DNA of 64,000 bases from Phormidium tenue FACHB-886 (GTDB lineage: Bacteria > Cyanobacteriota > Cyanobacteriia > Elainellales > Elainellaceae): the NCBI RefSeq assembly GCF_014764505.1, contig NZ_JACXWX010000024.1, positions 1 through 64,000 on the forward strand, written 5' to 3'. The notes under the pieces are model-generated. The model saw nothing but the letters and a program-made list of their open reading frames with translations, was not told the DNA's origin and made no database searches. Each line of letters begins with the position of its first letter. Within the stretch, counting starts at the first letter, position 1. The translations under genes and the position numbers were made by a program. Shown piece by piece: positions 1 through 64,000 of this stretch.

Positions 1-1041
1 AGACTTAATCGGAAATAGTGTAATTTGGAGTGAAGGGTTGTTGTTCGAAAACCGAGATGTTTACGATGTTGAGCTACCGCACCATTCAAAATAAACCTCG
101 TGTGCTTCAAAGCTTGACGGGTCTCAAAATTCGAGAATTTGAGCAACTGCTAGAGCCGTTCGAGCAAGCGTGGAGTGCCTATGTGCAACAACACCACATT
201 CAAGGCAAAACACGGCAACGTCAGTATGGAGCAGGACGCAAAAGCCAACTGGATCTGATTCAAGACAAACTGCTGTTTATTTTGCTGTACTTTCGCCTTT
301 ATCCCACCCAAGCAGTGCAGGGCTTTCTCTTTGGCATCGGACAACCTCAAGCGCATGAATGGGTGCATAAACTGAGCAGGATGCTCAATAGTGCCTTGGG
401 CTATGAGAAACAACTACCCGAACGAGAACCGCATCGTTTGGAGGCAGTGTTGCAGCAGTGTCCGAGTTTGGAGTTCATCATCGATGGTAGTGAGCGTCGC
501 ATCAACCGCCCCCAGGACAAGGAAGACCAGAAGCAATACTACAGTGGCAAAAAGAAGGCGCATACGGTCAAAAACAACATCATCAGTCATCGTCGAGGGA
601 AGGTGGTGTTTTTGAGCGACACCGATGAGGGCAAGAAGCATGACAAAGCGATTTGTGATGAAGAAGACTACCCGTTTCCCCAAAAGAGTCAGCTGTGGAA
701 AGATACAGGATTTCAAGGATATGAACCAAAAGGAGTGACAACGTTTCAACCGAAGAAGAAACCGCGAAACCAAGAACTAACCCAGGCAGAGAAACAGCGA
801 AATCGAGAAATATCAAGCGAGCGAGTAGAAGTTGAGCATCAGATTGCTGGCATTAAGCGCTGCAAGATTGTGGTAGACAAGTTCAGGAACCGAATAGCCC
901 ATTCTGTGGATGATGTGATGGAAACAGCTTGTGGATTGCATAACTTCCGTCTCAACTATCGCCAGTTGGCAACAGCTTAGATTGAAATCAAGCAAAGTCC
1001 TCCGCTCTTCCCTGCAACGGCTCTTATTTCCGATTAAGTCT
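1..1041 (+). mobile_element. complete IS5-family insertion sequence
   Basis: The first 17 bases and bases 1025-1041 are perfect inverted repeats (outer end AGACTTAATCGGAAATA), and a single transposase gene fills the space between them, so this is a whole element of about 1.04 kb. The window starts exactly at its left end, so the target duplication cannot be checked. The sequence right of 1041 continues as the second half of a related transposase, so the element landed inside an older IS of the same group. Confidence 0.88.
66..980 (+). CDS. IS5-family DDE transposase
   Basis: Transposase that cuts and joins the ends of the surrounding IS element. The N-terminal third resembles the HTH_Tnp_4-type DNA-binding region (a helical stretch ending in HEWVHKLSRML). 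The C-terminal two thirds are a DDE_Tnp_4-type nuclease with the three acidic residues visible in context: IIDGSERR, KDTGFQGY and VEHQIAGIKR. The reading frame is open from a GTG at 30, with in-frame ATG codons at 57 and 66. I chose 66 because MLSYRTIQNKP looks like the natural N-terminus, but 30 or 57 cannot be excluded. No frameshift or stop is seen, so it may be active. The stop lies about 45 bp before the right terminal repeat. Confidence 0.9.
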   Translation: MLSYRTIQNKPRVLQSLTGLKIREFEQLLEPFEQAWSAYVQQHHIQGKTRQRQYGAGRKSQLDLIQDKLLFILLYFRLYPTQAVQGFLFGIGQPQAHEWVHKLSRMLNSALGYEKQLPEREPHRLEAVLQQCPSLEFIIDGSERRINRPQDKEDQKQYYSGKKKAHTVKNNIISHRRGKVVFLSDTDEGKKHDKAICDEEDYPFPQKSQLWKDTGFQGYEPKGVTTFQPKKKPRNQELTQAEKQRNREISSERVEVEHQIAGIKRCKIVVDKFRNRIAHSVDDVMETACGLHNFRLNYRQLATA

Positions 1042-1583
1042 AATGATGTGGTGGTGGAACGGGGTGGGAAGGTGGTGTTTTTGAGTGACACCTATGAAGG
1101 CAAGCAGCATGACAAGAAGATTGCTGATGAAGAGGACTACAAGTTTTTGCAGCAGAGTACGCTATGGCAGGATACGGGTTTTCGAGGGTATGCCCCCGAT
1201 GGGGTGACGATTAAGCAACCGCAGAAGAAACCGCGAAATGCAGAACTGAGCGATGCTCAAAAGGAAGAGAATCAAGCGATTTCCAAGGTGCGGGTAGAAG
1301 TGGAACACCACATTGGTGGGATTAAACGCTGTCAGATTGTGGTGCAGAAATTTCGTAATCGAGTGGATCACTATGCCGATGATGTCATGGAAACAGCCTG
1401 TGGTTTGCCCAATCTAAAGCTCACCCATCGTCAGAAAAGACCAGTTATCGTCAGAAGGCAGCCTAATTGAGCTCGGGAGAGGTCAAAGAAGGGAAAGGGA
1501 AAGGAGAAGAAGGGAAAGAATTTCGAGACTATGAAGGGACGCTTTCAACGTTTTATAGTTCTGTACTATTTCCGATAAAGTTT
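1042..1583 (+). mobile_element. right-hand remnant of a second, related IS5-family element
   Basis: Codes for the C-terminal half of a transposase close to the one at 66-980 (up to 1470) and ends at about 1561-1583 in a sequence whose complement (AAACTTTATCGGAAATAGT) matches the terminal repeat of the first element with a few changes. The left half is absent from the window, presumably lying left of the inserted element. Seen: homology and terminal repeat. Inferred: nested insertion. Confidence 0.75.
1050..1470 (+). pseudogene. 3' half of an IS5-family transposase gene
   Basis: From GGKVVFLSDTYEGKQHDK to the C-terminus this aligns residue by residue with the downstream half of the intact transposase at 66-980 (QDTGFRGY and VEHHIGGIKRCQ carry the second D and the catalytic E). 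The N-terminal domain and first catalytic Asp are missing, because the complete IS element interrupts the gene just upstream. The frame happens to stay open back to 931 inside the inserted element, so a fused product could be translated, but it would not be a functional transposase. Confidence 0.8.
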
Positions 1584-1726
1584 ATTATTTAATGGTAAGT
1601 GACACATTCATGGCGATTGCCGACCAGAGTTTAGGGGAAGCGTTCCTCGTCATTTCAAAATAGTAGCGTTTAGTTCGTATACTCTACCAAAGCGAATCTT
1701 CGTTTGACTTCAATTCCAAGTCATAT

Positions 1727-2120
1727 TTAATGAGTGTGTATAGAAAAAGAGTGCCATACGCGACCGGGAAGCCGCTCCTTGATCTCCTGGAGCAGCCAGA
1801 GGTTTCCGTCTGGGTCCTCGAACAAGGCAAAGGAGAAGTAGGAACGACCTTGTGGGTTCGCGCCCGTCAACGCGCGGGCTCTCTACAGCGTTGTTGTAGG
1901 TCCGCCAGCATAATGGAAGATCTCGCTCACGTTGACACCACGATCGAGTAAGTCTTGGCGGACGGCGTCGAGGTCGTCCACGGTAATCGCCCTCCGCCAC
2001 ATCCATGTCGAACCGCTAGCCAAGATTTTCGTAGAATGCCTTGGTGCGATCGACGTCGGCAACGCTAAACACTACAACTCCGAGTTTCATGTTTGGATTG
2101 TTTACAGGATTGCTACTCAT
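1727..2120 (-). pseudogene. decayed VOC-family (glyoxalase/bleomycin-resistance-like) gene, copy 1
   Basis: Reading down from an ATG at 2120 (ribosome site AAGGAGAACAAG just upstream) gives MSSNPVNNPNMKLGVVVFSV and then ADVDRTKAFYENLG, a typical VOC start. An in-frame TAG then replaces the usual Trp. After VAEGDYR there is an internal deletion. The frame resumes with TVDDLDAVRQDLLDRGVNVS, has another stop near the centre, and ends in FALFEDPDGNLWLLQEIKE. Intact homologues are normally about 130-150 residues with paired beta-alpha-beta-beta-beta modules. With two stops and a lost segment this copy cannot give a full protein. A second broken copy lies at 2292-2530. Confidence 0.8.
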
Positions 2121-2291
2121 CTTGTTCTCCTTGAGATTGATAAATTTGATGTTTAAATGGGTTACCTTTCATTCTTCTGCGATCGCCCAATGCACACTAC
2201 TCAAGTTCTTTGAGTTAAAACGCGACTTAGTTTGAATTGCTATAGAACACCAACGCTGGCTAAGCTGTTTGAGTTCAAAGTAAGCGATTGC

Positions 2292-2530
2292 TTACCATCC
2301 GGGTGCCCGCACCTTCAACTCCTGGAGCAACCAGCCGTTGCCGTCTGGATCACTGAACGAGGCAAAGGGAGCATAGTCTCGGCGTTTCGGATCGGGACCC
2401 GGTACCCGTCCCTCAGTTCCGGCATGGTGGAAGATTCCGCCCGCGTGTGAAATATTTCACTGACCTGGACACCTCGATCAGCAAGTTCAGCGCGGGCTGC
2501 CTCAATGTCATAAACGACCATTTGATTCAC
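2292..2530 (-). pseudogene. decayed VOC-family gene fragment, copy 2
   Basis: The C-terminal half of a VOC-family protein. One frame gives VYDIEAARAELADRGVQVSE; after a one-base shift near 2440 the next frame gives FHHAGTEGRVPGPDPKRRDY and then FSDPDGNGWLLQELKVRAPG followed by TAA. The N-terminal beta-alpha-beta module is not present upstream. It is similar to the decayed copy at 1727-2120 (shared FxDPDGNxWLLQE ending), so the locus once held two tandem VOC genes. Confidence 0.75.
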
Positions 2531-2711
2531 AACCGATCGCTCTTTCTTTCAGCAATTCTCGTTGTTCTCGTTTTTCATCTTCCATTGGGTACGACCCCTT
2601 GCCATCTAGATGACTCACGCTCAGTTTGCACCAGTTGACTAGGAGCACGTCATCACCGTCTTTAAGAGGCACTTGGTTAAGATAACGGTGAGATGAGATA
2701 ATTTCAAGTAA
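2531..2711. other. short non-coding stretch
   Basis: Between the VOC relic and the 3' end of the FGE-domain gene. I see no gene, strong hairpin or IS end here. Confidence 0.5.
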
Positions 2712-3875
2712 CTACCTGGGGCTTGGCAACGAATAAGAAACACGGAAGCCAATGGTATTGCTTTTTTCGTCAATATAGAAAGATTCTCTTATTGAACAAC
2801 GAAGCCGATCAGGCTTGTCATACCAAGCCCCCCCTTTTATTATTACCCGAGAGAATTTATCTAAAGGAACTCCGCCCTCAGTTCCATCATCCCTAGTACA
2901 TGTCCATTCCCAGACATTTCCTGCGGTGTCGTATAGCCCCCAATCATTTGATGGAAATTGATCAACAGGTGATGTCATCCTTTTTTCGTCCCATGGAGAT
3001 CCGCAGCCATTACAGTTCGCCATAAACTCATTATTTCGCTTGATCTCGTTACCCCACCAATATGCGGAATTGGTTCCCGCCCGTGCTGCGTACTCCCACT
3101 CAACTGCCGTTGGTAAGCGATATTCCTTGCCAGTTCGCTCGCACAACCACTCTATATATTTCATTGCATCAAGAAAGCTAACGTTTATCACTGGTCTATC
3201 TTCGCGTCCCCATCCCATGTCGTTTGACATCTCATATTTTGATGCTTCACAAAATAGGTCATATTGGCGGAAGGTGACAGGAAACCGTCCTATTGCAAAC
3301 TCATCAATGACTTGGAGCCTAGTTCTGTCTTCCTCTCTGCTAATTAAATAGTTTCCTGCTGGGATTCGAACTAATTCGGGACCATCAACAATTTTGTCAC
3401 CTATTCGAAATGTATCTTTGATGATTCTGTCTAATTCCTCCGATTTGGGACGAACCTCTACATCCGGTGCCTGTACTTCAGGATTTCGAGGCGTTTCGGG
3501 TCTTGCTTGCCTTGCCTCGAGCTTACAATAGTCGCTCTCAGTTAATTTCAGCTCAAAGGTACGGAAGCACCGATCGAGCGTGCGGCGGTCAACCCCTTGT
3601 TCACAACCCAGCACTTTTGCCACCGTACCAGGATCTAGCCCGGTGCGATCGCTAAGTTCTTCAAGGGTGAATTTCTGACCAAATTTTTCTTCGCTTTCAA
3701 GAAGGGAAATTGTCTCCCGAAGCTTTTGTTCTCCCTGAAAGCTGAGGACAATACCGCGGTTACGTCTTTGGGTAGATTCTTCGGGTGTCATAGGCGAGAT
3801 GTACAGAGGGTAGAGTTCATCAATGATGGTCTGGAGGGACAATGAGGGCAAGGGCGCGATCGAGTGAGGTTGCAA
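2712..3875 (-). CDS. HTH plus FGE-sulfatase (SUMF1-like) domain protein
   Basis: 387 residues in the present frame. Residues about 35-110 form the winged/HTH module often found in cyanobacterial conflict-system (NB-ARC, pentapeptide, vWA-MoxR-associated) proteins: RRNRGIVLSFQGEQKLRE, FTLEELSDRTGLDPGTVAKV and VDRRTLDRCFRTF. Residues about 165-385 are a formylglycine-generating-enzyme-like C-type-lectin fold: VRIPAGNYLIS, EEDRPVINVSFLDAMKYIEW-like elements, YRLPTAVEWEYAARAG, GLYDTAGNVWEWT, IKGGAWYD and TIGFRVS. In this setting such domains are usually binding or recognition modules rather than sulfatase activators. The start is unclear: the listed start is a TTG, and the frame is open back to a TGA about 45 bp further upstream. 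It overlaps the CHAT gene by 88 bp in another frame, which suggests one ancestral polypeptide. Confidence 0.75.
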   Translation of the reverse strand: MQPHSIAPLPSLSLQTIIDELYPLYISPMTPEESTQRRNRGIVLSFQGEQKLRETISLLESEEKFGQKFTLEELSDRTGLDPGTVAKVLGCEQGVDRRTLDRCFRTFELKLTESDYCKLEARQARPETPRNPEVQAPDVEVRPKSEELDRIIKDTFRIGDKIVDGPELVRIPAGNYLISREEDRTRLQVIDEFAIGRFPVTFRQYDLFCEASKYEMSNDMGWGREDRPVINVSFLDAMKYIEWLCERTGKEYRLPTAVEWEYAARAGTNSAYWWGNEIKRNNEFMANCNGCGSPWDEKRMTSPVDQFPSNDWGLYDTAGNVWEWTCTRDDGTEGGVPLDKFSRVIIKGGAWYDKPDRLRCSIRESFYIDEKSNTIGFRVSYSLPSPR

Positions 3876-4807
3876 GATATCAGCAACTTGGGTAGCACTC
3901 TGCCAGTCTGGACCTGCTCAGTTGCAAATGCCAGATAGCCTTGTGGCTCAGGTAACCATTGCCCCCAAGCCCTACAGGATGCCGCTCTAATCCCTGGATG
4001 CATCGTCAAACAACCTGGATTCGTACAGCGTTTACCAAACACCTCATGCGCATCAAAATGCAACACTTGGGGCATTTGCTCAGAAGAACAATCCGTTAGA
4101 TAGCGATTCAGGTCTTTACGGGTAGGAGATAGTAAGATTTGCAATTGAACTAACCCAACATCCTGTGCCCGTTCCAAACCGACTTGAACCGCTTGCTGTT
4201 CCTCTTGCGTCAACTGAGCCAGCCTTTGTGGTCTAGCAGAAATCAACAAGACCCGAACCTCCTCCTGAGCAGGTAGTTGAGGACGTGAAGCCTCATAGGC
4301 AATGTAGCGAGAGAGCCTGGCTCGTTGGTGAAGTAAAAAGCGTTGACCATCGTGCAACAACTCCCAGGGATAGTCTGCTAGGTGCGATCGCTTCCTAGAG
4401 TCTTCTGCAAATTTCAGCCGCAGATGCAGGTCCGTACCGTGTTGTTCAGACAGGCGCAGAGAATGCTGTAAAACTCGCTTGAGGGTACTATCGGGTGGAA
4501 AGAGGGATTGATACAGAGCTTGTCCAATCCGCCATAAATAGGCTGAATCAAAATGTTGCCGATCTGGAAGCAGCGGTCCCTCCTGCTCCAGCCAATCTTG
4601 CTCACCCACTTCCGGAAAGTTTTCAGAACGAAACCCCTGGCTACTTTCCAGAATTTTGATGATAGTTCTTTTCCAGTCTTGCTTCCCTGCCCAGAATGGT
4701 AAATTACAGTCTGTCGAGGCATCCCAAACCTCATTGGGTACACGGGCAGCGAGCGTCTTGAATCGTTGGGTATTCCATGGAGGGAGCGTTAACTCTAGTA
4801 GCTCCAT
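3788..4807 (-). pseudogene. CHAT-like (caspase-fold) protein, truncated
   Basis: Starts at an ATG at 4807. Residues about 100-290 match the N-terminal half of the CHAT peptidase domain found in bacterial conflict systems: DYPWELLHDGQRFLLHQ, RVLLISARPQR and VLHFDAHEVFG with the catalytic His. An inserted zinc-ribbon-like segment follows (CTNPGCLTMHP and SCRAWG; the last expected Cys appears to be Trp). The second half of CHAT, with the nucleophile in a motif like SCESA, is absent. After YLAFATEQVQTG the frame runs out of frame through the start of the HTH-FGE gene, giving a non-natural tail. I infer a deletion or frameshift near 3890-3920 that split a CHAT-HTH-FGE protein. An intact but catalytically dead partner is a less likely alternative. 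Confidence 0.65.
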
Positions 4808-5179
4808 ACTGTTCCCTCAGCCGCTTGAACAAGGTTAAAACTGATTATACAGATTCCCTTCCTCGCCTTTCAGCAATGCCTCTAAACCCTGCTTCACGGT
4901 AGTAGGCACGTTATTAGAATGGAGGGTCTATAAAACTCCATCAAGCGCTCTTTATCGAACAGCAGCGATCGGATGGCACTAAAATGCATCGTCGCTACCT
5001 CTAAGTAAATGAGGCGAATCACCCCAAACCTCACAGCATAATAGAGAGTCTGATCAAATCTATTTAAGATTATAATATCAGCTAATCATTCGCCCTTTCC
5101 CCCACTTTTCTCACTCTCCCCATACGTCAACCTTTTCAAGTTCTCCATAATTGGGAGAAGAGAACAGGAGGTTTTCGAA
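4808..5179. other. intergenic region with a possible gene relic
   Basis: The minus strand shows two short coding-like pieces in different frames: MHFSAIRSLLFDKERLMEFY at about 4985-4926, and VPTTVKQGLEALLKGEEGN ending in NLYNQF and TAA near 4842. They may be the remains of a small gene upstream of the CHAT gene; I do not recognise it. The plus-strand gene at 5180 has its ribosome-binding site (AGGAGG) at about 5167. No convincing promoter was identified. Confidence 0.35.
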
Positions 5180-6544
5180 ATGCTGAAAAAAATAGCTGAT
5201 GAGTTGGAGCGCTTTGACGCGAGTATTGACGTAATCAACAGAGAGCAGGCTAAGAGCGCAATTGCGGCTGCGCTGGGTGCGGCTCGCGTCCTGCTAGGGG
5301 CTATGACTGCCGAAGTGTTCTATATGTCCGAAAAACCGAAAGAGGCGATTAGAGACAACAACACACGATATAGGAGAATGGCTCCGCACTTTCTTCGTTT
5401 TGCCGAGGATCTCGATCCTGATGATTCTGATGCATTAGATAAACAAGCACTTGGCGAGTACCATCCGGATGATGATGGGACGTGGACATGGTCATACCAG
5501 AATAATAGTGAAGTTTGGGTTGAAGACAGATGGGTAGAATATACAAACAATACTAGGGTTAGAAGATCTAGCCATAGCGACCCTGTTGACATGGAGAACA
5601 GGGTCGCTATGGAGAATATGGCTGCCAAGGAGGAAGCGTATAGAACTATCGAAAAAAAACACAATATATTTTGGAATTCTGTTAATGCCGTAATAGTTAT
5701 TCCCTTCTTCTACAAAATCGGGTCCACTTTCGTTGACAATGGCAGCACTAAGGGGTTGATTAGTCATCAAGCTAATGGATTCATTAGCTTTGAATTCAAA
5801 ACACCAAAGAGGTATGACCGAGAACAGCTCGATCAACTCCTTAGAATACGTGAATCTGTAGCCGACCTTATCTGGAAAAGCCACGCATGGCAGGATAGCT
5901 GTGACGGCACAAACCATGTTGTTAAAAAATTCAAAGACGAATGCGATAGAGCCAAGAAAAGATTTCTGCCCATCAAGACCGGGCTGTTTGCTCCCAAAAG
6001 ACAAGGCTATGAAAATCTTATAGCACTAATCGAAACAACGTTTAGAGAGAGCAGAATTGAAATGAAGACGTATGATGGAGAATCGGATGCTTTAGGACTA
6101 GTGCAAGCTCAATCTAGCCAGGACATATTCCAAACACAGAGCATTAGGGATGTACACTTCGCAGTTTTTGATATTACGGAGAAAAATCTAGTCGCAGATA
6201 TATTAGTCGGTGTCATGTTTGCTGAATGTAAACCGTGTTTAGTTCTCCATGAGAACTCTGAACCGGCAAGACATCGTCTCGTAAGACAACTTACCGTAAG
6301 AGGTGGACAAGACACCGACTGGCTCCTGTATGCATGGCTTTATGAAAGACAGTCGAACGGCGAGGAATACCTGTTCTTTAAGCCTAATAATAGGGAACGG
6401 AAAACATGGGGAGAAGTATGGGAAGATTTCCTTCACAAAGTTAGGAGAATTTCATCAACATTCCAAATAGCAGCTGACTCGACTGAGGAGAATACTAATG
6501 GTGTTGAATCAAGTAAAAATGCTAGCCAGTGGAGAAGCCCTTAA
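5180..6544 (+). CDS. unrecognised protein: GAF-like core with TIR/deoxyribosyltransferase-like C-terminus
   Basis: 454 residues, ATG with a strong AGGAGG about 10 bp upstream. I cannot name the family. Residues about 25-75 (KSAIAAALGAARVLLGAMTA) and 165-245 (SVNAVIVIPFFYKIG, GLISHQANGFISFEFKTP, REQLDQLLRIRESVADLIW) look like the two halves of a GAF sensor split by a charged insert of about 90 residues. Residues about 285-375 (QGYENLIALIETTF, SIRDVHFAVFDITEKNLVAD, CKPCLVLHE) resemble the nucleoside-deoxyribosyltransferase/TIR-like fold, in which a conserved block I..AdfvIaDlT..NpNVyyELG..ha..kpvill is usual. The glutamate of that block seems replaced (VADILVG). I saw no HIP1 octamer inside the gene, unlike most of the window, which fits recent transfer. 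Its position between a broken CHAT/FGE locus and IS debris suggests a defence or signalling role; that is inference. Confidence 0.6.
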   Translation: MLKKIADELERFDASIDVINREQAKSAIAAALGAARVLLGAMTAEVFYMSEKPKEAIRDNNTRYRRMAPHFLRFAEDLDPDDSDALDKQALGEYHPDDDGTWTWSYQNNSEVWVEDRWVEYTNNTRVRRSSHSDPVDMENRVAMENMAAKEEAYRTIEKKHNIFWNSVNAVIVIPFFYKIGSTFVDNGSTKGLISHQANGFISFEFKTPKRYDREQLDQLLRIRESVADLIWKSHAWQDSCDGTNHVVKKFKDECDRAKKRFLPIKTGLFAPKRQGYENLIALIETTFRESRIEMKTYDGESDALGLVQAQSSQDIFQTQSIRDVHFAVFDITEKNLVADILVGVMFAECKPCLVLHENSEPARHRLVRQLTVRGGQDTDWLLYAWLYERQSNGEEYLFFKPNNRERKTWGEVWEDFLHKVRRISSTFQIAADSTEENTNGVESSKNASQWRSP

Positions 6545-7002
6545 ACTGACTTTATGTTGAGTGCGATCGCGGGATAGCAAGGCAGTGGCAAGATTCTTTC
6601 GCAAAGTGCTCAAAGCTCACCGTACTCACGCTCCACGAGTGATTACAGTAGACAAGAATGCTGCTTATCCAGCGGCAATAGACACTCTCAAAGCAGATGA
6701 GATGATTGATCAGAAGACGGAACTGAGGCAAAGCAAATATCTAAATAATAGGGTTGAGCAGGAGCACCATCGATCAAGCGAATCGTGAAACCGATGATGG
6801 GGTTCAAGACGTTCAATAGCGCGAGAAGAACTTTGAGCGGAATTGAAGCAATGAATATGATTAGAAAAGAACAAGTCAACGGCATCGATAAGGGGATAGT
6901 ATATCTCAGGTCAGATTTATCAAAGCACGCTTTGGTGGAGCTGCTTAAGATGATGAGATTGATAAAAATCGTTTGTCTTTAAAAAGTTTTTGCGACACAA
7001 CC
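6545..7002 (+). mobile_element. IS6-family remnant (3' half with right terminal repeat)
   Basis: Encodes the C-terminal half of an IS6/IS26-type transposase in two frames: SKAVARFFRKVLKAHRTHAP, RVITVDKNAAYPAAIDTLKA and LRQSKYLNNRVEQ, then after a shift near 6775 KPMMGFKTFNSARRTLSGIE and AMNMIRKEQV. It ends at 6983-7002 in TTTTTGCGACACAACC, the complement of an IS6-type terminal repeat GGTTGTGTCGCAAAAA. The 5' half is missing, so it is not mobile by itself. Confidence 0.85.
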
Positions 7003-7137
7003 TTGTTAATGAATGTCGTAATTCTCATGAAACCCTTTCCGGTTCTTTAATACAGGCTTTTGTTCTGTACTGAGAGTAGCGATTATCTACATAACCTGAG
7101 AATTTGTCGGGAGCCGTCAATTCAACCACACTCTTTG

Positions 7138-8133
7138 TCAAGTACCTCGAGGTGGTAGTCCGACAGCCTGGTAAATATCATCGATCACCTGCATATTAGC
7201 GATGGAATCTTCAAGACTAGTAGGCATAGACGTGCCATCGCGCAGAAGGTTCACAAAGGCGCGAAGCTGGTGCAAGTATGTCGTTTCTCCCGGGATGGCT
7301 TCTACCCAACGACCCTTGCCTTTCTCGATTGTCAGCGTATGCCCAAGATGAGGGGCAAAGGGATTTGTAACCTGAATCGTCCCACATGTGCCTTGGATCT
7401 TGATAGCGGTGTCTGGCTTCTCCAATCTACAGTCCATGGCAGAGGACACCTGAGCAGAGATACCTTTTGGAAAAAATAGGTCGCTCTCCATACGGACATC
7501 AATTCGAGGAGGACCTGTTCTGGCTTCGGCGCGCCTCACCTCAGGCTCCTCGCCCGCGACGGCACGTACTAAATGGATCGCGTAGCAGCCGAGCTCCATC
7601 GTTGAGCCACCTCCCAATTCGTACACCCATCGGATATCAGTTTCACTCTGAGGGATGGAGGCGTAGAAATGAGACTTGATGGATTCAACCTCTCCGATGA
7701 CGCCTTTTTGCACCAGTTCAAGCACATGCTGGGTCAGCGGATGGTGTCTGTAATGAAAAGCCTCAACTAGATAACGCTTGCATTCAAGCGCTACATCTCG
7801 CATGATTTTAGCCTCTTTGGCATTCTGCGCCAATGTCTTCTCACAAAGTACGTGTTTTCCGGATCGAAGTGCCCTGATTGACCACTCGAAGTGGTTTGCT
7901 ATAGGCAAGGCAATGTAGACCGCGTCTATTTCATCGGACTCCACAAGCGCCTCATAGGAGGGCATCACCTCGCAGATGCCATGCTTCAGCGCGAAGGCGC
8001 TGGCGCGCTTGAATTCACTAGCGGCGATCGCTCGTACAACAACGTCCTCGGGAATCTGACTTGCAGGTTGGATGAGCGCAACAGGTGTAATAGAGGCCGC
8101 ACCTAGAGCACCGATCTTTAGTTGCTGCGCCAT
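7138..8133 (-). CDS. Gfo/Idh/MocA-family oxidoreductase
   Basis: 331 residues, ATG preceded by AAGGATAG. Cytosolic NAD(P)-dependent oxidoreductase. The N-terminal Rossmann fold begins with LKIGALGAASITPVAL. VYIALPIANHFEW and KHVLCEKTLAQNAKEA follow, with the family's EKP motif appearing as EKT, the Lys kept. The C-terminal half (about 125-330) is the alpha/beta sheet domain with LVEAFHYRHHPLTQHVLEL and GGGSTMELGCYAIHLV. Substrates in this family are sugars, cyclitols or dihydrodiols; nothing here decides between them. About 285 bp separate it from the upstream FAD oxidoreductase gene on the same strand, so co-transcription is possible but not shown. Confidence 0.85.
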   Translation of the reverse strand: MAQQLKIGALGAASITPVALIQPASQIPEDVVVRAIAASEFKRASAFALKHGICEVMPSYEALVESDEIDAVYIALPIANHFEWSIRALRSGKHVLCEKTLAQNAKEAKIMRDVALECKRYLVEAFHYRHHPLTQHVLELVQKGVIGEVESIKSHFYASIPQSETDIRWVYELGGGSTMELGCYAIHLVRAVAGEEPEVRRAEARTGPPRIDVRMESDLFFPKGISAQVSSAMDCRLEKPDTAIKIQGTCGTIQVTNPFAPHLGHTLTIEKGKGRWVEAIPGETTYLHQLRAFVNLLRDGTSMPTSLEDSIANMQVIDDIYQAVGLPPRGT

Positions 8134-8417
8134 ATACTATCCTTGTGAGCGCTGTTACACGGTGAGTATTGCCTATGTAATCGTATCGCGGGTGAAGATC
8201 TCTGGTACATTCCCAGTGACGCGGAACTGCGCAAACAGAGCATCGTGCAGTCTACCATTTCTCAAGGCTTCGACGACCACAACAGACCAACGTTTCATTT
8301 ACGAACAGCACAGGAGCGCCATGCCATCCTAGATGAGGCTGTAACAATGCTCGTAAGGCGCTAAGCTCGGTCATAGGGAGTTTCTGTGGTTAGCTCATGA
8401 AACCCCTTCTTTACATT
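8134..8417. other. intergenic region between two oxidoreductase genes
   Basis: About 285 bp with no gene I can support and no clear hairpin. It could hold the promoter of the Gfo/Idh/MocA gene at 7138-8133. Confidence 0.4.
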
Positions 8418-9737
8418 TTATTCAATTTCAGCATCGCACTTTTGTAGCGCCCTCTCCCAGCGCTTCATCTCAGACTCATTCCTGGCAGAAGCGTTTCTCA
8501 TGTAGTCCGGCAGTCCCTGCTTAACTAGCCATGCAAGTCGCTCTTCATGGGTATAGCTGGACTGTTCGAGCTTAAGCGCAACGTGATTGGCCACATCAAA
8601 GGCATCGAGCATGCAGGTCGTGGCGAGACCCCCAAAGGGAACCACGTAACTATCGAGTCCATCGTAGGTGTGGATGGTCATAATATCAGAGGGAGTGTAA
8701 TGAACGCTGGACTTCGCATCTATGTCCCTGAAGTGAACGCCGTACACAACCCTCAAGTCATCGTGGCTTATTTTCTGTGTAATGGGAAAGGACTCCATTA
8801 TCCTCTCCATCATTTGTCGTTGGGTTCGATCCCTATGATCGTACTTCTCGGGTCCTCGTGGGCTTAACTGTCGCGGATCATCGGCTAGCTCAAGAGCTGG
8901 ACACTTAGTGTCCAGCGTAATAACCTGTTTTTCTTGCTTATGCAAGTGAGGGATGAACGTGGATGAATAGTTGATGCTTCCAGGCTCGTCTATTAGAGTC
9001 AACACCCTCTGCATAGCCGACGGCAATTCAGGTAGAGCGCTACGACTTACGAAGAAGAAGGGCCATCTGACTTGCTTAGCTCCCGGAATAAGAGGCTGAT
9101 CATAGCCCTTCACACTGATATGGTTTGCCCATCTCCCTGCGCGGTTGATAACGATGTCGTACTTCCCCACCTCCTCATTGTTGCTGTACAGAGAGAGCTT
9201 ACCGTCTTTCTGAGGTACGACAACATCTATGTTTTGCTTCATAAGCATGAATCTGTCTCCAATCCTGTCTGTCGTAAAGCGCAGCATACCACTTCTCAAA
9301 CGAGCGAAATTCGTAGGGTATTCTAGGGTTTCTACGAACACTTTGGCTGACGGCGCGAATGCCTTTCTCAGCTCTAACGTAGGGCTTATTTCCTTGACTG
9401 GGACACCAGAAGCTTCAGCTTTGGACCTGAACATCTCAAAATGTTCGATGCCGCCCTCAAAAGCGTAGACAGCGGGCTTGACGGGATCAACTCCGCTGAT
9501 CAGGCGCAAGTACAGCATGCCTTTATGTTTTGATTCTACATACGCACCTGACGAGTAATTCAACACGGCAAGTCCACCGTGGACGCGATCCTGGCATGCG
9601 CAACTAGCCTCCCCATCAAATCGGAGTCCATCAAATACATGCAGGGTATGACCATCTGTGAAATCCTGATTCAGCGCACAGATAATCGCTGCGCCCATAA
9701 TTCCGAAGCCTATTACCGCGATTTTCTTCTCAGCCAC
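8418..9737 (-). CDS. FAD-dependent oxidoreductase (DAO-like)
   Basis: 439 residues starting at a GTG with AGGAGAT 8 bp upstream. Residues 5-35 are a dinucleotide-binding fold, KIAVIGFGIMGAAI with GxGxxG, as in glycine oxidase/glycerol-3-phosphate dehydrogenase-type DAO proteins. KYDIVINRAGRWANHI (about 205) is the usual second FAD contact region, and SYVVPFGGLATTCMLDA the C-terminal flavin region. The enzyme probably oxidises a small amine or hydroxy acid, but the substrate is unknown. A Gfo/Idh/MocA gene follows on the same strand, suggesting a shared small-molecule pathway. Confidence 0.75.
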   Translation of the reverse strand: MAEKKIAVIGFGIMGAAIICALNQDFTDGHTLHVFDGLRFDGEASCACQDRVHGGLAVLNYSSGAYVESKHKGMLYLRLISGVDPVKPAVYAFEGGIEHFEMFRSKAEASGVPVKEISPTLELRKAFAPSAKVFVETLEYPTNFARLRSGMLRFTTDRIGDRFMLMKQNIDVVVPQKDGKLSLYSNNEEVGKYDIVINRAGRWANHISVKGYDQPLIPGAKQVRWPFFFVSRSALPELPSAMQRVLTLIDEPGSINYSSTFIPHLHKQEKQVITLDTKCPALELADDPRQLSPRGPEKYDHRDRTQRQMMERIMESFPITQKISHDDLRVVYGVHFRDIDAKSSVHYTPSDIMTIHTYDGLDSYVVPFGGLATTCMLDAFDVANHVALKLEQSSYTHEERLAWLVKQGLPDYMRNASARNESEMKRWERALQKCDAEIE

Positions 9738-9949
9738 TTCGTGGATCTCCTATTTCGTTCTTCTTTGAGTAATCCCTCGTGTATTCCAAGATGGTAATCA
9801 CGAGGCTTATTCTGGAATGTATCTTTTACTGTGAACAGTGTGCACAAGTTAAAAAGCATTTATACCAGAAGCTTCGGAGTGCTTCAGAAAGTCTACGATC
9901 TTTTGAGCAAAACATAATTGTAGCGGCTTGTAGACAAGAAGCTCTGGGC

Positions 9950-10905
9950 TTACAAACAAGCCAATTTTGGACTCGCGTTATATGCAAGTAAGAACCCCTT
10001 GCAGACATGATATTTGCTAATAGGCTCGATTTGTCGAGTAGGGAAGACTCCTCCAATGTTTAGGCTTGCTTTATATTCTCCGTTTCTCTCTCCTTCCAGT
10101 TTCGAGAGTGTCACAAGATTCAGCCTTACATCGTTGTGAGCCTCCCTCTTACAGAAGCCTGCCCGCGGTTTTCCCGCCCACGCCTCTTCCGCCTCCGCCA
10201 CCTTATCTGGCATCCGGTTCGCAAACTCCAGCGGCGTAAACACCTCATCGTTCGAGAGATCGGCAATGCAGGTCAGCACATCCGGATTGTGACCCCGCAG
10301 TGCAAAACAGCTTGAGCATTCATACAACGTCCTCCTTCGGCGCAGCATCGCGATCAGCAGCGCCAGATCGCGCACCGTCATCGGCGGGTCGGTCTTCGTC
10401 GGCGTAAAAATCTCATGCTTGCCGAGGTGGGCAAACTGCGGATTTTCCGCGCTAAAGGTCGATGAACGGGTGAGGAAATCGAGAGGGAAATCGTGCCGCT
10501 GAAATTTGCCCTTGCCCAAATAGCCCCACTCGGCAAAGGTAATCAGCGAGCTGTCGTAGGTGCGCATCGTCAGGGCATCACCATGCACCAAGTTCTGCGA
10601 CAACACATAGGACGCCGCCCGATAGAGATCATCCGACTCATCCAAATTCAGGTACTCGGCGAAGATTTCCAGCACATTGGCGCGACATTAGCAATGTTGT
10701 CTGCCAATAGCTCAATCCCGTAAGTGCACATCAGAGCGAGAAGGGCGAAGTGCTGCCTTTCAAAGTCAGACTTCCCGAATTTGAGTTCGACGGCAGCGAG
10801 CTTGCGACGTAGAATCTGTACGAGGAAGTTGCCGCTCCCGCATGCTGGCTCCAAGAAGCGGGAGTCAGATACCCCCAGCGAAGCTGGTGGCTTGATGAGT
10901 GTGAC
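9950..10905 (-). pseudogene. chimeric remnant of restriction-modification DNA methylases
   Basis: Starting near 10905 one frame gives GVSDSRFLEPACGSGNFLVQ and FERQHFALLALMCTYGIELL, the SAM-binding motif I region of an N6-adenine DNA methylase. A frameshift near 10685 moves into LEIFAEYLNLDESDDLYRAA, LSQNLVHGDALTMRT and FAEWGYLGKGKFQRHDF. At about 10390 the text switches to ALRGHNPDVLTCIADLSNDE and VFTPLEFANRMPDKVAEAEE, which is the N-terminal part of a different M subunit. It then loses similarity and ends in non-natural sequence. No NPPY-type catalytic motif or restriction subunit is present. So two methylase genes were fused and broken by deletion. A 241-residue frame (10675-9950) is still open but would not be an active methylase. 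Confidence 0.75.
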
Positions 10906-10956
10906 CGCCCCAAGGGCGGGTGTCCTCGCTGACTGAGATTGATCCTCACCAATGGG

Positions 10957-11319
10957 CTATTGCTCATCCTCTAGAACGACTGCACTTTTCTCCAGCCTGG
11001 CACTGGCATCCTTGAGCAGTTGAAGATGACAGGCGCTAGAGAGCAGGTTAGCAACTGCGGCGATCGCTGCTTCAGTAGTTTGTCCGGATAAGAGCATATC
11101 GGCACCTTTGAAGCTGATAATGGCACCTGCTGTGATGATCACAAGAGACAGGTTGAAGCTACAACGGGCTTGGCGCAAATGTTCCAGAGCAACGCGAAGG
11201 CGAAACTCCTCTGCCGAACTAGGTGTTGTTCTGGCGAATCTTCTCTCCAACCGTCGCTGGTGTACAGAAGGGTTCAGTCTCGATCGAACGTTGAACAAAA
11301 GCTTCTGAAACGGAGTCAT
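10957..11319 (-). CDS. cyanobacterial TRADD-N-associated two-TM domain protein
   Basis: 120 residues, ATG with AGAGGTGG upstream. The pattern FRLRVALEHLRQARCSFNLS, LVIITAGAIISFKGADMLLS and AVANLLSSACHLQLLKDASA matches the small two-transmembrane module that accompanies TRADD-N-type domains in cyanobacterial conflict proteins. Two membrane segments are visible at about 55-78 and 84-105. The N-terminal 45 residues are basic (VRSRLNPSVHQRRLERRF). I see no TRADD-N or effector partner next to it, so it looks like an orphan. Family assignment is from memory of the domain; exact function is unknown. Confidence 0.6.
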   Translation of the reverse strand: MTPFQKLLFNVRSRLNPSVHQRRLERRFARTTPSSAEEFRLRVALEHLRQARCSFNLSLVIITAGAIISFKGADMLLSGQTTEAAIAAVANLLSSACHLQLLKDASARLEKSAVVLEDEQ

Positions 11320-12385
11320 TGTTGTCCACCTCTTGCTGAAAGAACCGAACTATCAACAGTTTGGACGATCGGAACGCCTGATTCCAGGGAAAGAGCGGTT
11401 GTTTAGGAAGAAGTTAGACCCTCACTCCAATATTCAAGAATCAGGGCAATATTCCATTGATGCGCTGGGTTTCGCCAAATCTCCAGGTTTAGAAGTTGAC
11501 TTAAAATCAGGAAAAGTCTTTGTAATTTCCCTGAAGTTCCTGATTCGAAAGTGTCAGATTTGAGTACTCAAATCTCGATTCTCAATATTGTCGAGAATTT
11601 CTCAATAAGCCGAACGAAAGATCAGGGTTTCACTGAAGAAAATGAAGCAAAATTCTCAATAAGAAATGATGGGTACTCAGTTCTGACACGTTCGATGAGA
11701 TAGGAGGTTGAGAGAGCCATTAGTCTATCAAAGAGAGGCTTCTAGCCTCAATTTGAGTAGCGAGATCTGACAGTTTCGCTCGGCGCAGTTGCGACACAAC
11801 CCTACAACGCATCCTTACCTGTTTAACGCGACCCCTCTTTCCTATTTCCGTTTAGATAGCTTGAAATAGATCCTGAAATTCATTCACTTGTTCAATAAAT
11901 CGTTCTCTTTGCTTCGACAGAGACACGGATTCTGCCATTCTCACTCTATCAACTATGTCTCCTACTCTCAATTTAAGTATCTAGTTCTGACAGTTTCTAT
12001 ACAAGGAGGGAGGGAGAGCACTCGCCCACCCAACGGCCGTCGGGGGCGACGAGTAGCGCTGAGTGGCTGAGTTAAAACAGCAGATGTCTCATAGAATTGA
12101 TTGAGCTGGAGAAGATAGGGGGGGTTGGAGAAGCCAGACTGTAAAAAAACAGGATTGATCGTTAGCACTAATAGAATCAAGTTCAGCTTAAGCATGAGAT
12201 TGCTGCTTGGGAGGAGATTATCTTAAAGAGGGCTGCGGGTCACTTGAGAGTAGTGAAATGAGTTAACTCATCAAGCAACTGGCGACGCTGAGAAGAGTAG
12301 TGAAAATTTCCAGAGCGCAATTCGATTGTTTGATGCAATGGAAGCACCGAGGCAAGTGGAGCGGGTGAGACAGGCAATCGCAACC
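11320..12385. other. 1.07-kb region without an intact gene
   Basis: AT-rich, with several copies of AATTCTCAATA-like words around 11576-11665. At 11788-11802 stands a solo IS6-type terminal repeat (GTTGCGACACAACC), preceded by CAGTTTCGCT. At about 12317-12402 the plus strand reads SAIRLFDAMEAPRQVERVRQ and AIATLKTTG then TAA, which could be the C-terminal end of a TPR-type protein whose body is gone. I see no promoter or RNA gene. Confidence 0.45.
11788..11802. repeat. solo IS6-type terminal repeat
   Basis: GTTGCGACACAACC matches the outer end found at 6983-7002 and 20663-20682, but there is no transposase sequence on either side. It probably marks a former insertion removed by deletion. Confidence 0.5.
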
Positions 12386-12637
12386 TTAAAAACAACTGGT
12401 TAAATCTGAGTCCACTGCATATTTGGGTGGAATCTCAATGCACATATGAACATGGTCTGGCATCAGATGCCCCTTGATAATGCGACACTCCTTTTGCCGC
12501 GCTAGCTCATGAAAAATCGGACCGAGAAATTTACGAATCTCTCCGAACATTGCCTTGCGATGATATTTGGGTGTAAACACAATGTGATACTTGCAATCCC
12601 ACTGGGAATGAGAAGGGCTTTGATACAATTGCGACAT
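12386..12637 (-). pseudogene. truncated IS200/IS605-type TnpA
   Basis: N-terminal 72 or so residues of an IS200-like Y1 HUH transposase: SQWDCKYHIVFTPKYHRKAM, FHELARQKECRIIKGHLMPD and DHVHMCIEIPPKYAV, including the metal-binding H-x-H. After PPKYAV the sequence turns into unrelated residues (DSDLTSCF) and stops. The helix carrying the catalytic Tyr is missing, so it is inactive. Intact TnpA is about 130-150 residues. No TnpB partner is seen. Confidence 0.85.
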
Positions 12638-12964
12638 GTTATTCTCTCCTACGGTTTTGCTTCACCAAGCCATCGTGGGAGTTACTTTACTGTTGCAACG
12701 CTCAAAGCTGGTCGAGTCGCACTGGTCGAACCAGTGGTTTACCTCAGAGTTCTAGTTAACCAGGAAAAACCTTTGAACCGTACTTCTGGTTTATTTGTAT
12801 CGCTAGTTCCCTCGTGGTACTTCAAAAAATCTCAGTTTGCTTCTCACCTTATGCTCGATGTGAATACAACGTTGAACCTCTGAGTCTAACTAATGAAGAA
12901 CGATCGCTCCTCATCACACCTCATCACATTGCACACAAGCAAATCTTTGAAATCGTACCAAAGA
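12638..12964. other. intergenic region
   Basis: About 330 bp beside the broken TnpA gene. Open frames here have no recognisable features. I see nothing else. Confidence 0.4.
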
Positions 12965-13177
12965 CTAATTTTCCTCCGGAACAACCAGCAGTCTGATCCC
13001 TTGCAGTCCCACTACTTGGACTAGCTCACCCACTTCAACTCTCTTGTAACCTGGATCAGCCAACTCTGCTTTCCAGTACGTTCCTTGAAACTTAATGCGT
13101 CCCGGTCGATGAGGGGCGATTGCCTTATCCACGACACCCTGAGCAGGATGGTTTGTTCTTGGCAGTGGCAGTGTCAT
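12965..13177 (-). CDS. NfeD-like OB-fold protein, short form
   Basis: 70 residues. PGRIKFQGTYWKAELADPGY, VEVGELVQVVGLQGIRLLVV and the length fit the soluble C-terminal OB fold of NfeD proteins, which usually sits behind membrane segments and works with SPFH/stomatin partners. Here the membrane part is absent, so it is either a stand-alone small OB protein or a fragment. An SPFH gene lies at 43119-43874, but 30 kb away. Confidence 0.65.
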   Translation of the reverse strand: MTLPLPRTNHPAQGVVDKAIAPHRPGRIKFQGTYWKAELADPGYKRVEVGELVQVVGLQGIRLLVVPEEN

Positions 13178-13334
13178 TGCTTTACCTCTAATTCATCTGT
13201 CGGATTGACCCTAGTTTCAAATTTTTGAAGCTGACAAACCAGGGAAAATCCAGGGGTTAAGCGTGAACTTTAGAGGACAATCGCAATTGAGCAGGGCAAC
13301 TCCATCTCGATCGTCCCTTCAAACAACGTGAAAT

Positions 13335-13532
13335 TTAGCTGTCTGCCTGCAAGAGTTCGCTTAAAATCAGGGAAACCCACTTATCTTCCCGAAGATCCAA
13401 CTTAACTTCCGCTCCAATCTTGACGGTCAATCGCCCATTACTCAGCAATCTCGACGCAGACGTGGTCTTATCTTCACATCCCAAGGCAAGCAGAAGCTTC
13501 TGGGGGCTATCCGGGAGTTTGAGAGTGAGCAT
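13335..13532 (-). CDS. small hypothetical protein
   Basis: 65 residues beginning MLTLKLPDSPQKLLLALGC and containing LTVKIGAEVKLDLREDKW. Composition is protein-like (alternating charged and hydrophobic residues), but I recognise no family. The ribosome site is weak (GGGGAG 9-12 bp upstream). It could be the tail or a fragment of a larger lost gene. Confidence 0.35.
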   Translation of the reverse strand: MLTLKLPDSPQKLLLALGCEDKTTSASRLLSNGRLTVKIGAEVKLDLREDKWVSLILSELLQADS

Positions 13533-13699
13533 AACTTTGGGGAGAAGTACACGATCGAGAAATTAAGACTCTGAAAGAATTTAGAGGTCATCGTAGCAAC
13601 TCAGCAAGATTCGCACAGGTTGAGCAAATTGGGTCAAGCATTGGGGTAGGGGCGATCGCTACACTCGGCATGTTCATTACTTCTATCGGAGAAATGCTG

Positions 13700-14344
13700 A
13701 TGACGAACCTCATCAATCCTGATGTTGCAACCTTTATCAATGTATTTACAGTCGAACCAACTCGGCAAGCCATCCTTGTTCATCGCATCAAGTCCGATGC
13801 AGAAAACACAATCAGTCGGCAGCCCGGATTTATTAGAGCAATCGTCTACCGCAGTTTAGACGGTTCTAGAGTGATTAATGTGGTGCAATGGGAAAGTGTA
13901 GAAGCAAGCCGAGCAATTCATCGCAATCCAGATATCACTGCTGGATTTGCCAGCTATCAAGAGCTTGGTGTTGAGATGGATTTGCGTTACTACGAAACAG
14001 TATTAACGGAAGGACAACCGCTCACAATTCAAAATCATGAGGCTTCAATGGTTCAAGTTAATGTACTGCATGTAGCGCCAGAGAATCAGCAGCGTCTGCT
14101 AGAACAACTGATTCAGAAGGCTACTCCTGCGATCGCTTCCCAGGCAGAGAATCAATCAGTTATTTGGCTACGAAGTCATGATGGTACTCGAGCTATTCGA
14201 TTTCTTTGCTCACATAACGGTAATGATGACAGGAACAAACTAAACTCTGTTCAAGTTACTGTCATTAAAAAATGGATCGCACAAATAGATACTAATCATT
14301 ATCAAATTGAGTGCGTTGTAGCAAAACAGAGCTTACTCATATAA
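13700..14344 (+). CDS. tandem ABM (antibiotic biosynthesis monooxygenase)-like domain protein
   Basis: About 214 residues. I chose the ATG at 13700 because GGAGA stands 8 bp before it; upstream in-frame ATGs lie at 13694 and 13670. Two ferredoxin-like repeats are visible. The first (PDVATFINVFTVEPTRQAIL, QPGFIRAIVYRSLDGSRVIN, VQWESVEASRAIHRNPDI) is a good ABM domain. The second (MVQVNVLHVAPENQQRLLEQ and SVIWLRSHDGTRAIRFLCSH) is more diverged. Such dimeric-fold proteins act on small aromatic or oxidised compounds, or have no known activity. It is followed by a membrane-protein gene on the same strand 67 bp downstream, possibly one transcript. Confidence 0.7.
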   Translation: MTNLINPDVATFINVFTVEPTRQAILVHRIKSDAENTISRQPGFIRAIVYRSLDGSRVINVVQWESVEASRAIHRNPDITAGFASYQELGVEMDLRYYETVLTEGQPLTIQNHEASMVQVNVLHVAPENQQRLLEQLIQKATPAIASQAENQSVIWLRSHDGTRAIRFLCSHNGNDDRNKLNSVQVTVIKKWIAQIDTNHYQIECVVAKQSLLI

Positions 14345-14411
14345 CGTCTTAATACGTTCAGCCGATCACTACCGCTTATTGCAAATCCAGCTACTTGAGA
14401 GAAGTTTGGAG

Positions 14412-14981
14412 ATGACACTCAGAACAAGCGAAGAAACACCGCTCAATGTACAGCAAAACAATCAAAAACTTTTCAAGCTCAGTCTGCGGCAGAAAAATTG
14501 GGTTCTGTCATTTCATATTGGCTTTGCTGCGCTATGGACTGGAGCCGTTCTCAGTATGTTTCTGATTGCGCTTAGAAATAACAACACCGTTAATGCAGAC
14601 ATTCTTTTTGCACTCAACTCAGCGATCAATCTACTGGATGATTTCATTGTGATTCCTGCGGCGATCGGTTCTGTCGTAACAGCAACCATACTTTGCTGGC
14701 AAACGAACTACGGTTTCTTCAAATTCTACTGGGTCATCACCAAATGGATTTTGACGACAGGGCTAATTATTTTCGGAACCTTCTGGCTATTTCCCTGGGG
14801 TAATACCGCTGAAGCGATCGCCCAATCAGAAGGTTTAAGTGCATTCAATAATTCTATTTACAGGTTTGATGCAAAAGGCGTTTTGCTTGGATCAGCGCTT
14901 CAGGTCTCTCTTCTCTTTGTAATTATTGTGATTTCTACCCTAAAGCCTTGGGGGAGAAGACTGATTAAAGCTAAACCCTGA
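14412..14981 (+). CDS. four-TM membrane protein (DUF2269-like)
   Basis: About 189 residues from the ATG at 14412; an upstream in-frame TTG at 14379 is possible. Four hydrophobic segments: NWVLSFHIGFAALWTGAVLS, DFIVIPAAIGSVVTATILCW, FYWVITKWILTTGLIIFGTF and GSALQVSLLFVIIVISTLKP. The layout, with an early HIGFAALWTGA segment and a KW before the third helix, resembles predicted integral membrane DUF2269-type proteins. Function unknown. The ABM-domain gene precedes it on the same strand. Confidence 0.6.
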   Translation: MTLRTSEETPLNVQQNNQKLFKLSLRQKNWVLSFHIGFAALWTGAVLSMFLIALRNNNTVNADILFALNSAINLLDDFIVIPAAIGSVVTATILCWQTNYGFFKFYWVITKWILTTGLIIFGTFWLFPWGNTAEAIAQSEGLSAFNNSIYRFDAKGVLLGSALQVSLLFVIIVISTLKPWGRRLIKAKP

Positions 14982-15022
14982 GCTTTCATTCCTTTGATCT
15001 AACTCATATCTTGCACCAAACC

Positions 15023-15057
15023 CCCGTTTTGCCGCCGCAAAGCAGCGGCAAAACGGG
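15023..15057. terminator. GC-rich hairpin downstream of the membrane-protein gene
   Basis: CCCGTTTTGCCGC and GCGGCAAAACGGG are perfect 13-bp arms around a 9-base loop, about 40 bp after the stop at 14981. There is no strong T-run, so it may be a terminator with weak tail or a palindromic repeat. Confidence 0.5.
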
Positions 15058-15139
15058 CTTCTAAACCAGTACAGAATCGTTTCGGCGGGTAACAAGCTTT
15101 ACCTGGACGGGAATGGGGCTGATAATTCCAGGTTGCACC

Positions 15140-15530
15140 CGCATGCGATCGCTGCCAAACGACTACCAAACCAGTGTTGAAGCATTCTTTGTTGAGACAA
15201 CAGAGGACAAATACATTTTTGGATTGTTTGACTCGTTCAACATTCTGGAAGGCATGATTGAAGCGCTTCGGCATTATCCTGACGAGCAAACCTGGTGAAT
15301 TGGGTTCTGGCTCCTGAGCAGGAAGGAAAGGGAGTGGGAGCAAGTTTTATATCAGGGGTTTAAACGTTGGCTCTCAGCGCAAGGTGGGTGCCAAATCTCT
15401 CTAGCAGCCATCGAGACAAATGAACCGGAGTTACAGTTTTGGAAGCGCATGAGATTTTCAATCGTTCGCAAAGCGCCACCCCAACAATTTGGCATCAGAA
15501 CTCATGAACGTTATGTGTCAGCTCGTGTTC
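15140..15530 (+). pseudogene. GNAT acetyltransferase, frameshifted
   Basis: Three frames read in turn give one GNAT protein: NDYQTSVEAFFVETTEDKYI and FGLFDSFNILEGMIEALRHY; then VLAPEQEGKGVGASF (the acetyl-CoA loop, normally RGxGxG/A); then GFKRWLSAQGGCQISLAAIE, TNEPELQFWKRMRFSIV and FGIRTHERYV. Shifts lie near 15296 and 15355. The expected first strand is missing. Confidence 0.75.
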
Positions 15531-15658
15531 TTCCACCTGCTACCCCGTGGTGTAACCGCAGAATTTTGATAAAACAGCGCAAGAATCGGGCTTCATATCT
15601 GAGGGAACTTCTCCTAATCTTGAGTTATTGAAATTCAACTCAAGCGGAGGACTCAACC

Positions 15659-16720
15659 ATGAACGTTATTCAATCTCTGATTGCAACTGGCACGATCGCA
15701 CTCGTTTCCTTCACCTCTCTCCCTATTGCTGTGTCGGAGACAGTCAATCCTGCTTTACTCAGAGGCGAGTCTTCACAGGTAATGGCTGAACTGCCTGCAT
15801 CCTTCCAATCCGGGCTCAACCGGGTTGTCTTCCAGAGCAAGGGCGAACGAATGGTGGGCAACTTGTATCTGCCAACCTCCTACCGGACTGGAGACAAACT
15901 TCCTGTGGTTGTTGTGACAGGTGCCTGGACAACCGTGAAAGAACAAATGCCTGCGGTCTATGCTCAACGGTTAGCCGATCGCGGATTTGCCACTTTCACT
16001 TTCGATTTTCGCTACTGGGGTGAAAGCGGTGGTGCTCCTCGCCAATACGAATCGCCTGCCGCTAAAGTACAAGACATCAAGAATGCTGTTGCGTTTCTGA
16101 AAACCTTACCTGTGATTGATGGCGATCGCATCGGTGGATTAGGGATCTGTGCGAGCGCAGGTTACATGGCACAGGCGGTTGCGGAAGATTCAAGTTTCAA
16201 ATCTTTTGCAACAGTTGCAGCCTGGCTGCACAACATGGATTCACTCAACACACTGTTTGGTGAAGAAACAGTGCAACATCGGATGGAAATTGGTCAGGCT
16301 GCCCGTGAACAATACGATCGCACCGGTGAAGTAGCCTATGTTCCCGCGTATTCTCAGGGCGATCGCAGCGCCGCAATGTTTGGCGATGTCAGCTACTACG
16401 GCAGCACGGATCGGGGTGTGATTGCAGAGTGGACAAATCGCTTTGCAGTGATGTCCTGGCATGAATGGCAGGGATTTGATGCAATGGCGATCGCTCCCCA
16501 AATTACGACCCCAACCCTAATGGTTCACAGCGATGGTTCTGCCCTGCCGGATAATGCTCGCAGCTTCTATGCTTCGCTGGGTGGGGAAAAGCAATTAGTT
16601 TGGACGGAAGGACAACACCTCGACTTCTACGATCGCGATCCACAAGTTTCTACGGCTGTGGATGCAGTAGTCACACACTTCCAATCAACACTGTCTCATT
16701 CCACAGCAGCACAAAATTAG
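15659..16720 (+). CDS. secreted alpha/beta hydrolase (dienelactone-hydrolase-like)
   Basis: 353 residues; GGAGG 11 bp before the ATG. An N-terminal hydrophobic stretch (LIATGTIALVSFTSLPIA) followed by a small-residue region looks like a Sec signal peptide, so it acts in the periplasm. The hydrolase fold begins near residue 60: GERMVGNLYLPTSYRTGDKL, VVVTGAWTTVKEQM, DFRYWGESGGAPRQYESPA. The nucleophile elbow is GGLGICASAGYMAQA (a Cys in the GxCxS position, as in the dienelactone-hydrolase group). The late acid/His region is PTLMVHSDGSALPDNARSFY and EGQHLDFYDRDP. The SDR gene starts 49 bp downstream, so they probably form an operon for detoxification of a small molecule; substrate unknown. Confidence 0.8.
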   Translation: MNVIQSLIATGTIALVSFTSLPIAVSETVNPALLRGESSQVMAELPASFQSGLNRVVFQSKGERMVGNLYLPTSYRTGDKLPVVVVTGAWTTVKEQMPAVYAQRLADRGFATFTFDFRYWGESGGAPRQYESPAAKVQDIKNAVAFLKTLPVIDGDRIGGLGICASAGYMAQAVAEDSSFKSFATVAAWLHNMDSLNTLFGEETVQHRMEIGQAAREQYDRTGEVAYVPAYSQGDRSAAMFGDVSYYGSTDRGVIAEWTNRFAVMSWHEWQGFDAMAIAPQITTPTLMVHSDGSALPDNARSFYASLGGEKQLVWTEGQHLDFYDRDPQVSTAVDAVVTHFQSTLSHSTAAQN

Positions 16721-16769
16721 TCAGCCTGAAATATTCAACTATCATTACAAGTTATTTGGAGAAATTGAA

Positions 16770-17522
16770 ATGAGTGGACGTTTGGACGAAAAAGTCGTGA
16801 TTGTGACGGGCGGAAGCTCTGGAATTGGTCGAGCAACTGCAATGGCATTTGCCAGGGAAGGTGCAAAAGTTGTAATTGCCGCACGACGAGTTGCTGAAGG
16901 AGAAGAAACCGTCAGGCAAATCGTGGACGCTAGTGGAGAAGCAATATTTGTACAGACTGATGTGACTCAGGCAAAAGAGGTGCAAGCTCTGGTTGATCGC
17001 ACCCTGGAACAATATGGTCGTCTTGATGCTGCGTTCAATAATGCCGGTTCTGGTAAAGGTGTTCGGCTGATTGATCTGACGGAAGACGAGTGGGAGCAAG
17101 AAATTGCAGTTAACCTCAAGTCAGTATGGCTCTGCTTGAAATATCAAATTCCTGCCATGCTGAAATCGGGTAAAGGAGCGATCGTCAATATGGCATCTCA
17201 AGGGGCGATCTTGGGTGTTCCTAACTACACCGCCTATGGAGCAGCAAAGGGAGGTGCGGCTGCGCTGACTCGGGCGGCGGCGGCTGAATATGCAGCAGAG
17301 GGCATTCGGATTAATGCGATTAGCCCGGGTGCGATTGAAACAGAGCTATGGGCAAACGCACCTGCCGAAATGCTGAAGCAGGTTGCAGCGGGAATTCCCA
17401 TGCAGCGCGTTGGACAGCCACAGGATATTGCTGAAACAGTTGTCTGGCTTTGTTCTGATGCGGCTGGATTTATCACAGGACAAAACATTGCCATTGATGG
17501 CGGATATACAACCTCTAATTAA
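16770..17522 (+). CDS. short-chain dehydrogenase/reductase
   Basis: 250 residues, ATG with TTGGAG upstream. Classical SDR: cofactor motif TGGSSGIG at 13-20, NNAG at 90-93, and catalytic Ser143, Tyr156 and Lys160 in YTAYGAAKGG. The C-terminal sequence ITGQNIAIDGGYTTSN is typical of the glucose-1-dehydrogenase-like group. It reversibly oxidises an alcohol or carbonyl with NAD(P). It follows the secreted hydrolase gene and ends 5 bp from the convergent AraC gene at 17528. The nearby AraC genes are likely regulators. Confidence 0.88.
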   Translation: MSGRLDEKVVIVTGGSSGIGRATAMAFAREGAKVVIAARRVAEGEETVRQIVDASGEAIFVQTDVTQAKEVQALVDRTLEQYGRLDAAFNNAGSGKGVRLIDLTEDEWEQEIAVNLKSVWLCLKYQIPAMLKSGKGAIVNMASQGAILGVPNYTAYGAAKGGAAALTRAAAAEYAAEGIRINAISPGAIETELWANAPAEMLKQVAAGIPMQRVGQPQDIAETVVWLCSDAAGFITGQNIAIDGGYTTSN

Positions 17523-17527
17523 CTAAA

Positions 17528-18373
17528 CTAGCAGCACTGCAAGCGGTAGTCTTTTGGCGTAACCCCGGTTGCTTTGCGAAAATGAGCGGTAAAGTGGCTC
17601 TGGTTGGAGAAACCCACTCGGTAAGCAACTTCTGCGATCGCCAATTGGGTCACAGTTAATAGAACTTTGGCACGTTCCATTCGGCGTTGAATCAAATACT
17701 TGTGCGGCGTTTCCCCCATTGCGGTTTTAAAGGCACGGGCAAAATGAAACTGGCTCATTGGAACTAAGGCGGCCATATCTTCGATCGCAATGTCTTCTGC
17801 CAGATGCTCTTCAATGTAATCTTGAATCTGTTTCAGCTTTACAGCATCTAACGCCCGACCTGGCACAATGAGCTTTTTCTGTGGCGTTGCTGATTCGCAG
17901 TAGTGCCGTAGCAGATGCACCGTCAGCAAGTTTTTCAACGATTCAGCAAAAAGATTTCCGCCCAATCCTTCATTCAGCAGTTCACCTTTGAACCAGTGAG
18001 CAACCTGGGTAATGGTAGGATCAGGAAAAATAACCCGATGGGTTAATTGCGTTTCTGCGGGCAGGTTGTTTTCGATCGCCGTCTGTTTTAGATGATCAGG
18101 ATCAAGGTAAAGGGTGACATACTCACTCGCCTTCTCCCGATGGTGCCAGACAAACTCGCGATCGCCATAGAGAAACGCACTTCCAGCAGGCAGAGCAGTG
18201 GTTTGTTTCGTACCATCGACTGACCAAGTAACCCGATCGTGCGGGATAAATGCCACACTAATAGCGTGTTTGGGCATGGCAAACTCAAAGTCGCCCACGC
18301 TTTCGAGCAGACCATACTCAACCGTAATGTCTTGCCACTCCTTCTTGAGAAAAAGGGAAGGTTGATCCGCCAT
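17528..18373 (-). CDS. AraC-family transcriptional regulator
   Basis: 281 residues. The C-terminal 100 residues are two helix-turn-helix motifs of the AraC type: DIAIEDMAALVPMSQFHFAR and AFKTAMGETPHKYLIQRRME, then QLAIAEVAYRVGFSNQSHFT with HFRKATGVTPKDYR. The N-terminal 150 residues (PKHAISVAFIPHDRVTWSVD, FLYGDREFVWHHREKASEYV) form a cupin-like effector domain. It lies tail to tail with the SDR gene, a common arrangement for a regulator of adjacent dehydrogenase/hydrolase genes, but its own targets cannot be read from sequence. Confidence 0.88.
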   Translation of the reverse strand: MADQPSLFLKKEWQDITVEYGLLESVGDFEFAMPKHAISVAFIPHDRVTWSVDGTKQTTALPAGSAFLYGDREFVWHHREKASEYVTLYLDPDHLKQTAIENNLPAETQLTHRVIFPDPTITQVAHWFKGELLNEGLGGNLFAESLKNLLTVHLLRHYCESATPQKKLIVPGRALDAVKLKQIQDYIEEHLAEDIAIEDMAALVPMSQFHFARAFKTAMGETPHKYLIQRRMERAKVLLTVTQLAIAEVAYRVGFSNQSHFTAHFRKATGVTPKDYRLQCC

Positions 18374-18412
18374 CTGCCACCGCTTCAGAAAACGTTACTG
18401 CCCTTATCGTAT

Positions 18413-19318
18413 CTAAATACAGTCTTCTAGCAAGCCCTTCTCTTCACGATACTGCTTGGGTGTCGTCTGCAATACACGCCGAAACACAGCCGTCATGTGG
18501 CTCTGGTTGCCAAATCCAGCTTCTACTGCAACTTCGGCAAGCGATCGCTTCCGGTTCTGCAAAAGCTGCTGAGTCAGTTTCACTCGACATTGCAGCACAT
18601 ACTGATAGGGAGATATTCCGGTTGTTGCTTTAAAGGCTCTGGCAAAATGATAAGGACTAAACCCAATCGCGGTCGCAACATCGCCCAAGCTTAATGGCTG
18701 TGAAACATTTGCTCGAATGTAGTCCAAAGCGTTCTTCAATAACTTGGGTTCTAAAAATTCTGGTGGACGCTTGAAGCTTTGAGAAAGGGTCGATCGCCGA
18801 TAGACAATCTGTCCGAGTATCGCCGTCACAACCGATTCCAGATAGAATGCGCCACCCACTTGCCCGTTGTGAAAAAACTCCTGCATGGCGATCGCTGCAC
18901 TCAATCCCCAATGAGTTTTGGAGATTTGCCCTGGCAGTAGCTCAACAGTTTCTCCATTTGCCATACTGCGCGCTAGAAATGCCTGCGAATAGCCAAACAC
19001 TACAAAGCAGGAAGCATCTTCAACCGAACGGTAGGTGCTACCCTGTGGCACAATGTCAAACCCTCCCGGTATTGCTTGATAGGGCTTGAGGCGATCGCTA
19101 TCGAACGCAGCAACACCCTAAGTCAACCCAAAGCTAGTGACAACAAGATTTAGGGGCGATCGCAAATTCACCTCCAGATGACCGGGTGGAATAATCGCCA
19201 CCATGTACTCTGGGGTTTCGATCCAATGCCCCCATTGCGGCAGGTCTTCCAGTGGTGGTTGATCCAAAGGAATCTTATGGTCAGGCGGGTCAAACAGAAA
19301 CTGTTGCAGCAGGCTCAT
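18413..19318 (-). pseudogene. second AraC-family regulator with one in-frame amber codon
   Basis: From the ATG at 19318 the frame reads MSLLQQFLFDPPDHKIPLDQ to LNLVVTSFGLT, hits TAG at 19118-19120, then continues in the same frame through GVAAFDSDRLKPYQAIPGGF to the end. No base is gained or lost. Removing the stop gives about 301 residues, a normal AraC length, with both HTH motifs intact (LGDVATAIGFSPYHFARAFK and LAEVAVEAGFGNQSHMTAVF). Only the C-terminal part from about 19051 could be made if restarted internally. It is a paralogue of the neighbour at 17528-18373. Recent inactivation, sequencing error or rare readthrough are the options. Confidence 0.8.
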
Positions 19319-19439
19319 AGGCAAGGAGAGAGAGGAATTCCATCATCTCGTCGTCCGATGACTTCCGCAAGAATCTAAAAGACAGCGATCGCCAAAATCA
19401 GTAAGCTCATTTCAGCGTTGTAATGATTGTTGTAATGTG

Positions 19440-20147
19440 ATGCTAAGAGCGATCGACACTGACCTTTGGGTGGCTGAACAACCACTGAAATACTTTGGAT
19501 TAGAAGTTGGAACGAGAATGACGGTGATTCGCTTAAATCAAAACCGATTAGTGATCATCGCACCGATACAACCTCAAAATGACGTTGTTGATCAGTTAAA
19601 CCAGTTAGGAAACGTGAGCGATATTATTTCACCAAATTTGTATCACCATTTGTTTCTCAGCCAGTTCAAACAGAGATATCCAAATGCAAAACTTTGGGCA
19701 ACATCTGGCTTACAGAATAAGCGTCCTGACTTGTTGATTGATAAAATTCTCAGCGATCGCATTACCCAATCTTTTGATGGACTTGAAGCGGCACAAATAA
19801 CTGGGTTTAATACCCTCGACATCCAGGGATATATGCCCTTGAATGAATGGGTGTTCTTCCATGCCAAAAGCCGCACACTCATTATTACCGATTTAGCATT
19901 TCACTTCGATCGCCGTAGTTCACTGTCTGCCCAATTGATTTCCAAGGTGTTTGGTGGCTACCAGCAACTGCGTCCATCACTCTTCGAGAAAATTGTAACA
20001 AAAGACAAAGAACAGGTGCGTCAATCCCTTCAACCGATTTTCGCCTGGGATTTTGAGCGAGTCATTATGGCTCACGGCAGCATCATAGAGCAGGATGGTA
20101 AGCGACAACTTCAGCTAGGCTATGAGTGGTTTTTAAATGCAGGATAA
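19440..20147 (+). CDS. DUF4336 (metallo-beta-lactamase-fold-like) protein
   Basis: About 235 residues; I chose the ATG at 19440 over the GTG at 19437. MLRAIDTDLWVAEQPLKYFG with VGTRMTVIRL, then SDIISPNLYHHLFLSQFKQR, and RTLIITDLAFHFD with FERVIMAHGSIIEQ are the hallmarks of DUF4336, a beta-lactamase-fold family common in cyanobacteria and plants. It keeps only some metal ligands (HH, D, H), so enzymatic activity is doubtful. Cytosolic; function unknown. Confidence 0.78.
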   Translation: MLRAIDTDLWVAEQPLKYFGLEVGTRMTVIRLNQNRLVIIAPIQPQNDVVDQLNQLGNVSDIISPNLYHHLFLSQFKQRYPNAKLWATSGLQNKRPDLLIDKILSDRITQSFDGLEAAQITGFNTLDIQGYMPLNEWVFFHAKSRTLIITDLAFHFDRRSSLSAQLISKVFGGYQQLRPSLFEKIVTKDKEQVRQSLQPIFAWDFERVIMAHGSIIEQDGKRQLQLGYEWFLNAG

Positions 20148-20218
20148 TAGTATGGAATTTTATTATCCTATGACGAGTTTCAGCTATGCAGTGACAATAA
20201 AAGAGATTTCCCATTTTT

Positions 20219-20682
20219 GCAGCCGCCGCAAAAACTTACTAAGGACAAACGATCGGTATCGTTTGCATTCTCTTAAGCAACAATTTCAAAAATTGCTTCA
20301 ATAAACTTGGTTTAAGACAAACTATCCCCTTGTTTGGCTTCTTCTGCTTGTCCTTTTCTAATCATATTCATCGCTTCGATTCCGCTCAAAGTTCTTCTTG
20401 CCGTGTTGAACGTCTTAAATCCCATCATCGACTTCGCAATGTGCTTGATATTCCGATGATCTTGCTCAATGACATTATTCAAATATTTGCTCTGCCTCAG
20501 TTCGATCTCTTTTCCAATCGTTTTATCTTCTTTGAGAGCATTTACTGCTACTGGGTAAGCCAGATTCTTGTCCACTGTAATCACCCGTGGAGCTGAGTGT
20601 GCTGACCCTTGAGTACTTTGCGGAAGAAAAGGCAAGGTTAGGACTATCTACCTTAACACCCGTCAGTTTTTGCGACACAACT
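20219..20682 (-). mobile_element. internally deleted IS6-family element
   Basis: The right end (complement GTTGTGTCGCAAAAACTGAC at 20663-20682) joins almost directly to the last part of an IS6 transposase: SAPRVITVDKNLAYPVAVNA, IGKEIELRQSKYLNNVIEQD, HRNIKHIAKSMMGFKTFNTA and RRTLSGIEAMNMIRKGQAEE. The left end near 20219 has a worn repeat ending in GCAAAAACTT. The front half of the transposase is deleted, leaving a roughly 465-bp non-autonomous derivative. It is related to the copies at 6545-7002 and 21028-21600. Confidence 0.78.
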
Positions 20683-21027
20683 CTATTATTGGGCACTCCC
20701 TCATATCATCACTCGTAGTTCTACCAACTTAACCTTTAATAGTCGCTATCCGCTACACATATCCCCTGGCACTTTATGCCATTTGTTGCTGTTCTTAGGC
20801 AGTGAGGACATAGGATCTTTTCAGCATCTGACTTTGGACGACTCTCGTCTTCTGCATTTGTCTGCGATATTTCTTGTTTAACCTGCGGGTCAAGGGTCAT
20901 AAAAGTAACACTTTATTAAGCTGCCTATTTCTTTATTGTACAGCCTGATCTAGAACTGTCATAGCTGCAAGTGTATTAGGCTTTCCCAACGATCTAGTTT
21001 CAAGAAAACATGTTGTACTCAATTAGC
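20683..21027. other. spacer between two IS6 relics
   Basis: About 345 bp with no gene or strong structure that I can see. Confidence 0.4.
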
Positions 21028-21600
21028 TTGTGTCAAGGGTTAAAAAAACTTTTAAGTGATAAACGATCTGTATCTTTAGCATTCCTGTAACCAGAGAGCT
21101 CAACGGTCTTCCCACCGTATTAAACGACTTGAAGCTCATCATTAGTTTGGTCATTCGCTTGATGTTTCTATAATCCTGCTCAATCACGTTACTTAAGTAT
21201 TTGCTCTATCGTAATTCTGTCCCAACTGTAAGAGTTTCCTCCGCTTTCAGCGCCTCCATTGTCACCGGATAAGCATTCTTGTCTACTGCGATCGCCCGTG
21301 CACTTGCTTGTGGGCAGCATTGAGTCCTTGCAAAAAACGTGCTGCTTACCCGTTCCGCTTTGCACTTAGCATGAAGTCTAGGATACTGCCCTCTGAATCT
21401 ACAGCTCAATATAGAGACTTCCACTTCCCTTTAACTTCGATGTAAACTTCATCAACGCGCCATAAATCATTCGTGGGGCTTAAATGGAACGAATTCGTTT
21501 GTTCAACTCTGGAACGTACTTCAGAACCGATCGGTTGATAGTAAAGTAATTTACCTGGATACCTCGTTCAACCATCACCTACTCCAAGTTCCGATGGAAG
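21028..21600 (-). mobile_element. degenerate IS6-family remnant
   Basis: Reading the minus strand from 21600 gives VMVERGIQVNYFTINRSVLK with YVPELNKRIRSI, stop, MIYGALMKFTSKLKGSGSLY, stop, AVDSEGSILDFMLSAK-like sequence and FARTQCCPQASARAIAVDKN, AYPVTMEALKAEETL, stop, SKYLSNVIEQDYRNIKRMTK. This order matches an IS6 transposase with several stops. The left end (about 21028-21050, GGTTAAAAAAACTTTTAA) is a worn terminal repeat. Confidence 0.72.
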
Positions 21601-22544
21601 GCGTAGCGGTGAGCTCAGTCCTGTTCAGCGAAGCCGTTCTTGAAGAGTAGGCGGGTCTTCCACCGTAGATTCTTACGCAGTTTTGGTGAAGTAGAAACCT
21701 GGAAGACTGCTGAGCGATTGAACCTGCCTTACCACCTATAGCGCTTTTACCTCTTTTTACCCAAATTGCGTAAGAACTTTTTAATACCATGTGCATTATT
21801 TGACAACGCACTTATTGCTAAAATAGGCTATGATCGTAAGTATAAAGTTTATATAAGGCATCCCACTAGCTACATCAAGACTCAAGGGAAACCCCTCAAC
21901 CAATAGACAATTGCTACAGCAAGGGGAAAACTGATTCCACCTCCGATTCAAGCCAATGTCTGCTGCAATGAAGCTCAATCGATTGATACTCTTTTAGCGT
22001 TGGCTACACTATCGCTGAAAAAGAGTTGATCAATAGCTTCGCAATTGAGCCTAGTATATACGCATCAGATTATCCTTAACCCGACAACAGCGACAGTATC
22101 GTGTTTTAGAAGTAACTTTCTTATCGTTATACTGCTTCTAGCTGCTGTTCTAGTTAGGTATCTACAGTACTCGCCAGATCGCGTAGTTTTGTTCTTCTGA
22201 ATTTGAGATTTTTCCATTACTTGTAATCCAAGTTAAATAATCAAGCTATTCCTAAACAGATTTTGGTTTTATTGCCAATAGTAATTCAACGTGATCAATA
22301 TCGGGGGTTTTACCTTTCGTTATTCAGTTTTCTCAGTCTATCTTCCCTAATACTCAAGTTATTTCGTTGTCCTTAAAGAGATTGCCTACTGGTATTACCA
22401 AGTGGCATCTAAAGATAGTATTGCTGTAGAAAATTAATGTGTTCACGCTCCAGCCAAACATGAATAAAATAAAGGCCTTTAAAGCCCTCGAACATTATTC
22501 AAAAGACTAAACATTACACTTTTAGACATTGAAGGGACAAAAAT
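21601..22544. other. 945-bp gene-poor region
   Basis: No frame has a recognisable protein, and no tRNA-like cloverleaf or strong hairpin was noticed. The last part is the leader of the pentapeptide gene, whose ribosome site GAAGGGAC stands 8 bp before its ATG. Confidence 0.4.
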
Positions 22545-23099
22545 ATGGATGCTCAAGAGATTTTGAGTCTTTACGCAACAGGACATCGAGATTTTAGTCA
22601 TGTCAGTTTGATTCAAGTTTGTTTGATGGATGCAAAGCTAATTGGGGCAAAGTTAACCGGTGCGGAGTTGATTGGAGCCGATTTACGTGGGGCAGATCTA
22701 ACTGAGGCTCACCTTAATCAAGCCAAGTTAAATCAAGCGAATTTAGCTGGTGCAGAAATGATTCAAGCCTGTCTAACGCATGCTGATTTGAGTGGTGCCT
22801 ATCTGAGCGGCGCAGATTTAACTCATGCCGATCTGAGCGGTGCCGACTTGAGTGGCGCTAATTTAGGCGGAGCTGATTTAAGGAAAGCTGATCTCAGCAA
22901 AGCGGATTTGAGCGGTGCTGACTTACGGGGAGCGGATCTATGTGGAGCTAATTTGAAAGAGTCCGATCTCAGTGGTGCAGATTTAGACGGAGCATATTTA
23001 GATGAGGCAGATTTAACTGGAGCAGATATTGAGGGAGCCAAAATTGATAGGGCAGGATTCAGTGGAGCTAGGATGCCAAATGGGATGATTCATGCCTAG
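22545..23099 (+). CDS. pentapeptide-repeat protein
   Basis: 184 residues. After a 28-residue N-terminus (MDAQEILSLYATGHRDFSHV) the protein is nothing but A(D/N)Lxx pentapeptides to about residue 175, for example ADLSGAYLSGADLTHADLSG, so it folds as a right-handed quadrilateral beta helix. Such proteins are cytosolic and usually serve as scaffolds or, in a few cases, DNA-mimic gyrase protectors. Nothing here shows which. The N-terminal YATGHRDFSHVSL lead-in is typical of cyanobacterial stand-alone forms. The next same-strand gene begins 230 bp downstream. Confidence 0.88.
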   Translation: MDAQEILSLYATGHRDFSHVSLIQVCLMDAKLIGAKLTGAELIGADLRGADLTEAHLNQAKLNQANLAGAEMIQACLTHADLSGAYLSGADLTHADLSGADLSGANLGGADLRKADLSKADLSGADLRGADLCGANLKESDLSGADLDGAYLDEADLTGADIEGAKIDRAGFSGARMPNGMIHA

Positions 23100-23331
23100 A
23101 TCCAGGAAGACTTCTAACCCGATGCTTCAATGCGGTTTGGAGGCAGCAGTAAATTAGATGCGTGGGCGATCGCTTACCAGTTAAAATAAGACATCTACTG
23201 CAATTATTTATATCAATATGACGCAGCAATGTTGCAATGCCGATTAATTGAGCTTTTTAGCTTAAGGCACCAGAGCACCACTGCTTCATTTAGCACTTCA
23301 AATGTAAAATACAACGGTTCTCGGAGGTTTT

Positions 23332-23631
23332 ATGTCTTCTTCCTTAACATCCGGTGTTCTTGTCACCATCATTGGTGAATCTGTATTGCAAGACCGGCTC
23401 ATACACTTACTTCTAGAATTAGGAGTATCTGGTTACACAATTGTTCCAGCACAGGGTGCAGGTAGCCATGGGAGACGGATGGGCGACATGGCTGGCTATA
23501 ATACTAATATTGAAATCAAAACAATTGTTGCTGTAGAAACATCAGATCAATTGTTAGAAAACTTGCAGCCACTGCAATCTAATCACGCTTTAATTGCCTT
23601 CCGGCAATCTGTAGAGGGTTTGTTTGACTAG
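23332..23631 (+). CDS. PII-like signalling protein
   Basis: 99 residues, ATG after CGGAGG. The ferredoxin-like PII core is visible: GVLVTIIGESVLQDRLIHLL, LGVSGYTIVPAQGAGSHGRR, IEIKTIVAVETSDQLLENLQ and NHALIAFRQSVEGLFD. The loop between strands 2 and 3 (GSHGRRMGDMAGYNTN) is short and lacks the Tyr uridylylation region of classical GlnB, so it belongs with PII-like (SbtB/CutA-type) proteins that bind nucleotides or bicarbonate-linked effectors. No transporter gene that could be its partner is adjacent. Ligand unknown. Confidence 0.65.
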   Translation: MSSSLTSGVLVTIIGESVLQDRLIHLLLELGVSGYTIVPAQGAGSHGRRMGDMAGYNTNIEIKTIVAVETSDQLLENLQPLQSNHALIAFRQSVEGLFD

Positions 23632-23849
23632 ATGCACCGCCTAATTCAACGCACATCAAACCTTGAAATTTCTGAACTGGAATTTTAGCTAGTGATTTCA
23701 GTGATCAGAAGAATTCTTACGATTCAAAAATAGGGCAGCCCAGGCTAAAAAGTCTTTAGTTGAAGCGATCGCTAGAACCTCTATCGTCCCTAATTTTCAG
23801 CCTTAGCGACCCAAATGTCTCCATTGCTATGCAAAGGCGCTATTCATCT

Positions 23850-26800
23850 TTAGCGTCCCGATGCCGAGGATACTAATTCAGTGACGATCGCAACCACTGC
23901 CTCTGGAGCAATCGGTTTGGCAAGGTGCCGTTGAAAGCCTGCGGCTAATGCTTGTTTTTGATCCAGCTCTCCGGCATAGGCAGTTAAGGCGATCGCCGGA
24001 ATTTGCCCCCCTTGCTCAAGCGGCAAATTACGAATTTGACGCAGCAGCATATAACCATCCACTTCTGGCATCCCAATATCGCTGACAATCAGGTTGGGCA
24101 CGGATTGGGAGAAAGCCTCCAGCGCTTCAACTCCAGAAGCAGCCGTGGTGACGATCGCTCCGGCTTGTTCTAAAACAAACGCCACAAGTTCGCGGGAGCC
24201 TGCATCATCATCCACAACTAAGATGCGAATGGCGCTTAGATCTCCAGTTAAGCTTGTGGGTAGCTCGTTTTCTGGCAACACATAAGCGCAAGGCGCCAGC
24301 GGAATGCGAGCTGTAAACGCCGCTCCCTGACCTTCACCGGGGCTATCAACCACGACCGTTCCCCCGTGTAATTCCACGATTTGCCGCACGATCGCCAGCC
24401 CCAATCCCAAGCCACCAAACTTGCGGGTGGTAGCCCCATCTTCTTGTCGAAAATGCTCAAAGACATAGGGCAGGAAGTCAGTGCGAATGCCTTTTCCAGT
24501 GTCACTGACCTGAATTTGAGCGTGGGTTTTATCCGAAGCTAGGGTAATGGTAATTTGTCCTTTGTGTGGCGTAAATTTAACGGCGTTAGACAAGAGATTC
24601 CACATCACCTGCTGTAACCGCCCAGCATCTCCCATTACAATGCCTACACCCGGTGAGACCATCGTGTGAATCTGAATCGATTTTGCTTCTGAGGCTAAAC
24701 GAACCGTTTCCAGTGCTTCTGCGATAACGGTACTGAGATCAACAGGCATCACGGTTAAACTCAGCTTGCCGCGCAAAATCCGGGAGATGTCGAGCAAGTC
24801 ATCAATCAGTTGCACCTGAAGTTGAGCATTACGCTCGATCGTCGTCAATGCGGTTGCAGTTTTTACGGTATCTAGTCTGCCCTGCAGCAGCAGTTTTGAC
24901 CAGCCGAGAATTGGATTGAGGGGCGATCGCAACTCATGAGACAGCACCGCCAAAAACTCATCTTTAATGCGATTGGCGCGATCGGCTTCGGCGCGTGCGG
25001 TTTGCTCGCGGGCAAGCAATTGTTCTCGTTCAGCAATGATTTGCCGCTGCTCAATCAGGTCAGCCGCTTGGCGAGCCAGTAAATCGAGAAACCGCAGTTC
25101 GCGATCGCTCGGTCGGTGACTGTTGCGCCAGTGCGTGGAAACCATACCAATGGGTTTTCCCGAACGAGTAATCAGCGGGGTAGACTGTGCCGAGAGATAT
25201 CCAGCCTCCACGTGCAGTTGCAGAGAGCCATCCAGATCTTCACGTTGCGGTACATCGAAGTTCATAAAGTTGCGAACACCCGTTGTCAGAGCAATACCGC
25301 AAGACGTGTTAGAGCTGACATTCACGCGGTTGAAGTGCTGTATCATGATTCGCTCAAAGCCTTGCGTGGCAAGCAGTACTAGATCTTGCGTTGCTTCATC
25401 GAGAATTTGCACCGTCCCGGCATCGGCGCGGGTGAGCTCGATGGCGGTAGCCATAATTTCTTGATAGAGCGTTTGAATGTCGCTTTCAGTCACAAGCCGC
25501 GAAGCCAGTTCTTGAAGTCGCTGCATATCCTGTAGATCTGCTGCTGCAACCGCTTCAGCGTGGGCACGATCGACGGCTGCCCAGGTTCGCTCGGCGACTT
25601 CTTCGGCTAGAGCGACCTCGTCTGGTGTCCAGGTTCGCGGTTCAATAGTATGAATTGCCAACCCAGCGACGAATTCACCATTCTTAATCAGCGGGATACC
25701 GATATAGGCACCAATTTGGATCGCGGCATAGGCAGATTTCTGCTCTGGAGACAGGTTAGGGTCATCTGCCACAGTGGATACTGACACCGTGCGACCAGCA
25801 CAAAATTCAGCGAGCAGCGTAGGACCAAACGAATCAATGGAATAGCCACCCGCGATCGCATCGGCACCGTTGACGTAGTCCCGCTCAATGACGTAGTCAG
25901 CGCCACGCACCTCAAAGTATGCCACGCGATTTGCAGCGAGATATTCACCCAGAATACGGCTGGCTGTAACCTGAACCTCAATGGGGTCAGCCAGCGGGCG
26001 GATTGCGTCGCTGAGAGAAACGCGAAACGCATCTAGTTTGGCGGATCGCCGAGAAATTTCTTCTGCCCGTTTGCGATCTGCTTCGAGGGATTTCGCACCG
26101 CTAATATCCTTAAACAGAACAGCTACTTTTCGCTGCTCCGGTTGCCCAATGCGATAGGCATATACATCAAACCAACGGTTCAATGCTTCAGCATAATTCT
26201 CAAAGCGAACTGATTCACCCGTCTTAGCAACTCCGCCATAAATGTCAAACCAGTACGGCTCATGATTAGGCACAAGTTCAAGCATTCGTTTGCCCACGAC
26301 CTGCACTAATCCTGATTGATATTCAAAGGAAGGATTGGTTTCTAAAAAGCGGTAATCAATCGGGCGATCGTCTTGATCAAACAGCATCTCAATCACGCAC
26401 AAGCCATCGTCAATCGATTCAAACAGGGTGCGATAGCGCTCCTCAGATTGGCGTAAGGCTGTTTCAACCCGTTTGCGATCGCTGATGTCACGAGCAGAAC
26501 CTACTACAAATTCCACAGTCGTATCATCGGTAAGCGCCGGACTTAAAGCATACTCAAAATAGCCGCTTATGCCAGTTGGGCTAGTGTAGGCTGTTTCACC
26601 TTTAACGGTTTCTTTCGTTTCAAATACTCGCTGGACGTTTTCCATCAATTGCTGTGCGATCGCTTCAGGATACAGGAGTTCCACTAACGTTTTTCCGATC
26701 ACTTCCGCTGCGGTAAGCCCCCATAAATTAAGCAATCCTTGATTGGCATAGAGCACTCGCCCATCACGGTCAAAGTTAAACACAAAATCAGTAATTGTTG

Positions 26801-27620
26801 AAAGCGTCACATTAAACTTCCGCAGCTGCTGTTCCAATTCAATGCGACTCTCGCGTAACGCCGCTTCAGCACGGGCACGCTCAACGGCTGCCCACGTTTG
26901 CTCTGCCGTTTCCTCGACTCGTTGCACCTCATGTTCCGTCCACTGGCGCGGGGTTGCCTGATGCACGACCAGCAACGCGACGAATTGATCGTTCTTAATC
27001 AGCGGCACATCAATATGCGCAGCAATATCGATCGAGCGATATTTTGCCTTCTGGCTGGCAGTGTATTTAGGGTAGTTTGCCACATCGGCAACGATCGCCG
27101 TTTGCCCCGCCCGATGGTCGTCTGTCAGGTCGCGTCCGAAGTCCTCCAGACGGTACGGCCCACTTAGTTCAGCAACGCCGTTCGTGTAGTTTTTATAAAC
27201 GACAACCTCCTTGCCGCCCGGTAACACTTCGGTATAAATGACGCGGCTTGCACCCAGAGAGCCGCCCAGAACACGGGCAGCAGTAAATTGGATCTCATTA
27301 GCATCAGTTAGTGGGCGCAACGCGTGGGTGAGCTGGACCTGAAACGCATCGGCTTGAGCAGATTGACGCAACACATCTAGTTGAGCGCGTTCCTGCAACA
27401 GATCAGAATCTCGCTGCGTTTCTGACTGTTGAACCTGGTTGAGTTCGGTCAGCAGAATTTGCACAGCCGTTTTTAGACTGTCTGACCAAGTTTCTGTTGC
27501 TCCTAATGGGGTTTTTGACCAATCGAGCGATCGCAGCCGCATCGCTATCTCACTATCACCTGCGTCACCTGCGTCACCTGCCAAGATTTCAGAGGCAGCC
27601 TTTTCGATCGCATCACTCAC
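23850..27620 (-). CDS. hybrid histidine kinase: GAF-PAS-PAS-GAF-GAF-HisKA-HATPase-REC
   Basis: 1256 residues, GTG start with AGAGAGGTAG upstream. Soluble sensor with, in order: GAF (about 90-250), PAS (260-390, NFDRDGRVLYANQGLLNLWG), PAS (395-510), GAF (540-700), GAF (715-865), a HisKA dimerisation helix with the phosphorylated His in FLAVLSHELRSPLN (about 890-960), an ATPase (VMWNLLSNAVKFTP, VSDTGKGI, GGLGLGLAIVRQIVELHGG) and a C-terminal receiver (ILVVDDDAGSRELV, VSDIGMPEVDGY, TAYAG). GAF1 and GAF2 are similar to each other (both end in WAAVxRAxAEA), an internal duplication. Residues 14-22 are an AGD x3 repeat from a 9-bp tandem duplication. An XRE gene ends 3 bp upstream, so the two are co-transcribed. 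Signal and output are unknown. Confidence 0.9.
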   Translation of the reverse strand: MSDAIEKAASEILAGDAGDAGDSEIAMRLRSLDWSKTPLGATETWSDSLKTAVQILLTELNQVQQSETQRDSDLLQERAQLDVLRQSAQADAFQVQLTHALRPLTDANEIQFTAARVLGGSLGASRVIYTEVLPGGKEVVVYKNYTNGVAELSGPYRLEDFGRDLTDDHRAGQTAIVADVANYPKYTASQKAKYRSIDIAAHIDVPLIKNDQFVALLVVHQATPRQWTEHEVQRVEETAEQTWAAVERARAEAALRESRIELEQQLRKFNVTLSTITDFVFNFDRDGRVLYANQGLLNLWGLTAAEVIGKTLVELLYPEAIAQQLMENVQRVFETKETVKGETAYTSPTGISGYFEYALSPALTDDTTVEFVVGSARDISDRKRVETALRQSEERYRTLFESIDDGLCVIEMLFDQDDRPIDYRFLETNPSFEYQSGLVQVVGKRMLELVPNHEPYWFDIYGGVAKTGESVRFENYAEALNRWFDVYAYRIGQPEQRKVAVLFKDISGAKSLEADRKRAEEISRRSAKLDAFRVSLSDAIRPLADPIEVQVTASRILGEYLAANRVAYFEVRGADYVIERDYVNGADAIAGGYSIDSFGPTLLAEFCAGRTVSVSTVADDPNLSPEQKSAYAAIQIGAYIGIPLIKNGEFVAGLAIHTIEPRTWTPDEVALAEEVAERTWAAVDRAHAEAVAAADLQDMQRLQELASRLVTESDIQTLYQEIMATAIELTRADAGTVQILDEATQDLVLLATQGFERIMIQHFNRVNVSSNTSCGIALTTGVRNFMNFDVPQREDLDGSLQLHVEAGYLSAQSTPLITRSGKPIGMVSTHWRNSHRPSDRELRFLDLLARQAADLIEQRQIIAEREQLLAREQTARAEADRANRIKDEFLAVLSHELRSPLNPILGWSKLLLQGRLDTVKTATALTTIERNAQLQVQLIDDLLDISRILRGKLSLTVMPVDLSTVIAEALETVRLASEAKSIQIHTMVSPGVGIVMGDAGRLQQVMWNLLSNAVKFTPHKGQITITLASDKTHAQIQVSDTGKGIRTDFLPYVFEHFRQEDGATTRKFGGLGLGLAIVRQIVELHGGTVVVDSPGEGQGAAFTARIPLAPCAYVLPENELPTSLTGDLSAIRILVVDDDAGSRELVAFVLEQAGAIVTTAASGVEALEAFSQSVPNLIVSDIGMPEVDGYMLLRQIRNLPLEQGGQIPAIALTAYAGELDQKQALAAGFQRHLAKPIAPEAVVAIVTELVSSASGR

Positions 27621-27623
27621 GCC

Positions 27624-27959
27624 CTACCTCTCTGAAAAATACTGAGCCAGAAGCCGTTCGCCACTCTCTCGAACGATCGCCGAGGAAGATTGACTTAGCT
27701 CAGTCACAAGTGTCTGAATCTGCTTTAATGCCAAAGGCGAGGGTTGAATTCGTTTATTTTCCCAACGGTTAATGGTTTCATAGGCAACGCCCAGCACTTC
27801 CGCCAATTGCACCTGGGTTAGTTGGGTCAGCTGCCGGAGTTCACGCAGCAGGCAGCTCACCTCTGGTTGCCCCAGTGCAACGGCGGGTTTCAACCCTATT
27901 CTCCGAGAAGACTTCATAGAGGCAAGCATATGGCAGGTGTCATACTCAGTATCAACCAT
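27624..27959 (-). CDS. XRE-family helix-turn-helix protein
   Basis: Up to 111 residues; a start at 27917 (MKSSRRIGLKP) is also plausible. The HTH is clear: LRELRQLTQLTQVQLAEVLG and VAYETINRWENKRIQPSPLA, the Cro/CI type. Its stop is 3 bp before the kinase gene at 23850-27620. This is a recurring layout in cyanobacteria where a small HTH protein precedes a PAS/GAF kinase, so the two probably act in one pathway (inference). Confidence 0.82.
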   Translation of the reverse strand: MVDTEYDTCHMLASMKSSRRIGLKPAVALGQPEVSCLLRELRQLTQLTQVQLAEVLGVAYETINRWENKRIQPSPLALKQIQTLVTELSQSSSAIVRESGERLLAQYFSER

Positions 27960-28321
27960 ATGGAAGAGAAGCTAATCTACCTCAAGAGGGAGTTCAGCAG
28001 CCTAACTCCATCAACTCAAAGTTGGCTAACGTTTTAAGTTCTGGCTTAGCAGCGGCTCGGTCGTATGGTGAGGGGTTACACAGAGAGGAGAGAGAGGATA
28101 CTATAGGTTTTAAATGCCTGTAAAACAGAGACATCGGTTGAATCCCTGCTGGGCGATTGGCTGAGGTTCTTTATGAGACTTATAGAAAAACTTATAGAGG
28201 AGTCTTTCGAGTTCGTAGAATTTGTGTCATGTGATAGATTATCGATGCACGAAAAGATTATAAATTCGTGAATGTGGATGATTGTTTAAGTTCTTAAGAT
28301 GAAAACCAGGAGTTTGATCTC
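27960..28321. other. divergent promoter region between the XRE and NACHT genes
   Basis: About 360 bp between divergent genes. It contains CACGAA and TTCGTG 11 bp apart at 28249-28271, a possible operator. The NACHT gene has CAGGAG 9 bp before its ATG. No sure -35/-10 pair was found. Confidence 0.4.
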
Positions 28322-30325
28322 ATGGTCAAGCGATCTCTCCGGGCCTCATCTTCTGGGATGCAACAAGCAAAGCGTGCTTTTGCTTACAAAGGATGGACTC
28401 AAGAAAATTTGGCGGGGGAAGTAGGGTTAAAGACGCGCCAATCGGTCTGGCGTTTTTTTACTGGGCAGCCTGTTGAGCGGCAGATTTTTCAAGAGCTTTG
28501 CTCGATTCTAGATCTGGATTGGCGAGAAATTGCGATCGATCCTCCCGCAGAGTTTCCCGAACCCGGAGAGGTGACTAATGCACCAGTTGCAGACATTGAT
28601 ACTCTAGTGAAACGCGTGAAACTGCAACGCCAGCACAAGATCCAAGACCAGTGCGGTACCTTGCAGCTGTTGAACCTCAGCCACCCTGTCAAAATCGATG
28701 ACCTCTATATAAACGTCAACATCGTAGAAGAAATTCCGAGCCAGCAGTGGTTAGAGTTAGCTGACCTGCAACGCATCACGCCCCAAGAGTGCGATCGCTC
28801 TAGCTTAGAAGCCGTGTCTCAGACTCAAATAGCGGGCGTGAAAGCGGTCGAAATCTACTCGAAGCTGCGAGTGTTAGGGAAGCCAGGGGCAGGTAAAACT
28901 ACTTTCTTGCAGCATCTAGCGATTCGGTGCAACCAAGGTAGCTTTGCGGCCAATCGAGTTCCAATTTTTGTCAGCTTGAGCGATTTTGCTGATGAATCTA
29001 GAGCAGCAGGTGAGTTGAGCTTACTCAGCTATATTTCTGACGACTTTCGCACTTCGGGTATTTCAGACCTATCTGTGCTTGAAACTCTATTGCAAGAAGG
29101 CAGAGTGTTGCTGTTGCTAGATGGGTTAGATGAAGTGCTTGAGCAGGATTGTAAAGCGGTTGTCAATGAAATTCGCCGCCTTTCTGAAAAGTATCAACAG
29201 AATCTGTTTGTCGTGACTTGCCGCACAGCAGCTAAAGCGCTTAACCTCAGACGTTTCACAGATGTGGAGATAGCTCCGTTCACGCAAGACCAAATTGTGG
29301 CGTTTGCCCAAAAGTGGTTTACAGCCTTGACGAAGACCACGTTTCAAGGTGGGCAGGCACAAGCAGTTCAGTTCGTCCAGCAGCTAGGATTACCTGAAAA
29401 CATCCCGGTGCGAAACCTTACTATGACGCCGCTGTTTCTCCATCTTGCCTGCTGGATTTTCTATCATCAGGGAAAATTTCCTGCTAAACGAGCGGAATTT
29501 TATAAGCAATGTCTAGAGCTTTTGCTCAGCAAATGGGACGAAACGAAAGGCATTGAGCGTGACGAGATGTATCACGGTTTTTTACTGCCCCAAAAGCTTA
29601 AGCTGCTGAGCCAAGTTGCAACAGTCACGTTTGAGCAAGGGCATTACTTTTTTGAACGACAAGCCATTGAACAACAGATTGGTGACTACATCCGCGATCT
29701 ACCCAATGCTGCGATCGAGCCAGAGGAATTGCAATTAGACAGTGAAGGGATACTCAAGGCGATCGAGCTACAGCATGGAGTGTTGGCAGAACGGGTACAA
29801 GGAATTTTCTCTTTCGGCGATCAGGTCTTTCAAGAATATTTTACCGCTCGAAAGATCGTTGCTAGCCACAATCTGCAAGCATCTAATCGAGCATTAGAAC
29901 AGCTAGTCAGCCATGTGACTGAGCCCCGCTGGCGAGAAATCTTTTTGTTAACCGTTGCCATGCTGCGAAGTGCAGATTCTCTAGTGCAGTTGATGAAGCA
30001 AGAGATCGATGCGATCGTGGCTCAAGATCCACACCTGCAAAAATTTCTAACCTGGGCAAGCCACAAATCTCTTGCTGCGCCTCCTCAGGCTGCTGCTACC
30101 CGCACCAACCAACATCGCAACACTCAGAATGGCTGGCACTTCAGCTCAGAGCAGCAAGAAATATTGCAACGATACTATGATGCCATTCAATTGTTGCTCG
30201 ACTGCCTCAATAGCAACTGCGAAGTGACCGCTGCCGTCCGGCAGGAAATTGAAGGCGCTTTGTTATTACCCCAGAAGGAACTTGAGGAGCGAGAATGGAG
30301 TAATTCTGAGAAGCAATTTGGGTGA
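28322..30325 (+). CDS. NACHT-domain NTPase with N-terminal HTH
   Basis: 667 residues. N-terminal HTH at about 15-70 (FAYKGWTQENLAGEVGLKTR, QSVWRFFTGQPVERQIF). A linker, then the STAND-type NACHT: Walker A GKPGAGKTT at 186-194, Walker B LLLLDGLDEV at 263-272, and the winged-helix/ARC part (VRNLTMTPLFLHLACWIFYH). FSFGDQVFQEYFTARKIV at about 500 is the usual C-terminal boundary, followed by a helical region (HFSSEQQEILQRYYDAIQLL) like the small C-terminal domains of cyanobacterial NACHT conflict proteins. No LRR, WD40 or enzymatic effector is fused. Bacterial NACHT proteins of this kind can protect against phage, but here that is inferred from family only. Confidence 0.85.
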   Translation: MVKRSLRASSSGMQQAKRAFAYKGWTQENLAGEVGLKTRQSVWRFFTGQPVERQIFQELCSILDLDWREIAIDPPAEFPEPGEVTNAPVADIDTLVKRVKLQRQHKIQDQCGTLQLLNLSHPVKIDDLYINVNIVEEIPSQQWLELADLQRITPQECDRSSLEAVSQTQIAGVKAVEIYSKLRVLGKPGAGKTTFLQHLAIRCNQGSFAANRVPIFVSLSDFADESRAAGELSLLSYISDDFRTSGISDLSVLETLLQEGRVLLLLDGLDEVLEQDCKAVVNEIRRLSEKYQQNLFVVTCRTAAKALNLRRFTDVEIAPFTQDQIVAFAQKWFTALTKTTFQGGQAQAVQFVQQLGLPENIPVRNLTMTPLFLHLACWIFYHQGKFPAKRAEFYKQCLELLLSKWDETKGIERDEMYHGFLLPQKLKLLSQVATVTFEQGHYFFERQAIEQQIGDYIRDLPNAAIEPEELQLDSEGILKAIELQHGVLAERVQGIFSFGDQVFQEYFTARKIVASHNLQASNRALEQLVSHVTEPRWREIFLLTVAMLRSADSLVQLMKQEIDAIVAQDPHLQKFLTWASHKSLAAPPQAAATRTNQHRNTQNGWHFSSEQQEILQRYYDAIQLLLDCLNSNCEVTAAVRQEIEGALLLPQKELEEREWSNSEKQFG

Positions 30326-30346
30326 TTCGTTACAGCTATAGATAGT

Positions 30347-30395
30347 GACACGGTTTGAATCACCACACTGTTATTTTTCAACGTCAAACCGTGTC
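30347..30395. terminator. hairpin between convergent genes
   Basis: GACACGGTTTGA and TCAAACCGTGTC are perfect 12-bp arms around a 25-base loop, sitting between the ends of the NACHT gene (30325) and the catalase gene (30409). It probably serves both strands. Confidence 0.6.
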
Positions 30396-30408
30396 TGTTG
30401 TTTAAGCG

Positions 30409-31104
30409 TTATGAACGATCGCCTACTGGGTCAGCAACGTACGTGAAATTGGGTTCGGAGTTCCAAGGACCGCGATCATCCTCACCAGTCTGCCCATTGC
30501 TTGACAGGTTGTAGTAGAGAGCCACAGTTTCATCGGGCTGAACATTGCCAAACATTGGATCAGTCAATTTGCCCATAGAATCCAATGCCTTCATGAACAT
30601 TTGGGTATGAGAAATTTCGCGGGTTAGCAGATGAACCAGCGTCTTTTCGGTGTCTTTATCAGGTGCAAGCTTGATCAAGGCTTCGTAGGTTTGGCGTGCT
30701 CCCGCTTCGGCAGCAATATTGGCTCGTAAATCACGCACGACATCGCCGCCTTCATTCAAATAGCTGGCCGTCCAAGCATTGCCCTGACTATCTAAAAAGT
30801 GGGGACCCATACCGCGTACCGCAAACAATGAACTCTTGTAAGCATCCGTTTGGTCGACGTTTTTGGTATGCGCTTCGATCAGCTTACCAACCATTTCTAA
30901 ATGTCCAAACTCTTCTAACGCAATGTCTTGCAGCATATCCCGGATGCCAGCATTTTCCACATGAAATGACTGCACCCAATACTGCAAGGCGGCAGATAGT
31001 TCACCCGTTGCACCACCAAATTGCTCTAACAAAAGTTGAGCAAACCGAGGATTTGGCTCACCAATTTTGACAGCATGAATTGGCTCCTTTTTATGAAAAA
31101 ACAT
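30409..31104 (-). CDS. manganese catalase
   Basis: 231 residues, ATG after AGGAGG. Four-helix ferritin-like protein with a dimanganese centre that disproportionates hydrogen peroxide: GGATGELSAALQYWVQSFHV (Glu ligand), DIALEEFGHLEMVGKLIEAH (Glu and His ligands), ANIAAEAGARQTYEALIKLA and LLTREISHTQMFMKALDSMG (Glu and His). Length is typical of the short bacterial form; the long C-terminal belt is brief (NLSSNGQTGEDDRGPWNSE). Cytosolic. Convergent with the NACHT gene. The Delta-9 desaturase gene is upstream on the same strand but 250 bp away, so it is probably a separate unit. Confidence 0.93.
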   Translation of the reverse strand: MFFHKKEPIHAVKIGEPNPRFAQLLLEQFGGATGELSAALQYWVQSFHVENAGIRDMLQDIALEEFGHLEMVGKLIEAHTKNVDQTDAYKSSLFAVRGMGPHFLDSQGNAWTASYLNEGGDVVRDLRANIAAEAGARQTYEALIKLAPDKDTEKTLVHLLTREISHTQMFMKALDSMGKLTDPMFGNVQPDETVALYYNLSSNGQTGEDDRGPWNSEPNFTYVADPVGDRS

Positions 31105-31355
31105 GAATAAATTCCTCCTAATTGAGTAGTGGTCTTGGACGCTTTTTACCTTACCCTTCTATTTGCGCGATCTTTCATCCTTTATTCCTCATCCTTTAGA
31201 GCAAGGTTTTTTTGGGCGATCGCGCAAATAGTTCTCCACTCTCAGGGCAGGGTGAAAATGATTAGCATTGAAATTGAACGAACGTTTGAGAACAAAAAGA
31301 CTGATTAAATCTTTTTAAGTTTGCTCCATGCCTACTTAGTTAGTCACTTAGTTGT
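31105..31355. other. promoter region of the catalase gene
   Basis: 250 bp with a HIP1 site and repeated TTAGT words (31336-31362). No hairpin was noticed. Confidence 0.35.
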
Positions 31356-32213
31356 TCACTTAGTGATTTCTGCCTGTAGGGGAGGCATCACTACTTTTTG
31401 GGCTAACCCTAGTACTTTCAGGCTTTGAATTGCCCACCATGTAATATCCACTTGCCACCACTTCCAGCCAGCCTTTGCTACTTTGGGGTAGGCGTGATGG
31501 TTGTTATGCCACCCTTCTCCAAACGTGAGTAAAGCTGCCCACCAGAGATTCCGCGACCCATCTTCGGTTTCAAAAGTACGATCGCCAATCAAATGCGTAG
31601 CGGAGTTGATCAACCAGGTCGTGTGCCAGAGCAACACCACTCGCACAAACATCCCATAGACGACGAATGACCAGCCTCCCACTGCATACAGCAGGAGTCC
31701 TAGTGGCAGTTGCAACAGTAGGAAATAGCGATCGAGCCAGGTGTAAAACGGATCGCGTGCCAAGTCAGGCGCATATTTACGATAGGTTTCAGTCGCAAAG
31801 AATTCAGCGCGAGGGTACATAATCCAAAGCATGTGACTCCACCAAAATCCCCGTTGAGCGGAGTAAGGATCTTTATCAACATCTTCGGTAAAGGCGTGAT
31901 GTAAGCGATGCCCAGCGACCCAAAAGATGGGACCCCCTTGCAGGGCAAGTGCCCCTAGAAGCGTGAAGGTATATTCCAGCGCCTTGGGAACCTGGAGGCT
32001 ACGATGCGTTAGCAACCGGTGATAGCCCAAACAAATGCCAATGCTGCCAAAAAGCCAATGAAGCAGGATCATCACCCCCAGAGCGGGCCAAGAAAAAAAC
32101 CAGGGGGCAAGCAGTGCTAGAGCATGAACAGTGCTGAAAAAGGCGACATTCCTCCAGCTTAATATAAGCGGTTGCTCGCCTGTTGAGGCAGAGCTTAACG
32201 ATTGAACAGTCAC
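31356..32213 (-). CDS. desC: Delta-9 fatty-acid desaturase
   Basis: 285 residues, GTG start with AAAGGAGAA 6 bp before it. Membrane di-iron enzyme that puts the first double bond into acyl chains. The three His boxes are at 65-70 (HRLLTH), 102-106 (HRLHH) and 236-240 (HNNHH), the DesC/SCD arrangement. Hydrophobic spans are at about 25-60, 80-100, 163-185 and 190-200. It is preceded by a 69-residue gene 45 bp upstream on the same strand, probably one operon. desC homologues are often cold-responsive, but I see no control element. Confidence 0.93.
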   Translation of the reverse strand: MTVQSLSSASTGEQPLILSWRNVAFFSTVHALALLAPWFFSWPALGVMILLHWLFGSIGICLGYHRLLTHRSLQVPKALEYTFTLLGALALQGGPIFWVAGHRLHHAFTEDVDKDPYSAQRGFWWSHMLWIMYPRAEFFATETYRKYAPDLARDPFYTWLDRYFLLLQLPLGLLLYAVGGWSFVVYGMFVRVVLLWHTTWLINSATHLIGDRTFETEDGSRNLWWAALLTFGEGWHNNHHAYPKVAKAGWKWWQVDITWWAIQSLKVLGLAQKVVMPPLQAEITK

Positions 32214-32258
32214 AAATTCTCCTTTGAAGAAAGTCTGGTTAACGACTTTTGTCTTAGC

Positions 32259-32468
32259 TCAGGCTGCACGCAAATCTGCTTCATTGAGCAATACCATCGT
32301 TTCTGCCCCTACTCTGCCAAAAACAGGCTCTAGCCCCAACGGCATCTTGACGAGATATGCCCAAGTTCCAGCATGAGGTTCGTAGCTTTGCACAATGCCC
32401 TCCCCACCAACAAAGCGAACCCATTGCATCAGACGAAATCTAGGTCGCTCGATCAAGGCTGCAGTCAT
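32259..32468 (-). CDS. small conserved-looking protein upstream of desC
   Basis: 69 residues, ATG with AGAGGAG 9 bp before it. No named family is recognised. The core (VRFVGGEGIVQSYEPHAGTW then AYLVKMPLGLEP and ETMVLLNEADLRAA) looks like a compact beta-barrel of KOW/SH3 type. It stands 45 bp before desC on the same strand, so it may be co-expressed with the desaturase. Cytosolic, no membrane segment. Confidence 0.6.
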   Translation of the reverse strand: MTAALIERPRFRLMQWVRFVGGEGIVQSYEPHAGTWAYLVKMPLGLEPVFGRVGAETMVLLNEADLRAA

Positions 32469-32699
32469 TAATCAGACTCCTCTAACTCTTGTTTATGCTT
32501 TCTACTAAAACAGAAAGCATCAAAAGCGTTTTGTATCTTCCTGGGTAAAGAAGCTAAGCACTACCTACAACTTTTGAATGTTTTAGCGATGTTTGTATAA
32601 GTTATACAAACATCAAACATTTACTCAGGCATGATCTTCAACTGCTGAACCTTATGCTTATTCTGGCTACTTATCCTGACTAAGATGAAAGACATTAAT

Positions 32700-32735
32700 G
32701 TCTGTATTCGAAATCAGGTCTGTATTCGAAATCAG
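32700..32735. repeat. 18-bp direct repeat, two copies
   Basis: GTCTGTATTCGAAATCAG occurs twice without a gap, in the upstream region of the DUF1830 gene. One of several short tandem duplications in the window. Confidence 0.85.
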
Positions 32736-32834
32736 GGAAGATATCTTGTTCAATCGAATCTTTCGTAGATAGTGATGGTACTGTGTGCGATCGCCCCAAA
32801 GCTTCAATGGTCACGCTCTACAACACTTATTACG

Positions 32835-33128
32835 ATGAGTCAAATTCTAGATAGTCTGCCTGCTGATTGTGCCAACCGTATTCTCTGCTGCTACGTAAAT
32901 GACCCTTCCAAAATTAAGATTGCTCGAATCACAAACATCTCAAATTGGTACTTTGAGCGTGTTGTTTTTCCAGGAGAGAGGCTTCTGTTTGAAGCGTTAC
33001 CAGAGGCTCAGCTCGAAATATACATTTCGGGGTTTTCTGCTGTTGTTCTAGTCGAGGTTATGACTTGCGATCGCTTGGCTTTCAAAAGTTCACAAGCTCA
33101 ACAAAATCACATTGCTCAGCACAACTAA
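32835..33128 (+). CDS. DUF1830 protein
   Basis: About 97 residues from the ATG at 32835. The pattern LPADCANRILCCYVNDPSKI, KIARITNISNWYFERVVFPG and LLFEALPEAQLEIYISGF is the DUF1830 signature, a family nearly confined to cyanobacteria. Role unknown. An upstream in-frame ATG at 32772 would add 21 residues (including LQWSRSTTL) that do not look like the family. Confidence 0.85.
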   Translation: MSQILDSLPADCANRILCCYVNDPSKIKIARITNISNWYFERVVFPGERLLFEALPEAQLEIYISGFSAVVLVEVMTCDRLAFKSSQAQQNHIAQHN

Positions 33129-33222
33129 AACTTACGTCGTTCAACGGGTGAACGCAGAGAACCAGCTTTTGTTGAAGCAAAAAGGTTGTTTTTTGAAGAA
33201 ACGAAGGAATGTATCAAAATAT

Positions 33223-33252
33223 AGGACGGGTTAACGACAATTAACCCGTCCT
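33223..33252. terminator. strong hairpin between DUF1830 and RNA-binding protein genes
   Basis: AGGACGGGTTAA and TTAACCCGTCCT, perfect 12-bp arms around CGACAA. On the minus strand it is followed by ATATTTTG, so it fits as the terminator of the rbp gene, and it could also end the plus-strand DUF1830 transcript. Confidence 0.75.
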
Positions 33253-33314
33253 ACTGAAGAGGTTAATGCTTCAGTTGAGCCTAACCCTTCCTGCGTTCAA
33301 TTGTGCCTAACGGC

Positions 33315-33614
33315 TTAGTAGCTGCGAGAGAAGCTATCTCGGCGATTGCCACCACCAGATGAACTTCTGTCTTCACGGGGTTTAGCTTTATTGACCTTTA
33401 GATCGCGTCCCATCCACTCAGCACCGTCTAGTGCATCAATGGCAGACTGTTCTTCAGTCTCTGTCCCCATTTCCACAAAACCGAAACCACGTAGCCGACC
33501 CGTCTCACGATCGGTCGGGAGCTGAACACGTTTGACTGAGCCGTATTCTGCAAACACAGCCGTCATATCAGCTTCTGTAACCTCATAGGACAGGTTACCC
33601 ACATAAATTGACAT
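33315..33614 (-). CDS. rbp: RRM-type RNA-binding protein (Rbp)
   Basis: 99 residues. One RNA-recognition motif: RNP2 IYVGNL at 3-8, RNP1 RGFGFVEM at about 43-50, and a Gly/Ser/Arg tail (RSSSGGGNRRDSFSRSY). This is the usual architecture of cyanobacterial Rbp proteins, which bind single-stranded RNA and are often cold-inducible. The ATG follows CTTGGAGATT. The 150-bp leader upstream (33615-33780) is long enough for the 5' UTR control known in this family, but I cannot see a defined thermosensor. Confidence 0.93.
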   Translation of the reverse strand: MSIYVGNLSYEVTEADMTAVFAEYGSVKRVQLPTDRETGRLRGFGFVEMGTETEEQSAIDALDGAEWMGRDLKVNKAKPREDRSSSGGGNRRDSFSRSY

Positions 33615-33839
33615 AAACTAATCTCCAAGAAAGAAATGCAGAGAGCGAGATTTCGGAGAGAAGCCCGTCAATACCAAATGTAGAAAAACGTTCAATAGTT
33701 GAAACAAACACTACAACCGATTCTTAGTCTCAGCTACTATCATAGCGCATTAAAGGATAGTCGGTGTCATAACTGTTATATTGCTCTCACCGCCATTCAA
33801 CAAATCGCCCAAAAGCCCTAAGTCTCTGATTGCTCAAGT

Positions 33840-35717
33840 CTAAAAGCTCAGTAATGGAAGTTCAAGCGTGAAATGAAGCTGCCCTGCTGTGCCTTCAACG
33901 GCGATCGTACTGCCCAGATGTTTGATTAGCTTCTGCACCAGTGCTAGCCCTAGCCCAGTGCCACCTTGCTTCCAGGGATCAGCATTCGGAATTCGATAGA
34001 ACTTATCAAAAATATGAGTGAGTTCATTGGCAGAAATTTTCTCACTTGTATTGCTGATTTGAATCTGTATTGAATCTGGCTGTGCCTGGATCGTGACTGT
34101 GATTTGTCCGTTTTGAGGCGTGTATTTGCAGGCATTGTTAAACAACTCTGTCAAAATTCGCTCCAAGGTTGCCGGATTGGATATCAAAATAGGCAAAGTT
34201 GAGGGGAGATCTATCTGAAATGTTTGCTGGCGATCGCGCGCCCGCTCGTGGAAAGGGGCAACCACTTGCGGAAGCCAGTCATGTAGCCGGATGGGTTCCA
34301 TGCTTAGAGGATGTTCACCTGCCTCAAATCGCTGGAGATCTAGCAAATCATTAATCAAGCTAATTTCTCGATTGCACTCCGTATCTGAAATGTTGAGATA
34401 TCGATCGACCGTATTTCTTTTTTCTAATTTTGTCGCCTCTTCAACAGCAGCTCGCTCTTGCTCAAGCGCAATTTTTAACATCCGAAGTGCCATTCTGATG
34501 TTGGTAACGGGGGAACGCAGTTCATGAGACGTGGTGCTGAGAAAACTATCTTTGAGCTGGTCAAGTTTTTTCATCTCCTGAATCTGAACTTGCGAAGCTT
34601 GATAGAGCCGAGCCTGCCGAATTGCGATCGCGCACTGGTTTGTAACCTGCTGCACCAGCCGAATTTCTGACTCACTAAAGGCATCCTGCTGGGGCTTAAA
34701 TAGCCATAGGTCTCCCAATACGCCCTGATCGTCGACAATGGGACAAGCCAGAATCGTAAAATGACGAGTTAAGTTGCGATCAATTTCACAAAACTGAAAG
34801 TACTCACCTTGCAGAAGCTGGCGATAGGTTTCGGGCAAAGTTGCCATCGAAACTATCTGTCCTAACGATGAAGGGGAACAGGCGACTCCCCCAGCCTCGG
34901 ATGTGAATTCATAGCGAACTGTAGATGTGGCTACGTCGAGGTCATACAGCGCCGCATCGCAGCAAATCAAACCGAGTACGATCGCTAATTCCTGTACTAC
35001 CGTCTGTAGAATCTGGCTTTCATCCAAACTATCCCGTACTTTATCGGTAATTCGCTTTAGACCCGCCTCAAAATCAAGCGCCTGCTGTAACTCAGCCGTA
35101 CGCTCTTGCACCTGTCGTTCTAGCTCGGAATTGAGGGTTTCTAAAAGCCGTTCGACTTGCTTGCGCTCGGTGATGTCGCGCAGCAGCCACCGCAGGCTAG
35201 CGATCTGACCGGCTGCATTGCGAACTACAGCCACCGTTAGCGCTGCATCGAAGGGCGATCGCTGGGATGAGCGCAGACGAATCTGCCAATCTTGCAGCTT
35301 GTCTAACTCCTGCAATCGATCCAGTGTTCGATGAAATGCGGCGCGATCGGGCTGATCAATAAAAATCAGCAGCGGCTTGCCGACTAGAAACTCCTGTGAA
35401 ACATTGAGGAGAGCTGCGATCGCATTATTGGCTTCCTCAATTCTGCCATTGGCATCTGTGACCAGATAGCCATCCGGTGCAAACTCAAACAGTTCGCGGT
35501 AACGCCGACGTTCCGACTCTACAGCTTGGCGAGTGTTAACTAACGCTTCATTTTGATGATGCAGTTCTGCCTCAGATGCCTGCAATTCTCCTAAAACCGT
35601 CTGAAGCTCCTCCAGTGTTTTTAATAAAAGCGTTTGCTGCGATGCAGGTAGATCGTTTGCCTGTTGTTGCAGTACCCATGCTCTTTGATACACCGCCTTC
35701 AACTGTGGGGATACCAT
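33840..35717 (-). CDS. sensor histidine kinase: PAS-GAF-HisKA-HATPase
   Basis: 625 residues, soluble. An N-terminal coiled coil (LQTVLGELQASEAELHHQNE) is followed by PAS (about 65-190, FEFAPDGYLVTDANGRIEEA), GAF (215-375), HisKA with the phospho-acceptor in FLSTTSHELRSPVTNIRMAL, and an ATPase with LTELFNNACKYTP, FDKFYR and GGTGLGLALVQKL. No receiver is attached, so it needs a separate partner. The CheB-CheR fusion gene lies 78 bp upstream on the same strand, and the pair is probably one operon. Confidence 0.9.
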   Translation of the reverse strand: MVSPQLKAVYQRAWVLQQQANDLPASQQTLLLKTLEELQTVLGELQASEAELHHQNEALVNTRQAVESERRRYRELFEFAPDGYLVTDANGRIEEANNAIAALLNVSQEFLVGKPLLIFIDQPDRAAFHRTLDRLQELDKLQDWQIRLRSSQRSPFDAALTVAVVRNAAGQIASLRWLLRDITERKQVERLLETLNSELERQVQERTAELQQALDFEAGLKRITDKVRDSLDESQILQTVVQELAIVLGLICCDAALYDLDVATSTVRYEFTSEAGGVACSPSSLGQIVSMATLPETYRQLLQGEYFQFCEIDRNLTRHFTILACPIVDDQGVLGDLWLFKPQQDAFSESEIRLVQQVTNQCAIAIRQARLYQASQVQIQEMKKLDQLKDSFLSTTSHELRSPVTNIRMALRMLKIALEQERAAVEEATKLEKRNTVDRYLNISDTECNREISLINDLLDLQRFEAGEHPLSMEPIRLHDWLPQVVAPFHERARDRQQTFQIDLPSTLPILISNPATLERILTELFNNACKYTPQNGQITVTIQAQPDSIQIQISNTSEKISANELTHIFDKFYRIPNADPWKQGGTGLGLALVQKLIKHLGSTIAVEGTAGQLHFTLELPLLSF

Positions 35718-35795
35718 ACGTTAACCCTAGCCTGCTTAAATAGCGGTTGTTGCCTACATTCTACGCAACACGGGCATAGGATCTGTTCAATCCAT

Positions 35796-38700
35796 CTATT
35801 GATCTTGACCCTGCACTTCTTCCTCACTCACTCCTCCACCCAGGTTTGCCACCATTTGGATCAATTGAACCGGGTTAATCGGTTTAGCCATGTGCATCTG
35901 AAACCCAGCATCGATCGCCTGTTGCTGTTCTCGATCGCTGACATAAGCTGTAATTGCTGCTGCCGGAATCTGCCCTCCAGCTTCCGCGTCCAGCGCTCTC
36001 ACCTGGCGAATCAGAGCAAACCCATCTTCATCAGGCATCCCAATATCAGCCAAAAGCACGTCATATCGACTAGGCTCGCCAGTCAAAGCCTCGATCGCTT
36101 CTCTAACCGAAGTAACTGTCTCAACTTCTGCTCCTACAGTTTCTAAGATGTACTTCATCAGATCGAGAATAGCTACCTCGTCGTCAACCACCAAAATATG
36201 CAAGCCCACTAGTGAGAGAACTTCCTGGTTGATGTATTCTGAAGGCTCCTCTGCTGTGGTTTCTAAGTTACTTGGCAGTGTAACCTCTGGAGGCGTTGAG
36301 TGGAGAGGAAGGCTCACAGTAACTGTGGTTCCTTGCCCTTCGCCAGGGCTTTCAGCTCGCACTGTGCCCCCATGCAGTTCCACGATATGCCGAACGATCG
36401 CCAAGCCTAAGCCCAACCCCTGGCTTGTTTTAGTTGTGCTAGAATCGCCTTGACGGAAGCGATCGAATACGTAAGGTAACAACTCTGCCGGGATGCCTTG
36501 TCCCGTGTCGCTGACTTGAATTTCAGCATAGGTATGCACGGGTGCCACTGTGATTTCTACTCGTCCACCGGGGGGGGTGAACTTAATTGCGTTAGAAAGT
36601 AAATTCCACAGCACTTGCTGTAAGCGATCGCTATCGCCCACAATAGTTGCAGTGTTTAGCTGTGGAACGATTTGAATTGTTTTTGCCTCAGCAGCGAGTT
36701 GAACCGATTCGATCGTGAGATTCACAAGGGAGACCAGATCCAGCAGTCTCGTGTTGAGGTGCAGCTTGCCGTTGGTGATGCGGGCAAGATCCAGCATGTC
36801 CTCAATCAGTTGAGATTGTGCCCTGGCACTCCGTTCGATGAATTCTAGCGCCCGGGTGACGGTTGCCTCATCGAGCTGCCGGTTGCGAAGTAGTTGCGAC
36901 CACCCCAGCATGGCACTTAACGGGTTGCGGAGTTCATGGGATAGGTTCGACAAAAATTCATCTTTGGCGCGGTTGGCAGCTTCTGACTGCTGACGAGCAG
37001 CCTGTTCCTGGCTCAGGAGTTGCGATCGCTCGGCTTCAAACTGCTTGCGCTCGGTGCTGTCTTCGATCGCCAACAGAATTCGTTGAGTTTCCCCGGTCTG
37101 AATAATCCTCCAGGCATTCAGCAGCATGATTTTGTGTCCAATCCGCTCAAAATCATGCTCCACCTCAAAGTTTTGCAGATTTGTATTGTTAATCAAAACA
37201 TCTTCCAGGAGCGACCGCAGTCCGGGAATATTCCACTGACCGTTGCCCAAATCAAACAGTAGCGTCTGCGTGGTTTCGGGGGGAGCTACCTGAAACGTGT
37301 CATAGAACGCTCGGTTGGCAGTATTCACCCGAAAATCAGACTCCAGCACAACCAGCGGCACTTGCACTGTTTCGACGATCGCTTCGGCGTAATTCCGGGC
37401 TGCTTCGAGGGTGTCAGCGCTGCGCTTGAGAGCGTCAATATCCAGCAGCACCAGCACCACGCCATCGATCTGGTTTTCGGTGGTGCGATAGGGTCGCATC
37501 CGCAACGTATACCAATGCCCTCCCTGGGTTTGCACTTCTACCTCCTTCACGCTCAAGGTTTCCAGCACCTCCAATAGCAGCGGCTCTAAGTTTGGAATGT
37601 TGAGATTGGCTCTGATGTCGCTCAGGGGGCGTCCGGCATCCCCCGGAATGAAGTTGAATAAACGCTGTGCCATCGGTGTGAAGCGGCGAATGCGTAAGTC
37701 GTTGGTCAACATCAGAATGGGGATGTTGATGCTGCCAAGCAAATTGGTTAAATCGTTGTTGACCTGGTGCAATTCCCCGTTGCGGCTACGGAGTTCTTCA
37801 TTCGTGGTGTTTAGTTCTTCGTTGGTTGCCTGTATCTCTTCTTTGGCAGTTTCTAGCTCCTCATTGGTACTTTGCAGTTCCTCATTGCTTGACAAAATTT
37901 CTTCATTGGCAACTTTGAGGTCTTGATTGGTATATTCCTGCTCTTTAATAATGGCCTGCAAATATTCTTGAGTTGCGGCTCGTTCCTGATTGGCAGCGGC
38001 AAGTTCTTCTCTGAGTCGTGCGTTCTCCTGCTCTAACTCGCTCTGAGGCATATCAGAATTGCTCGGACTGGGGTTGCTAGCAGGGGGGATGTCTTCAAAC
38101 AGCACTAAAAAGCGGCGTTCTTCAGTCGGTGGAATTTTAAAGGGAATCACCTGAAGGTTAACAACTCTAAAGTGTTCACTCTCTTCTAGGCGGAGTCCGT
38201 TCTTGATGACAGGCAGTTCTTGCCGCTGGGCTTGATAGATAGCAGCCCGTACCTCGACCAGTAAGCCATCCCTTAATAAGTTGAATAGGTTGAGGTTCGC
38301 AACTCCAGAGGCCAGTTTTAGATAGCGATCGACGTTTCCCCGAAATTGCAGCACCTGCATTTTATCGTCAAGTACCGCTCCCACTGGAGCGTAATAGTTA
38401 GCAATCAGGTGATCGATCTTTTGCTCTAGGTCAAATTCTTCAGTTGGAGCAGAGATTGGCTGGCGATCGTTCGCCTTCGGCAACGGATAGCGGCTAGGAA
38501 TGAACGAAAATATCGGACGAGTGGCGGTGAGATTCTTGGCGTAAAGTTTGTATTTTTTCTCGATCAACGTAAAAAAGTCTGACGCTTGACCAATGCTCTC
38601 GGAGGTGCCCAGCAGCAGAAAGCCGGTCGGATTAAGACTGTAATGGAAGATCGGCATAATCCGCTTTTGCAGCGCATCTCCCAAATAGATCAGCACGTTG

Positions 38701-39998
38701 CGGCAGCTAATCAAATCAAGATTAGAAAACGGCGGATCGCTGCCTAAATTCTGGCGGGCAAACACACAGAGTTCACGCACCGCCTTATTAATTTGAAACC
38801 GATCGCCCTCAATGGTATGAAAAAACCGACGGCGGCGCGCAGTTGACACTTCCACCATCTGATTCTCGGCATAAATGCCTGCTCTAGCTTTGTCGATCGA
38901 GACTTCGCTGATATCTGTCGCAAAAATCTGGATCGGGAATTGGACAGACTGATCCTCCAAAAATTCCAGCAGGCAGATGGCGATCGAATACACTTCTTCG
39001 CCTGTCGAACAGCCTGCCACCCAGATCCGAATGGGCACATCAGCAGACTTGTTTTGCGCAATCGTAGGAAAAACTCGCTCTTTCAACAGGTCGAACGCTT
39101 CCGAATCTCGGAAAAAGCTAGTCACATGGATCAAAATTTCTTCATACAGCGCTTTGACCTCAGCCGGATGCGCTTGCAGATAGACAGCATAATTTTCCAG
39201 CTGTTCCAACTTATACAGCAGCATTCGTCGCTGAATCCGCCGGTCGATCGTGTTGGGCTTATAGCGACTAAAGTCAACTCCTGTGTACGATCGCAGCAAG
39301 GCAAAAATCGTCGCCAGGGCATCGGCAGGTTGAGGCAATTCCTCTGCCAAGCTGGATAGCTGTGAGTGGTCCAACATCGGATTGCGGCTCAGGTTAGCCA
39401 GCTCTTCAGCAATTTTTGCGGGCGGCAGCACAAAATCAACATCACCCGTGGCAACTGCCGTATTGGGCATACTATCGAATTGGGCGGTGTCTTTGCATTG
39501 AGCAAATGTAACCCCGCCGGCTGCCTTGATTGCTTTCAACCCCAACGATCCATCGCCATCTAACCCCGATAAAACGACGGCGATCGCTTTGTGCCCGCGA
39601 TCGGCTGCCAGTGAAGCAAAAAAAGCATCTCCCGGCATATACCTGCCAAATACCTTCTCCCGGGGCGACAGTTGTAGCACACCGCTTGAGAGCACCATTT
39701 TGGTATTAGGCGGAATCACATAAACTTGGTTCGGCTCTACGGTGGTGTTGTTCTGTACTTCGCGGACTGATAGTTGTGTGGCTCTATTGAGAATCTCGCT
39801 CAGCAAGCTCTCGTGATCAGGCGCTAAGTGCTGAATCAGCACAAATGCCATCCCTGTATCGATTGGAAGATGACTGAGTAACTGCGTAAAGGCTTCTAAC
39901 CCTCCCGCAGAGGCAGCTACTCCCACAATGGGAAAAGGTGCCTCGATTGGCTCCCCAGTTAATTCAAACATTGGTGGTTGTGAGGAGTCAGAAGGCAT
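35796..39998 (-). CDS. CheB-CheR-PAS-PAS-kinase-receiver fusion protein
   Basis: 1400 residues, a single polypeptide. CheB methylesterase (about 20-205: GVAASAGGLEAFTQLLSHLP with the Ser, FVLIQHLAPDHESLLSEIL with the His, LSGLDGDGSLGLKAIKAAGG with the Asp). CheR methyltransferase (215-480: SFFRDSEAFDLLKERVFPTI, IRIWVAGCSTGEEVYSIAIC). A long coiled coil (about 650-730, NEEILSSNEELQSTNEELET). Two PAS regions (735-990). HisKA with FLSNLSHELRNPLSAMLGWS. ATPase (LWNLLSNAIKFTPPGG, GQGIPAELLPYVFDRFR, GLGLGLAIVRHIVELHGG). C-terminal receiver (LLADIGMPDEDG). Such fusions are known in cyanobacteria and proteobacteria, usually without a CheA next door, as here. Its targets are unknown. Confidence 0.92.
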   Translation of the reverse strand: MPSDSSQPPMFELTGEPIEAPFPIVGVAASAGGLEAFTQLLSHLPIDTGMAFVLIQHLAPDHESLLSEILNRATQLSVREVQNNTTVEPNQVYVIPPNTKMVLSSGVLQLSPREKVFGRYMPGDAFFASLAADRGHKAIAVVLSGLDGDGSLGLKAIKAAGGVTFAQCKDTAQFDSMPNTAVATGDVDFVLPPAKIAEELANLSRNPMLDHSQLSSLAEELPQPADALATIFALLRSYTGVDFSRYKPNTIDRRIQRRMLLYKLEQLENYAVYLQAHPAEVKALYEEILIHVTSFFRDSEAFDLLKERVFPTIAQNKSADVPIRIWVAGCSTGEEVYSIAICLLEFLEDQSVQFPIQIFATDISEVSIDKARAGIYAENQMVEVSTARRRRFFHTIEGDRFQINKAVRELCVFARQNLGSDPPFSNLDLISCRNVLIYLGDALQKRIMPIFHYSLNPTGFLLLGTSESIGQASDFFTLIEKKYKLYAKNLTATRPIFSFIPSRYPLPKANDRQPISAPTEEFDLEQKIDHLIANYYAPVGAVLDDKMQVLQFRGNVDRYLKLASGVANLNLFNLLRDGLLVEVRAAIYQAQRQELPVIKNGLRLEESEHFRVVNLQVIPFKIPPTEERRFLVLFEDIPPASNPSPSNSDMPQSELEQENARLREELAAANQERAATQEYLQAIIKEQEYTNQDLKVANEEILSSNEELQSTNEELETAKEEIQATNEELNTTNEELRSRNGELHQVNNDLTNLLGSINIPILMLTNDLRIRRFTPMAQRLFNFIPGDAGRPLSDIRANLNIPNLEPLLLEVLETLSVKEVEVQTQGGHWYTLRMRPYRTTENQIDGVVLVLLDIDALKRSADTLEAARNYAEAIVETVQVPLVVLESDFRVNTANRAFYDTFQVAPPETTQTLLFDLGNGQWNIPGLRSLLEDVLINNTNLQNFEVEHDFERIGHKIMLLNAWRIIQTGETQRILLAIEDSTERKQFEAERSQLLSQEQAARQQSEAANRAKDEFLSNLSHELRNPLSAMLGWSQLLRNRQLDEATVTRALEFIERSARAQSQLIEDMLDLARITNGKLHLNTRLLDLVSLVNLTIESVQLAAEAKTIQIVPQLNTATIVGDSDRLQQVLWNLLSNAIKFTPPGGRVEITVAPVHTYAEIQVSDTGQGIPAELLPYVFDRFRQGDSSTTKTSQGLGLGLAIVRHIVELHGGTVRAESPGEGQGTTVTVSLPLHSTPPEVTLPSNLETTAEEPSEYINQEVLSLVGLHILVVDDEVAILDLMKYILETVGAEVETVTSVREAIEALTGEPSRYDVLLADIGMPDEDGFALIRQVRALDAEAGGQIPAAAITAYVSDREQQQAIDAGFQMHMAKPINPVQLIQMVANLGGGVSEEEVQGQDQ

Positions 39999-40642
39999 GG
40001 GCTAAATCGGTACTTCAGTGTGGCAACTATCCTCTTTACTCTAAGACGGTTTACTCGATCGCGCCTATTAAACTTTGAGTAAAAGCTGTAACGTAACCCT
40101 CTCAATCCTGAATCAATCGTCTAAATGGTAAGGTTCAAACTAGTGAAACTATTATTGACCACCACCTAATTCTCAAAATTTGACATCATACAGCAAACGG
40201 AATTTAGCATAATCGAGCTATTGAAAAGTCTGTCTTTTACCAACGTGCAGTACTTCCAAAAGTGTTCTCAGTAGCACACAGTTTTAAGTAAACATTGAAA
40301 ACCCATAGCTTCTGTTCATGCCAGGCAAAAGCATAAGACTAATAACCTCAAATAGAGATTGATTTTTTGAATGAATGGTGAGGTAATGCTCTAGAGATTG
40401 GAAATGAGAGAGAATCAGAGGAGTTCTCTATTCTGTGCCGGTAAATGATACTAGAACCTGTTCTGTGACCGTTATGAGTGTGGATTAGCCATCTAATTCC
40501 CCAGCCACACCTCTAGAACACTACCCGGTTGACTACAGTATAGTGTATTATGATTGTAGTATCTCAACTACAATTCCGAGCTTGGGATTGTTTTCCTTGG
40601 GAACAGCCGACGCGATCGGCTGGAGTTTCAACAGAAGCAGAG
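39999..40642. other. intergenic region, 640 bp
   Basis: Between divergent genes; it should carry their promoters. Around 40532-40559, ACTACA and TGTAGT stand 17 bases apart in a nearly symmetric stretch upstream of the GNAT gene, a possible operator. Nothing else was noticed. Confidence 0.35.
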
Positions 40643-41128
40643 ATGAACATGCAGATTGAACCCTACAACGCTGATCACCTGGATGCCGTCGTTCGGCTTT
40701 CGCTGCAAGCCTGGACTCCGGTGTTTGAGTCGCTTCAGAACGCAATGGACGCAGAGGTATACCAGGCGTTCTATCCCAATGGCTGGCGCGTCAGCCAGCA
40801 AAAGGCTGTCGAGGAAGTTTGTAGTGCAAAAGACACGCCTGTATGGGTTGCGATCGACGCGGATTCAATCGTCGGCTTTGTTGCTGTGAGACTTCACTTA
40901 GAGGACAGCATGGGTGAAATTTATATGGTTGCAGTCGATCCAGATTTTCAGGGGCGCGGCATTGGCAGTGCGCTGATCGAATTCGCGATCGCGCAGATGA
41001 AAGCTGCTGGAATGTCGATCGCGATGGTTGAAACCGGAGGTGATCCCGGTCATGCTGCAGCGCGTCACACCTATGAAAAGGCCGGCTTCGGGCTGCTTCC
41101 AATCGCCAGATACTTCAAGACGCTCTAG
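40643..41128 (+). CDS. GNAT-family acetyltransferase
   Basis: About 161 residues from the ATG at 40643; the frame is open further up but that part reads unlike a protein. Core motifs: IVGFVAVRLHLEDSMGEIYM, VAVDPDFQGRGIGSALIEFA (acetyl-CoA loop QGRGIG) and GDPGHAAARHTYEKAGFGLL. It transfers an acetyl group from acetyl-CoA to an amine of a small molecule or protein; substrate unknown. Cytosolic. Confidence 0.85.
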   Translation: MNMQIEPYNADHLDAVVRLSLQAWTPVFESLQNAMDAEVYQAFYPNGWRVSQQKAVEEVCSAKDTPVWVAIDADSIVGFVAVRLHLEDSMGEIYMVAVDPDFQGRGIGSALIEFAIAQMKAAGMSIAMVETGGDPGHAAARHTYEKAGFGLLPIARYFKTL

Positions 41129-41207
41129 CTGCCGATCATGCTCAAAAGAATCGACCCTATTTACCTCTTGGGTTCCGATTCTTTGCGGCTTCCTGTGCGT
41201 CGAGTTC

Positions 41208-41241
41208 GATTGTGGGTGAACTGTGATTGTGGGTGAACTGT
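41208..41241. repeat. 17-bp direct repeat, two copies
   Basis: GATTGTGGGTGAACTGT occurs twice head to tail, just before the GNAT relic at 41246. Confidence 0.8.
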
Positions 41242-41245
41242 GATT

Positions 41246-41364
41246 GGGGTGCTGCCCAGTTTTACCGCAGTTGCGGCTTCAGCGACACAGGAACCACTGC
41301 TGTCTTTCCAGCTAAGCCCGATGCCGTTGAACAGGAGCTGGAATACGAATTTTTCAGAGCTTGA
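41246..41364 (+). pseudogene. C-terminal scrap of a GNAT acetyltransferase
   Basis: Plus strand reads GAAQFYRSCGFSDTGTTAVF, PAKPDAVEQELEYEFFRA then TGA, which is the last strand-helix-strand of a GNAT protein (A..FYRSCGF). Nothing of the acetyl-CoA loop is left upstream. Confidence 0.6.
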
Positions 41365-41394
41365 GGTAAGTCTTAACTCGGTTCAGTGAGGTTC

Positions 41395-41721
41395 CTGTCG
41401 AAATAAAGGCAATGTAATTATCGGTTCGCAGCAGCACACTAAACGGTCGTGCGCTCGAAAGTACTTCCTCCAAATTCAAGCCCAAGCGCTTGTCTGACTA
41501 GACTGTTTGGACCGTCGCACCCAACGAGATACTTGGCTTCAATTTGTTGAGATATTTCATCCGCAGCTTTGATATGCGCCGTTACCTTCTCATCTGTTTG
41601 CGAAAAACTGACAAGTTCGGTTTGCCAGCGAACGGTTTTGCCTAATGCGAGATCGAGTCAACTGACAAGCCAGCGCCAGTCCGGTTGAACCTGCTCCAAT
41701 GATCAATACGTCAGTTTTCAT
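41395..41721 (-). pseudogene. FAD-dependent aromatic monooxygenase remnant
   Basis: Begins with MKTDVLIIGAGSTGLALACQ at 41721 (dinucleotide-binding GxGxxG), loses a large piece after LTRSRI, and resumes in another frame with AKYLVGCDGPNSLVRQALGL and EFGGSTFERTT, the DG motif region of PheA/TfdB-type hydroxylases. The C-terminal half is absent. The intact family member is around 400-550 residues. Confidence 0.72.
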
Positions 41722-41826
41722 GAATATCCCTCAAAAGGGTGATGAGCCAACAGCCCATTGCTGGCTGCAATCACTCGTTTATAAGCAAGTAGCCGTTCAT
41801 CGGCACGAAATTGCCAACCGCCCGAC

Positions 41827-42510
41827 CTACCACAGTAAGGGAATCAGCCGATATTGAGTTTTCTTCGTGTAGGCATCGTAGCCTGCAAGGTCTTGTCTCA
41901 AAACCTTTTCTTCAAGCAAAATTCGGATTATCAGTAACCCGCTCGGAACGATCGCAAACAAAGCCGCCGCATACGATTCCAACCAGAGCGGCATTCCAAT
42001 CATGGTTAAAATTGCCCCGGCATACATAGGGTGCCGCACTACACCATACACTCCGGTATCAATCACTGTTTGATGTCTTTCCGTTTGCACCTTGACGACA
42101 GGGATGGCAAAGGAATTGGCTTGAAACGATAGCGCAATGATGATCCACCCTATCAGAAATACGAGCAAGCCTAACGTTGATGCGATCGCTCCAGGTTCTG
42201 CCAACCAGTGCCATCGAAACACATCGATCGGAATGAGGAGAATCACGCCACAGTAAAGCAAAACCAGCACGACGACGAGAATTTTGTCTGCTAGCGGTTG
42301 CCCTTCCTGAATGGGTGGCTTGAACCGTTCGTTGAGCAAGTCTTGATTGTTGCGAAAGACTAAAACAAGCGTTACGACAGTTGCGATGGCAATGGTACTG
42401 AGAAACACCCAAGCCCGCCACCAGTCCCATGTTCCTGCAGGTAAAAAGAGGAGTCCTCCGTAGAGAGCAAGGATGTAGAGAAGACTCAGTATGACTTTGA
42501 AAGCAAACAT
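41827..42510 (-). CDS. isoprenylcysteine carboxyl methyltransferase-like membrane protein
   Basis: 227 residues. Five or so hydrophobic segments (residues 2-25, 33-52, 77-97, 110-130, 168-195), then the C-terminal motif GVYGVVRHPMYAGAILTMIG and EEKVLRQDLAGYDAYTKKTQ that ICMT, PEMT and NnrU-like proteins use to bind S-adenosylmethionine at the membrane. Bacterial members methylate lipids or small compounds, and this one's substrate is unknown. The weak ribosome site is GAGAGAAAG. Confidence 0.8.
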   Translation of the reverse strand: MFAFKVILSLLYILALYGGLLFLPAGTWDWWRAWVFLSTIAIATVVTLVLVFRNNQDLLNERFKPPIQEGQPLADKILVVVLVLLYCGVILLIPIDVFRWHWLAEPGAIASTLGLLVFLIGWIIIALSFQANSFAIPVVKVQTERHQTVIDTGVYGVVRHPMYAGAILTMIGMPLWLESYAAALFAIVPSGLLIIRILLEEKVLRQDLAGYDAYTKKTQYRLIPLLW

Positions 42511-43118
42511 AATGACTTTCTCTCAAAGATAAATTTCGATGCTAAGAGAACCGAGAAGACAAGTTGCAAAATCTATTGTTGAGGGCGATCGCTAGACCTG
42601 TCTGACAATCGTTCATACCGTCCTCCAAGGTGTTGAAGCGTTGGAACAGCAATGAACATCTACTCAGATCTTAGGAGTGATTCGCGCAAAGTGCAACTCC
42701 GTAGAAACGGCAGTTTAGCTAAAGTTACAAGCCTCCCTGATCTGAAAATCGTTCAATAAAAATCATTGTTCCTGTCGAAATGCTACAGTCTTGCTCGTCA
42801 TTGTTATAGAAAACATCGTTATAGAAAGCATCAAACATCTGCTTTTACTAAACTCGAAACAGGCAAATTCTATGAAATACACCATTGCACCGACTGTGGG
42901 CGCATTCGTGGAACAAACTGCAACAATCGCGGAAGCGAAAGGATTAGACCAGGGCATGGCAACTAGATGCCCTCTCGATCGAATTGATGGAAAATTATCA
43001 GTCTTATTGAGCACTGAAAGCTCACTTACTGAAGCAGTTAGGCTGTAAATTCGTGAATTCCTTTTCCAACTCGATCGAGATTTATCGGGTTTGGATATTA
43101 TCCCCGGTAAAGAATCAT
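42511..43118. other. intergenic region with a doubtful short ORF
   Basis: A 58-codon frame at 42872-43048 (plus; MKYTIAPTVGAFVEQTATIA start) is protein-like, but I recognise nothing in it. Around 42800-42840 GTTATAGAAAACATC and GTTATAGAAAGCATC form an imperfect tandem pair. Confidence 0.4.
42872..43048 (+). CDS. possible small protein
   Basis: 58 residues, no family recognised. It ends in RIDGKLSVLLSTESSLTEAV with TAA at 43046-43048. There is no clear ribosome-binding site. It is listed as tentative because the composition is not random. Confidence 0.25.
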   Translation: MKYTIAPTVGAFVEQTATIAEAKGLDQGMATRCPLDRIDGKLSVLLSTESSLTEAVRL

Positions 43119-43874
43119 TTACTTGTTAGCAGGGACCGTGAGCACTCCAGGAAACTCACTCCCAGGAGGAACTAAGGAACTACCATCCCACTTTTCGATT
43201 GCCTTGTTGGTCAAGATAGCTGGAGTTAGAGAACCATCTAGAATATCTAAGCGCTGAGCTTCGATCTTAGCCGTCTCCAGCTCTGTTCTCTTACGCTCTA
43301 GCTCTTGCTTGGCAATCTGCCGACCTTCAATTGCTTCCTGCACATTGCTGTCTAATTCAAAACCTGTTACATCAAACCTTTGAAAGTCAATGAAGGATTT
43401 GCTGGACAAATCTTCTGTGACCACACTAGAGATCTCATCAGCAACCTGCTGCTGATTCTCGATGATGTAAGTGATGGGATACTTGGAAGCCACTTGCTTG
43501 ACAGCCGCCAGCAGGACAGGTTGCACAACCTTATCTACAATCTCATTGCTTGTACGAGCTACTGCAGCAAAAGCCACAGGAGCCTGATCAGGACTGATAG
43601 AGAGTGTAGCTGTTGCTGTGATCTTTACCCGCTGGCTGTCGTTGGTTAAAGAGGTGAACTCTTCAGGTCTCGCAATCAATCGGGTAGAGATCGTAGAGAC
43701 AGAACTGATAAATGGGGTAACGAGATGTAACCCAGGTGGCAATGCTTGAGCATTTACTTTTCCAAATGTAGATTTAACCCCGACTTCTCCTGAGTTGACT
43801 GTGACTGTACTAGAAAACACAACTAAAGCAACTAAGGCAAGTAGAATTCCGCCAATGTATGAAACCAATTTCAT
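43119..43874 (-). CDS. SPFH/prohibitin-family protein
   Basis: 251 residues. One N-terminal membrane anchor (SYIGGILLALVALVVFSSTV, residues 4-23), then the SPFH fold: TVNSGEVGVKSTFGKV, LPPGLHLVTPFISSVSTIST and LISPD-like strands. ADEISSVVTEDLSSKSFIDF and the charged helix KQELERKRTELETAKIEAQR are the prohibitin coiled coil. Family members form membrane rings that chaperone or organise proteases. No NfeD or FtsH gene is adjacent. Confidence 0.88.
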   Translation of the reverse strand: MKLVSYIGGILLALVALVVFSSTVTVNSGEVGVKSTFGKVNAQALPPGLHLVTPFISSVSTISTRLIARPEEFTSLTNDSQRVKITATATLSISPDQAPVAFAAVARTSNEIVDKVVQPVLLAAVKQVASKYPITYIIENQQQVADEISSVVTEDLSSKSFIDFQRFDVTGFELDSNVQEAIEGRQIAKQELERKRTELETAKIEAQRLDILDGSLTPAILTNKAIEKWDGSSLVPPGSEFPGVLTVPANK

Positions 43875-44484
43875 CCTGATTTACCTGAACGGTTAACGGT
43901 TGTTACTGCTGAGCTTGAAACTTACTAATCAAAGTTTCTTTTTGGGGAAAGCGTTTCTCTGCAAGATCAAACACTTCTAGCACAACTTTCCTCTCTACTT
44001 TAATAGAGTCTGTGCTATCTATATAAAAACTGCGATATTTCACAGTGTTTTGTACATTGTTCTGTATAAATTTAGGATAGTTTCTCTAACCTCAAAGAAA
44101 GCATTGTTGAGATGAACTACCGCCCTCCACCCTAATATGAAAATTATTACTGAGCCTTGAATCAGTACATTGCAGTTCTGGATCAAGTGTTGTGACTAGA
44201 TACTGTTGCCTTATTAGAGAACTCCTATCCTATCCGTAATTATCAATCTATCGCTCTGGTTAGGTACTCTTATCGATCGCTAGACAGTAGACTGCGGTTC
44301 GGCGCTATCGAGAAAATCATTACAGAAAGGGACACAGTAGCCGTTTGCTGTAAAGAGCATGGGTACTTCAGGAATTCCTTCCGAGGACAGGAGCCAACTA
44401 GCAAGACCTATGAAATCTCCTGAAAGCGCTATCTTGATTTATCCTCGAAGATGTACTCATCTATATTCAAAGGATGTACATGAG
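43875..44484. other. intergenic region, 610 bp
   Basis: Divergent promoter space for the SPFH and nudK genes. A short AT-rich patch (TATAAAAACTGCGATATTTC, 44022-44041) might be part of a promoter. No other feature was seen. Confidence 0.35.
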
Positions 44485-45066
44485 ATGGATATGAGCAACC
44501 GAATCCGCATCAAGAACGTAGAAACGCTCTCTGATGATTGGTATATTTTGAAGAAAACAACTTTTGACTACCAACGGGCGGATGGCACATGGCAAACAAT
44601 GAGCCGTGAAACCTACGATCGTGGAAACGGCGCAACTATTTTGCTATACAACAAGCTACAGAAAACAGTCATCCTCACCCGTCAATTTCGCTATCCAGCT
44701 TATGTAAATGGTCACCCTGGAATGCTGATTGAAGCCTGTGCTGGGCTGTTAGAGCAGGCTGACCCAGAAACCTGTATCAAACAGGAGACGGAGGAAGAAA
44801 CGGGCTATAGAATTAAAACCATTAGAAAAGTCTTTGAAGCATTTATGAGTCCTGGCTCTGTCACAGAAAAGCTATTCTTCTTCATCGGGGAGTACGAGCC
44901 GAAGGATCGAGCGGGGGCTGGAGGCGGTGTAGTCGCTGATGGCGAAGATATCGGTGTGCTTGAGCTTCCGTTTGAGAAAGCCCTGGAGATGATAGACACT
45001 GGTGAGATTGTTGATGGAAAGACAATCATGCTCTTGCAATACCTCAAACTGAAGGGCGTAATATAG
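44485..45066 (+). CDS. nudK: NudK-like GDP-mannose pyrophosphatase (Nudix)
   Basis: About 193 residues from the ATG at 44485; an in-frame ATG at 44491 is equally good, and the frame open back to 44359 is not family-like. YDRGNGATILLYNKLQKTVI, LTRQFRYPAYVNGHPGMLIE and ACAGLLEQADPETCIKQETE followed by EETGYRIKTIRKVFEAFMSP are close to E. coli NudK, as are GAGGGVVADGEDI and MIDTGEIVDGKTIMLLQYL. The catalytic Nudix box is present, with Gln where the motif Arg is expected. It would hydrolyse GDP-mannose or similar sugar nucleotides. Confidence 0.85.
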   Translation: MDMSNRIRIKNVETLSDDWYILKKTTFDYQRADGTWQTMSRETYDRGNGATILLYNKLQKTVILTRQFRYPAYVNGHPGMLIEACAGLLEQADPETCIKQETEEETGYRIKTIRKVFEAFMSPGSVTEKLFFFIGEYEPKDRAGAGGGVVADGEDIGVLELPFEKALEMIDTGEIVDGKTIMLLQYLKLKGVI

Positions 45067-45093
45067 CGATCTCCAACCGCGTAAGGTACTAGA

Positions 45094-45129
45094 TTTATGT
45101 GGTGTGCTGCGTGCGGCACACCACATAAA
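45094..45129. terminator. perfect hairpin after nudK
   Basis: TTTATGTGGTGTGC and GCACACCACATAAA, 14-bp arms around an 8-base loop, 28 bp behind the nudK stop. A-rich rather than T-rich on the plus-strand exit side, so it is atypical as a Rho-independent terminator. Confidence 0.55.
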
Positions 45130-45177
45130 AGCTCAGGATGTAGCCGCATTTCTTTAAGGCTAACGCTCTAAATCTTC

Positions 45178-45360
45178 TAGATTTCTGCAGTCACAAGATG
45201 TCCAATAACTGCCTGAACTACTTTGGCTAAGTCAAGATCGCCTCTAAGCGAACTGAGAGCATCTTGAATTGATTGACGTCGTTTAGACCGCAAGCGAAAG
45301 CGGACGTCCTTAGCCAGCTCAGATAGTAGCAATGCCTGCACCAGCACTGCTTCTCGCTCA
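45178..45360 (-). pseudogene. possible small-gene fragment
   Basis: The minus strand reads LVQALLLSELAKDVRFRLRS, KRRQSIQDALSSLRGDLDLA and KVVQAVIGHLVTAEI then TAG, a clean amphipathic helical sequence that looks like the C-terminal end of a protein. There is an upstream TGA and no ATG (a GTG start at about 45345 is possible). Family unknown. Confidence 0.3.
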
Positions 45361-45691
45361 AATCAAGGAAAAGCTTGCTCATGAATGCAAAAGCAAGGGC
45401 GATAAATATTGCAAAATCTTTACAATCCTGGGTTCTCTCTGTTTAGTTGAAATAAACCAGGGATACCCGATCTTTTCTGACATTTGATCTGACTATTTCC
45501 GGCTGGCGAACCTGGCTATATTTCTTATGCTAGATGAGTAGGAATCAGCTACGAATGGTTTACAGCCTTTAGTGACTTTCTTGAATCAGTTAGAAGCGAT
45601 CAAATGAAATTTATTGAGGATATTGCTATTTTTCAATTATTGGAACACAGTTAGGCGATAAATACACAAACCGTTAGGATTAGGAGAGACC
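45361..45691. other. intergenic region
   Basis: About 330 bp upstream of the glutathionyl-hydroquinone reductase gene, whose ribosome site AGGAGAG stands 6 bp before its ATG. Nothing else was recognised. Confidence 0.4.
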
Positions 45692-46663
45692 ATGTCACCA
45701 GGAATGATGATCGAAGGCAAATGGACGACCGATGGAAACAAATCAGATCCCAGCGGCAAGTTCAAAGAGATACCAACAACCTTTCGGAATCGCGTAACCG
45801 CTGATGGATCTAGCGAGTTCAAGGCAGAAATAGGACGCTATCATCTCTACACTTCTTTGGGATGTCCTTGGGCGCATCGTACTTTAATTATGCGAGAACT
45901 CAAAGGCTTGAATAATGCGATCTCAGTTTCTATTGCCGATCCGATTCTGGGTAGTAAAGGATGGGCCTTTTCTGAAGCACGAGAAGCCATTTCCAGCTCA
46001 ATGGATCGCACCCAATACTTGCAAGAGATCTATATGAAAGCTGACCCTAAATACACGGGACGAGTCACAGTTCCCGTGTTATGGGATAAGCAGACTCAAA
46101 CGATCGTCAACAACGAATCTCGCGAAATCATGCGAATGCTTGACGTAGAGTTTGCCGAATTGGCAACGCAAAAAATAGATCTATACCCCCGCAACCTCCA
46201 ACAGAAGATCGATGAAACAATCGATGCTATTTACCTACCAATCAACGTTGGTGTGTATCGCGCTGGTTTCGCAACTTCGCAATCAGCTTATGAAGATGTA
46301 GTAACTGAATTGTTCGAGAGTTTAGATCACTGGGAAGCTATTCTGAGCCAGCAGCGCTATTTGTGTGGAAATCAGCTCACTGAAGCAGATATCTGTATGT
46401 TTGTCACGCTGTATCGCTTCGATTCAGTGTATTACGGTCACTTTAAGTGCAATCTGCAGCGAATTTTAGACTATCCAAATCTCTGGAATTATCTAAAAGA
46501 TCTTTATCAGCGTCCTGAATTCAAAGCGACGTGCAATCTAAACTACATTAAGCGCGGCTATTACATGAGCATGACCGAAATCAATCCCAATCGCATTGTA
46601 CCCAAAGGTCCAATCCTGAATTTTGACGAACGGCACGATCGCGATCGCTTCGGCAATGCTTAG
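45692..46663 (+). CDS. glutathionyl-hydroquinone reductase (Xi-class GST)
   Basis: 323 residues, cytosolic. The thioredoxin-fold active site is LYTSLGCPWAHRTLIMRELK with the catalytic Cys58, as in YqjG/ECM4 (GHR) proteins that reductively remove glutathione from quinol conjugates. The RVTVPVLWDKQTQTIVNNES region, YPRNLQQKIDETIDAIYLPI and the C-terminal helical domain (LTEADICMFVTLYRFDSVYY, YLKDLYQRPEFKATCNLNYI) are all present. Length is normal. Its last codons are part of a 16-bp unit that is present three times. Confidence 0.9.
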   Translation: MSPGMMIEGKWTTDGNKSDPSGKFKEIPTTFRNRVTADGSSEFKAEIGRYHLYTSLGCPWAHRTLIMRELKGLNNAISVSIADPILGSKGWAFSEAREAISSSMDRTQYLQEIYMKADPKYTGRVTVPVLWDKQTQTIVNNESREIMRMLDVEFAELATQKIDLYPRNLQQKIDETIDAIYLPINVGVYRAGFATSQSAYEDVVTELFESLDHWEAILSQQRYLCGNQLTEADICMFVTLYRFDSVYYGHFKCNLQRILDYPNLWNYLKDLYQRPEFKATCNLNYIKRGYYMSMTEINPNRIVPKGPILNFDERHDRDRFGNA

Positions 46664-46695
46664 CTTCGGCAACGCTTAGCTTCGGCAATGCTTAG
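46648..46695. repeat. 16-bp tandem repeat x3 over the end of the GHR gene
   Basis: CTTCGGCAATGCTTAG occurs three times in a row (middle copy CTTCGGCAACGCTTAG); the first copy contains the stop codon TAG at 46661-46663. A similar arrangement is found at 55749, 59921 and 61105. Confidence 0.93.
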
Positions 46696-46737
46696 CTAGG
46701 AGAGGAGAAGGAGCTGAATTTGGTTCAGTCTTTATTT

Positions 46738-49125
46738 CTAAGAACGTTCCACTTTAAATTGGCTCGTATCCGCCTGTAGTTTTTGCACAACTTGACGTAA
46801 TTGCTCAAATGCTAATGAGACATGCTCGGCTTCGGTTGTCGTTTTAGTGGCGATCGCTGCCATGTCTTTCATGGTTTCAGTTACGGTTTCTGAAACTTGC
46901 GATTGCAAGACTGTAGCTTGGGAGATCGTAGCAACTACTTCATTAATTTGGGTACTTAGCGCTGTGATTTTGTTCAAGCTTTGGCGGGTTTCATCTACTA
47001 ACTCAACGCCAGTGACAACTTGTTGAGTTCCAAATTCCATTGCTGCGGTCACTTCATGTATCTCAGATTGAATGCGGCTGACCAAGCTGCCAATTTCACT
47101 GGTAGCTTGAGAGGATTGTTCTGCTAAAGCTCGTACCTCATGAGCAATCACCACAAAGCCCTTCCCTTGTTCTCCAGCTCTTGATGCTTCGAGCGAGGCG
47201 TTGAGTGCAAGCAGGTTGGTTTGATTGGCAAACTTATTGATTAATTCAACTACCGTAGAAATTCTCTCAGAAGATTCGCCTAAGTTTTTTACTTTCTTTG
47301 CCGTTTGTGCAACTGTCGTTCGGATAGCTTGAATTCCTTCAACAGTTCGGTTCATAGCGATATCTCCTTCCTCTGCCGTTGCAACTGCCTGTTCTACAGC
47401 CATCGCAGCGCTCCTCGCACTAGCCCTTAAACTATGAACAGTCTCAGCCATGCGTTCAATTTGCTGCATAGCTTGTTTAATTTCCGATGCCTGCTCTGAG
47501 GCACCAGCAAGCAGTTCTTGTACCGATCCTTCATTTAGGCTGGTTGCTTGGGCTACCCGTTGAGCCGCCGCTTGAATTTGAGTTACGATCGTTCGTAGGC
47601 TGCTAACTGTGATGTTGTAAGAGTCAGCAATAGTGCCAATCACATCGGCTGTAACCTTAGCCTGGATAGTTAGATCTCCCTCGCGAATCGGAGCCACGTC
47701 CTGCAGCAGTTCGATCGCTCGTTTCTGTAATATATTTTTCTCTAGTTCGGCAGCTTCCTTCGCATGCTGTACTTCAATGGTTCGCTCTTCTACTCGCTGT
47801 TCGAGTTCCTGATTAGTTTGCTCCAAAATTTCATTAGTTTCTTCCAGTCGGTTGAAGGAGTTGCTGAGTTGTGGTGCAATTTGGTTAAAAGATTGCGCCA
47901 GCTCTTCTACTTCGATCACCCCTCGAATTTCTACCTGCTGATCGAGCTTACCACTAGCCATTGTCTTAAATGCTTCATTTAAGCGAAGAATAGGATGCGT
48001 AATTTGGCGAGCAGTGAAAATTCCTAAGATCGTCGCTAGCCCTAGAGCACCTAAACACAGCAGAATAGTTGTGCGCGTGTTGGCATTGATTTGCTCCATA
48101 AAATCAGATTGCGGCACCACAATTCCAATGAGCCAATCCAATCCTTTGTCATCCCGTAGCGGAAATACCAACAGATACTGTTTGTTACCGTTAAAGTCAA
48201 ACTCCAAGTTTTGTTCAGCTTGAATTTGAGTCAAGTCACTAAAGCGATCGTTGATATGGAGAGCTGCCGCCCGGATGAGAGGGCTACTGCTATTATCCGC
48301 TTGAATTCGTTGCACCTTGTTGCTCTCGTCTCGCCGAAAGGTTTGCTCGGCTGTAGAGGTGGCGATCAACGCTCCATTTCGCTCCATGATAAAAGTCTGT
48401 CCACTTTTACCAATCTTGAGCGTTTGCAAAAAATCACTGATGTCCGAAGTTCGCAAATTCACCATCAGCACGCCCAGCAAATTTCCTCTGCCGTAAACGG
48501 GGCGTACTGCAGACAGTAGCAGCGTTGGTTCAGTGATGTGCGGAAAAGGAGCAGCCCAAGTTGCTTCTTCTGCTTTGACGGCGGCTTCATACCAAGGACG
48601 TTTCGACGGGTCATAGTTGGGGGAGGAGTCAAACAAGGTGGTGCGCTGTCCTTGTTCATCTGTGTTGTACCGGGTAAAGGTAAAGTTGTTAGCAGCGTTT
48701 GATTCACCCACAAAGAATTGACCTTGGTCAATTCTACCGACTGAGACATATTCTTTTTGTTGATTACCAAGGGCAATGATGCTGACAGACTCATTCACCC
48801 GTAGTTGTCGCAGAAGATAGGGCTGCCAAGAATCAAGATTGCGGGGGTTTAGTAGCCCTAAGTTAATGTTGTCTAGATTATTTTGAGTAATTTTGTGAGG
48901 TAGAGAAAGATACGTTTGCAGCTTGAGGTCAATACGCTCAACAATGTTGCTCTGCAGCTGACCTGCTAGATTATCTACTGCTTTCTGCCCGTTGCGGAAT
49001 GAAAGATAGCCTACAAGCCCGACGGCTGCAAAAATTTGCAGCACAAAGGGAACTACTAGAACAAGGCGTAATGGCACCTTTTGCAGAAGCAGCCAGCTCC
49101 ATTGAGGAGATGAAGAATGATTCAT
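46738..49125 (-). CDS. methyl-accepting chemotaxis protein (canonical tip)
   Basis: About 795 residues from the ATG at 49125 (MNHSSSPQWSW...); the frame open to 49215 adds 30 residues that look untranslated. TM1 near 20-45, a large dCache-type periplasmic sensor (residues about 50-350, GQTFIMERNGALIATSTAEQ), TM2 (LCLGALGLATILGIF), HAMP domain (ITHPILRLNEAFKTMASGKL) and a second HAMP-like region. Then a coiled-coil signalling domain whose tip LALNASLEASRAGEQGKGFV, IAHEVRALAEQS is the standard CheA/CheW binding hairpin. It lies downstream of another receptor gene and the PhnD-like gene on the same strand. Confidence 0.9.
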   Translation of the reverse strand: MNHSSSPQWSWLLLQKVPLRLVLVVPFVLQIFAAVGLVGYLSFRNGQKAVDNLAGQLQSNIVERIDLKLQTYLSLPHKITQNNLDNINLGLLNPRNLDSWQPYLLRQLRVNESVSIIALGNQQKEYVSVGRIDQGQFFVGESNAANNFTFTRYNTDEQGQRTTLFDSSPNYDPSKRPWYEAAVKAEEATWAAPFPHITEPTLLLSAVRPVYGRGNLLGVLMVNLRTSDISDFLQTLKIGKSGQTFIMERNGALIATSTAEQTFRRDESNKVQRIQADNSSSPLIRAAALHINDRFSDLTQIQAEQNLEFDFNGNKQYLLVFPLRDDKGLDWLIGIVVPQSDFMEQINANTRTTILLCLGALGLATILGIFTARQITHPILRLNEAFKTMASGKLDQQVEIRGVIEVEELAQSFNQIAPQLSNSFNRLEETNEILEQTNQELEQRVEERTIEVQHAKEAAELEKNILQKRAIELLQDVAPIREGDLTIQAKVTADVIGTIADSYNITVSSLRTIVTQIQAAAQRVAQATSLNEGSVQELLAGASEQASEIKQAMQQIERMAETVHSLRASARSAAMAVEQAVATAEEGDIAMNRTVEGIQAIRTTVAQTAKKVKNLGESSERISTVVELINKFANQTNLLALNASLEASRAGEQGKGFVVIAHEVRALAEQSSQATSEIGSLVSRIQSEIHEVTAAMEFGTQQVVTGVELVDETRQSLNKITALSTQINEVVATISQATVLQSQVSETVTETMKDMAAIATKTTTEAEHVSLAFEQLRQVVQKLQADTSQFKVERS

Positions 49126-49278
49126 GGCTAGAACTCCACTAGAAGAATTTTTAATAAAGCTAAGTATACTAAAGTGATATTCACGGAGTCCTAAATTATT
49201 TATTGAAAGCCGCACTCAGCGGCTCTCAATAAATAATTTGGTTCTGTTTCAATACAAAGCGCTCTAGAGGCGTTCGCA

Positions 49279-52200
49279 CTAAGGCTTAGCCATCACGTTG
49301 AACGTGCTGACAGAAGACTGTAGCTCTTGAGCAACGATCACCGTTTGATTAAGCGCCTCGGAGAGCTGGTGAGAGAAATTTGAGGTGCGCTCGGACAGGT
49401 GCGCGATCTGCTGCATGAATTGGGCAATTGTCTGAGAAGTATGCACCTGAGACGCAGTTGCATCAGAAATTGACTGTGCCAGATCGTCAATCTGCTCAGA
49501 TACATTCAGCATTTGCGCCAAACTTTCTTCTGTTTCTCGGACAAGCTGTGCTCCATCCACCATTTCCACGAGAACTTGCTCCATTGCCTCATTCACTTGC
49601 TTTGCTTCTTGCTGAATAGTGTCCAATAAGGTTTCAATAGAGCGCGTTGCTGTGTCAGTACTGGTTGTCAGTTTTCCAACTTTAACTGCAATAAAAGTAA
49701 AGTTACGCCGCTCTTCACTCGATGCCTCAGTAGCATTATCAAAGAGTGAACTAATTTCGCTTGCTATCTCGCGGATTAGAACGTTCACTTGCGATATATT
49801 TTGGGAAGATTTACCCAGCTTTTCTACTTTTTGTGCAGTTGTTGTAATGGTTGCCTGCAGATCCAGGATCTTTTGGCTGGTCAGATTCATCCTTGCCCCA
49901 CCCTGCTGAGCGGTAGTAGAAACCATATGGGCAACTTCAGCCGCCTGTTGAGCACTGCCAGCCACTGCCTGCATCGAGACGGTCATCTGCTCGATTGACT
50001 CCAGCGTTTGCGTCGTTTCTTCTGCCTGCTGATGGGCTTCATTTGCAAGCTGAACGATCGCTTCTTCATTTTGCTTGAGTGCGTCGTTAACCTGATGGGC
50101 AGACTGTTTTACCTGGGTTACTAACTTCTGCAGCCGTTCAATCGTGAAATTGAAAAAGTTTGCAACGTCTGCAATTTCACCATTTGCGTCAGCGCGGACG
50201 GTCAGATCGCCTTGAGCAACCCCTTCAATATCGCTGATGAGGGCAGAAACCTGCTGTTGTAGATGCTCAGTTTTTTGATGTTGTTCTTCTTTTTGCCGAC
50301 GCTGCTCTTCAAGCAGCGCTTCTGCCGTGCAGCGAGCTTCCTGAATTTGTTCAAGCGAGGTGACGCGATCGATCGCTAACTTAAGTTGAGCTGCCAACTG
50401 CAGTAAACAGTTGATTTCAAATGCCTGCCAGTCATGAACCGATTGACAGTCATGTGCAGCTAGCAGTCCAAACAGTCCATTGTCGCTAAAGACTGGAACT
50501 ACCAGACTTGCTTTCACCTGTAGGTCTGCCAGAAACTGCTCGTCAAGCAGAGTTGAATCAAAGACATTGCAGATCGGCACAACCTGCCTTTGTTTACAGG
50601 CTTCTAGAAGTTCTGGCGAGATCCACGCTGCCTCTAGAAGGGAATCAACAGCGTAGGGAAACTCCGGCGCAACGGATGCAGCTTTGATCGTGCCAATCCC
50701 TGCAGATTTTACTTGATATAAAATAATGCGATCGAGTTCAAGAACATCGCGTACATTGTCTAATGCAGTAGTAAAGATGGTTTGAAGCGCTTGGAAATCC
50801 TGAGCAGCAGAGCCTGTAATTTGTGCAAACACTTGAGCTTTACGGGTTTCAGTTTCCTGCTGTTGCAGCAGTCCCCGCATTTGAACCAGAAGTTTATTAA
50901 AGGTTTGAGCAAGCGTTTGGGTTTCAGTTGTTCCGGATGGGTCAGCAACCACGTTGAAATCGCCGTCTGCCACCTGTTTTGCCGTGCCTGCCAAGTTCCA
51001 AATTGGGCGAGAGAGCTGGTTGGACAGCCACAAAATTAACCCAGTTGTGACAACGCCCAACAAAAGCGCTGTTACTCCAAACAAGATTAGCAAATCCCGA
51101 CCAGCAGTAGAAATTTCCTCAACTTCTATTGAAGAAATAGCCACCCAATTGGTTCGAGGAATGGTAACCAGTTTGTACTGTCTATCTTGGTGCACAAATG
51201 AAGCCGTTAGAGAGCCATCTTCTAAGCGATTCACCGCCAAATTCTGCAGCGAATATTGGCTCATGAGCTTGTTCACGGCTTCTGTCGGATAGGTTCGTTC
51301 GCCGCGATTTTGAACAAAAACGGCAGCGAGTTGCTCAATGGCTTCACCGCCAATCACATAACGATCGCGTCGAAATCCTTCAGCAGAGAAGGTATCAATC
51401 ACGCTTGACTCCACAGCATCAATTAGCTGAACGCGCTGAGAACCGTGAATGCCCGTGCGCTGGATGGACTTTGCCAAAAGACCGAATTTGCGAGTCGGCA
51501 GAACTGCCCTAACCACGCCCAAAAACTCACCAGTATTCCAATGACGAATTTGTTGAACAACCTCGATCGTAAACCCCTTCGCAGCAAAGTCAAAATCAGG
51601 GGGTCCAATCCACTCTCCGTCATTTTTGCCTGCTTGCCACCATGCTTCATCCCGCTGAACAAAATCAGTGGTTGATCCACTGTAAGCAACGTTAAATCCA
51701 TGCCGCTCGGTAATCAACAGCTCAGCAATCTCCGCTGTTTCGATCGTTTCCATGAGATAGCTGTTGAGGCTGCGATGGGTGCGCAAAAGTTTTGTATCTT
51801 GATATTGCGCTTCAACCTGCTCAATCGGTAGCTTATCGAGTCCGGCTAATTCTGCCTGCTTTCCGCCTGCCAATGCCTCGTTGACCACTAGAGGATTGGT
51901 GGCAATGGTTTTAGGAATGGCTAACAGTTCTTCAAGAACGGCAATTGTTCCCTCGCTGGCAAGCAGCGCTTGGTCTTCTAGCTGCCGCTGAATGCGTTCT
52001 TCAGTCCGCTGTTGCACCACGCGATAGCCAACCGCACTGGCAAGCATCAACGGTATCAACACCACCGGCAGCACGGTTCGCAGCAGTTGAACGCGCAGGG
52101 AAACCCCGTTCTGTTTGAGATTCTGAGGCTGTACCTCTGTGGATTCGATCGCAGGTCTATCAAGCGCAGAATACTGCTGATTCGATTGGATATTTGCCTG

Positions 52201-52293
52201 ATCAAGGCTTGTTTGAGGCAACAGCGATACATCAGAGTCAGTCTGGGAAGAATGTTGCTGATTTTTGTTGCTGAAAAAAACTCGCTTAGGCAT
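49279..52293 (-). CDS. chemoreceptor with GAF domain and degenerate signalling tip
   Basis: About 1004 residues, ATG 52293 (a GTG at 52299 is possible). Order: an N-terminal cytosolic stretch of 70 residues, TM1 (LLRTVLPVVLIPLMLASAVG), a periplasmic sensor of about 280 residues, TM2 (LLILFGVTALLLGVVTTGLI), HAMP, a GAF domain (IFTTALDNVRDVLELDRIIL ... LVVPVFSDNGLFGLLAAHDC), a second HAMP-like segment, then a long coiled coil. GAF resembles the phytochrome/PixJ type, but where bilin-binding GAFs have a Cys-His pair the sequence is STLLDEQF, so no bilin attachment is expected. The tip region is NATEASSEERRNFTFIAVKV in place of the conserved ...[16 protein letters not shown]..., so normal CheA/CheW contact looks lost. 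PhnD-like gene upstream, MCP downstream. Confidence 0.85.
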   Translation of the reverse strand: MPKRVFFSNKNQQHSSQTDSDVSLLPQTSLDQANIQSNQQYSALDRPAIESTEVQPQNLKQNGVSLRVQLLRTVLPVVLIPLMLASAVGYRVVQQRTEERIQRQLEDQALLASEGTIAVLEELLAIPKTIATNPLVVNEALAGGKQAELAGLDKLPIEQVEAQYQDTKLLRTHRSLNSYLMETIETAEIAELLITERHGFNVAYSGSTTDFVQRDEAWWQAGKNDGEWIGPPDFDFAAKGFTIEVVQQIRHWNTGEFLGVVRAVLPTRKFGLLAKSIQRTGIHGSQRVQLIDAVESSVIDTFSAEGFRRDRYVIGGEAIEQLAAVFVQNRGERTYPTEAVNKLMSQYSLQNLAVNRLEDGSLTASFVHQDRQYKLVTIPRTNWVAISSIEVEEISTAGRDLLILFGVTALLLGVVTTGLILWLSNQLSRPIWNLAGTAKQVADGDFNVVADPSGTTETQTLAQTFNKLLVQMRGLLQQQETETRKAQVFAQITGSAAQDFQALQTIFTTALDNVRDVLELDRIILYQVKSAGIGTIKAASVAPEFPYAVDSLLEAAWISPELLEACKQRQVVPICNVFDSTLLDEQFLADLQVKASLVVPVFSDNGLFGLLAAHDCQSVHDWQAFEINCLLQLAAQLKLAIDRVTSLEQIQEARCTAEALLEEQRRQKEEQHQKTEHLQQQVSALISDIEGVAQGDLTVRADANGEIADVANFFNFTIERLQKLVTQVKQSAHQVNDALKQNEEAIVQLANEAHQQAEETTQTLESIEQMTVSMQAVAGSAQQAAEVAHMVSTTAQQGGARMNLTSQKILDLQATITTTAQKVEKLGKSSQNISQVNVLIREIASEISSLFDNATEASSEERRNFTFIAVKVGKLTTSTDTATRSIETLLDTIQQEAKQVNEAMEQVLVEMVDGAQLVRETEESLAQMLNVSEQIDDLAQSISDATASQVHTSQTIAQFMQQIAHLSERTSNFSHQLSEALNQTVIVAQELQSSVSTFNVMAKP

Positions 52294-52481
52294 GAACACA
52301 TCAACTTTAAAATAGCTGGAGCCGAGTGATTGGCAATCTCATCGCCAAAAATATCATGCAGATACGGTTGGGTATCACAAGAAAACGTTCTTAGAAAATG
52401 ATTTTTCCTTGCATATTTTGCATGAACCGATTACCACTCGAAGTTAAGGGAGCTGGAGCAATGATTAAAGCTTCATTGCGG

Positions 52482-53414
52482 CTATTTCTGCAGATAGTTC
52501 TGCAGCGTCTCATACTGATCTTGCAGACGAGACAGTGCTCCGTCAGGAAATTCATCAAACTGAGCGGTTTCACTAAACTCTGCCAGAGCCGCTTGTCCTT
52601 TCTCAGATTCATCCATTGCAAGCATCACTGCTTTAATGGCGTTAGCCTGCTCTGGTGTGATATCAGGGGCAGCCAGAACTACCTGTCTGGGATAGAAATC
52701 TGTCTCGGCGATGACAACAAGCTGTTCTCGTTCGGCTTCGGGAATCTCTTTGAAAGCTTCATTGTCAACAGTGCCAACCGCCACTTTGCCATCGAGAATC
52801 CACTCGGCTGTAGTTTCGTCTTCACCTGAGAAGATATAGCCTACTTCATCCTCTGCAACTGGGTGATTTGGTTCAGCCTTTTTGACCGGCTTCATATTGG
52901 CGCTTAGCATTTCCACCATTGGGAACATAAACCCGGAGCTAGAATCAGGGTCTTCGAGCGCAATCATCTTGCCTTTAAGATCTGCTAGAGCAGTGATACC
53001 GCTATCGCGCCGCGCCACAAACAATGTGTTGTACTCTGACACACCATCTTTCCAACGTCGCAGAATGGGTGTTCCCCCCGATCGCTCCATCACTTTCATA
53101 ATCGGATAGACGCTGTCGAAGTAAAGATCGGTTTTACCAGAAGCAAGCCATTCTGCGGCAGTTTCAGAATCCGGAGCAATTTCTACTTTGCCTGTGGTAA
53201 TTCCTGCTGCGCCCAGATTCTTGCCTAGGTAATCGGCAACTGGCTGGGTTTCAGGCACCAGAGAATCAGGATCGAAATCAACATCTGTAAGGACGATCGC
53301 CTCTTTATCAGAGGCAGTGAAGCCGGTCGAAACCTCAGGAGACGAGCTACAGCTAACTGGAAAAATCAAACTTGCGATCAACACAAGGGGGGCTAGAGAC
53401 TGGCGTGGCATCAT
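52482..53414 (-). CDS. PhnD-like phosphate/phosphonate-binding lipoprotein
   Basis: 310 residues. N-terminal signal with a lipobox-like LIFPVSCSSSPE (Cys about residue 22), so a membrane-anchored periplasmic protein. The PhnD/TAXI-like solute-binding fold shows ALADLKGKMIALEDPDSSSG, AEWILDGKVAVGTVDNEAFK and VIAETDFYPRQVVLAAPDIT. These proteins normally feed a phosphate/phosphite/phosphonate ABC transporter, yet no permease or ATPase gene follows. Instead two chemoreceptor genes do (182 bp to the first). It may be a ligand-binding partner for one of the receptors, or a stand-alone relic. Confidence 0.82.
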   Translation of the reverse strand: MMPRQSLAPLVLIASLIFPVSCSSSPEVSTGFTASDKEAIVLTDVDFDPDSLVPETQPVADYLGKNLGAAGITTGKVEIAPDSETAAEWLASGKTDLYFDSVYPIMKVMERSGGTPILRRWKDGVSEYNTLFVARRDSGITALADLKGKMIALEDPDSSSGFMFPMVEMLSANMKPVKKAEPNHPVAEDEVGYIFSGEDETTAEWILDGKVAVGTVDNEAFKEIPEAEREQLVVIAETDFYPRQVVLAAPDITPEQANAIKAVMLAMDESEKGQAALAEFSETAQFDEFPDGALSRLQDQYETLQNYLQK

Positions 53415-53906
53415 GAGTTTTTAAGACTGACGGTGTTAATTCACACCAAAACCAAAACGTTTGCCCGCAGCTTGAACTCATAGCACAGCCGAACGCTGCT
53501 TTAAGTGCGGATAGCAAAAAAGTTTGGTGATGGAGTGAGGAAGGTTATGCTCGACAGAACGTCTAATGTAGCGATAGATACCCTTTTGCCAATTTTCAGA
53601 GTTTAGGGGAAGCTCTGAGCCTAAATTCAGATATTCAACTGAAATAAGTCTGCCAAGAGAGAATTAGCGGCAAACCCAAGTACTGCAAGACAGCCGCTCT
53701 CTGGACTTGAAACCTTTTTCTTAAATTATTAGCTAGTTGATTACTTGGGATATGGAGTTCACCCTTGTAGCAATTCTTAGAAACTATTCGGAATCTTGCA
53801 AGCAGCGTGGAAAAACTTCATCATTACTTCATAAACTAATTTATTAAGCAAGTTTGAAAAATAGTGTGTTTGATCTTACGCCATAGCTTTACATAACGAG
53901 AGCTAC

Positions 53907-53963
53907 GCATGTGAGCATAACTTTCGTTGTGCTTGCAATATAACGAAAGTTATGCTCACATGC
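53907..53963. repeat. perfect 22-bp inverted repeat, 13-base spacer
   Basis: Arms at 53907-53928 and 53942-53963 are exact complements (inner core ATAACTTTCGTT / AACGAAAGTTAT). The spacer is GTGCTTGCAATAT. The spacing of two ATAAC...GTTAT arms recalls tyrosine-recombinase core sites, but a MITE end or a bidirectional hairpin are equally open. An IS6 scrap follows 27 bp later. Confidence 0.9.
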
Positions 53964-53989
53964 ATCCTATTGATAAAAGTTGAAGCAGT

Positions 53990-54090
53990 TTTATGGTGAA
54001 GCCTATGATCGACTTCAAAACCCTCAGCATAGAGAGAAGAAGATAGGAAAGAACTGAAACGATGAAGATGATTGATAAAGATAAGTTAAT
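53990..54090 (+). mobile_element. short IS6 transposase scrap
   Basis: The plus strand reads VKPMIDFKTLSIERRR, stop, ERTETMKMIDKDKL, which parallels the C-terminal IS6 block KPMMGFKTFNSARRTLSGIE AMNMIRK at 6790-6880. Fully decayed. Confidence 0.5.
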
Positions 54091-54315
54091 GAAGATACTC
54101 AAGAGAACAGCTCTTCTCAAGCGCGATTCATTGAAGAGAACCTTGGATCGAGCGTTTAACCCATACCAATGAAGCAAGCCCGTCACTTAGGCAATCTGCA
54201 ACACAGCCCCTTCTAGCCACAATATTTGTAACCGCTCTTGTAATAGCTTCTGCAATTGGACAGGTCACCATAGATCGCAGTTTATTGCTCCCACCTTTTG
54301 TCTGCCTGATCGCTT

Positions 54316-54891
54316 TCAATTCGACCCGTAAGCCTGGATCATCTTTGCAGCCGCTTTTTCTAGCCTCACTCCATTATCATGTTTTTGGAATAGCCGACGT
54401 TCTGCAAACGCGCCATCCGCCAGCATCAGCAGAGCTGCACTGAGTTCTTCGGCTTGCTCTATCCCTGCCAAATCAGCAAGCTCTGTCAACCGATCGCGCA
54501 TTTTCTGCTTGTGGGCGATCGCCACTTGATGTCCTGGGTAGTTTGTTTCTGGAAATTCTGTAGCAGTAATTAGGAATGGGCAGCCGCAATTTTCTGGATC
54601 AGCGATCATTTCATCTAGCCAGGCAAAGATCGCCAGCAACTGCTGCTTAGGATTACCAGCATACAAGTTCACCGCTTCCTCAAATAGCTGCCAGAAACGC
54701 TGGTTGCGCCCTTCTAGGTAAGCAACGACCAGATCATCCTTGGATGGGAAATAACGGTATAAAGTTGTTTTTGCCACCTCCGATTTAGCAATAATCGTGT
54801 CAATACCGATCGCGCGAACACAGTCCTGATAAAACAGGTCGTCGGCTACAGCAAGAATGCGATCTCTTGCGTCGGTCTGAGGTCTGGGCAT
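54316..54891 (-). CDS. TetR-family repressor
   Basis: 191 residues. HTH at about 10-55: RDRILAVADDLFYQDCVRAI, GIDTIIAKSEVAKTTLYRYF and PSKDDLVVAYLE. The ligand-binding half resembles the TetR_C group with CGCPFLITATEFPETNYPGH. It lies divergent to the NAD(P)-binding gene at 55005, and the 113-bp gap has two copies of a palindromic site, so it most likely represses itself and that gene. Ribosome site CGGAGA before the ATG. Confidence 0.9.
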   Translation of the reverse strand: MPRPQTDARDRILAVADDLFYQDCVRAIGIDTIIAKSEVAKTTLYRYFPSKDDLVVAYLEGRNQRFWQLFEEAVNLYAGNPKQQLLAIFAWLDEMIADPENCGCPFLITATEFPETNYPGHQVAIAHKQKMRDRLTELADLAGIEQAEELSAALLMLADGAFAERRLFQKHDNGVRLEKAAAKMIQAYGSN

Positions 54892-54930
54892 GCCAATCTC
54901 CGGAGGGCTAGATCATTTTCTATTTTAGCC

Positions 54931-54987
54931 TTGACAAGCTACAGACCTGTCTGTTTATATGAAGCTAAGCGATACAGACCTGTCTGT
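54931..54987. promoter_or_regulatory. divergent promoter with paired TetR operators
   Basis: ACAGACCTGTCTGT occurs at 54941-54954 and 54974-54987 (6-bp arms ACAGAC/GTCTGT around CT), 33 bp apart, about three helical turns. The first copy overlaps the spacer of a promoter TTGACA (54931) - 17 bp - TTTATA (54954) that faces the plus-strand gene, which fits repression by the divergent TetR protein. Confidence 0.82.
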
Positions 54988-55004
54988 TTATTAAGAGATT
55001 CACC

Positions 55005-55685
55005 ATGAAGATTGGCGTTATTGGCAGTGGCAATATGGGGCGATCGCTCGGCATGTTGTGGGCGGAGCAGGGACATGAAGTGTTCTTTGGGGGGCGAACC
55101 GCTGAGAAAGGGCAAGCGGTGGCTGCCTTTGCGGGGAAAGGCACGCAAGGCGGGACAAATGATCAGGCGGCTGCTTTTGGGGAGGTTTTGCTCTACACGG
55201 TGCGCGGCATTAATCCGGCGAATGTGTTTTCTTCGACTGATCTGCTAGCCGGCAAGATTTTGATCGATCCCAATAATTTTGATATCCCAAACGATTTCAA
55301 CTACCCGCCGATCGTCAAATCTCTGGCTGAAACACTAGCAGAGCAAGCTCCAATGGCTCATGTCGTGAAAGCATTCAACACTATTCCCATGGAAGTCTTT
55401 GAGCTTGCGCCTGAGCCACTGAGAGAGCATAATGTATCGGTCTTTATAGCGGGCAACGACCCAGCAGCCAAACACACAGTAATGCAGCTTGTCGAAGAGA
55501 TTGGCTTCACCCCAGTCGATTCTGGAACTCTCCGCAATGCAGGTTTGATTGAAGGACTGGCAAACTTTTATCGTTTCCTACTCATTGAGCAAAAGCGGGG
55601 AGGGTATACAACAATTTCACTCAACGTCCTCCCTGAACCGCAAACGCAGCGCCTAGGCGGACGGCAGCCTTCATCCCTAAAGTAG
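55005..55685 (+). CDS. NADPH-dependent F420-reductase-like NAD(P)-binding protein
   Basis: 226 residues. KIGVIGSGNMGRSLGMLWAE is a Rossmann GxGxxG; GGRTAEKGQAVAAFAGK, LLYTVRGINPANVF and GKILIDPNNFDI follow the coenzyme F420-NADP oxidoreductase/pyrroline-reductase-like fold (NADP_Rossmann, PF03807 type). AHVVKAFNTIPMEVFE is a typical family block. Cyanobacteria generally do not use F420 in this way, so the substrate is open. The gene is under the TetR operator pair just upstream. Confidence 0.8.
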   Translation: MKIGVIGSGNMGRSLGMLWAEQGHEVFFGGRTAEKGQAVAAFAGKGTQGGTNDQAAAFGEVLLYTVRGINPANVFSSTDLLAGKILIDPNNFDIPNDFNYPPIVKSLAETLAEQAPMAHVVKAFNTIPMEVFELAPEPLREHNVSVFIAGNDPAAKHTVMQLVEEIGFTPVDSGTLRNAGLIEGLANFYRFLLIEQKRGGYTTISLNVLPEPQTQRLGGRQPSSLK

Positions 55686-55748
55686 ATCAATCATCAAGCC
55701 AGTCTTGTACCTGGTCCAGCAAAACTTCTGGGCAGCACCCCGACGCAA

Positions 55749-55776
55749 CACCTCAGAGCACCTCAGAGCACCTCAG
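55749..55776. repeat. 10-bp tandem repeat over the end of the FAD monooxygenase gene
   Basis: CCTCAGAGCA repeated about 2.7 times. The minus-strand stop codon of the monooxygenase gene (55763-55765) is inside the second unit. Confidence 0.88.
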
Positions 55777-57013
55777 GCAACGGTGCGGGAACATCTTGGT
55801 AAAGCTGGGTGAGCTGCCTCAGGAAGGCGGGCTGAGTTTTTGCTTTTAGTTCAGCGATCGGCTCTGAGCCGGCGAGGAGAGAATCGCTAGCTTCTCTAGA
55901 GAACTGTTTAACGAATTCAATGCGGGCTTGGCGTTCATGGGCAATTTGTGCAGTCAACTGAGGAATGTTGAGGGCTGTCTGTCGCTCCTGTGCCTCTATT
56001 ACCGCATGCAAGAGGCGATCGCCCGCTAGACAACCATCCTCAAACGCTTGGGTTGCACCCTGAGCCAGCGTGGGAAACATGGCATGAGCACTATCTCCTA
56101 AGCAAAGGACATGCCCGCCTGCATCATTAAAGACCGTTGGGATCTCTTGAACTCTTGCCCAATGAACCTGGTCAAGATTGTCGCAAATAGAGTCCACAAG
56201 AAATTGGCAAACTTCACTGTACCCACGGGGTGATTGGTATCGCTGCTGCAAAAAACGGGCTGTTTTTGCTTCGTCTGGAATGACTTGATCGCTTCCGAGG
56301 GGCAGTGAACCAGCAATGTAGACGGCTTGACCTGGAATGGCAAAGGTGAGGAGCCGTGTCCCCGCATGGAACCACTGCTGGTAATCGCCAATTAACTGAT
56401 CTGCTCGATTGGGGACAAGCACCCGATAAATGCAAACCCCCAGATGATCTGGCTGTGGCGTACCGCCAAAGAAAGTTTGCCGAACCTGCGAATAGCGTCC
56501 ATCGCAAGCAAGAATTAAATCGATCTGATCGAATCGCTCTGATTCACCAGTGAGTTGATTTTGAGTGACCAGATAAAGCGGGCGGTTGGGATGGGCGAAG
56601 TCATATCCCATCTCGGTGGCGATCGTGTTGTAACGAATCCACGGATCTAAACCAGTTCGCAGCTGCCGATACAGCATAGACCAGCGAATACGAATACCAG
56701 GGTGACTGGCCACCTGAGATAGCGGCAGATCCATGATCACCGTTCCATCCGTCAGCCCGGCTGTCCAGGATAGCCAGGGCAAACTCACGTCGGGCTGCTG
56801 CAATGCTGCTGCAAGGGCTGGCAGAAATTTAGACAGGGTTTTAATGGCATTTGGGGCAATGTTTAACCCCGTACCTGCTTCATAGGATTTTGCTCCTTTC
56901 TCAATGCAAATGATCTCAACATCATCGGAAAGGTCTCTGAGGCGCTGAAGGATTAGGGTTCCGACTACCCCAGCTCCAACCACAACCACTCGCAGTAGAG
57001 GCGATCGTTTCAT
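55763..57013 (-). CDS. FAD-dependent monooxygenase
   Basis: About 416 residues from the ATG at 57013 (MKRSPLLRVVVVGAGVVGTL); an in-frame start at 57064 would add 17 residues. Motifs of the salicylate-hydroxylase class: GxGxxG (VVVVGAGVVGT), LILACDGRYSQVRQTFFG (DG motif) and HVLCLGDSAHAMFPTLAQGA followed by TQAFEDGCLAGDRLLHAV (GD motif binding FAD ribose). It hydroxylates an aromatic or cyclic substrate using NAD(P)H and oxygen. VOC gene 66 bp upstream on the same strand, probably one transcript with a catabolic role. Confidence 0.85.
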   Translation of the reverse strand: MKRSPLLRVVVVGAGVVGTLILQRLRDLSDDVEIICIEKGAKSYEAGTGLNIAPNAIKTLSKFLPALAAALQQPDVSLPWLSWTAGLTDGTVIMDLPLSQVASHPGIRIRWSMLYRQLRTGLDPWIRYNTIATEMGYDFAHPNRPLYLVTQNQLTGESERFDQIDLILACDGRYSQVRQTFFGGTPQPDHLGVCIYRVLVPNRADQLIGDYQQWFHAGTRLLTFAIPGQAVYIAGSLPLGSDQVIPDEAKTARFLQQRYQSPRGYSEVCQFLVDSICDNLDQVHWARVQEIPTVFNDAGGHVLCLGDSAHAMFPTLAQGATQAFEDGCLAGDRLLHAVIEAQERQTALNIPQLTAQIAHERQARIEFVKQFSREASDSLLAGSEPIAELKAKTQPAFLRQLTQLYQDVPAPLPEVL

Positions 57014-57079
57014 TCTAGTAGTTTTAATAGATTCATCAGTTGGTTCGCATAATGGGTAACCCAAACCATCACTTCCAAA

Positions 57080-57580
57080 CTACGAGGATGGCACCTTGAA
57101 ATTGGCATAAGCCTCAGGCTCATAGAAATTTGTGCCAGCCGCATAAGCCCTGCCGGGTGACATATCGGGCAGCGGAGCTTCCTCTGCTGTGCCTTCAAAA
57201 GTCAACTCTAGCTGAACGCCGTTCGGATCATACACAAAGAGCTGCCAGAGTGTAGTTCCTGGTACAACAAATTCTCGCCAAGCGATGCCTGCCTGCTGAA
57301 AGCGGCGACGAAACTGATGATAGCCTGTGGCAGTGAGGGAGATGTGATCGATCGCCGCAGTGCCAGTGGGTGCATATCCCTCCGCGCCGAGCGCTGCGCC
57401 TCCAGCATAGATATGAAAAATTGATTCGCCAATGGGTGTTGAACAGGCTAACCAGGCTCCAGGAAAACCAAAGTTGGGGCGGGCTACTTGCCGCAATCCC
57501 AAAATCTCTGTGTAGAAGCGAACGGTTGCCTCTAGATCGTTTGTTTTGATTGCAACATGGAACAATCCGGTGATGACCAC
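57080..57580 (-). CDS. VOC-family protein
   Basis: 166 residues from a GTG with CAGGAG upstream. VITGLFHVAIKTNDLEATVR then FYTEILGLRQVARP begins the first module; TAAIDHISLTATGYHQFRRR and YDPNGVQLELTFEGT the second. Metal-site positions (His, Glu) are present, so a glyoxalase/extradiol-type activity on a small molecule is possible. It lies 66 bp before the FAD monooxygenase gene, which fits a small degradative operon. Confidence 0.82.
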   Translation of the reverse strand: MVITGLFHVAIKTNDLEATVRFYTEILGLRQVARPNFGFPGAWLACSTPIGESIFHIYAGGAALGAEGYAPTGTAAIDHISLTATGYHQFRRRFQQAGIAWREFVVPGTTLWQLFVYDPNGVQLELTFEGTAEEAPLPDMSPGRAYAAGTNFYEPEAYANFKVPSS

Positions 57581-57861
57581 TTTTGATTCTCCTGATTGCG
57601 GGTCATACGCTTTTAGCAGACTCTAGCTGCGGGTGAATTGGCAAGACCCAGGTTGCAGAGCAAGCGTAACCTGTTTGAATAATTGTTTGAATGATGCCTA
57701 ATTTCAATAGTGTATAGCAGGGAATCACCAGAAATGCAATGCGAAAACCAGCCCAGTTTTTCCCAGTCTAATTGCCACCACCGGCTCGTTTCTTGATCAC
57801 AGGCTGACGATCTCTATCAACTCGTGAACGATCAACTCGTGAGCAGGTGGTGCCCCTGATA
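57581..57861. other. intergenic region
   Basis: About 280 bp between same-strand genes; no hairpin or small gene was recognised. Confidence 0.35.
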
Positions 57862-58875
57862 CTAGTTCAGCAGGGCAACAATCTCTTCTGCCGTCAGGTG
57901 AGAGGGAGTATTCCAGGGAGAACCCCCTACCGTACGTCTGCCGCCCCAGCTGCCCGCCTCTGGGTCTTTGGCTTGCTCGGCTTGGGTGAGGCAATCAAAC
58001 GTCCCCTGGGTGTAGTCAAGATTGCGTTGCTCTGGGTGGAGGGGAATACTGCCAAGTGTGTATTGAGTGCCTCCGGCGCGGTGGTCTCGAATTGTGAGCG
58101 CCTCTGGGCGGAGGTAGGATGCAGATGAATTGTGCATCCTGGGAATCGCATGGTAGAACGATCGCGGATCGATTCCGTGGCTAGTGCTGGTTTGATCGCA
58201 AACTGCAATATCTCCCCGCTCCGTTGCAATCAATCGAATACGGTTTTCGTCAATCAACATCTGGGCATCTGCCTCAATCTGCTGCCAGTAATCATCTGCT
58301 TCCCCCGACTCACCCGGATAGGGACAATTACCTTTTGCAGCCTCAATTAGCCACTCGGTTCCTCGTCGAAAGGCTTCCGAAGAATAGGCTTCCCAGTGTT
58401 TCTCTGCCCACTCTTTGCGTTCGTGCGGTAAACCTAGATCAGCCGCAATGCCTTCGCTGGAATCTTTTAAAGCAACAACTGCCTTGGCGGCAAACTCTGC
58501 ATATTGCTTCAAATCGTCAGGAACCATAAGATGATCGCAATCCCAAGCGATCGCCTTAAATTTGGCTATTGTTTCTGCTGTCAGCACTTCATGTGGCAGC
58601 TGTACCCAAGCCGCTGCGCAGCAGGCATCGGCATCCACCATAGTAGTGACAAAGCAGGGGGGGCGATCGTTAGACTGTTCCTCAAGCAGTTCCTCAAGCA
58701 GCGTTGCGTTCTGCGGTGCGGGAATTTCATCTATCTGCACATCGGCTCCATTGGGACGGTGATGATCCCAGTGCAGATCTCCCGGCTTAGCTTCCCAATC
58801 TGGAACAGTGCCGTCCACCATAATGATTTGGTGGTCGGCGGGAAGGCGATCGGCTTTCGTGGTGACGAGGTACAT
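57862..58875 (-). CDS. DHH-phosphoesterase-like protein, uncharacterised
   Basis: About 337 residues from the ATG at 58875 (MYLVTTKADRLPADH). DGTVPDWEAKPGDLHWDHHR carries a DHH-like triad, CFVTTMVDADACCAAAW looks like the next Asp motif, and FKAIAWDCDHLMVPDDLKQY contains DCDH. These resemble the metal-binding motifs of DHH phosphoesterases, though order and spacing are not fully standard. C-terminal half (HERKEWAEKHWEAYSSEAF ... SFYHAIPRMHNSSASYLRPE) is unassigned. Residues LLEELLEE come from a 12-bp duplication near 58680-58703. Function not known. Confidence 0.5.
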   Translation of the reverse strand: MYLVTTKADRLPADHQIIMVDGTVPDWEAKPGDLHWDHHRPNGADVQIDEIPAPQNATLLEELLEEQSNDRPPCFVTTMVDADACCAAAWVQLPHEVLTAETIAKFKAIAWDCDHLMVPDDLKQYAEFAAKAVVALKDSSEGIAADLGLPHERKEWAEKHWEAYSSEAFRRGTEWLIEAAKGNCPYPGESGEADDYWQQIEADAQMLIDENRIRLIATERGDIAVCDQTSTSHGIDPRSFYHAIPRMHNSSASYLRPEALTIRDHRAGGTQYTLGSIPLHPEQRNLDYTQGTFDCLTQAEQAKDPEAGSWGGRRTVGGSPWNTPSHLTAEEIVALLN

Positions 58876-59125
58876 AGGACGTTGAGAGCAAAGGAGTATT
58901 TTAAGATTAGGAGTAACCGAGCTTAGAAACACCCATCCTTGTAGGGAAGCCGTTATGGTCGTACAAATTCTGCCTCAGCGCCATCCGAAACTGCTCGATT
59001 CGTAATCCGGCTAAAGCTATTGTGCTGCCCGGCTGCTTACTCAGCCCCTCTTTTAGCTTTGTCTTCTGTTTTGTTCTATAGTTGTCCCAAAGTTGCACCT
59101 CCCGAATCAGAATTTTCGGCGGCTA

Positions 59126-59923
59126 TCAGAACCCTAGAAAGACTCTCCGTAAGCCAGCCAGAAGCATTGGCAGGGGCATTTCATCATCCTGAATTGCTGT
59201 CTTAAAGCTAGGACGAGCTTTAAGCCGGTTGAGATAGGAGCTGAGGGCAGGACGTGTATTGCCTTCCCACAGATAATTGAATTTCAGTTCATCTAATCGG
59301 TTTAGAACAGCAGTCCATACGGTATCAGCCAGGGAATAGCCAGTCCCGCATAGCCAGTCTGTCTGGTTTAATTGAGTTTCTAGCTGATCCAGCATAGGTG
59401 CAATTTTTGCATTGAGATTTGCAATCTCATTGGTGTCTTGAACGGTGCGATTCCACTGCTTTACATCTTTCAGCTTAGCGGTATAGTATTCTTTCAATTC
59501 AGAATTCGTTTGTATTAGCCTCAGGAGAAGTTTTTCTTTGATTTGAACCGATCGCCGCAATACGAAACCCCCAACTCCTTTATAGTTTCCATACATTATC
59601 TCCCGCATTGGAAATCGGTTTTGCAAATTGATCCAATTGTCTATTTTTTCCTGTACCGTTGGCTCAATAGGAATCAATCTAGGATGCGGAAAGTGTTCAT
59701 CGAGGTATCGAACGATCACCGCTGAATCAGTAATGACTCGATCGTCATGAAGTAAGGTCGGAACTACGCCTCTAGGATTGAGACGAATATAGTTCGGCTG
59801 CAGGTTATCAAATGTGAAGAGGTTGAGCAAATGGCTTTTCCATTCGAGATTTTTCTCAGCCAGAACCAGCTTTACTTTTTGAGAACACAGCGAACCTGAA
59901 GCGCAAAATAGTTCAAGCGTCAT
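59126..59923 (-). CDS. glutathione S-transferase family protein
   Basis: 265 residues. Thioredoxin-like N-terminus: LELFCASGSLCSQKVKLVLA (Ser/Cys active-site region), LNPRGVVPTLLHDDRVITDS and AVIVRYLDEHFPHPRLIP. A helical C-terminal domain follows with LNQTDWLCGTGYSLADTVWT. Cytosolic; probably conjugates or isomerises electrophiles. Its start codon and ribosome site lie in a 16-bp unit present three times (59921-59968). Confidence 0.82.
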   Translation of the reverse strand: MTLELFCASGSLCSQKVKLVLAEKNLEWKSHLLNLFTFDNLQPNYIRLNPRGVVPTLLHDDRVITDSAVIVRYLDEHFPHPRLIPIEPTVQEKIDNWINLQNRFPMREIMYGNYKGVGGFVLRRSVQIKEKLLLRLIQTNSELKEYYTAKLKDVKQWNRTVQDTNEIANLNAKIAPMLDQLETQLNQTDWLCGTGYSLADTVWTAVLNRLDELKFNYLWEGNTRPALSSYLNRLKARPSFKTAIQDDEMPLPMLLAGLRRVFLGF

Positions 59924-59968
59924 AGTTAATGCTCCTCATGGTTAATGCTCCTCATGGTTAATGCTCCT
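59921..59968. repeat. 16-bp tandem repeat x3 triplicating RBS plus start codon
   Basis: On the minus strand AGGAGCATTAACCATG is present three times in a row (last copy ...AACTATG), so AGGAG and ATG are each triplicated directly in front of the GST gene; the ATGs fall in different frames. It abuts the stop codon of the upstream transporter gene at 59969. Confidence 0.92.
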
Positions 59969-60325
59969 CTAAGGGCACGACATGATTACAATGCCGGCGG
60001 TAATCAAGCTGGATGCAAATACTTGGTTTAAGGTGAACTGTTCTCCAAAGAACACTTCAGCAAGGATCGCAGCCGCCGCAATCCGAATTCCTGAAACTAC
60101 TGGAACCGCCGCTGACACAGGTAGATGCTGCAGGGCTTGAGTAAAGAGAATCAGGTCAAAGATATAGCAAGCGATCGCACCTATGAACCAAGGGGATGTC
60201 ACAACAGGAAATGAGCCCGGGCTGGATAACACCAAATTGGCTTGCTTGAGGAGCAAATTGCCAGCACAAGTCCCAACTGCAGATAGCCCTAATAGCGCCC
60301 AAGCAGACCAAAATGTTTGAGTCAT
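59969..60325 (-). CDS. small DMT/EamA-type multidrug or metabolite transporter
   Basis: About 118 residues from MTQTFWSAWALLGLSAVG at 60325; the frame open to 60379 lacks ribosome site support. Four hydrophobic helices and the family-like ends HLPVSAAVPVVSGIRIAAAA and VFASSLITAGIVIMSCP match half-size EamA/SMR transporters (4 TM). Efflux of a small compound is likely. Divergent from the TetR gene at 60435, with a shared operator between them. The GST gene follows, so efflux plus conjugation may be one response. Confidence 0.75.
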   Translation of the reverse strand: MTQTFWSAWALLGLSAVGTCAGNLLLKQANLVLSSPGSFPVVTSPWFIGAIACYIFDLILFTQALQHLPVSAAVPVVSGIRIAAAAILAEVFFGEQFTLNQVFASSLITAGIVIMSCP

Positions 60326-60347
60326 AGTACCTTCACTACAGGAGAAG

Positions 60348-60389
60348 ATCACAACAGTTGTTATGCAAAAAGATAACAACTGTTGTGAT
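60348..60389. promoter_or_regulatory. paired TetR operator, 17-bp perfect inverted repeat
   Basis: Arms at 60348-60364 and 60373-60389 are exact complements, separated by GCAAAAAG. Each arm contains its own small palindrome (ACAACAGTTGT / ACAACTGTTGT), so this is two operator half-palindromes facing each other between the divergent transporter and TetR genes. Confidence 0.85.
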
Positions 60390-60434
60390 AGGCTGTCAAC
60401 AGGTTTAGCAGGTTATAAATCTCCTTGCAGCGTC

Positions 60435-61031
60435 ATGAAAACAACTCATTTCAGCGATCGTCGGCTTGAAGTCACTGAGGCAGCATGGCGCGTAATTATT
60501 CGTGAAGGACTAGATCGCGCTAGCATGCGGGCGATTGCTCAAGAGCTCGGCTCTACGACAGGTGTTGTCACCCATTATTTCCGGGACAAGGATGAACTCA
60601 TGCTGTTCGCGTTGGAACGAGTATTTGAAAATCTATTCAGAGATATGAAAGTTTCTGCCAAAGGAGAAGCTGGGATTGAGCGGTTAGAACAGATAATTTT
60701 TGCGGCGCTGCCCCTTGAACCCAGTGGGCTGCAAGGCTGGCAAATTTGGATTGCATTTTTGGGATACGCAATTGGACGCGAAAAACTGATTGAAGAACAT
60801 CGCAAACGCTACGATTCCCTACGGCAGATCATTTGCCAGGAGTTAGCTGATTTACAAATGGCAAAGCTGATGCGAGATGACATTAACTTAACGCTGGAAG
60901 CAAATGCTTTGATAGCCCTTGTAGATGGGATCGGCACGGGATGCGTCATCAGTCCTGAACAGTTTCATCCAGACCAGCAACGCTATCTCCTGCGGCGGCA
61001 CATTTGCTCTCTGCTTGCAGACGTTTCATAA
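60435..61031 (+). CDS. TetR-family repressor (BetI-like C-terminus)
   Basis: About 198 residues from the ATG at 60435 (MKTTHFSDRRLEVTEA); upstream residues read through the operator and look untranslated. HTH: VTEAAWRVIIREGLDRASMR, AIAQELGSTTGVVTHYFRDK (recognition helix near TGVVTHYF). The C-terminal ligand domain resembles BetI (GLQGWQIWIAFLGYAIGREK, LEANALIALVDGIGTGCVIS). It probably represses the divergent transporter gene and itself through the site at 60348-60389. Confidence 0.88.
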   Translation: MKTTHFSDRRLEVTEAAWRVIIREGLDRASMRAIAQELGSTTGVVTHYFRDKDELMLFALERVFENLFRDMKVSAKGEAGIERLEQIIFAALPLEPSGLQGWQIWIAFLGYAIGREKLIEEHRKRYDSLRQIICQELADLQMAKLMRDDINLTLEANALIALVDGIGTGCVISPEQFHPDQQRYLLRRHICSLLADVS

Positions 61032-61104
61032 GGTAGAAGTTTCCAGTCTGAACTTCTTCAGCCACACCTGTGCACGTCCAGAGGAAGGCAACCTTGAGCG
61101 AAAA

Positions 61105-61158
61105 CCCCTAGTTTTCGTCAACCCCCTAGTTTTCGTCAACCCTCTAGTTTTCGTAAAG
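61105..61158. repeat. 18-bp tandem repeat x3 over the end of an oxidoreductase gene
   Basis: Units CCCCTAGTTTTCGTCAAC, the same again, and CCTCTAGTTTTCGTAAAG; period 18. The last unit holds the minus-strand stop TAG (61144-61146) and the final codons (LYEN) of the Gfo/Idh/MocA gene; the other two are copies of the same stretch beyond the stop. Confidence 0.9.
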
Positions 61159-62193
61159 AACAGTCCGCTTCTGCTCGTTACTCGCCATTGCTAACTCGAT
61201 CAAACGCATCGTGTTTCTTGCCTCTTCCGGCTTCACTGCCAGTTCTGCTCCATCAGCAATCGCCTGATAAACGTTCTCGTAGTAAGCCTGATAACAGCCC
61301 CTCGCCGTCTCGATCTTGCCGTGAAAATGTAAGTCTCCAATCTGCGTATTCAGCACTCCCCACTGTTCTGGTGGCTCTACCCCCCAGTCTGGCTCAGCAG
61401 GCGATCGCCCATTCTTGAGCGCCTCTTCCTGCAGATCCATACCGTACTTCACAAAAGACCCTGCCGTTCCGTGCAGAATGAAGTGTGGACCTAACTCTCT
61501 GACCAACATTCCTGCTTTGAGCGTCACTCTCAGCTTGTCATAATGCAGCACAACCTCGAAAGAATCAGCCGCTTTCCCACCCTGGCGCTGAACCCGGATA
61601 TCTGCTGTGATCGCTTCTGGTAAACCAAATAGAACTTGTGCCTGGTCAATCAGATGAGAGCCGAGGTCAAAGAGAATACCACTGCCCAGACCCGCCTCCT
61701 CTCGCCATGCACCTGATTTGAGAGCAGGTCTGAAGCGATCGTAATGGGCTTCGTATTCTACTAGTTGACCGAGATGCCCAGCTTCTATCAGCGCTTTGAC
61801 GGTTTGAAAGTCTCCATCCCATCTGCGATTGTGATGGACGCTGAGAATTTTGTTTTTTTGGTGCGCCAAATCAAGCAGCAGCTGGGCTTGCTCTGAAGTG
61901 AGGGTGAAGGGCTTGTCCACTACCACGTGCTTATCGGCTGCTAGAGCTTGTTGTGCTAAATCAAAGTGTGACGAGTTGGGGGTAGCAATCACCACTAGCT
62001 GGATAGCTGGGTCGTCGAGCAGTGCATCAACTTGTACCCCTTCAACCCAGGGATAGCGCTGACGAGCGGTGCTCCCGTGCCGTTCCACCACCTTGGTTAA
62101 CTTCAATTGGGGAATGGCAGTGATAACGGGTGCATGAAACACTCGCCCAGCCATGCCGTAGCCGATCAGCCCCACCTGAATTTGCTCTACCAT
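61144..62193 (-). CDS. Gfo/Idh/MocA-family oxidoreductase
   Basis: About 349 residues from the ATG at 62193 (MVEQIQVGLIGYGMAGRVFH); the frame open to 62286 adds a stretch that does not look coding. Rossmann GxGxxG at the N-terminus, AIQLVVIATPNSSHFDLAQQ, KHVVVDKPFTLTSEQAQLLL (the EKP/DKP catalytic Lys), then SVHHNRRWDGDFQTVKALIE and GSGILFDLGSHLIDQAQVLF. It is close to YvaA/YcjS/scyllo-inositol-dehydrogenase-type members; the sugar or cyclitol acted on is unknown. Not closely similar to the gene at 7138-8133. Confidence 0.86.
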   Translation of the reverse strand: MVEQIQVGLIGYGMAGRVFHAPVITAIPQLKLTKVVERHGSTARQRYPWVEGVQVDALLDDPAIQLVVIATPNSSHFDLAQQALAADKHVVVDKPFTLTSEQAQLLLDLAHQKNKILSVHHNRRWDGDFQTVKALIEAGHLGQLVEYEAHYDRFRPALKSGAWREEAGLGSGILFDLGSHLIDQAQVLFGLPEAITADIRVQRQGGKAADSFEVVLHYDKLRVTLKAGMLVRELGPHFILHGTAGSFVKYGMDLQEEALKNGRSPAEPDWGVEPPEQWGVLNTQIGDLHFHGKIETARGCYQAYYENVYQAIADGAELAVKPEEARNTMRLIELAMASNEQKRTVLYEN

Positions 62194-62490
62194 ATTTACC
62201 TCTACAGCAGAGATTATCCGCCAGAGAACGATTTCGGCGAATCTGCCAGGATCTTCTAGTGAATGCCAGAATTGCTGGCGCTGCAATCCATCTACGGCAG
62301 GAAAAACGGGAGCGTCTTTTGCGCCTCCCTGGTTCAGTCAAAGTAGCTCTAAACCCAATGAATTTTCTCTGACGAACAGACTTCTTTGTTACAAAGCCCC
62401 TGCACCCATTCGGCTAACCTAGTCAGGTTGTAGGGGATTACGGCTGTATTCCCTCCCAGAAACCTATCTGCAGCGAGCGAGGATACTGAA
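62194..62490. other. intergenic region
   Basis: About 300 bp between divergent genes, expected to hold both promoters. No conserved site was recognised. Confidence 0.35.
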
Positions 62491-63279
62491 ATGAGTATTG
62501 GGGTAATCGAGAGCATTTGGCGATATCCTGTCAAAAGCATGGGCGGTGAACAGCTAGATGAAGTCTTTGTTGCCTTTTCGGGTCTTATGGGCGATCGCTT
62601 CTATGGGCTGATCAATGAGCAAGGTAACCCAGGATTTCCCTGGCACACCGCCCGCGAGCAGGAAAGCCTGTTGCAATATAAACCCCGATACAAGCACTAC
62701 AGCACTACTCTAAAACCTGAACAGCTAACGGTTGCACAAAGTTTGGCACCTGGCGTGAATCCTCTTTACCCCAATGCAAGTCAGTTTGCAGCTGAGGTTG
62801 AAACACCAGATGGACAAACCTATGATATTAGCAGCGAAGAGTTTCTAGCTCATCTGAAAGCATTAACCCACAACGATACACTCCAGCTACATTTCACTCA
62901 AAGAAGCCAGTACGATTGCCGTCCACTTTCCCTCTTCTCACTGCAGACATGCGATCGTCTGAGCGATGAACTGGGACTGGAAATTGATAAACGACGGTTT
63001 CGAGCCAACTTTTATATCACCTGGAATAACGACAAACCGCCGCTTTACGAGAATGAGCTTGTTGGAAGCCGCTTGAAGATTGGCGATCGCCTGGAGATTA
63101 GTGTGCTGGAGCGTGATCCCAGATGCAAAATGATTACCCTAGATCCAGACACCTCTGAGGCTAACCCTAAAATCATCAAGCACGTTGCCCAGTCCCATGA
63201 CGGCTATGCAGGAGTATATGGCGCTGTGCTGGTCGAAGGTACAGTCAAAGCGGGCGATCCAGTAGAGCTTTTAGCTTGA
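62491..63279 (+). CDS. MOSC-domain protein
   Basis: 262 residues. An N-terminal MOSC_N beta-barrel (GVIESIWRYPVKSMGGEQLD) is followed by the MOSC domain (KRRFRANFYITWNN, GSRLKIGDRLEISVLERDPR, CKMITLDPDTSEANPKIIKH). The conserved Cys in RDPRCKM is the position that binds the molybdenum cofactor in related amidoxime-reducing proteins (mARC, YcbX). The ferredoxin-like C-terminal extension of YcbX is absent. It may reduce N-hydroxylated compounds with a separate electron donor. Confidence 0.85.
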   Translation: MSIGVIESIWRYPVKSMGGEQLDEVFVAFSGLMGDRFYGLINEQGNPGFPWHTAREQESLLQYKPRYKHYSTTLKPEQLTVAQSLAPGVNPLYPNASQFAAEVETPDGQTYDISSEEFLAHLKALTHNDTLQLHFTQRSQYDCRPLSLFSLQTCDRLSDELGLEIDKRRFRANFYITWNNDKPPLYENELVGSRLKIGDRLEISVLERDPRCKMITLDPDTSEANPKIIKHVAQSHDGYAGVYGAVLVEGTVKAGDPVELLA

Positions 63280-63370
63280 AATCAAGATCGGTGGGGCGAT
63301 CGCTTCCCCGCCTACCGCAATCGAAGGGGCTGAACCGAAGAAGAATTAGAGACCGCGAGCTGTGGAGGTT

Positions 63371-63811
63371 TCACCGCTTGTAAATATCTGACTCCCATTG
63401 TTCCATAAATCGATCGGGGTTTTTTAGTGCCTGAAAGCCAAACGGTTGATAAAACTCATGGGCATCTTTGGTTGCCAATAGCCAGCGGCGCAGTCCTTGT
63501 AGTTCCGGATGAGCCACGATCGTCTCAATCAACCATTTGCCTAGTCCCTGTCCGCGCCAAGTCTCTAAAACAAATACATCAGACAGGTAGGCAAAGGTTG
63601 CATAATCTGTGACGACGCGAGCAAAGCCAACTTGTTGGTGCTGTTTATACAGCCCAAACACAAGCGAGTGCTGAATTGCTCGCTCCAACACCTCAAAGGG
63701 TAAACCCTCTGCCCAGTAGGAGTTAGCTAGAAACTGGTGGACTGTATCGAGATCGAGCCGGTTGATATCCGTGCTAATCACAAATTCATTCTGTTGCCAT
63801 TCTTGAACCAT
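63371..63811 (-). CDS. GNAT-family acetyltransferase
   Basis: About 146 residues from the ATG at 63811 (MVQEWQQNEF), where the family-like part begins; the frame is open to 63880. ISTDINRLDLDTVHQFLANS, YWAEGLPFEVLERAIQHSLV and FGLYKQHQQVGFARVVTDYA fit the small cyanobacterial/bacterial N-acetyltransferases. The acetyl-CoA loop is LETWRGQGLGKWLIETIVAH, and AHEFYQPFGFQAL closes the fold. Substrate unknown. Confidence 0.85.
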   Translation of the reverse strand: MVQEWQQNEFVISTDINRLDLDTVHQFLANSYWAEGLPFEVLERAIQHSLVFGLYKQHQQVGFARVVTDYATFAYLSDVFVLETWRGQGLGKWLIETIVAHPELQGLRRWLLATKDAHEFYQPFGFQALKNPDRFMEQWESDIYKR

Positions 63812-64000
63812 GTGACTATCTGAATCTCCAGCGCTATAGGTAACGATATTATATGGCGGCAAGTCGATCAGCGTCTGCAATTCGGGCGCTGAGATAGATA
63901 GTGCTGCGATCGCTCATCCTCAAATCTCATGAGAAAATATTGCTCGGTAATGAATATCGATCCCTAGTCCTATAGCTTAAGTAACAAGCCACAGCATGGA
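63812..64000. other. window end, no gene seen
   Basis: About 190 bp with a HIP1-type site and no recognisable feature. Confidence 0.35.

Follow-up and report, generated by a model that had tools for sequence, protein, structure and literature searches.

Gene content of the locus

The window analysed here, a stretch of 64,000 nucleotides, is the start of a contig within an 8.9-Mb genome. The abundance of HIP1 octamers and the cyanobacterial families near the gene indicate a cyanobacterial host. The window contains an orphan gene, P0001, and the following features in and around it:

2712..3875, reverse strand: FGE (FGS, PF03781) protein with an N-terminal HTH-like segment (Pfam E 3.4e-43; likely true start ATG 3791)
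3788..4807, reverse strand: CHAT protease fragment (Pfam CHAT 3-168 of 289; by six-frame reading, the remainder is missing after a break in the frame ahead of the FGE gene)
5125..5179, forward strand: leader of the orphan gene, which aligns with the stretch between the TIR-FGE gene and the orphan gene of genome G596; the similarity fades further upstream
5166..5171, forward strand: ribosome-binding site AGGAGG
5180..6544, forward strand: orphan gene P0001, 454 aa
5180..5914, forward strand: N-terminal region of the orphan protein, residues 1-245, GAF-like by eye only, without HMM support
5572..5612, forward strand: perfect inverted repeat with a 16-bp stem and a 9-nt loop, within the coding sequence of the so-called charged insert, at about residues 131-145
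5972..6454, forward strand: C-terminal region, residues 265-425, weakly TIR/deoxyribosyltransferase-like
6164..6235, forward strand: would-be catalytic block VFDITEKNLVADILVGVMFAECKP, residues 329-352, with Leu342 at the expected Glu (by-eye alignment to L075 and L078)
6548..7002, forward strand: IS6/IS240-family transposase remnant, directly after the orphan gene
10648..10854, reverse strand: MmeI-type DNA methylase fragment, a restriction-modification remnant (E 1.3e-5, which does not reach the curated cut-off)
10957..11319, reverse strand: CyanoTRADDas_TM protein (PF20712), a cyanobacterial conflict-system membrane component (E 5.7e-14)

The original prediction placed the gene beside a broken CHAT/FGE locus and IS debris, and this description holds, with the CHAT domain cut at 168 of 289, the FGE gene and the IS6-type remnant; an IS200 fragment is also found to the right of the orphan gene. 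The CHAT reading frame continues into the FGE gene (window 3788-3900), and this fusion-like start of the FGE open reading frame suggests that the second half of the CHAT domain was lost through a deletion. The FGE gene is on the opposite strand to the orphan gene and 1.3 kb from it, with the broken CHAT gene in between. No regulatory NTPase of the STAND, KAP or MoxR-vWA types was recognised among the open reading frames at 1-16 kb of the window, the nearest NTPase found being a NACHT protein (28322-30325), 22 kb from the orphan gene.

Coding signals and composition of the orphan gene

The reading frame of 454 codons is uninterrupted, and the very strong ribosome site noted from the sequence is present as AGGAGG, 8 nt before the ATG. 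The GC content of the gene is 43%, against a window mean of 47%; because long genes of the window reach down to 46%, this is only mildly unusual. The gene also contains no HIP1 octamer (GCGATCGC), as had been remarked; however, at the density of the window (57 octamers in 64 kb) the expectation for its 1365 bp is only 1.2 and the probability of finding none is ~0.30, so the absence has no statistical weight and the argument built on it was rejected.

The inverted repeat at 5572-5612 has an RNA fold z of -6.2, and no other copies of it were found in the window, the comparison loci or the plasmid collection. An insertion or a template switch could account for it, or it could act as a regulatory hairpin. 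Elsewhere in the window there is a perfect 22-bp inverted repeat with a 13-nt loop (53907-53963), upstream of a phosphonate-binding-like gene (52482-53414).

Relatives and selection

The orphan protein has no recognised family, in agreement with the original prediction: searches of Pfam, NCBIfam, PADLOC, PHROGs and PDB sequences with the full-length protein and with its halves returned no credible match. Likewise, there was no match in pattern scans of IMG/VR and 84,980 species genomes or in a tblastn search of plasmids and phages, and a search of the regions flanking another 28 FGE loci revealed no distant relatives. A protein search was made in ~640 genomes, comprising a sample of the phylum, the gene's own family and order, a sample of the class, and the family and order of G596. 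Its sole credible match was in G596, which belongs to another cyanobacterial family of the same class (orphan residues 1-79, 76% identity, E 1.7e-27). The relative covers only about the first 78 residues because its contig ends there, and residues 1-79 are the conserved part of the orphan protein in this comparison. Three weak genome matches were rejected as chance; one of them (L002) is of alpha-amylase/branching-enzyme type by reading, and the others are L003 and L004. The gene is thus very rare among cyanobacteria and of no known family.

Over the 78 aligned codons, pS was 0.408 and pN 0.135, for a dN/dS of about 0.25, which indicates that selection has acted on the protein sequence since this lineage and that of G596 diverged. 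On the evidence of this one relative, with dN/dS about 0.25 over 78 codons, the orphan gene is inferred to be real and functional. These values bear on the possibility that it is a passenger or decaying gene in an IS graveyard, with no present function. The broken CHAT, methylase and transposase genes on its flanks, its great rarity and the perfect coding hairpin, which could derive from a recent insertion or templating event, would all fit such a passenger. However, the full-length open frame, the strong ribosome site and the purifying selection since the G596 split, though perhaps not recent in the window lineage, argue against it, and a gene without present function is considered rather unlikely.

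Association with FGE genes

Kaur et al. (PMC8195603, PMC7159879) describe FGS (FGE) domains as lectin-like domains of conflict systems, preponderant in cyanobacteria, which are located C-terminally and preceded by TIR, caspase, DRHyd or adaptor domains. In these accounts they are proposed to bind invader molecules and are regarded as putative sensors or effectors. An FGE gene is found with the orphan gene in both carrier genomes, which are two cases only. In G596, the relative starts 60 bp past the stop of a TIR-FGE gene and is codirectional with it; the TIR-FGE protein has 448 aa, with an N-terminal TIR_2 (E 6.3e-11) and a C-terminal FGE (E 1.7e-43), and belongs to a type that putatively senses invaders and kills the infected cell. 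A MazE-like/PIN pair and a phage-type integrase are located upstream on the same contig. Inspection of the homologue's neighbours, which had been suggested as a check, hence revealed a TIR-FGE gene, MazE/PIN genes and an integrase. A defence or mobile context is supported at both loci, and this contextual part of the original proposal is supported more strongly than was evident from the sequence alone; the anatomy given for the protein, a sensor joined to a nucleotide-acting effector, was not.

The FGE halves of the window protein and the G596 TIR-FGE protein are 69% identical, against 39% for the next-best FGE among 390 genomes of the class, and this FGE type and the orphan gene are confined to the same two genomes among those searched. 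The two FGE proteins begin with unrelated segments, TIR in G596 and HTH-like in the window. The FGE and the orphan gene, the latter in its N-terminal part, are therefore conserved together in two cyanobacterial families, while the N-terminus of the FGE protein is exchanged. Since the leader of the window gene aligns with the intergenic stretch of G596, the ancestral gene order is probably that of G596, and the window order would have arisen from it by rearrangement.

The immediate succession of the two genes in G596 would also suit a partner of the antitoxin or immunity type, which would hold the TIR-FGE effector in check until infection occurs, and the strong ribosome site of the window gene would be appropriate for an inhibitor made in excess. 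However, 454 aa is large for an antitoxin, and the window gene persists with an FGE protein that has no TIR domain. This function is therefore regarded as unlikely.

The C-terminal tail is the place diversified by diversity-generating retroelements (DGRs) in other FGE proteins. The tail of the window FGE (2712-2820) diverges more from G596 than the core does (dN 0.30 vs 0.17). Substitutions are thus somewhat denser in the tail, but none of the seven reverse transcriptase stretches in the genome had, in its locus, a template matching the 3' end of the window FGE gene, so that DGR diversification gained no support from these loci. The same genome also encodes a retron-like reverse transcriptase of ~380 aa with a YADDITFS motif (L041, G000:C68, about 89 kb).

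Domain predictions for the orphan protein

From the sequence alone, the N-terminal half had been read as a GAF sensor split by an insert. This was not borne out. No GAF match was found in the protein with Pfam, and a profile built from five GAF domains of the window placed the N-terminal half at rank 187 of about 3000 shuffles (~1 in 16), that is, it scored like shuffled sequence.

The TIR/deoxyribosyltransferase-like fold proposed for the C-terminal region was not confirmed either, its profile score being weak and library matches lacking. The orphan protein itself has no TIR match in Pfam, TIR being located in the G596 partner, and no match to Nuc_deoxyrib_tr or DRHyd with E up to 10. With a home-made profile of nine deoxyribosyltransferase/DRHyd domains, a hypothesis chosen after the motif reading, the C-terminal region scored 4.7 bits and ranked 6 of 5001 against shuffles; against real open reading frames, the same profile ranked it only 14 of 859. 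The profile alignment falls exactly at the block that had been singled out by eye. AlphaFold2 run on the protein without relatives was uninformative (mean pLDDT 32.5 and 41 in two predictions). The resemblance of the C-terminal region to this fold is accordingly suggestive, not demonstrated.

The block itself (D331-ITEKNLVADILVGVMFAECKP-352) is present, and it is altered at the expected catalytic Glu, as originally observed. In the by-eye template of L075 and L078 (...DLT..N..NV.FELG.A.A..KP), the Glu of the E-x-G-x-A block corresponds to Leu342 of the orphan protein, within DILVGVMFA. If the deoxyribosyltransferase-like resemblance is real, this replacement would make a binder or adaptor likelier than a nucleotide-cleaving enzyme. 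A protein acting on its own, with a GAF sensor and an active nucleotide-cleaving TIR/deoxyribosyltransferase-like effector, would be in keeping with the motif reading, the defence and mobile surroundings and the suggestive C-terminal score. Nonetheless, the rank of the GAF profile among shuffles, Leu342 at the Glu position, the lack of a family match and the TIR-FGE protein paired with the G596 relative, which already supplies an effector, make such a protein quite improbable.

Proposed role

Because of the linkage with FGE, here it is proposed, with roughly even confidence, that the orphan protein is a non-catalytic accessory partner of an FGE(FGS)-type cyanobacterial conflict cassette, which acts on the FGE side by reading nucleotides or licensing the effector. 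What counts for a cassette is the codirectional linkage at 60 bp in G596, the FGE identity of 69% against 39%, the restriction of both genes to the same two genomes, the dN/dS of 0.25, the TIR_2 and FGE matches of the G596 partner, the published view of FGS domains and of dead enzyme domains in conflict systems, and the conflict-type neighbours at both loci. Counted against it are the single relative, known over its first 78 residues only, so that the comparison does not extend to the rest of the protein, the location of the window FGE on the other strand beyond a broken gene, the lack of an adjacent STAND, MoxR or vWA gene and the unconfirmed domain folds.

In the proposed mechanism, the lectin-like FGE domain would recognise a molecule of the invader or a stress signal from within the cell. 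The conserved N-terminal region of the orphan protein would be the part that works with the FGE domain, and not with the exchangeable head of the FGE protein. Its C-terminal region may be a catalytically dead TIR/deoxyribosyltransferase-like fold, which would bind a nucleotide (e.g., NAD, ADP-ribose or a cyclic nucleotide) and license or restrain the effector. Co-location with an FGE gene is a fact of both loci; binding to FGE, nucleotide reading and a role in immunity are what we infer. Since the window cassette is rearranged, with the FGE gene divergent, 1.3 kb off and separated by the broken CHAT gene, it may have ceased to function as one unit at this locus.

A more specific form of this proposal, an undescribed two-gene cassette in which an FGE with an exchangeable head is joined by a new family whose dead TIR-like domain reads a nucleotide and controls the effector, is doubtful. 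The conflict systems of multicellular cyanobacteria are largely known from sequence, and FGE-containing proteins stand out in them as putative sensors. If a partner is retained beside the FGE through exchanges of the effector head, this would reveal the part that it serves; a cassette of only two genes is also small enough to be tested in a laboratory strain. In addition, a dead TIR-like fold in the C-terminal domain, if real, would add to the inactive enzymes that serve as nucleotide readers in bacterial immunity.

Comparison with known systems

The locus resembles the FGS/FGE-type and MoxR-vWA ternary conflict systems of multicellular bacteria (Kaur et al. 2020, PMC7159879; 2021, PMC8195603) in its C-terminal FGE, the exchangeable N-terminal effector such as TIR, the cyanobacterial host and the TRADD-N-associated 2TM protein near the window gene. 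Dead versions of enzymes are also reported as effectors in such conflict systems (PMC7159879). Unlike those systems, the window locus has no adjacent NTPase, vWA or MoxR, has the orphan protein as a partner, and showed no DGR template in the reverse-transcriptase loci checked. The orphan protein is not mentioned in the passages of the two accounts that were consulted.

TIR-like folds are also reported to serve as antiphage effectors in the Swarozyc/DUF4062 TIR-like NADases (PMC13174449); unlike these, the orphan protein has no DUF4062 match. By eye, the segment GFISFEF...YDREQLDQLLRIRESVADLI resembles the end of a GAF domain (PF01590, PF13185); however, the region scores no higher than shuffles, has no Pfam match and is interrupted by 40 residues. 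Similarly, the C-terminal region has the order of elements found in DRHyd/Nuc_deoxyrib_tr (PF05014) and TIR-like domains, that is, a hydrophobic strand, D-[LIV]-[TS] and G-x-x-x-A...KP, but it differs from DRHyd/Nuc_deoxyrib_tr in the lack of a significant HMM match, in the change of Glu to Leu and in that only about 40 residues align.

One of the sequences behind the by-eye template, L075 (2299-4665), has two DRHyd-like copies by eye, of which the first looks active and the second lacks the Glu, followed by a P-loop NTPase region with weak ORC-CDC6-like and AAA matches.
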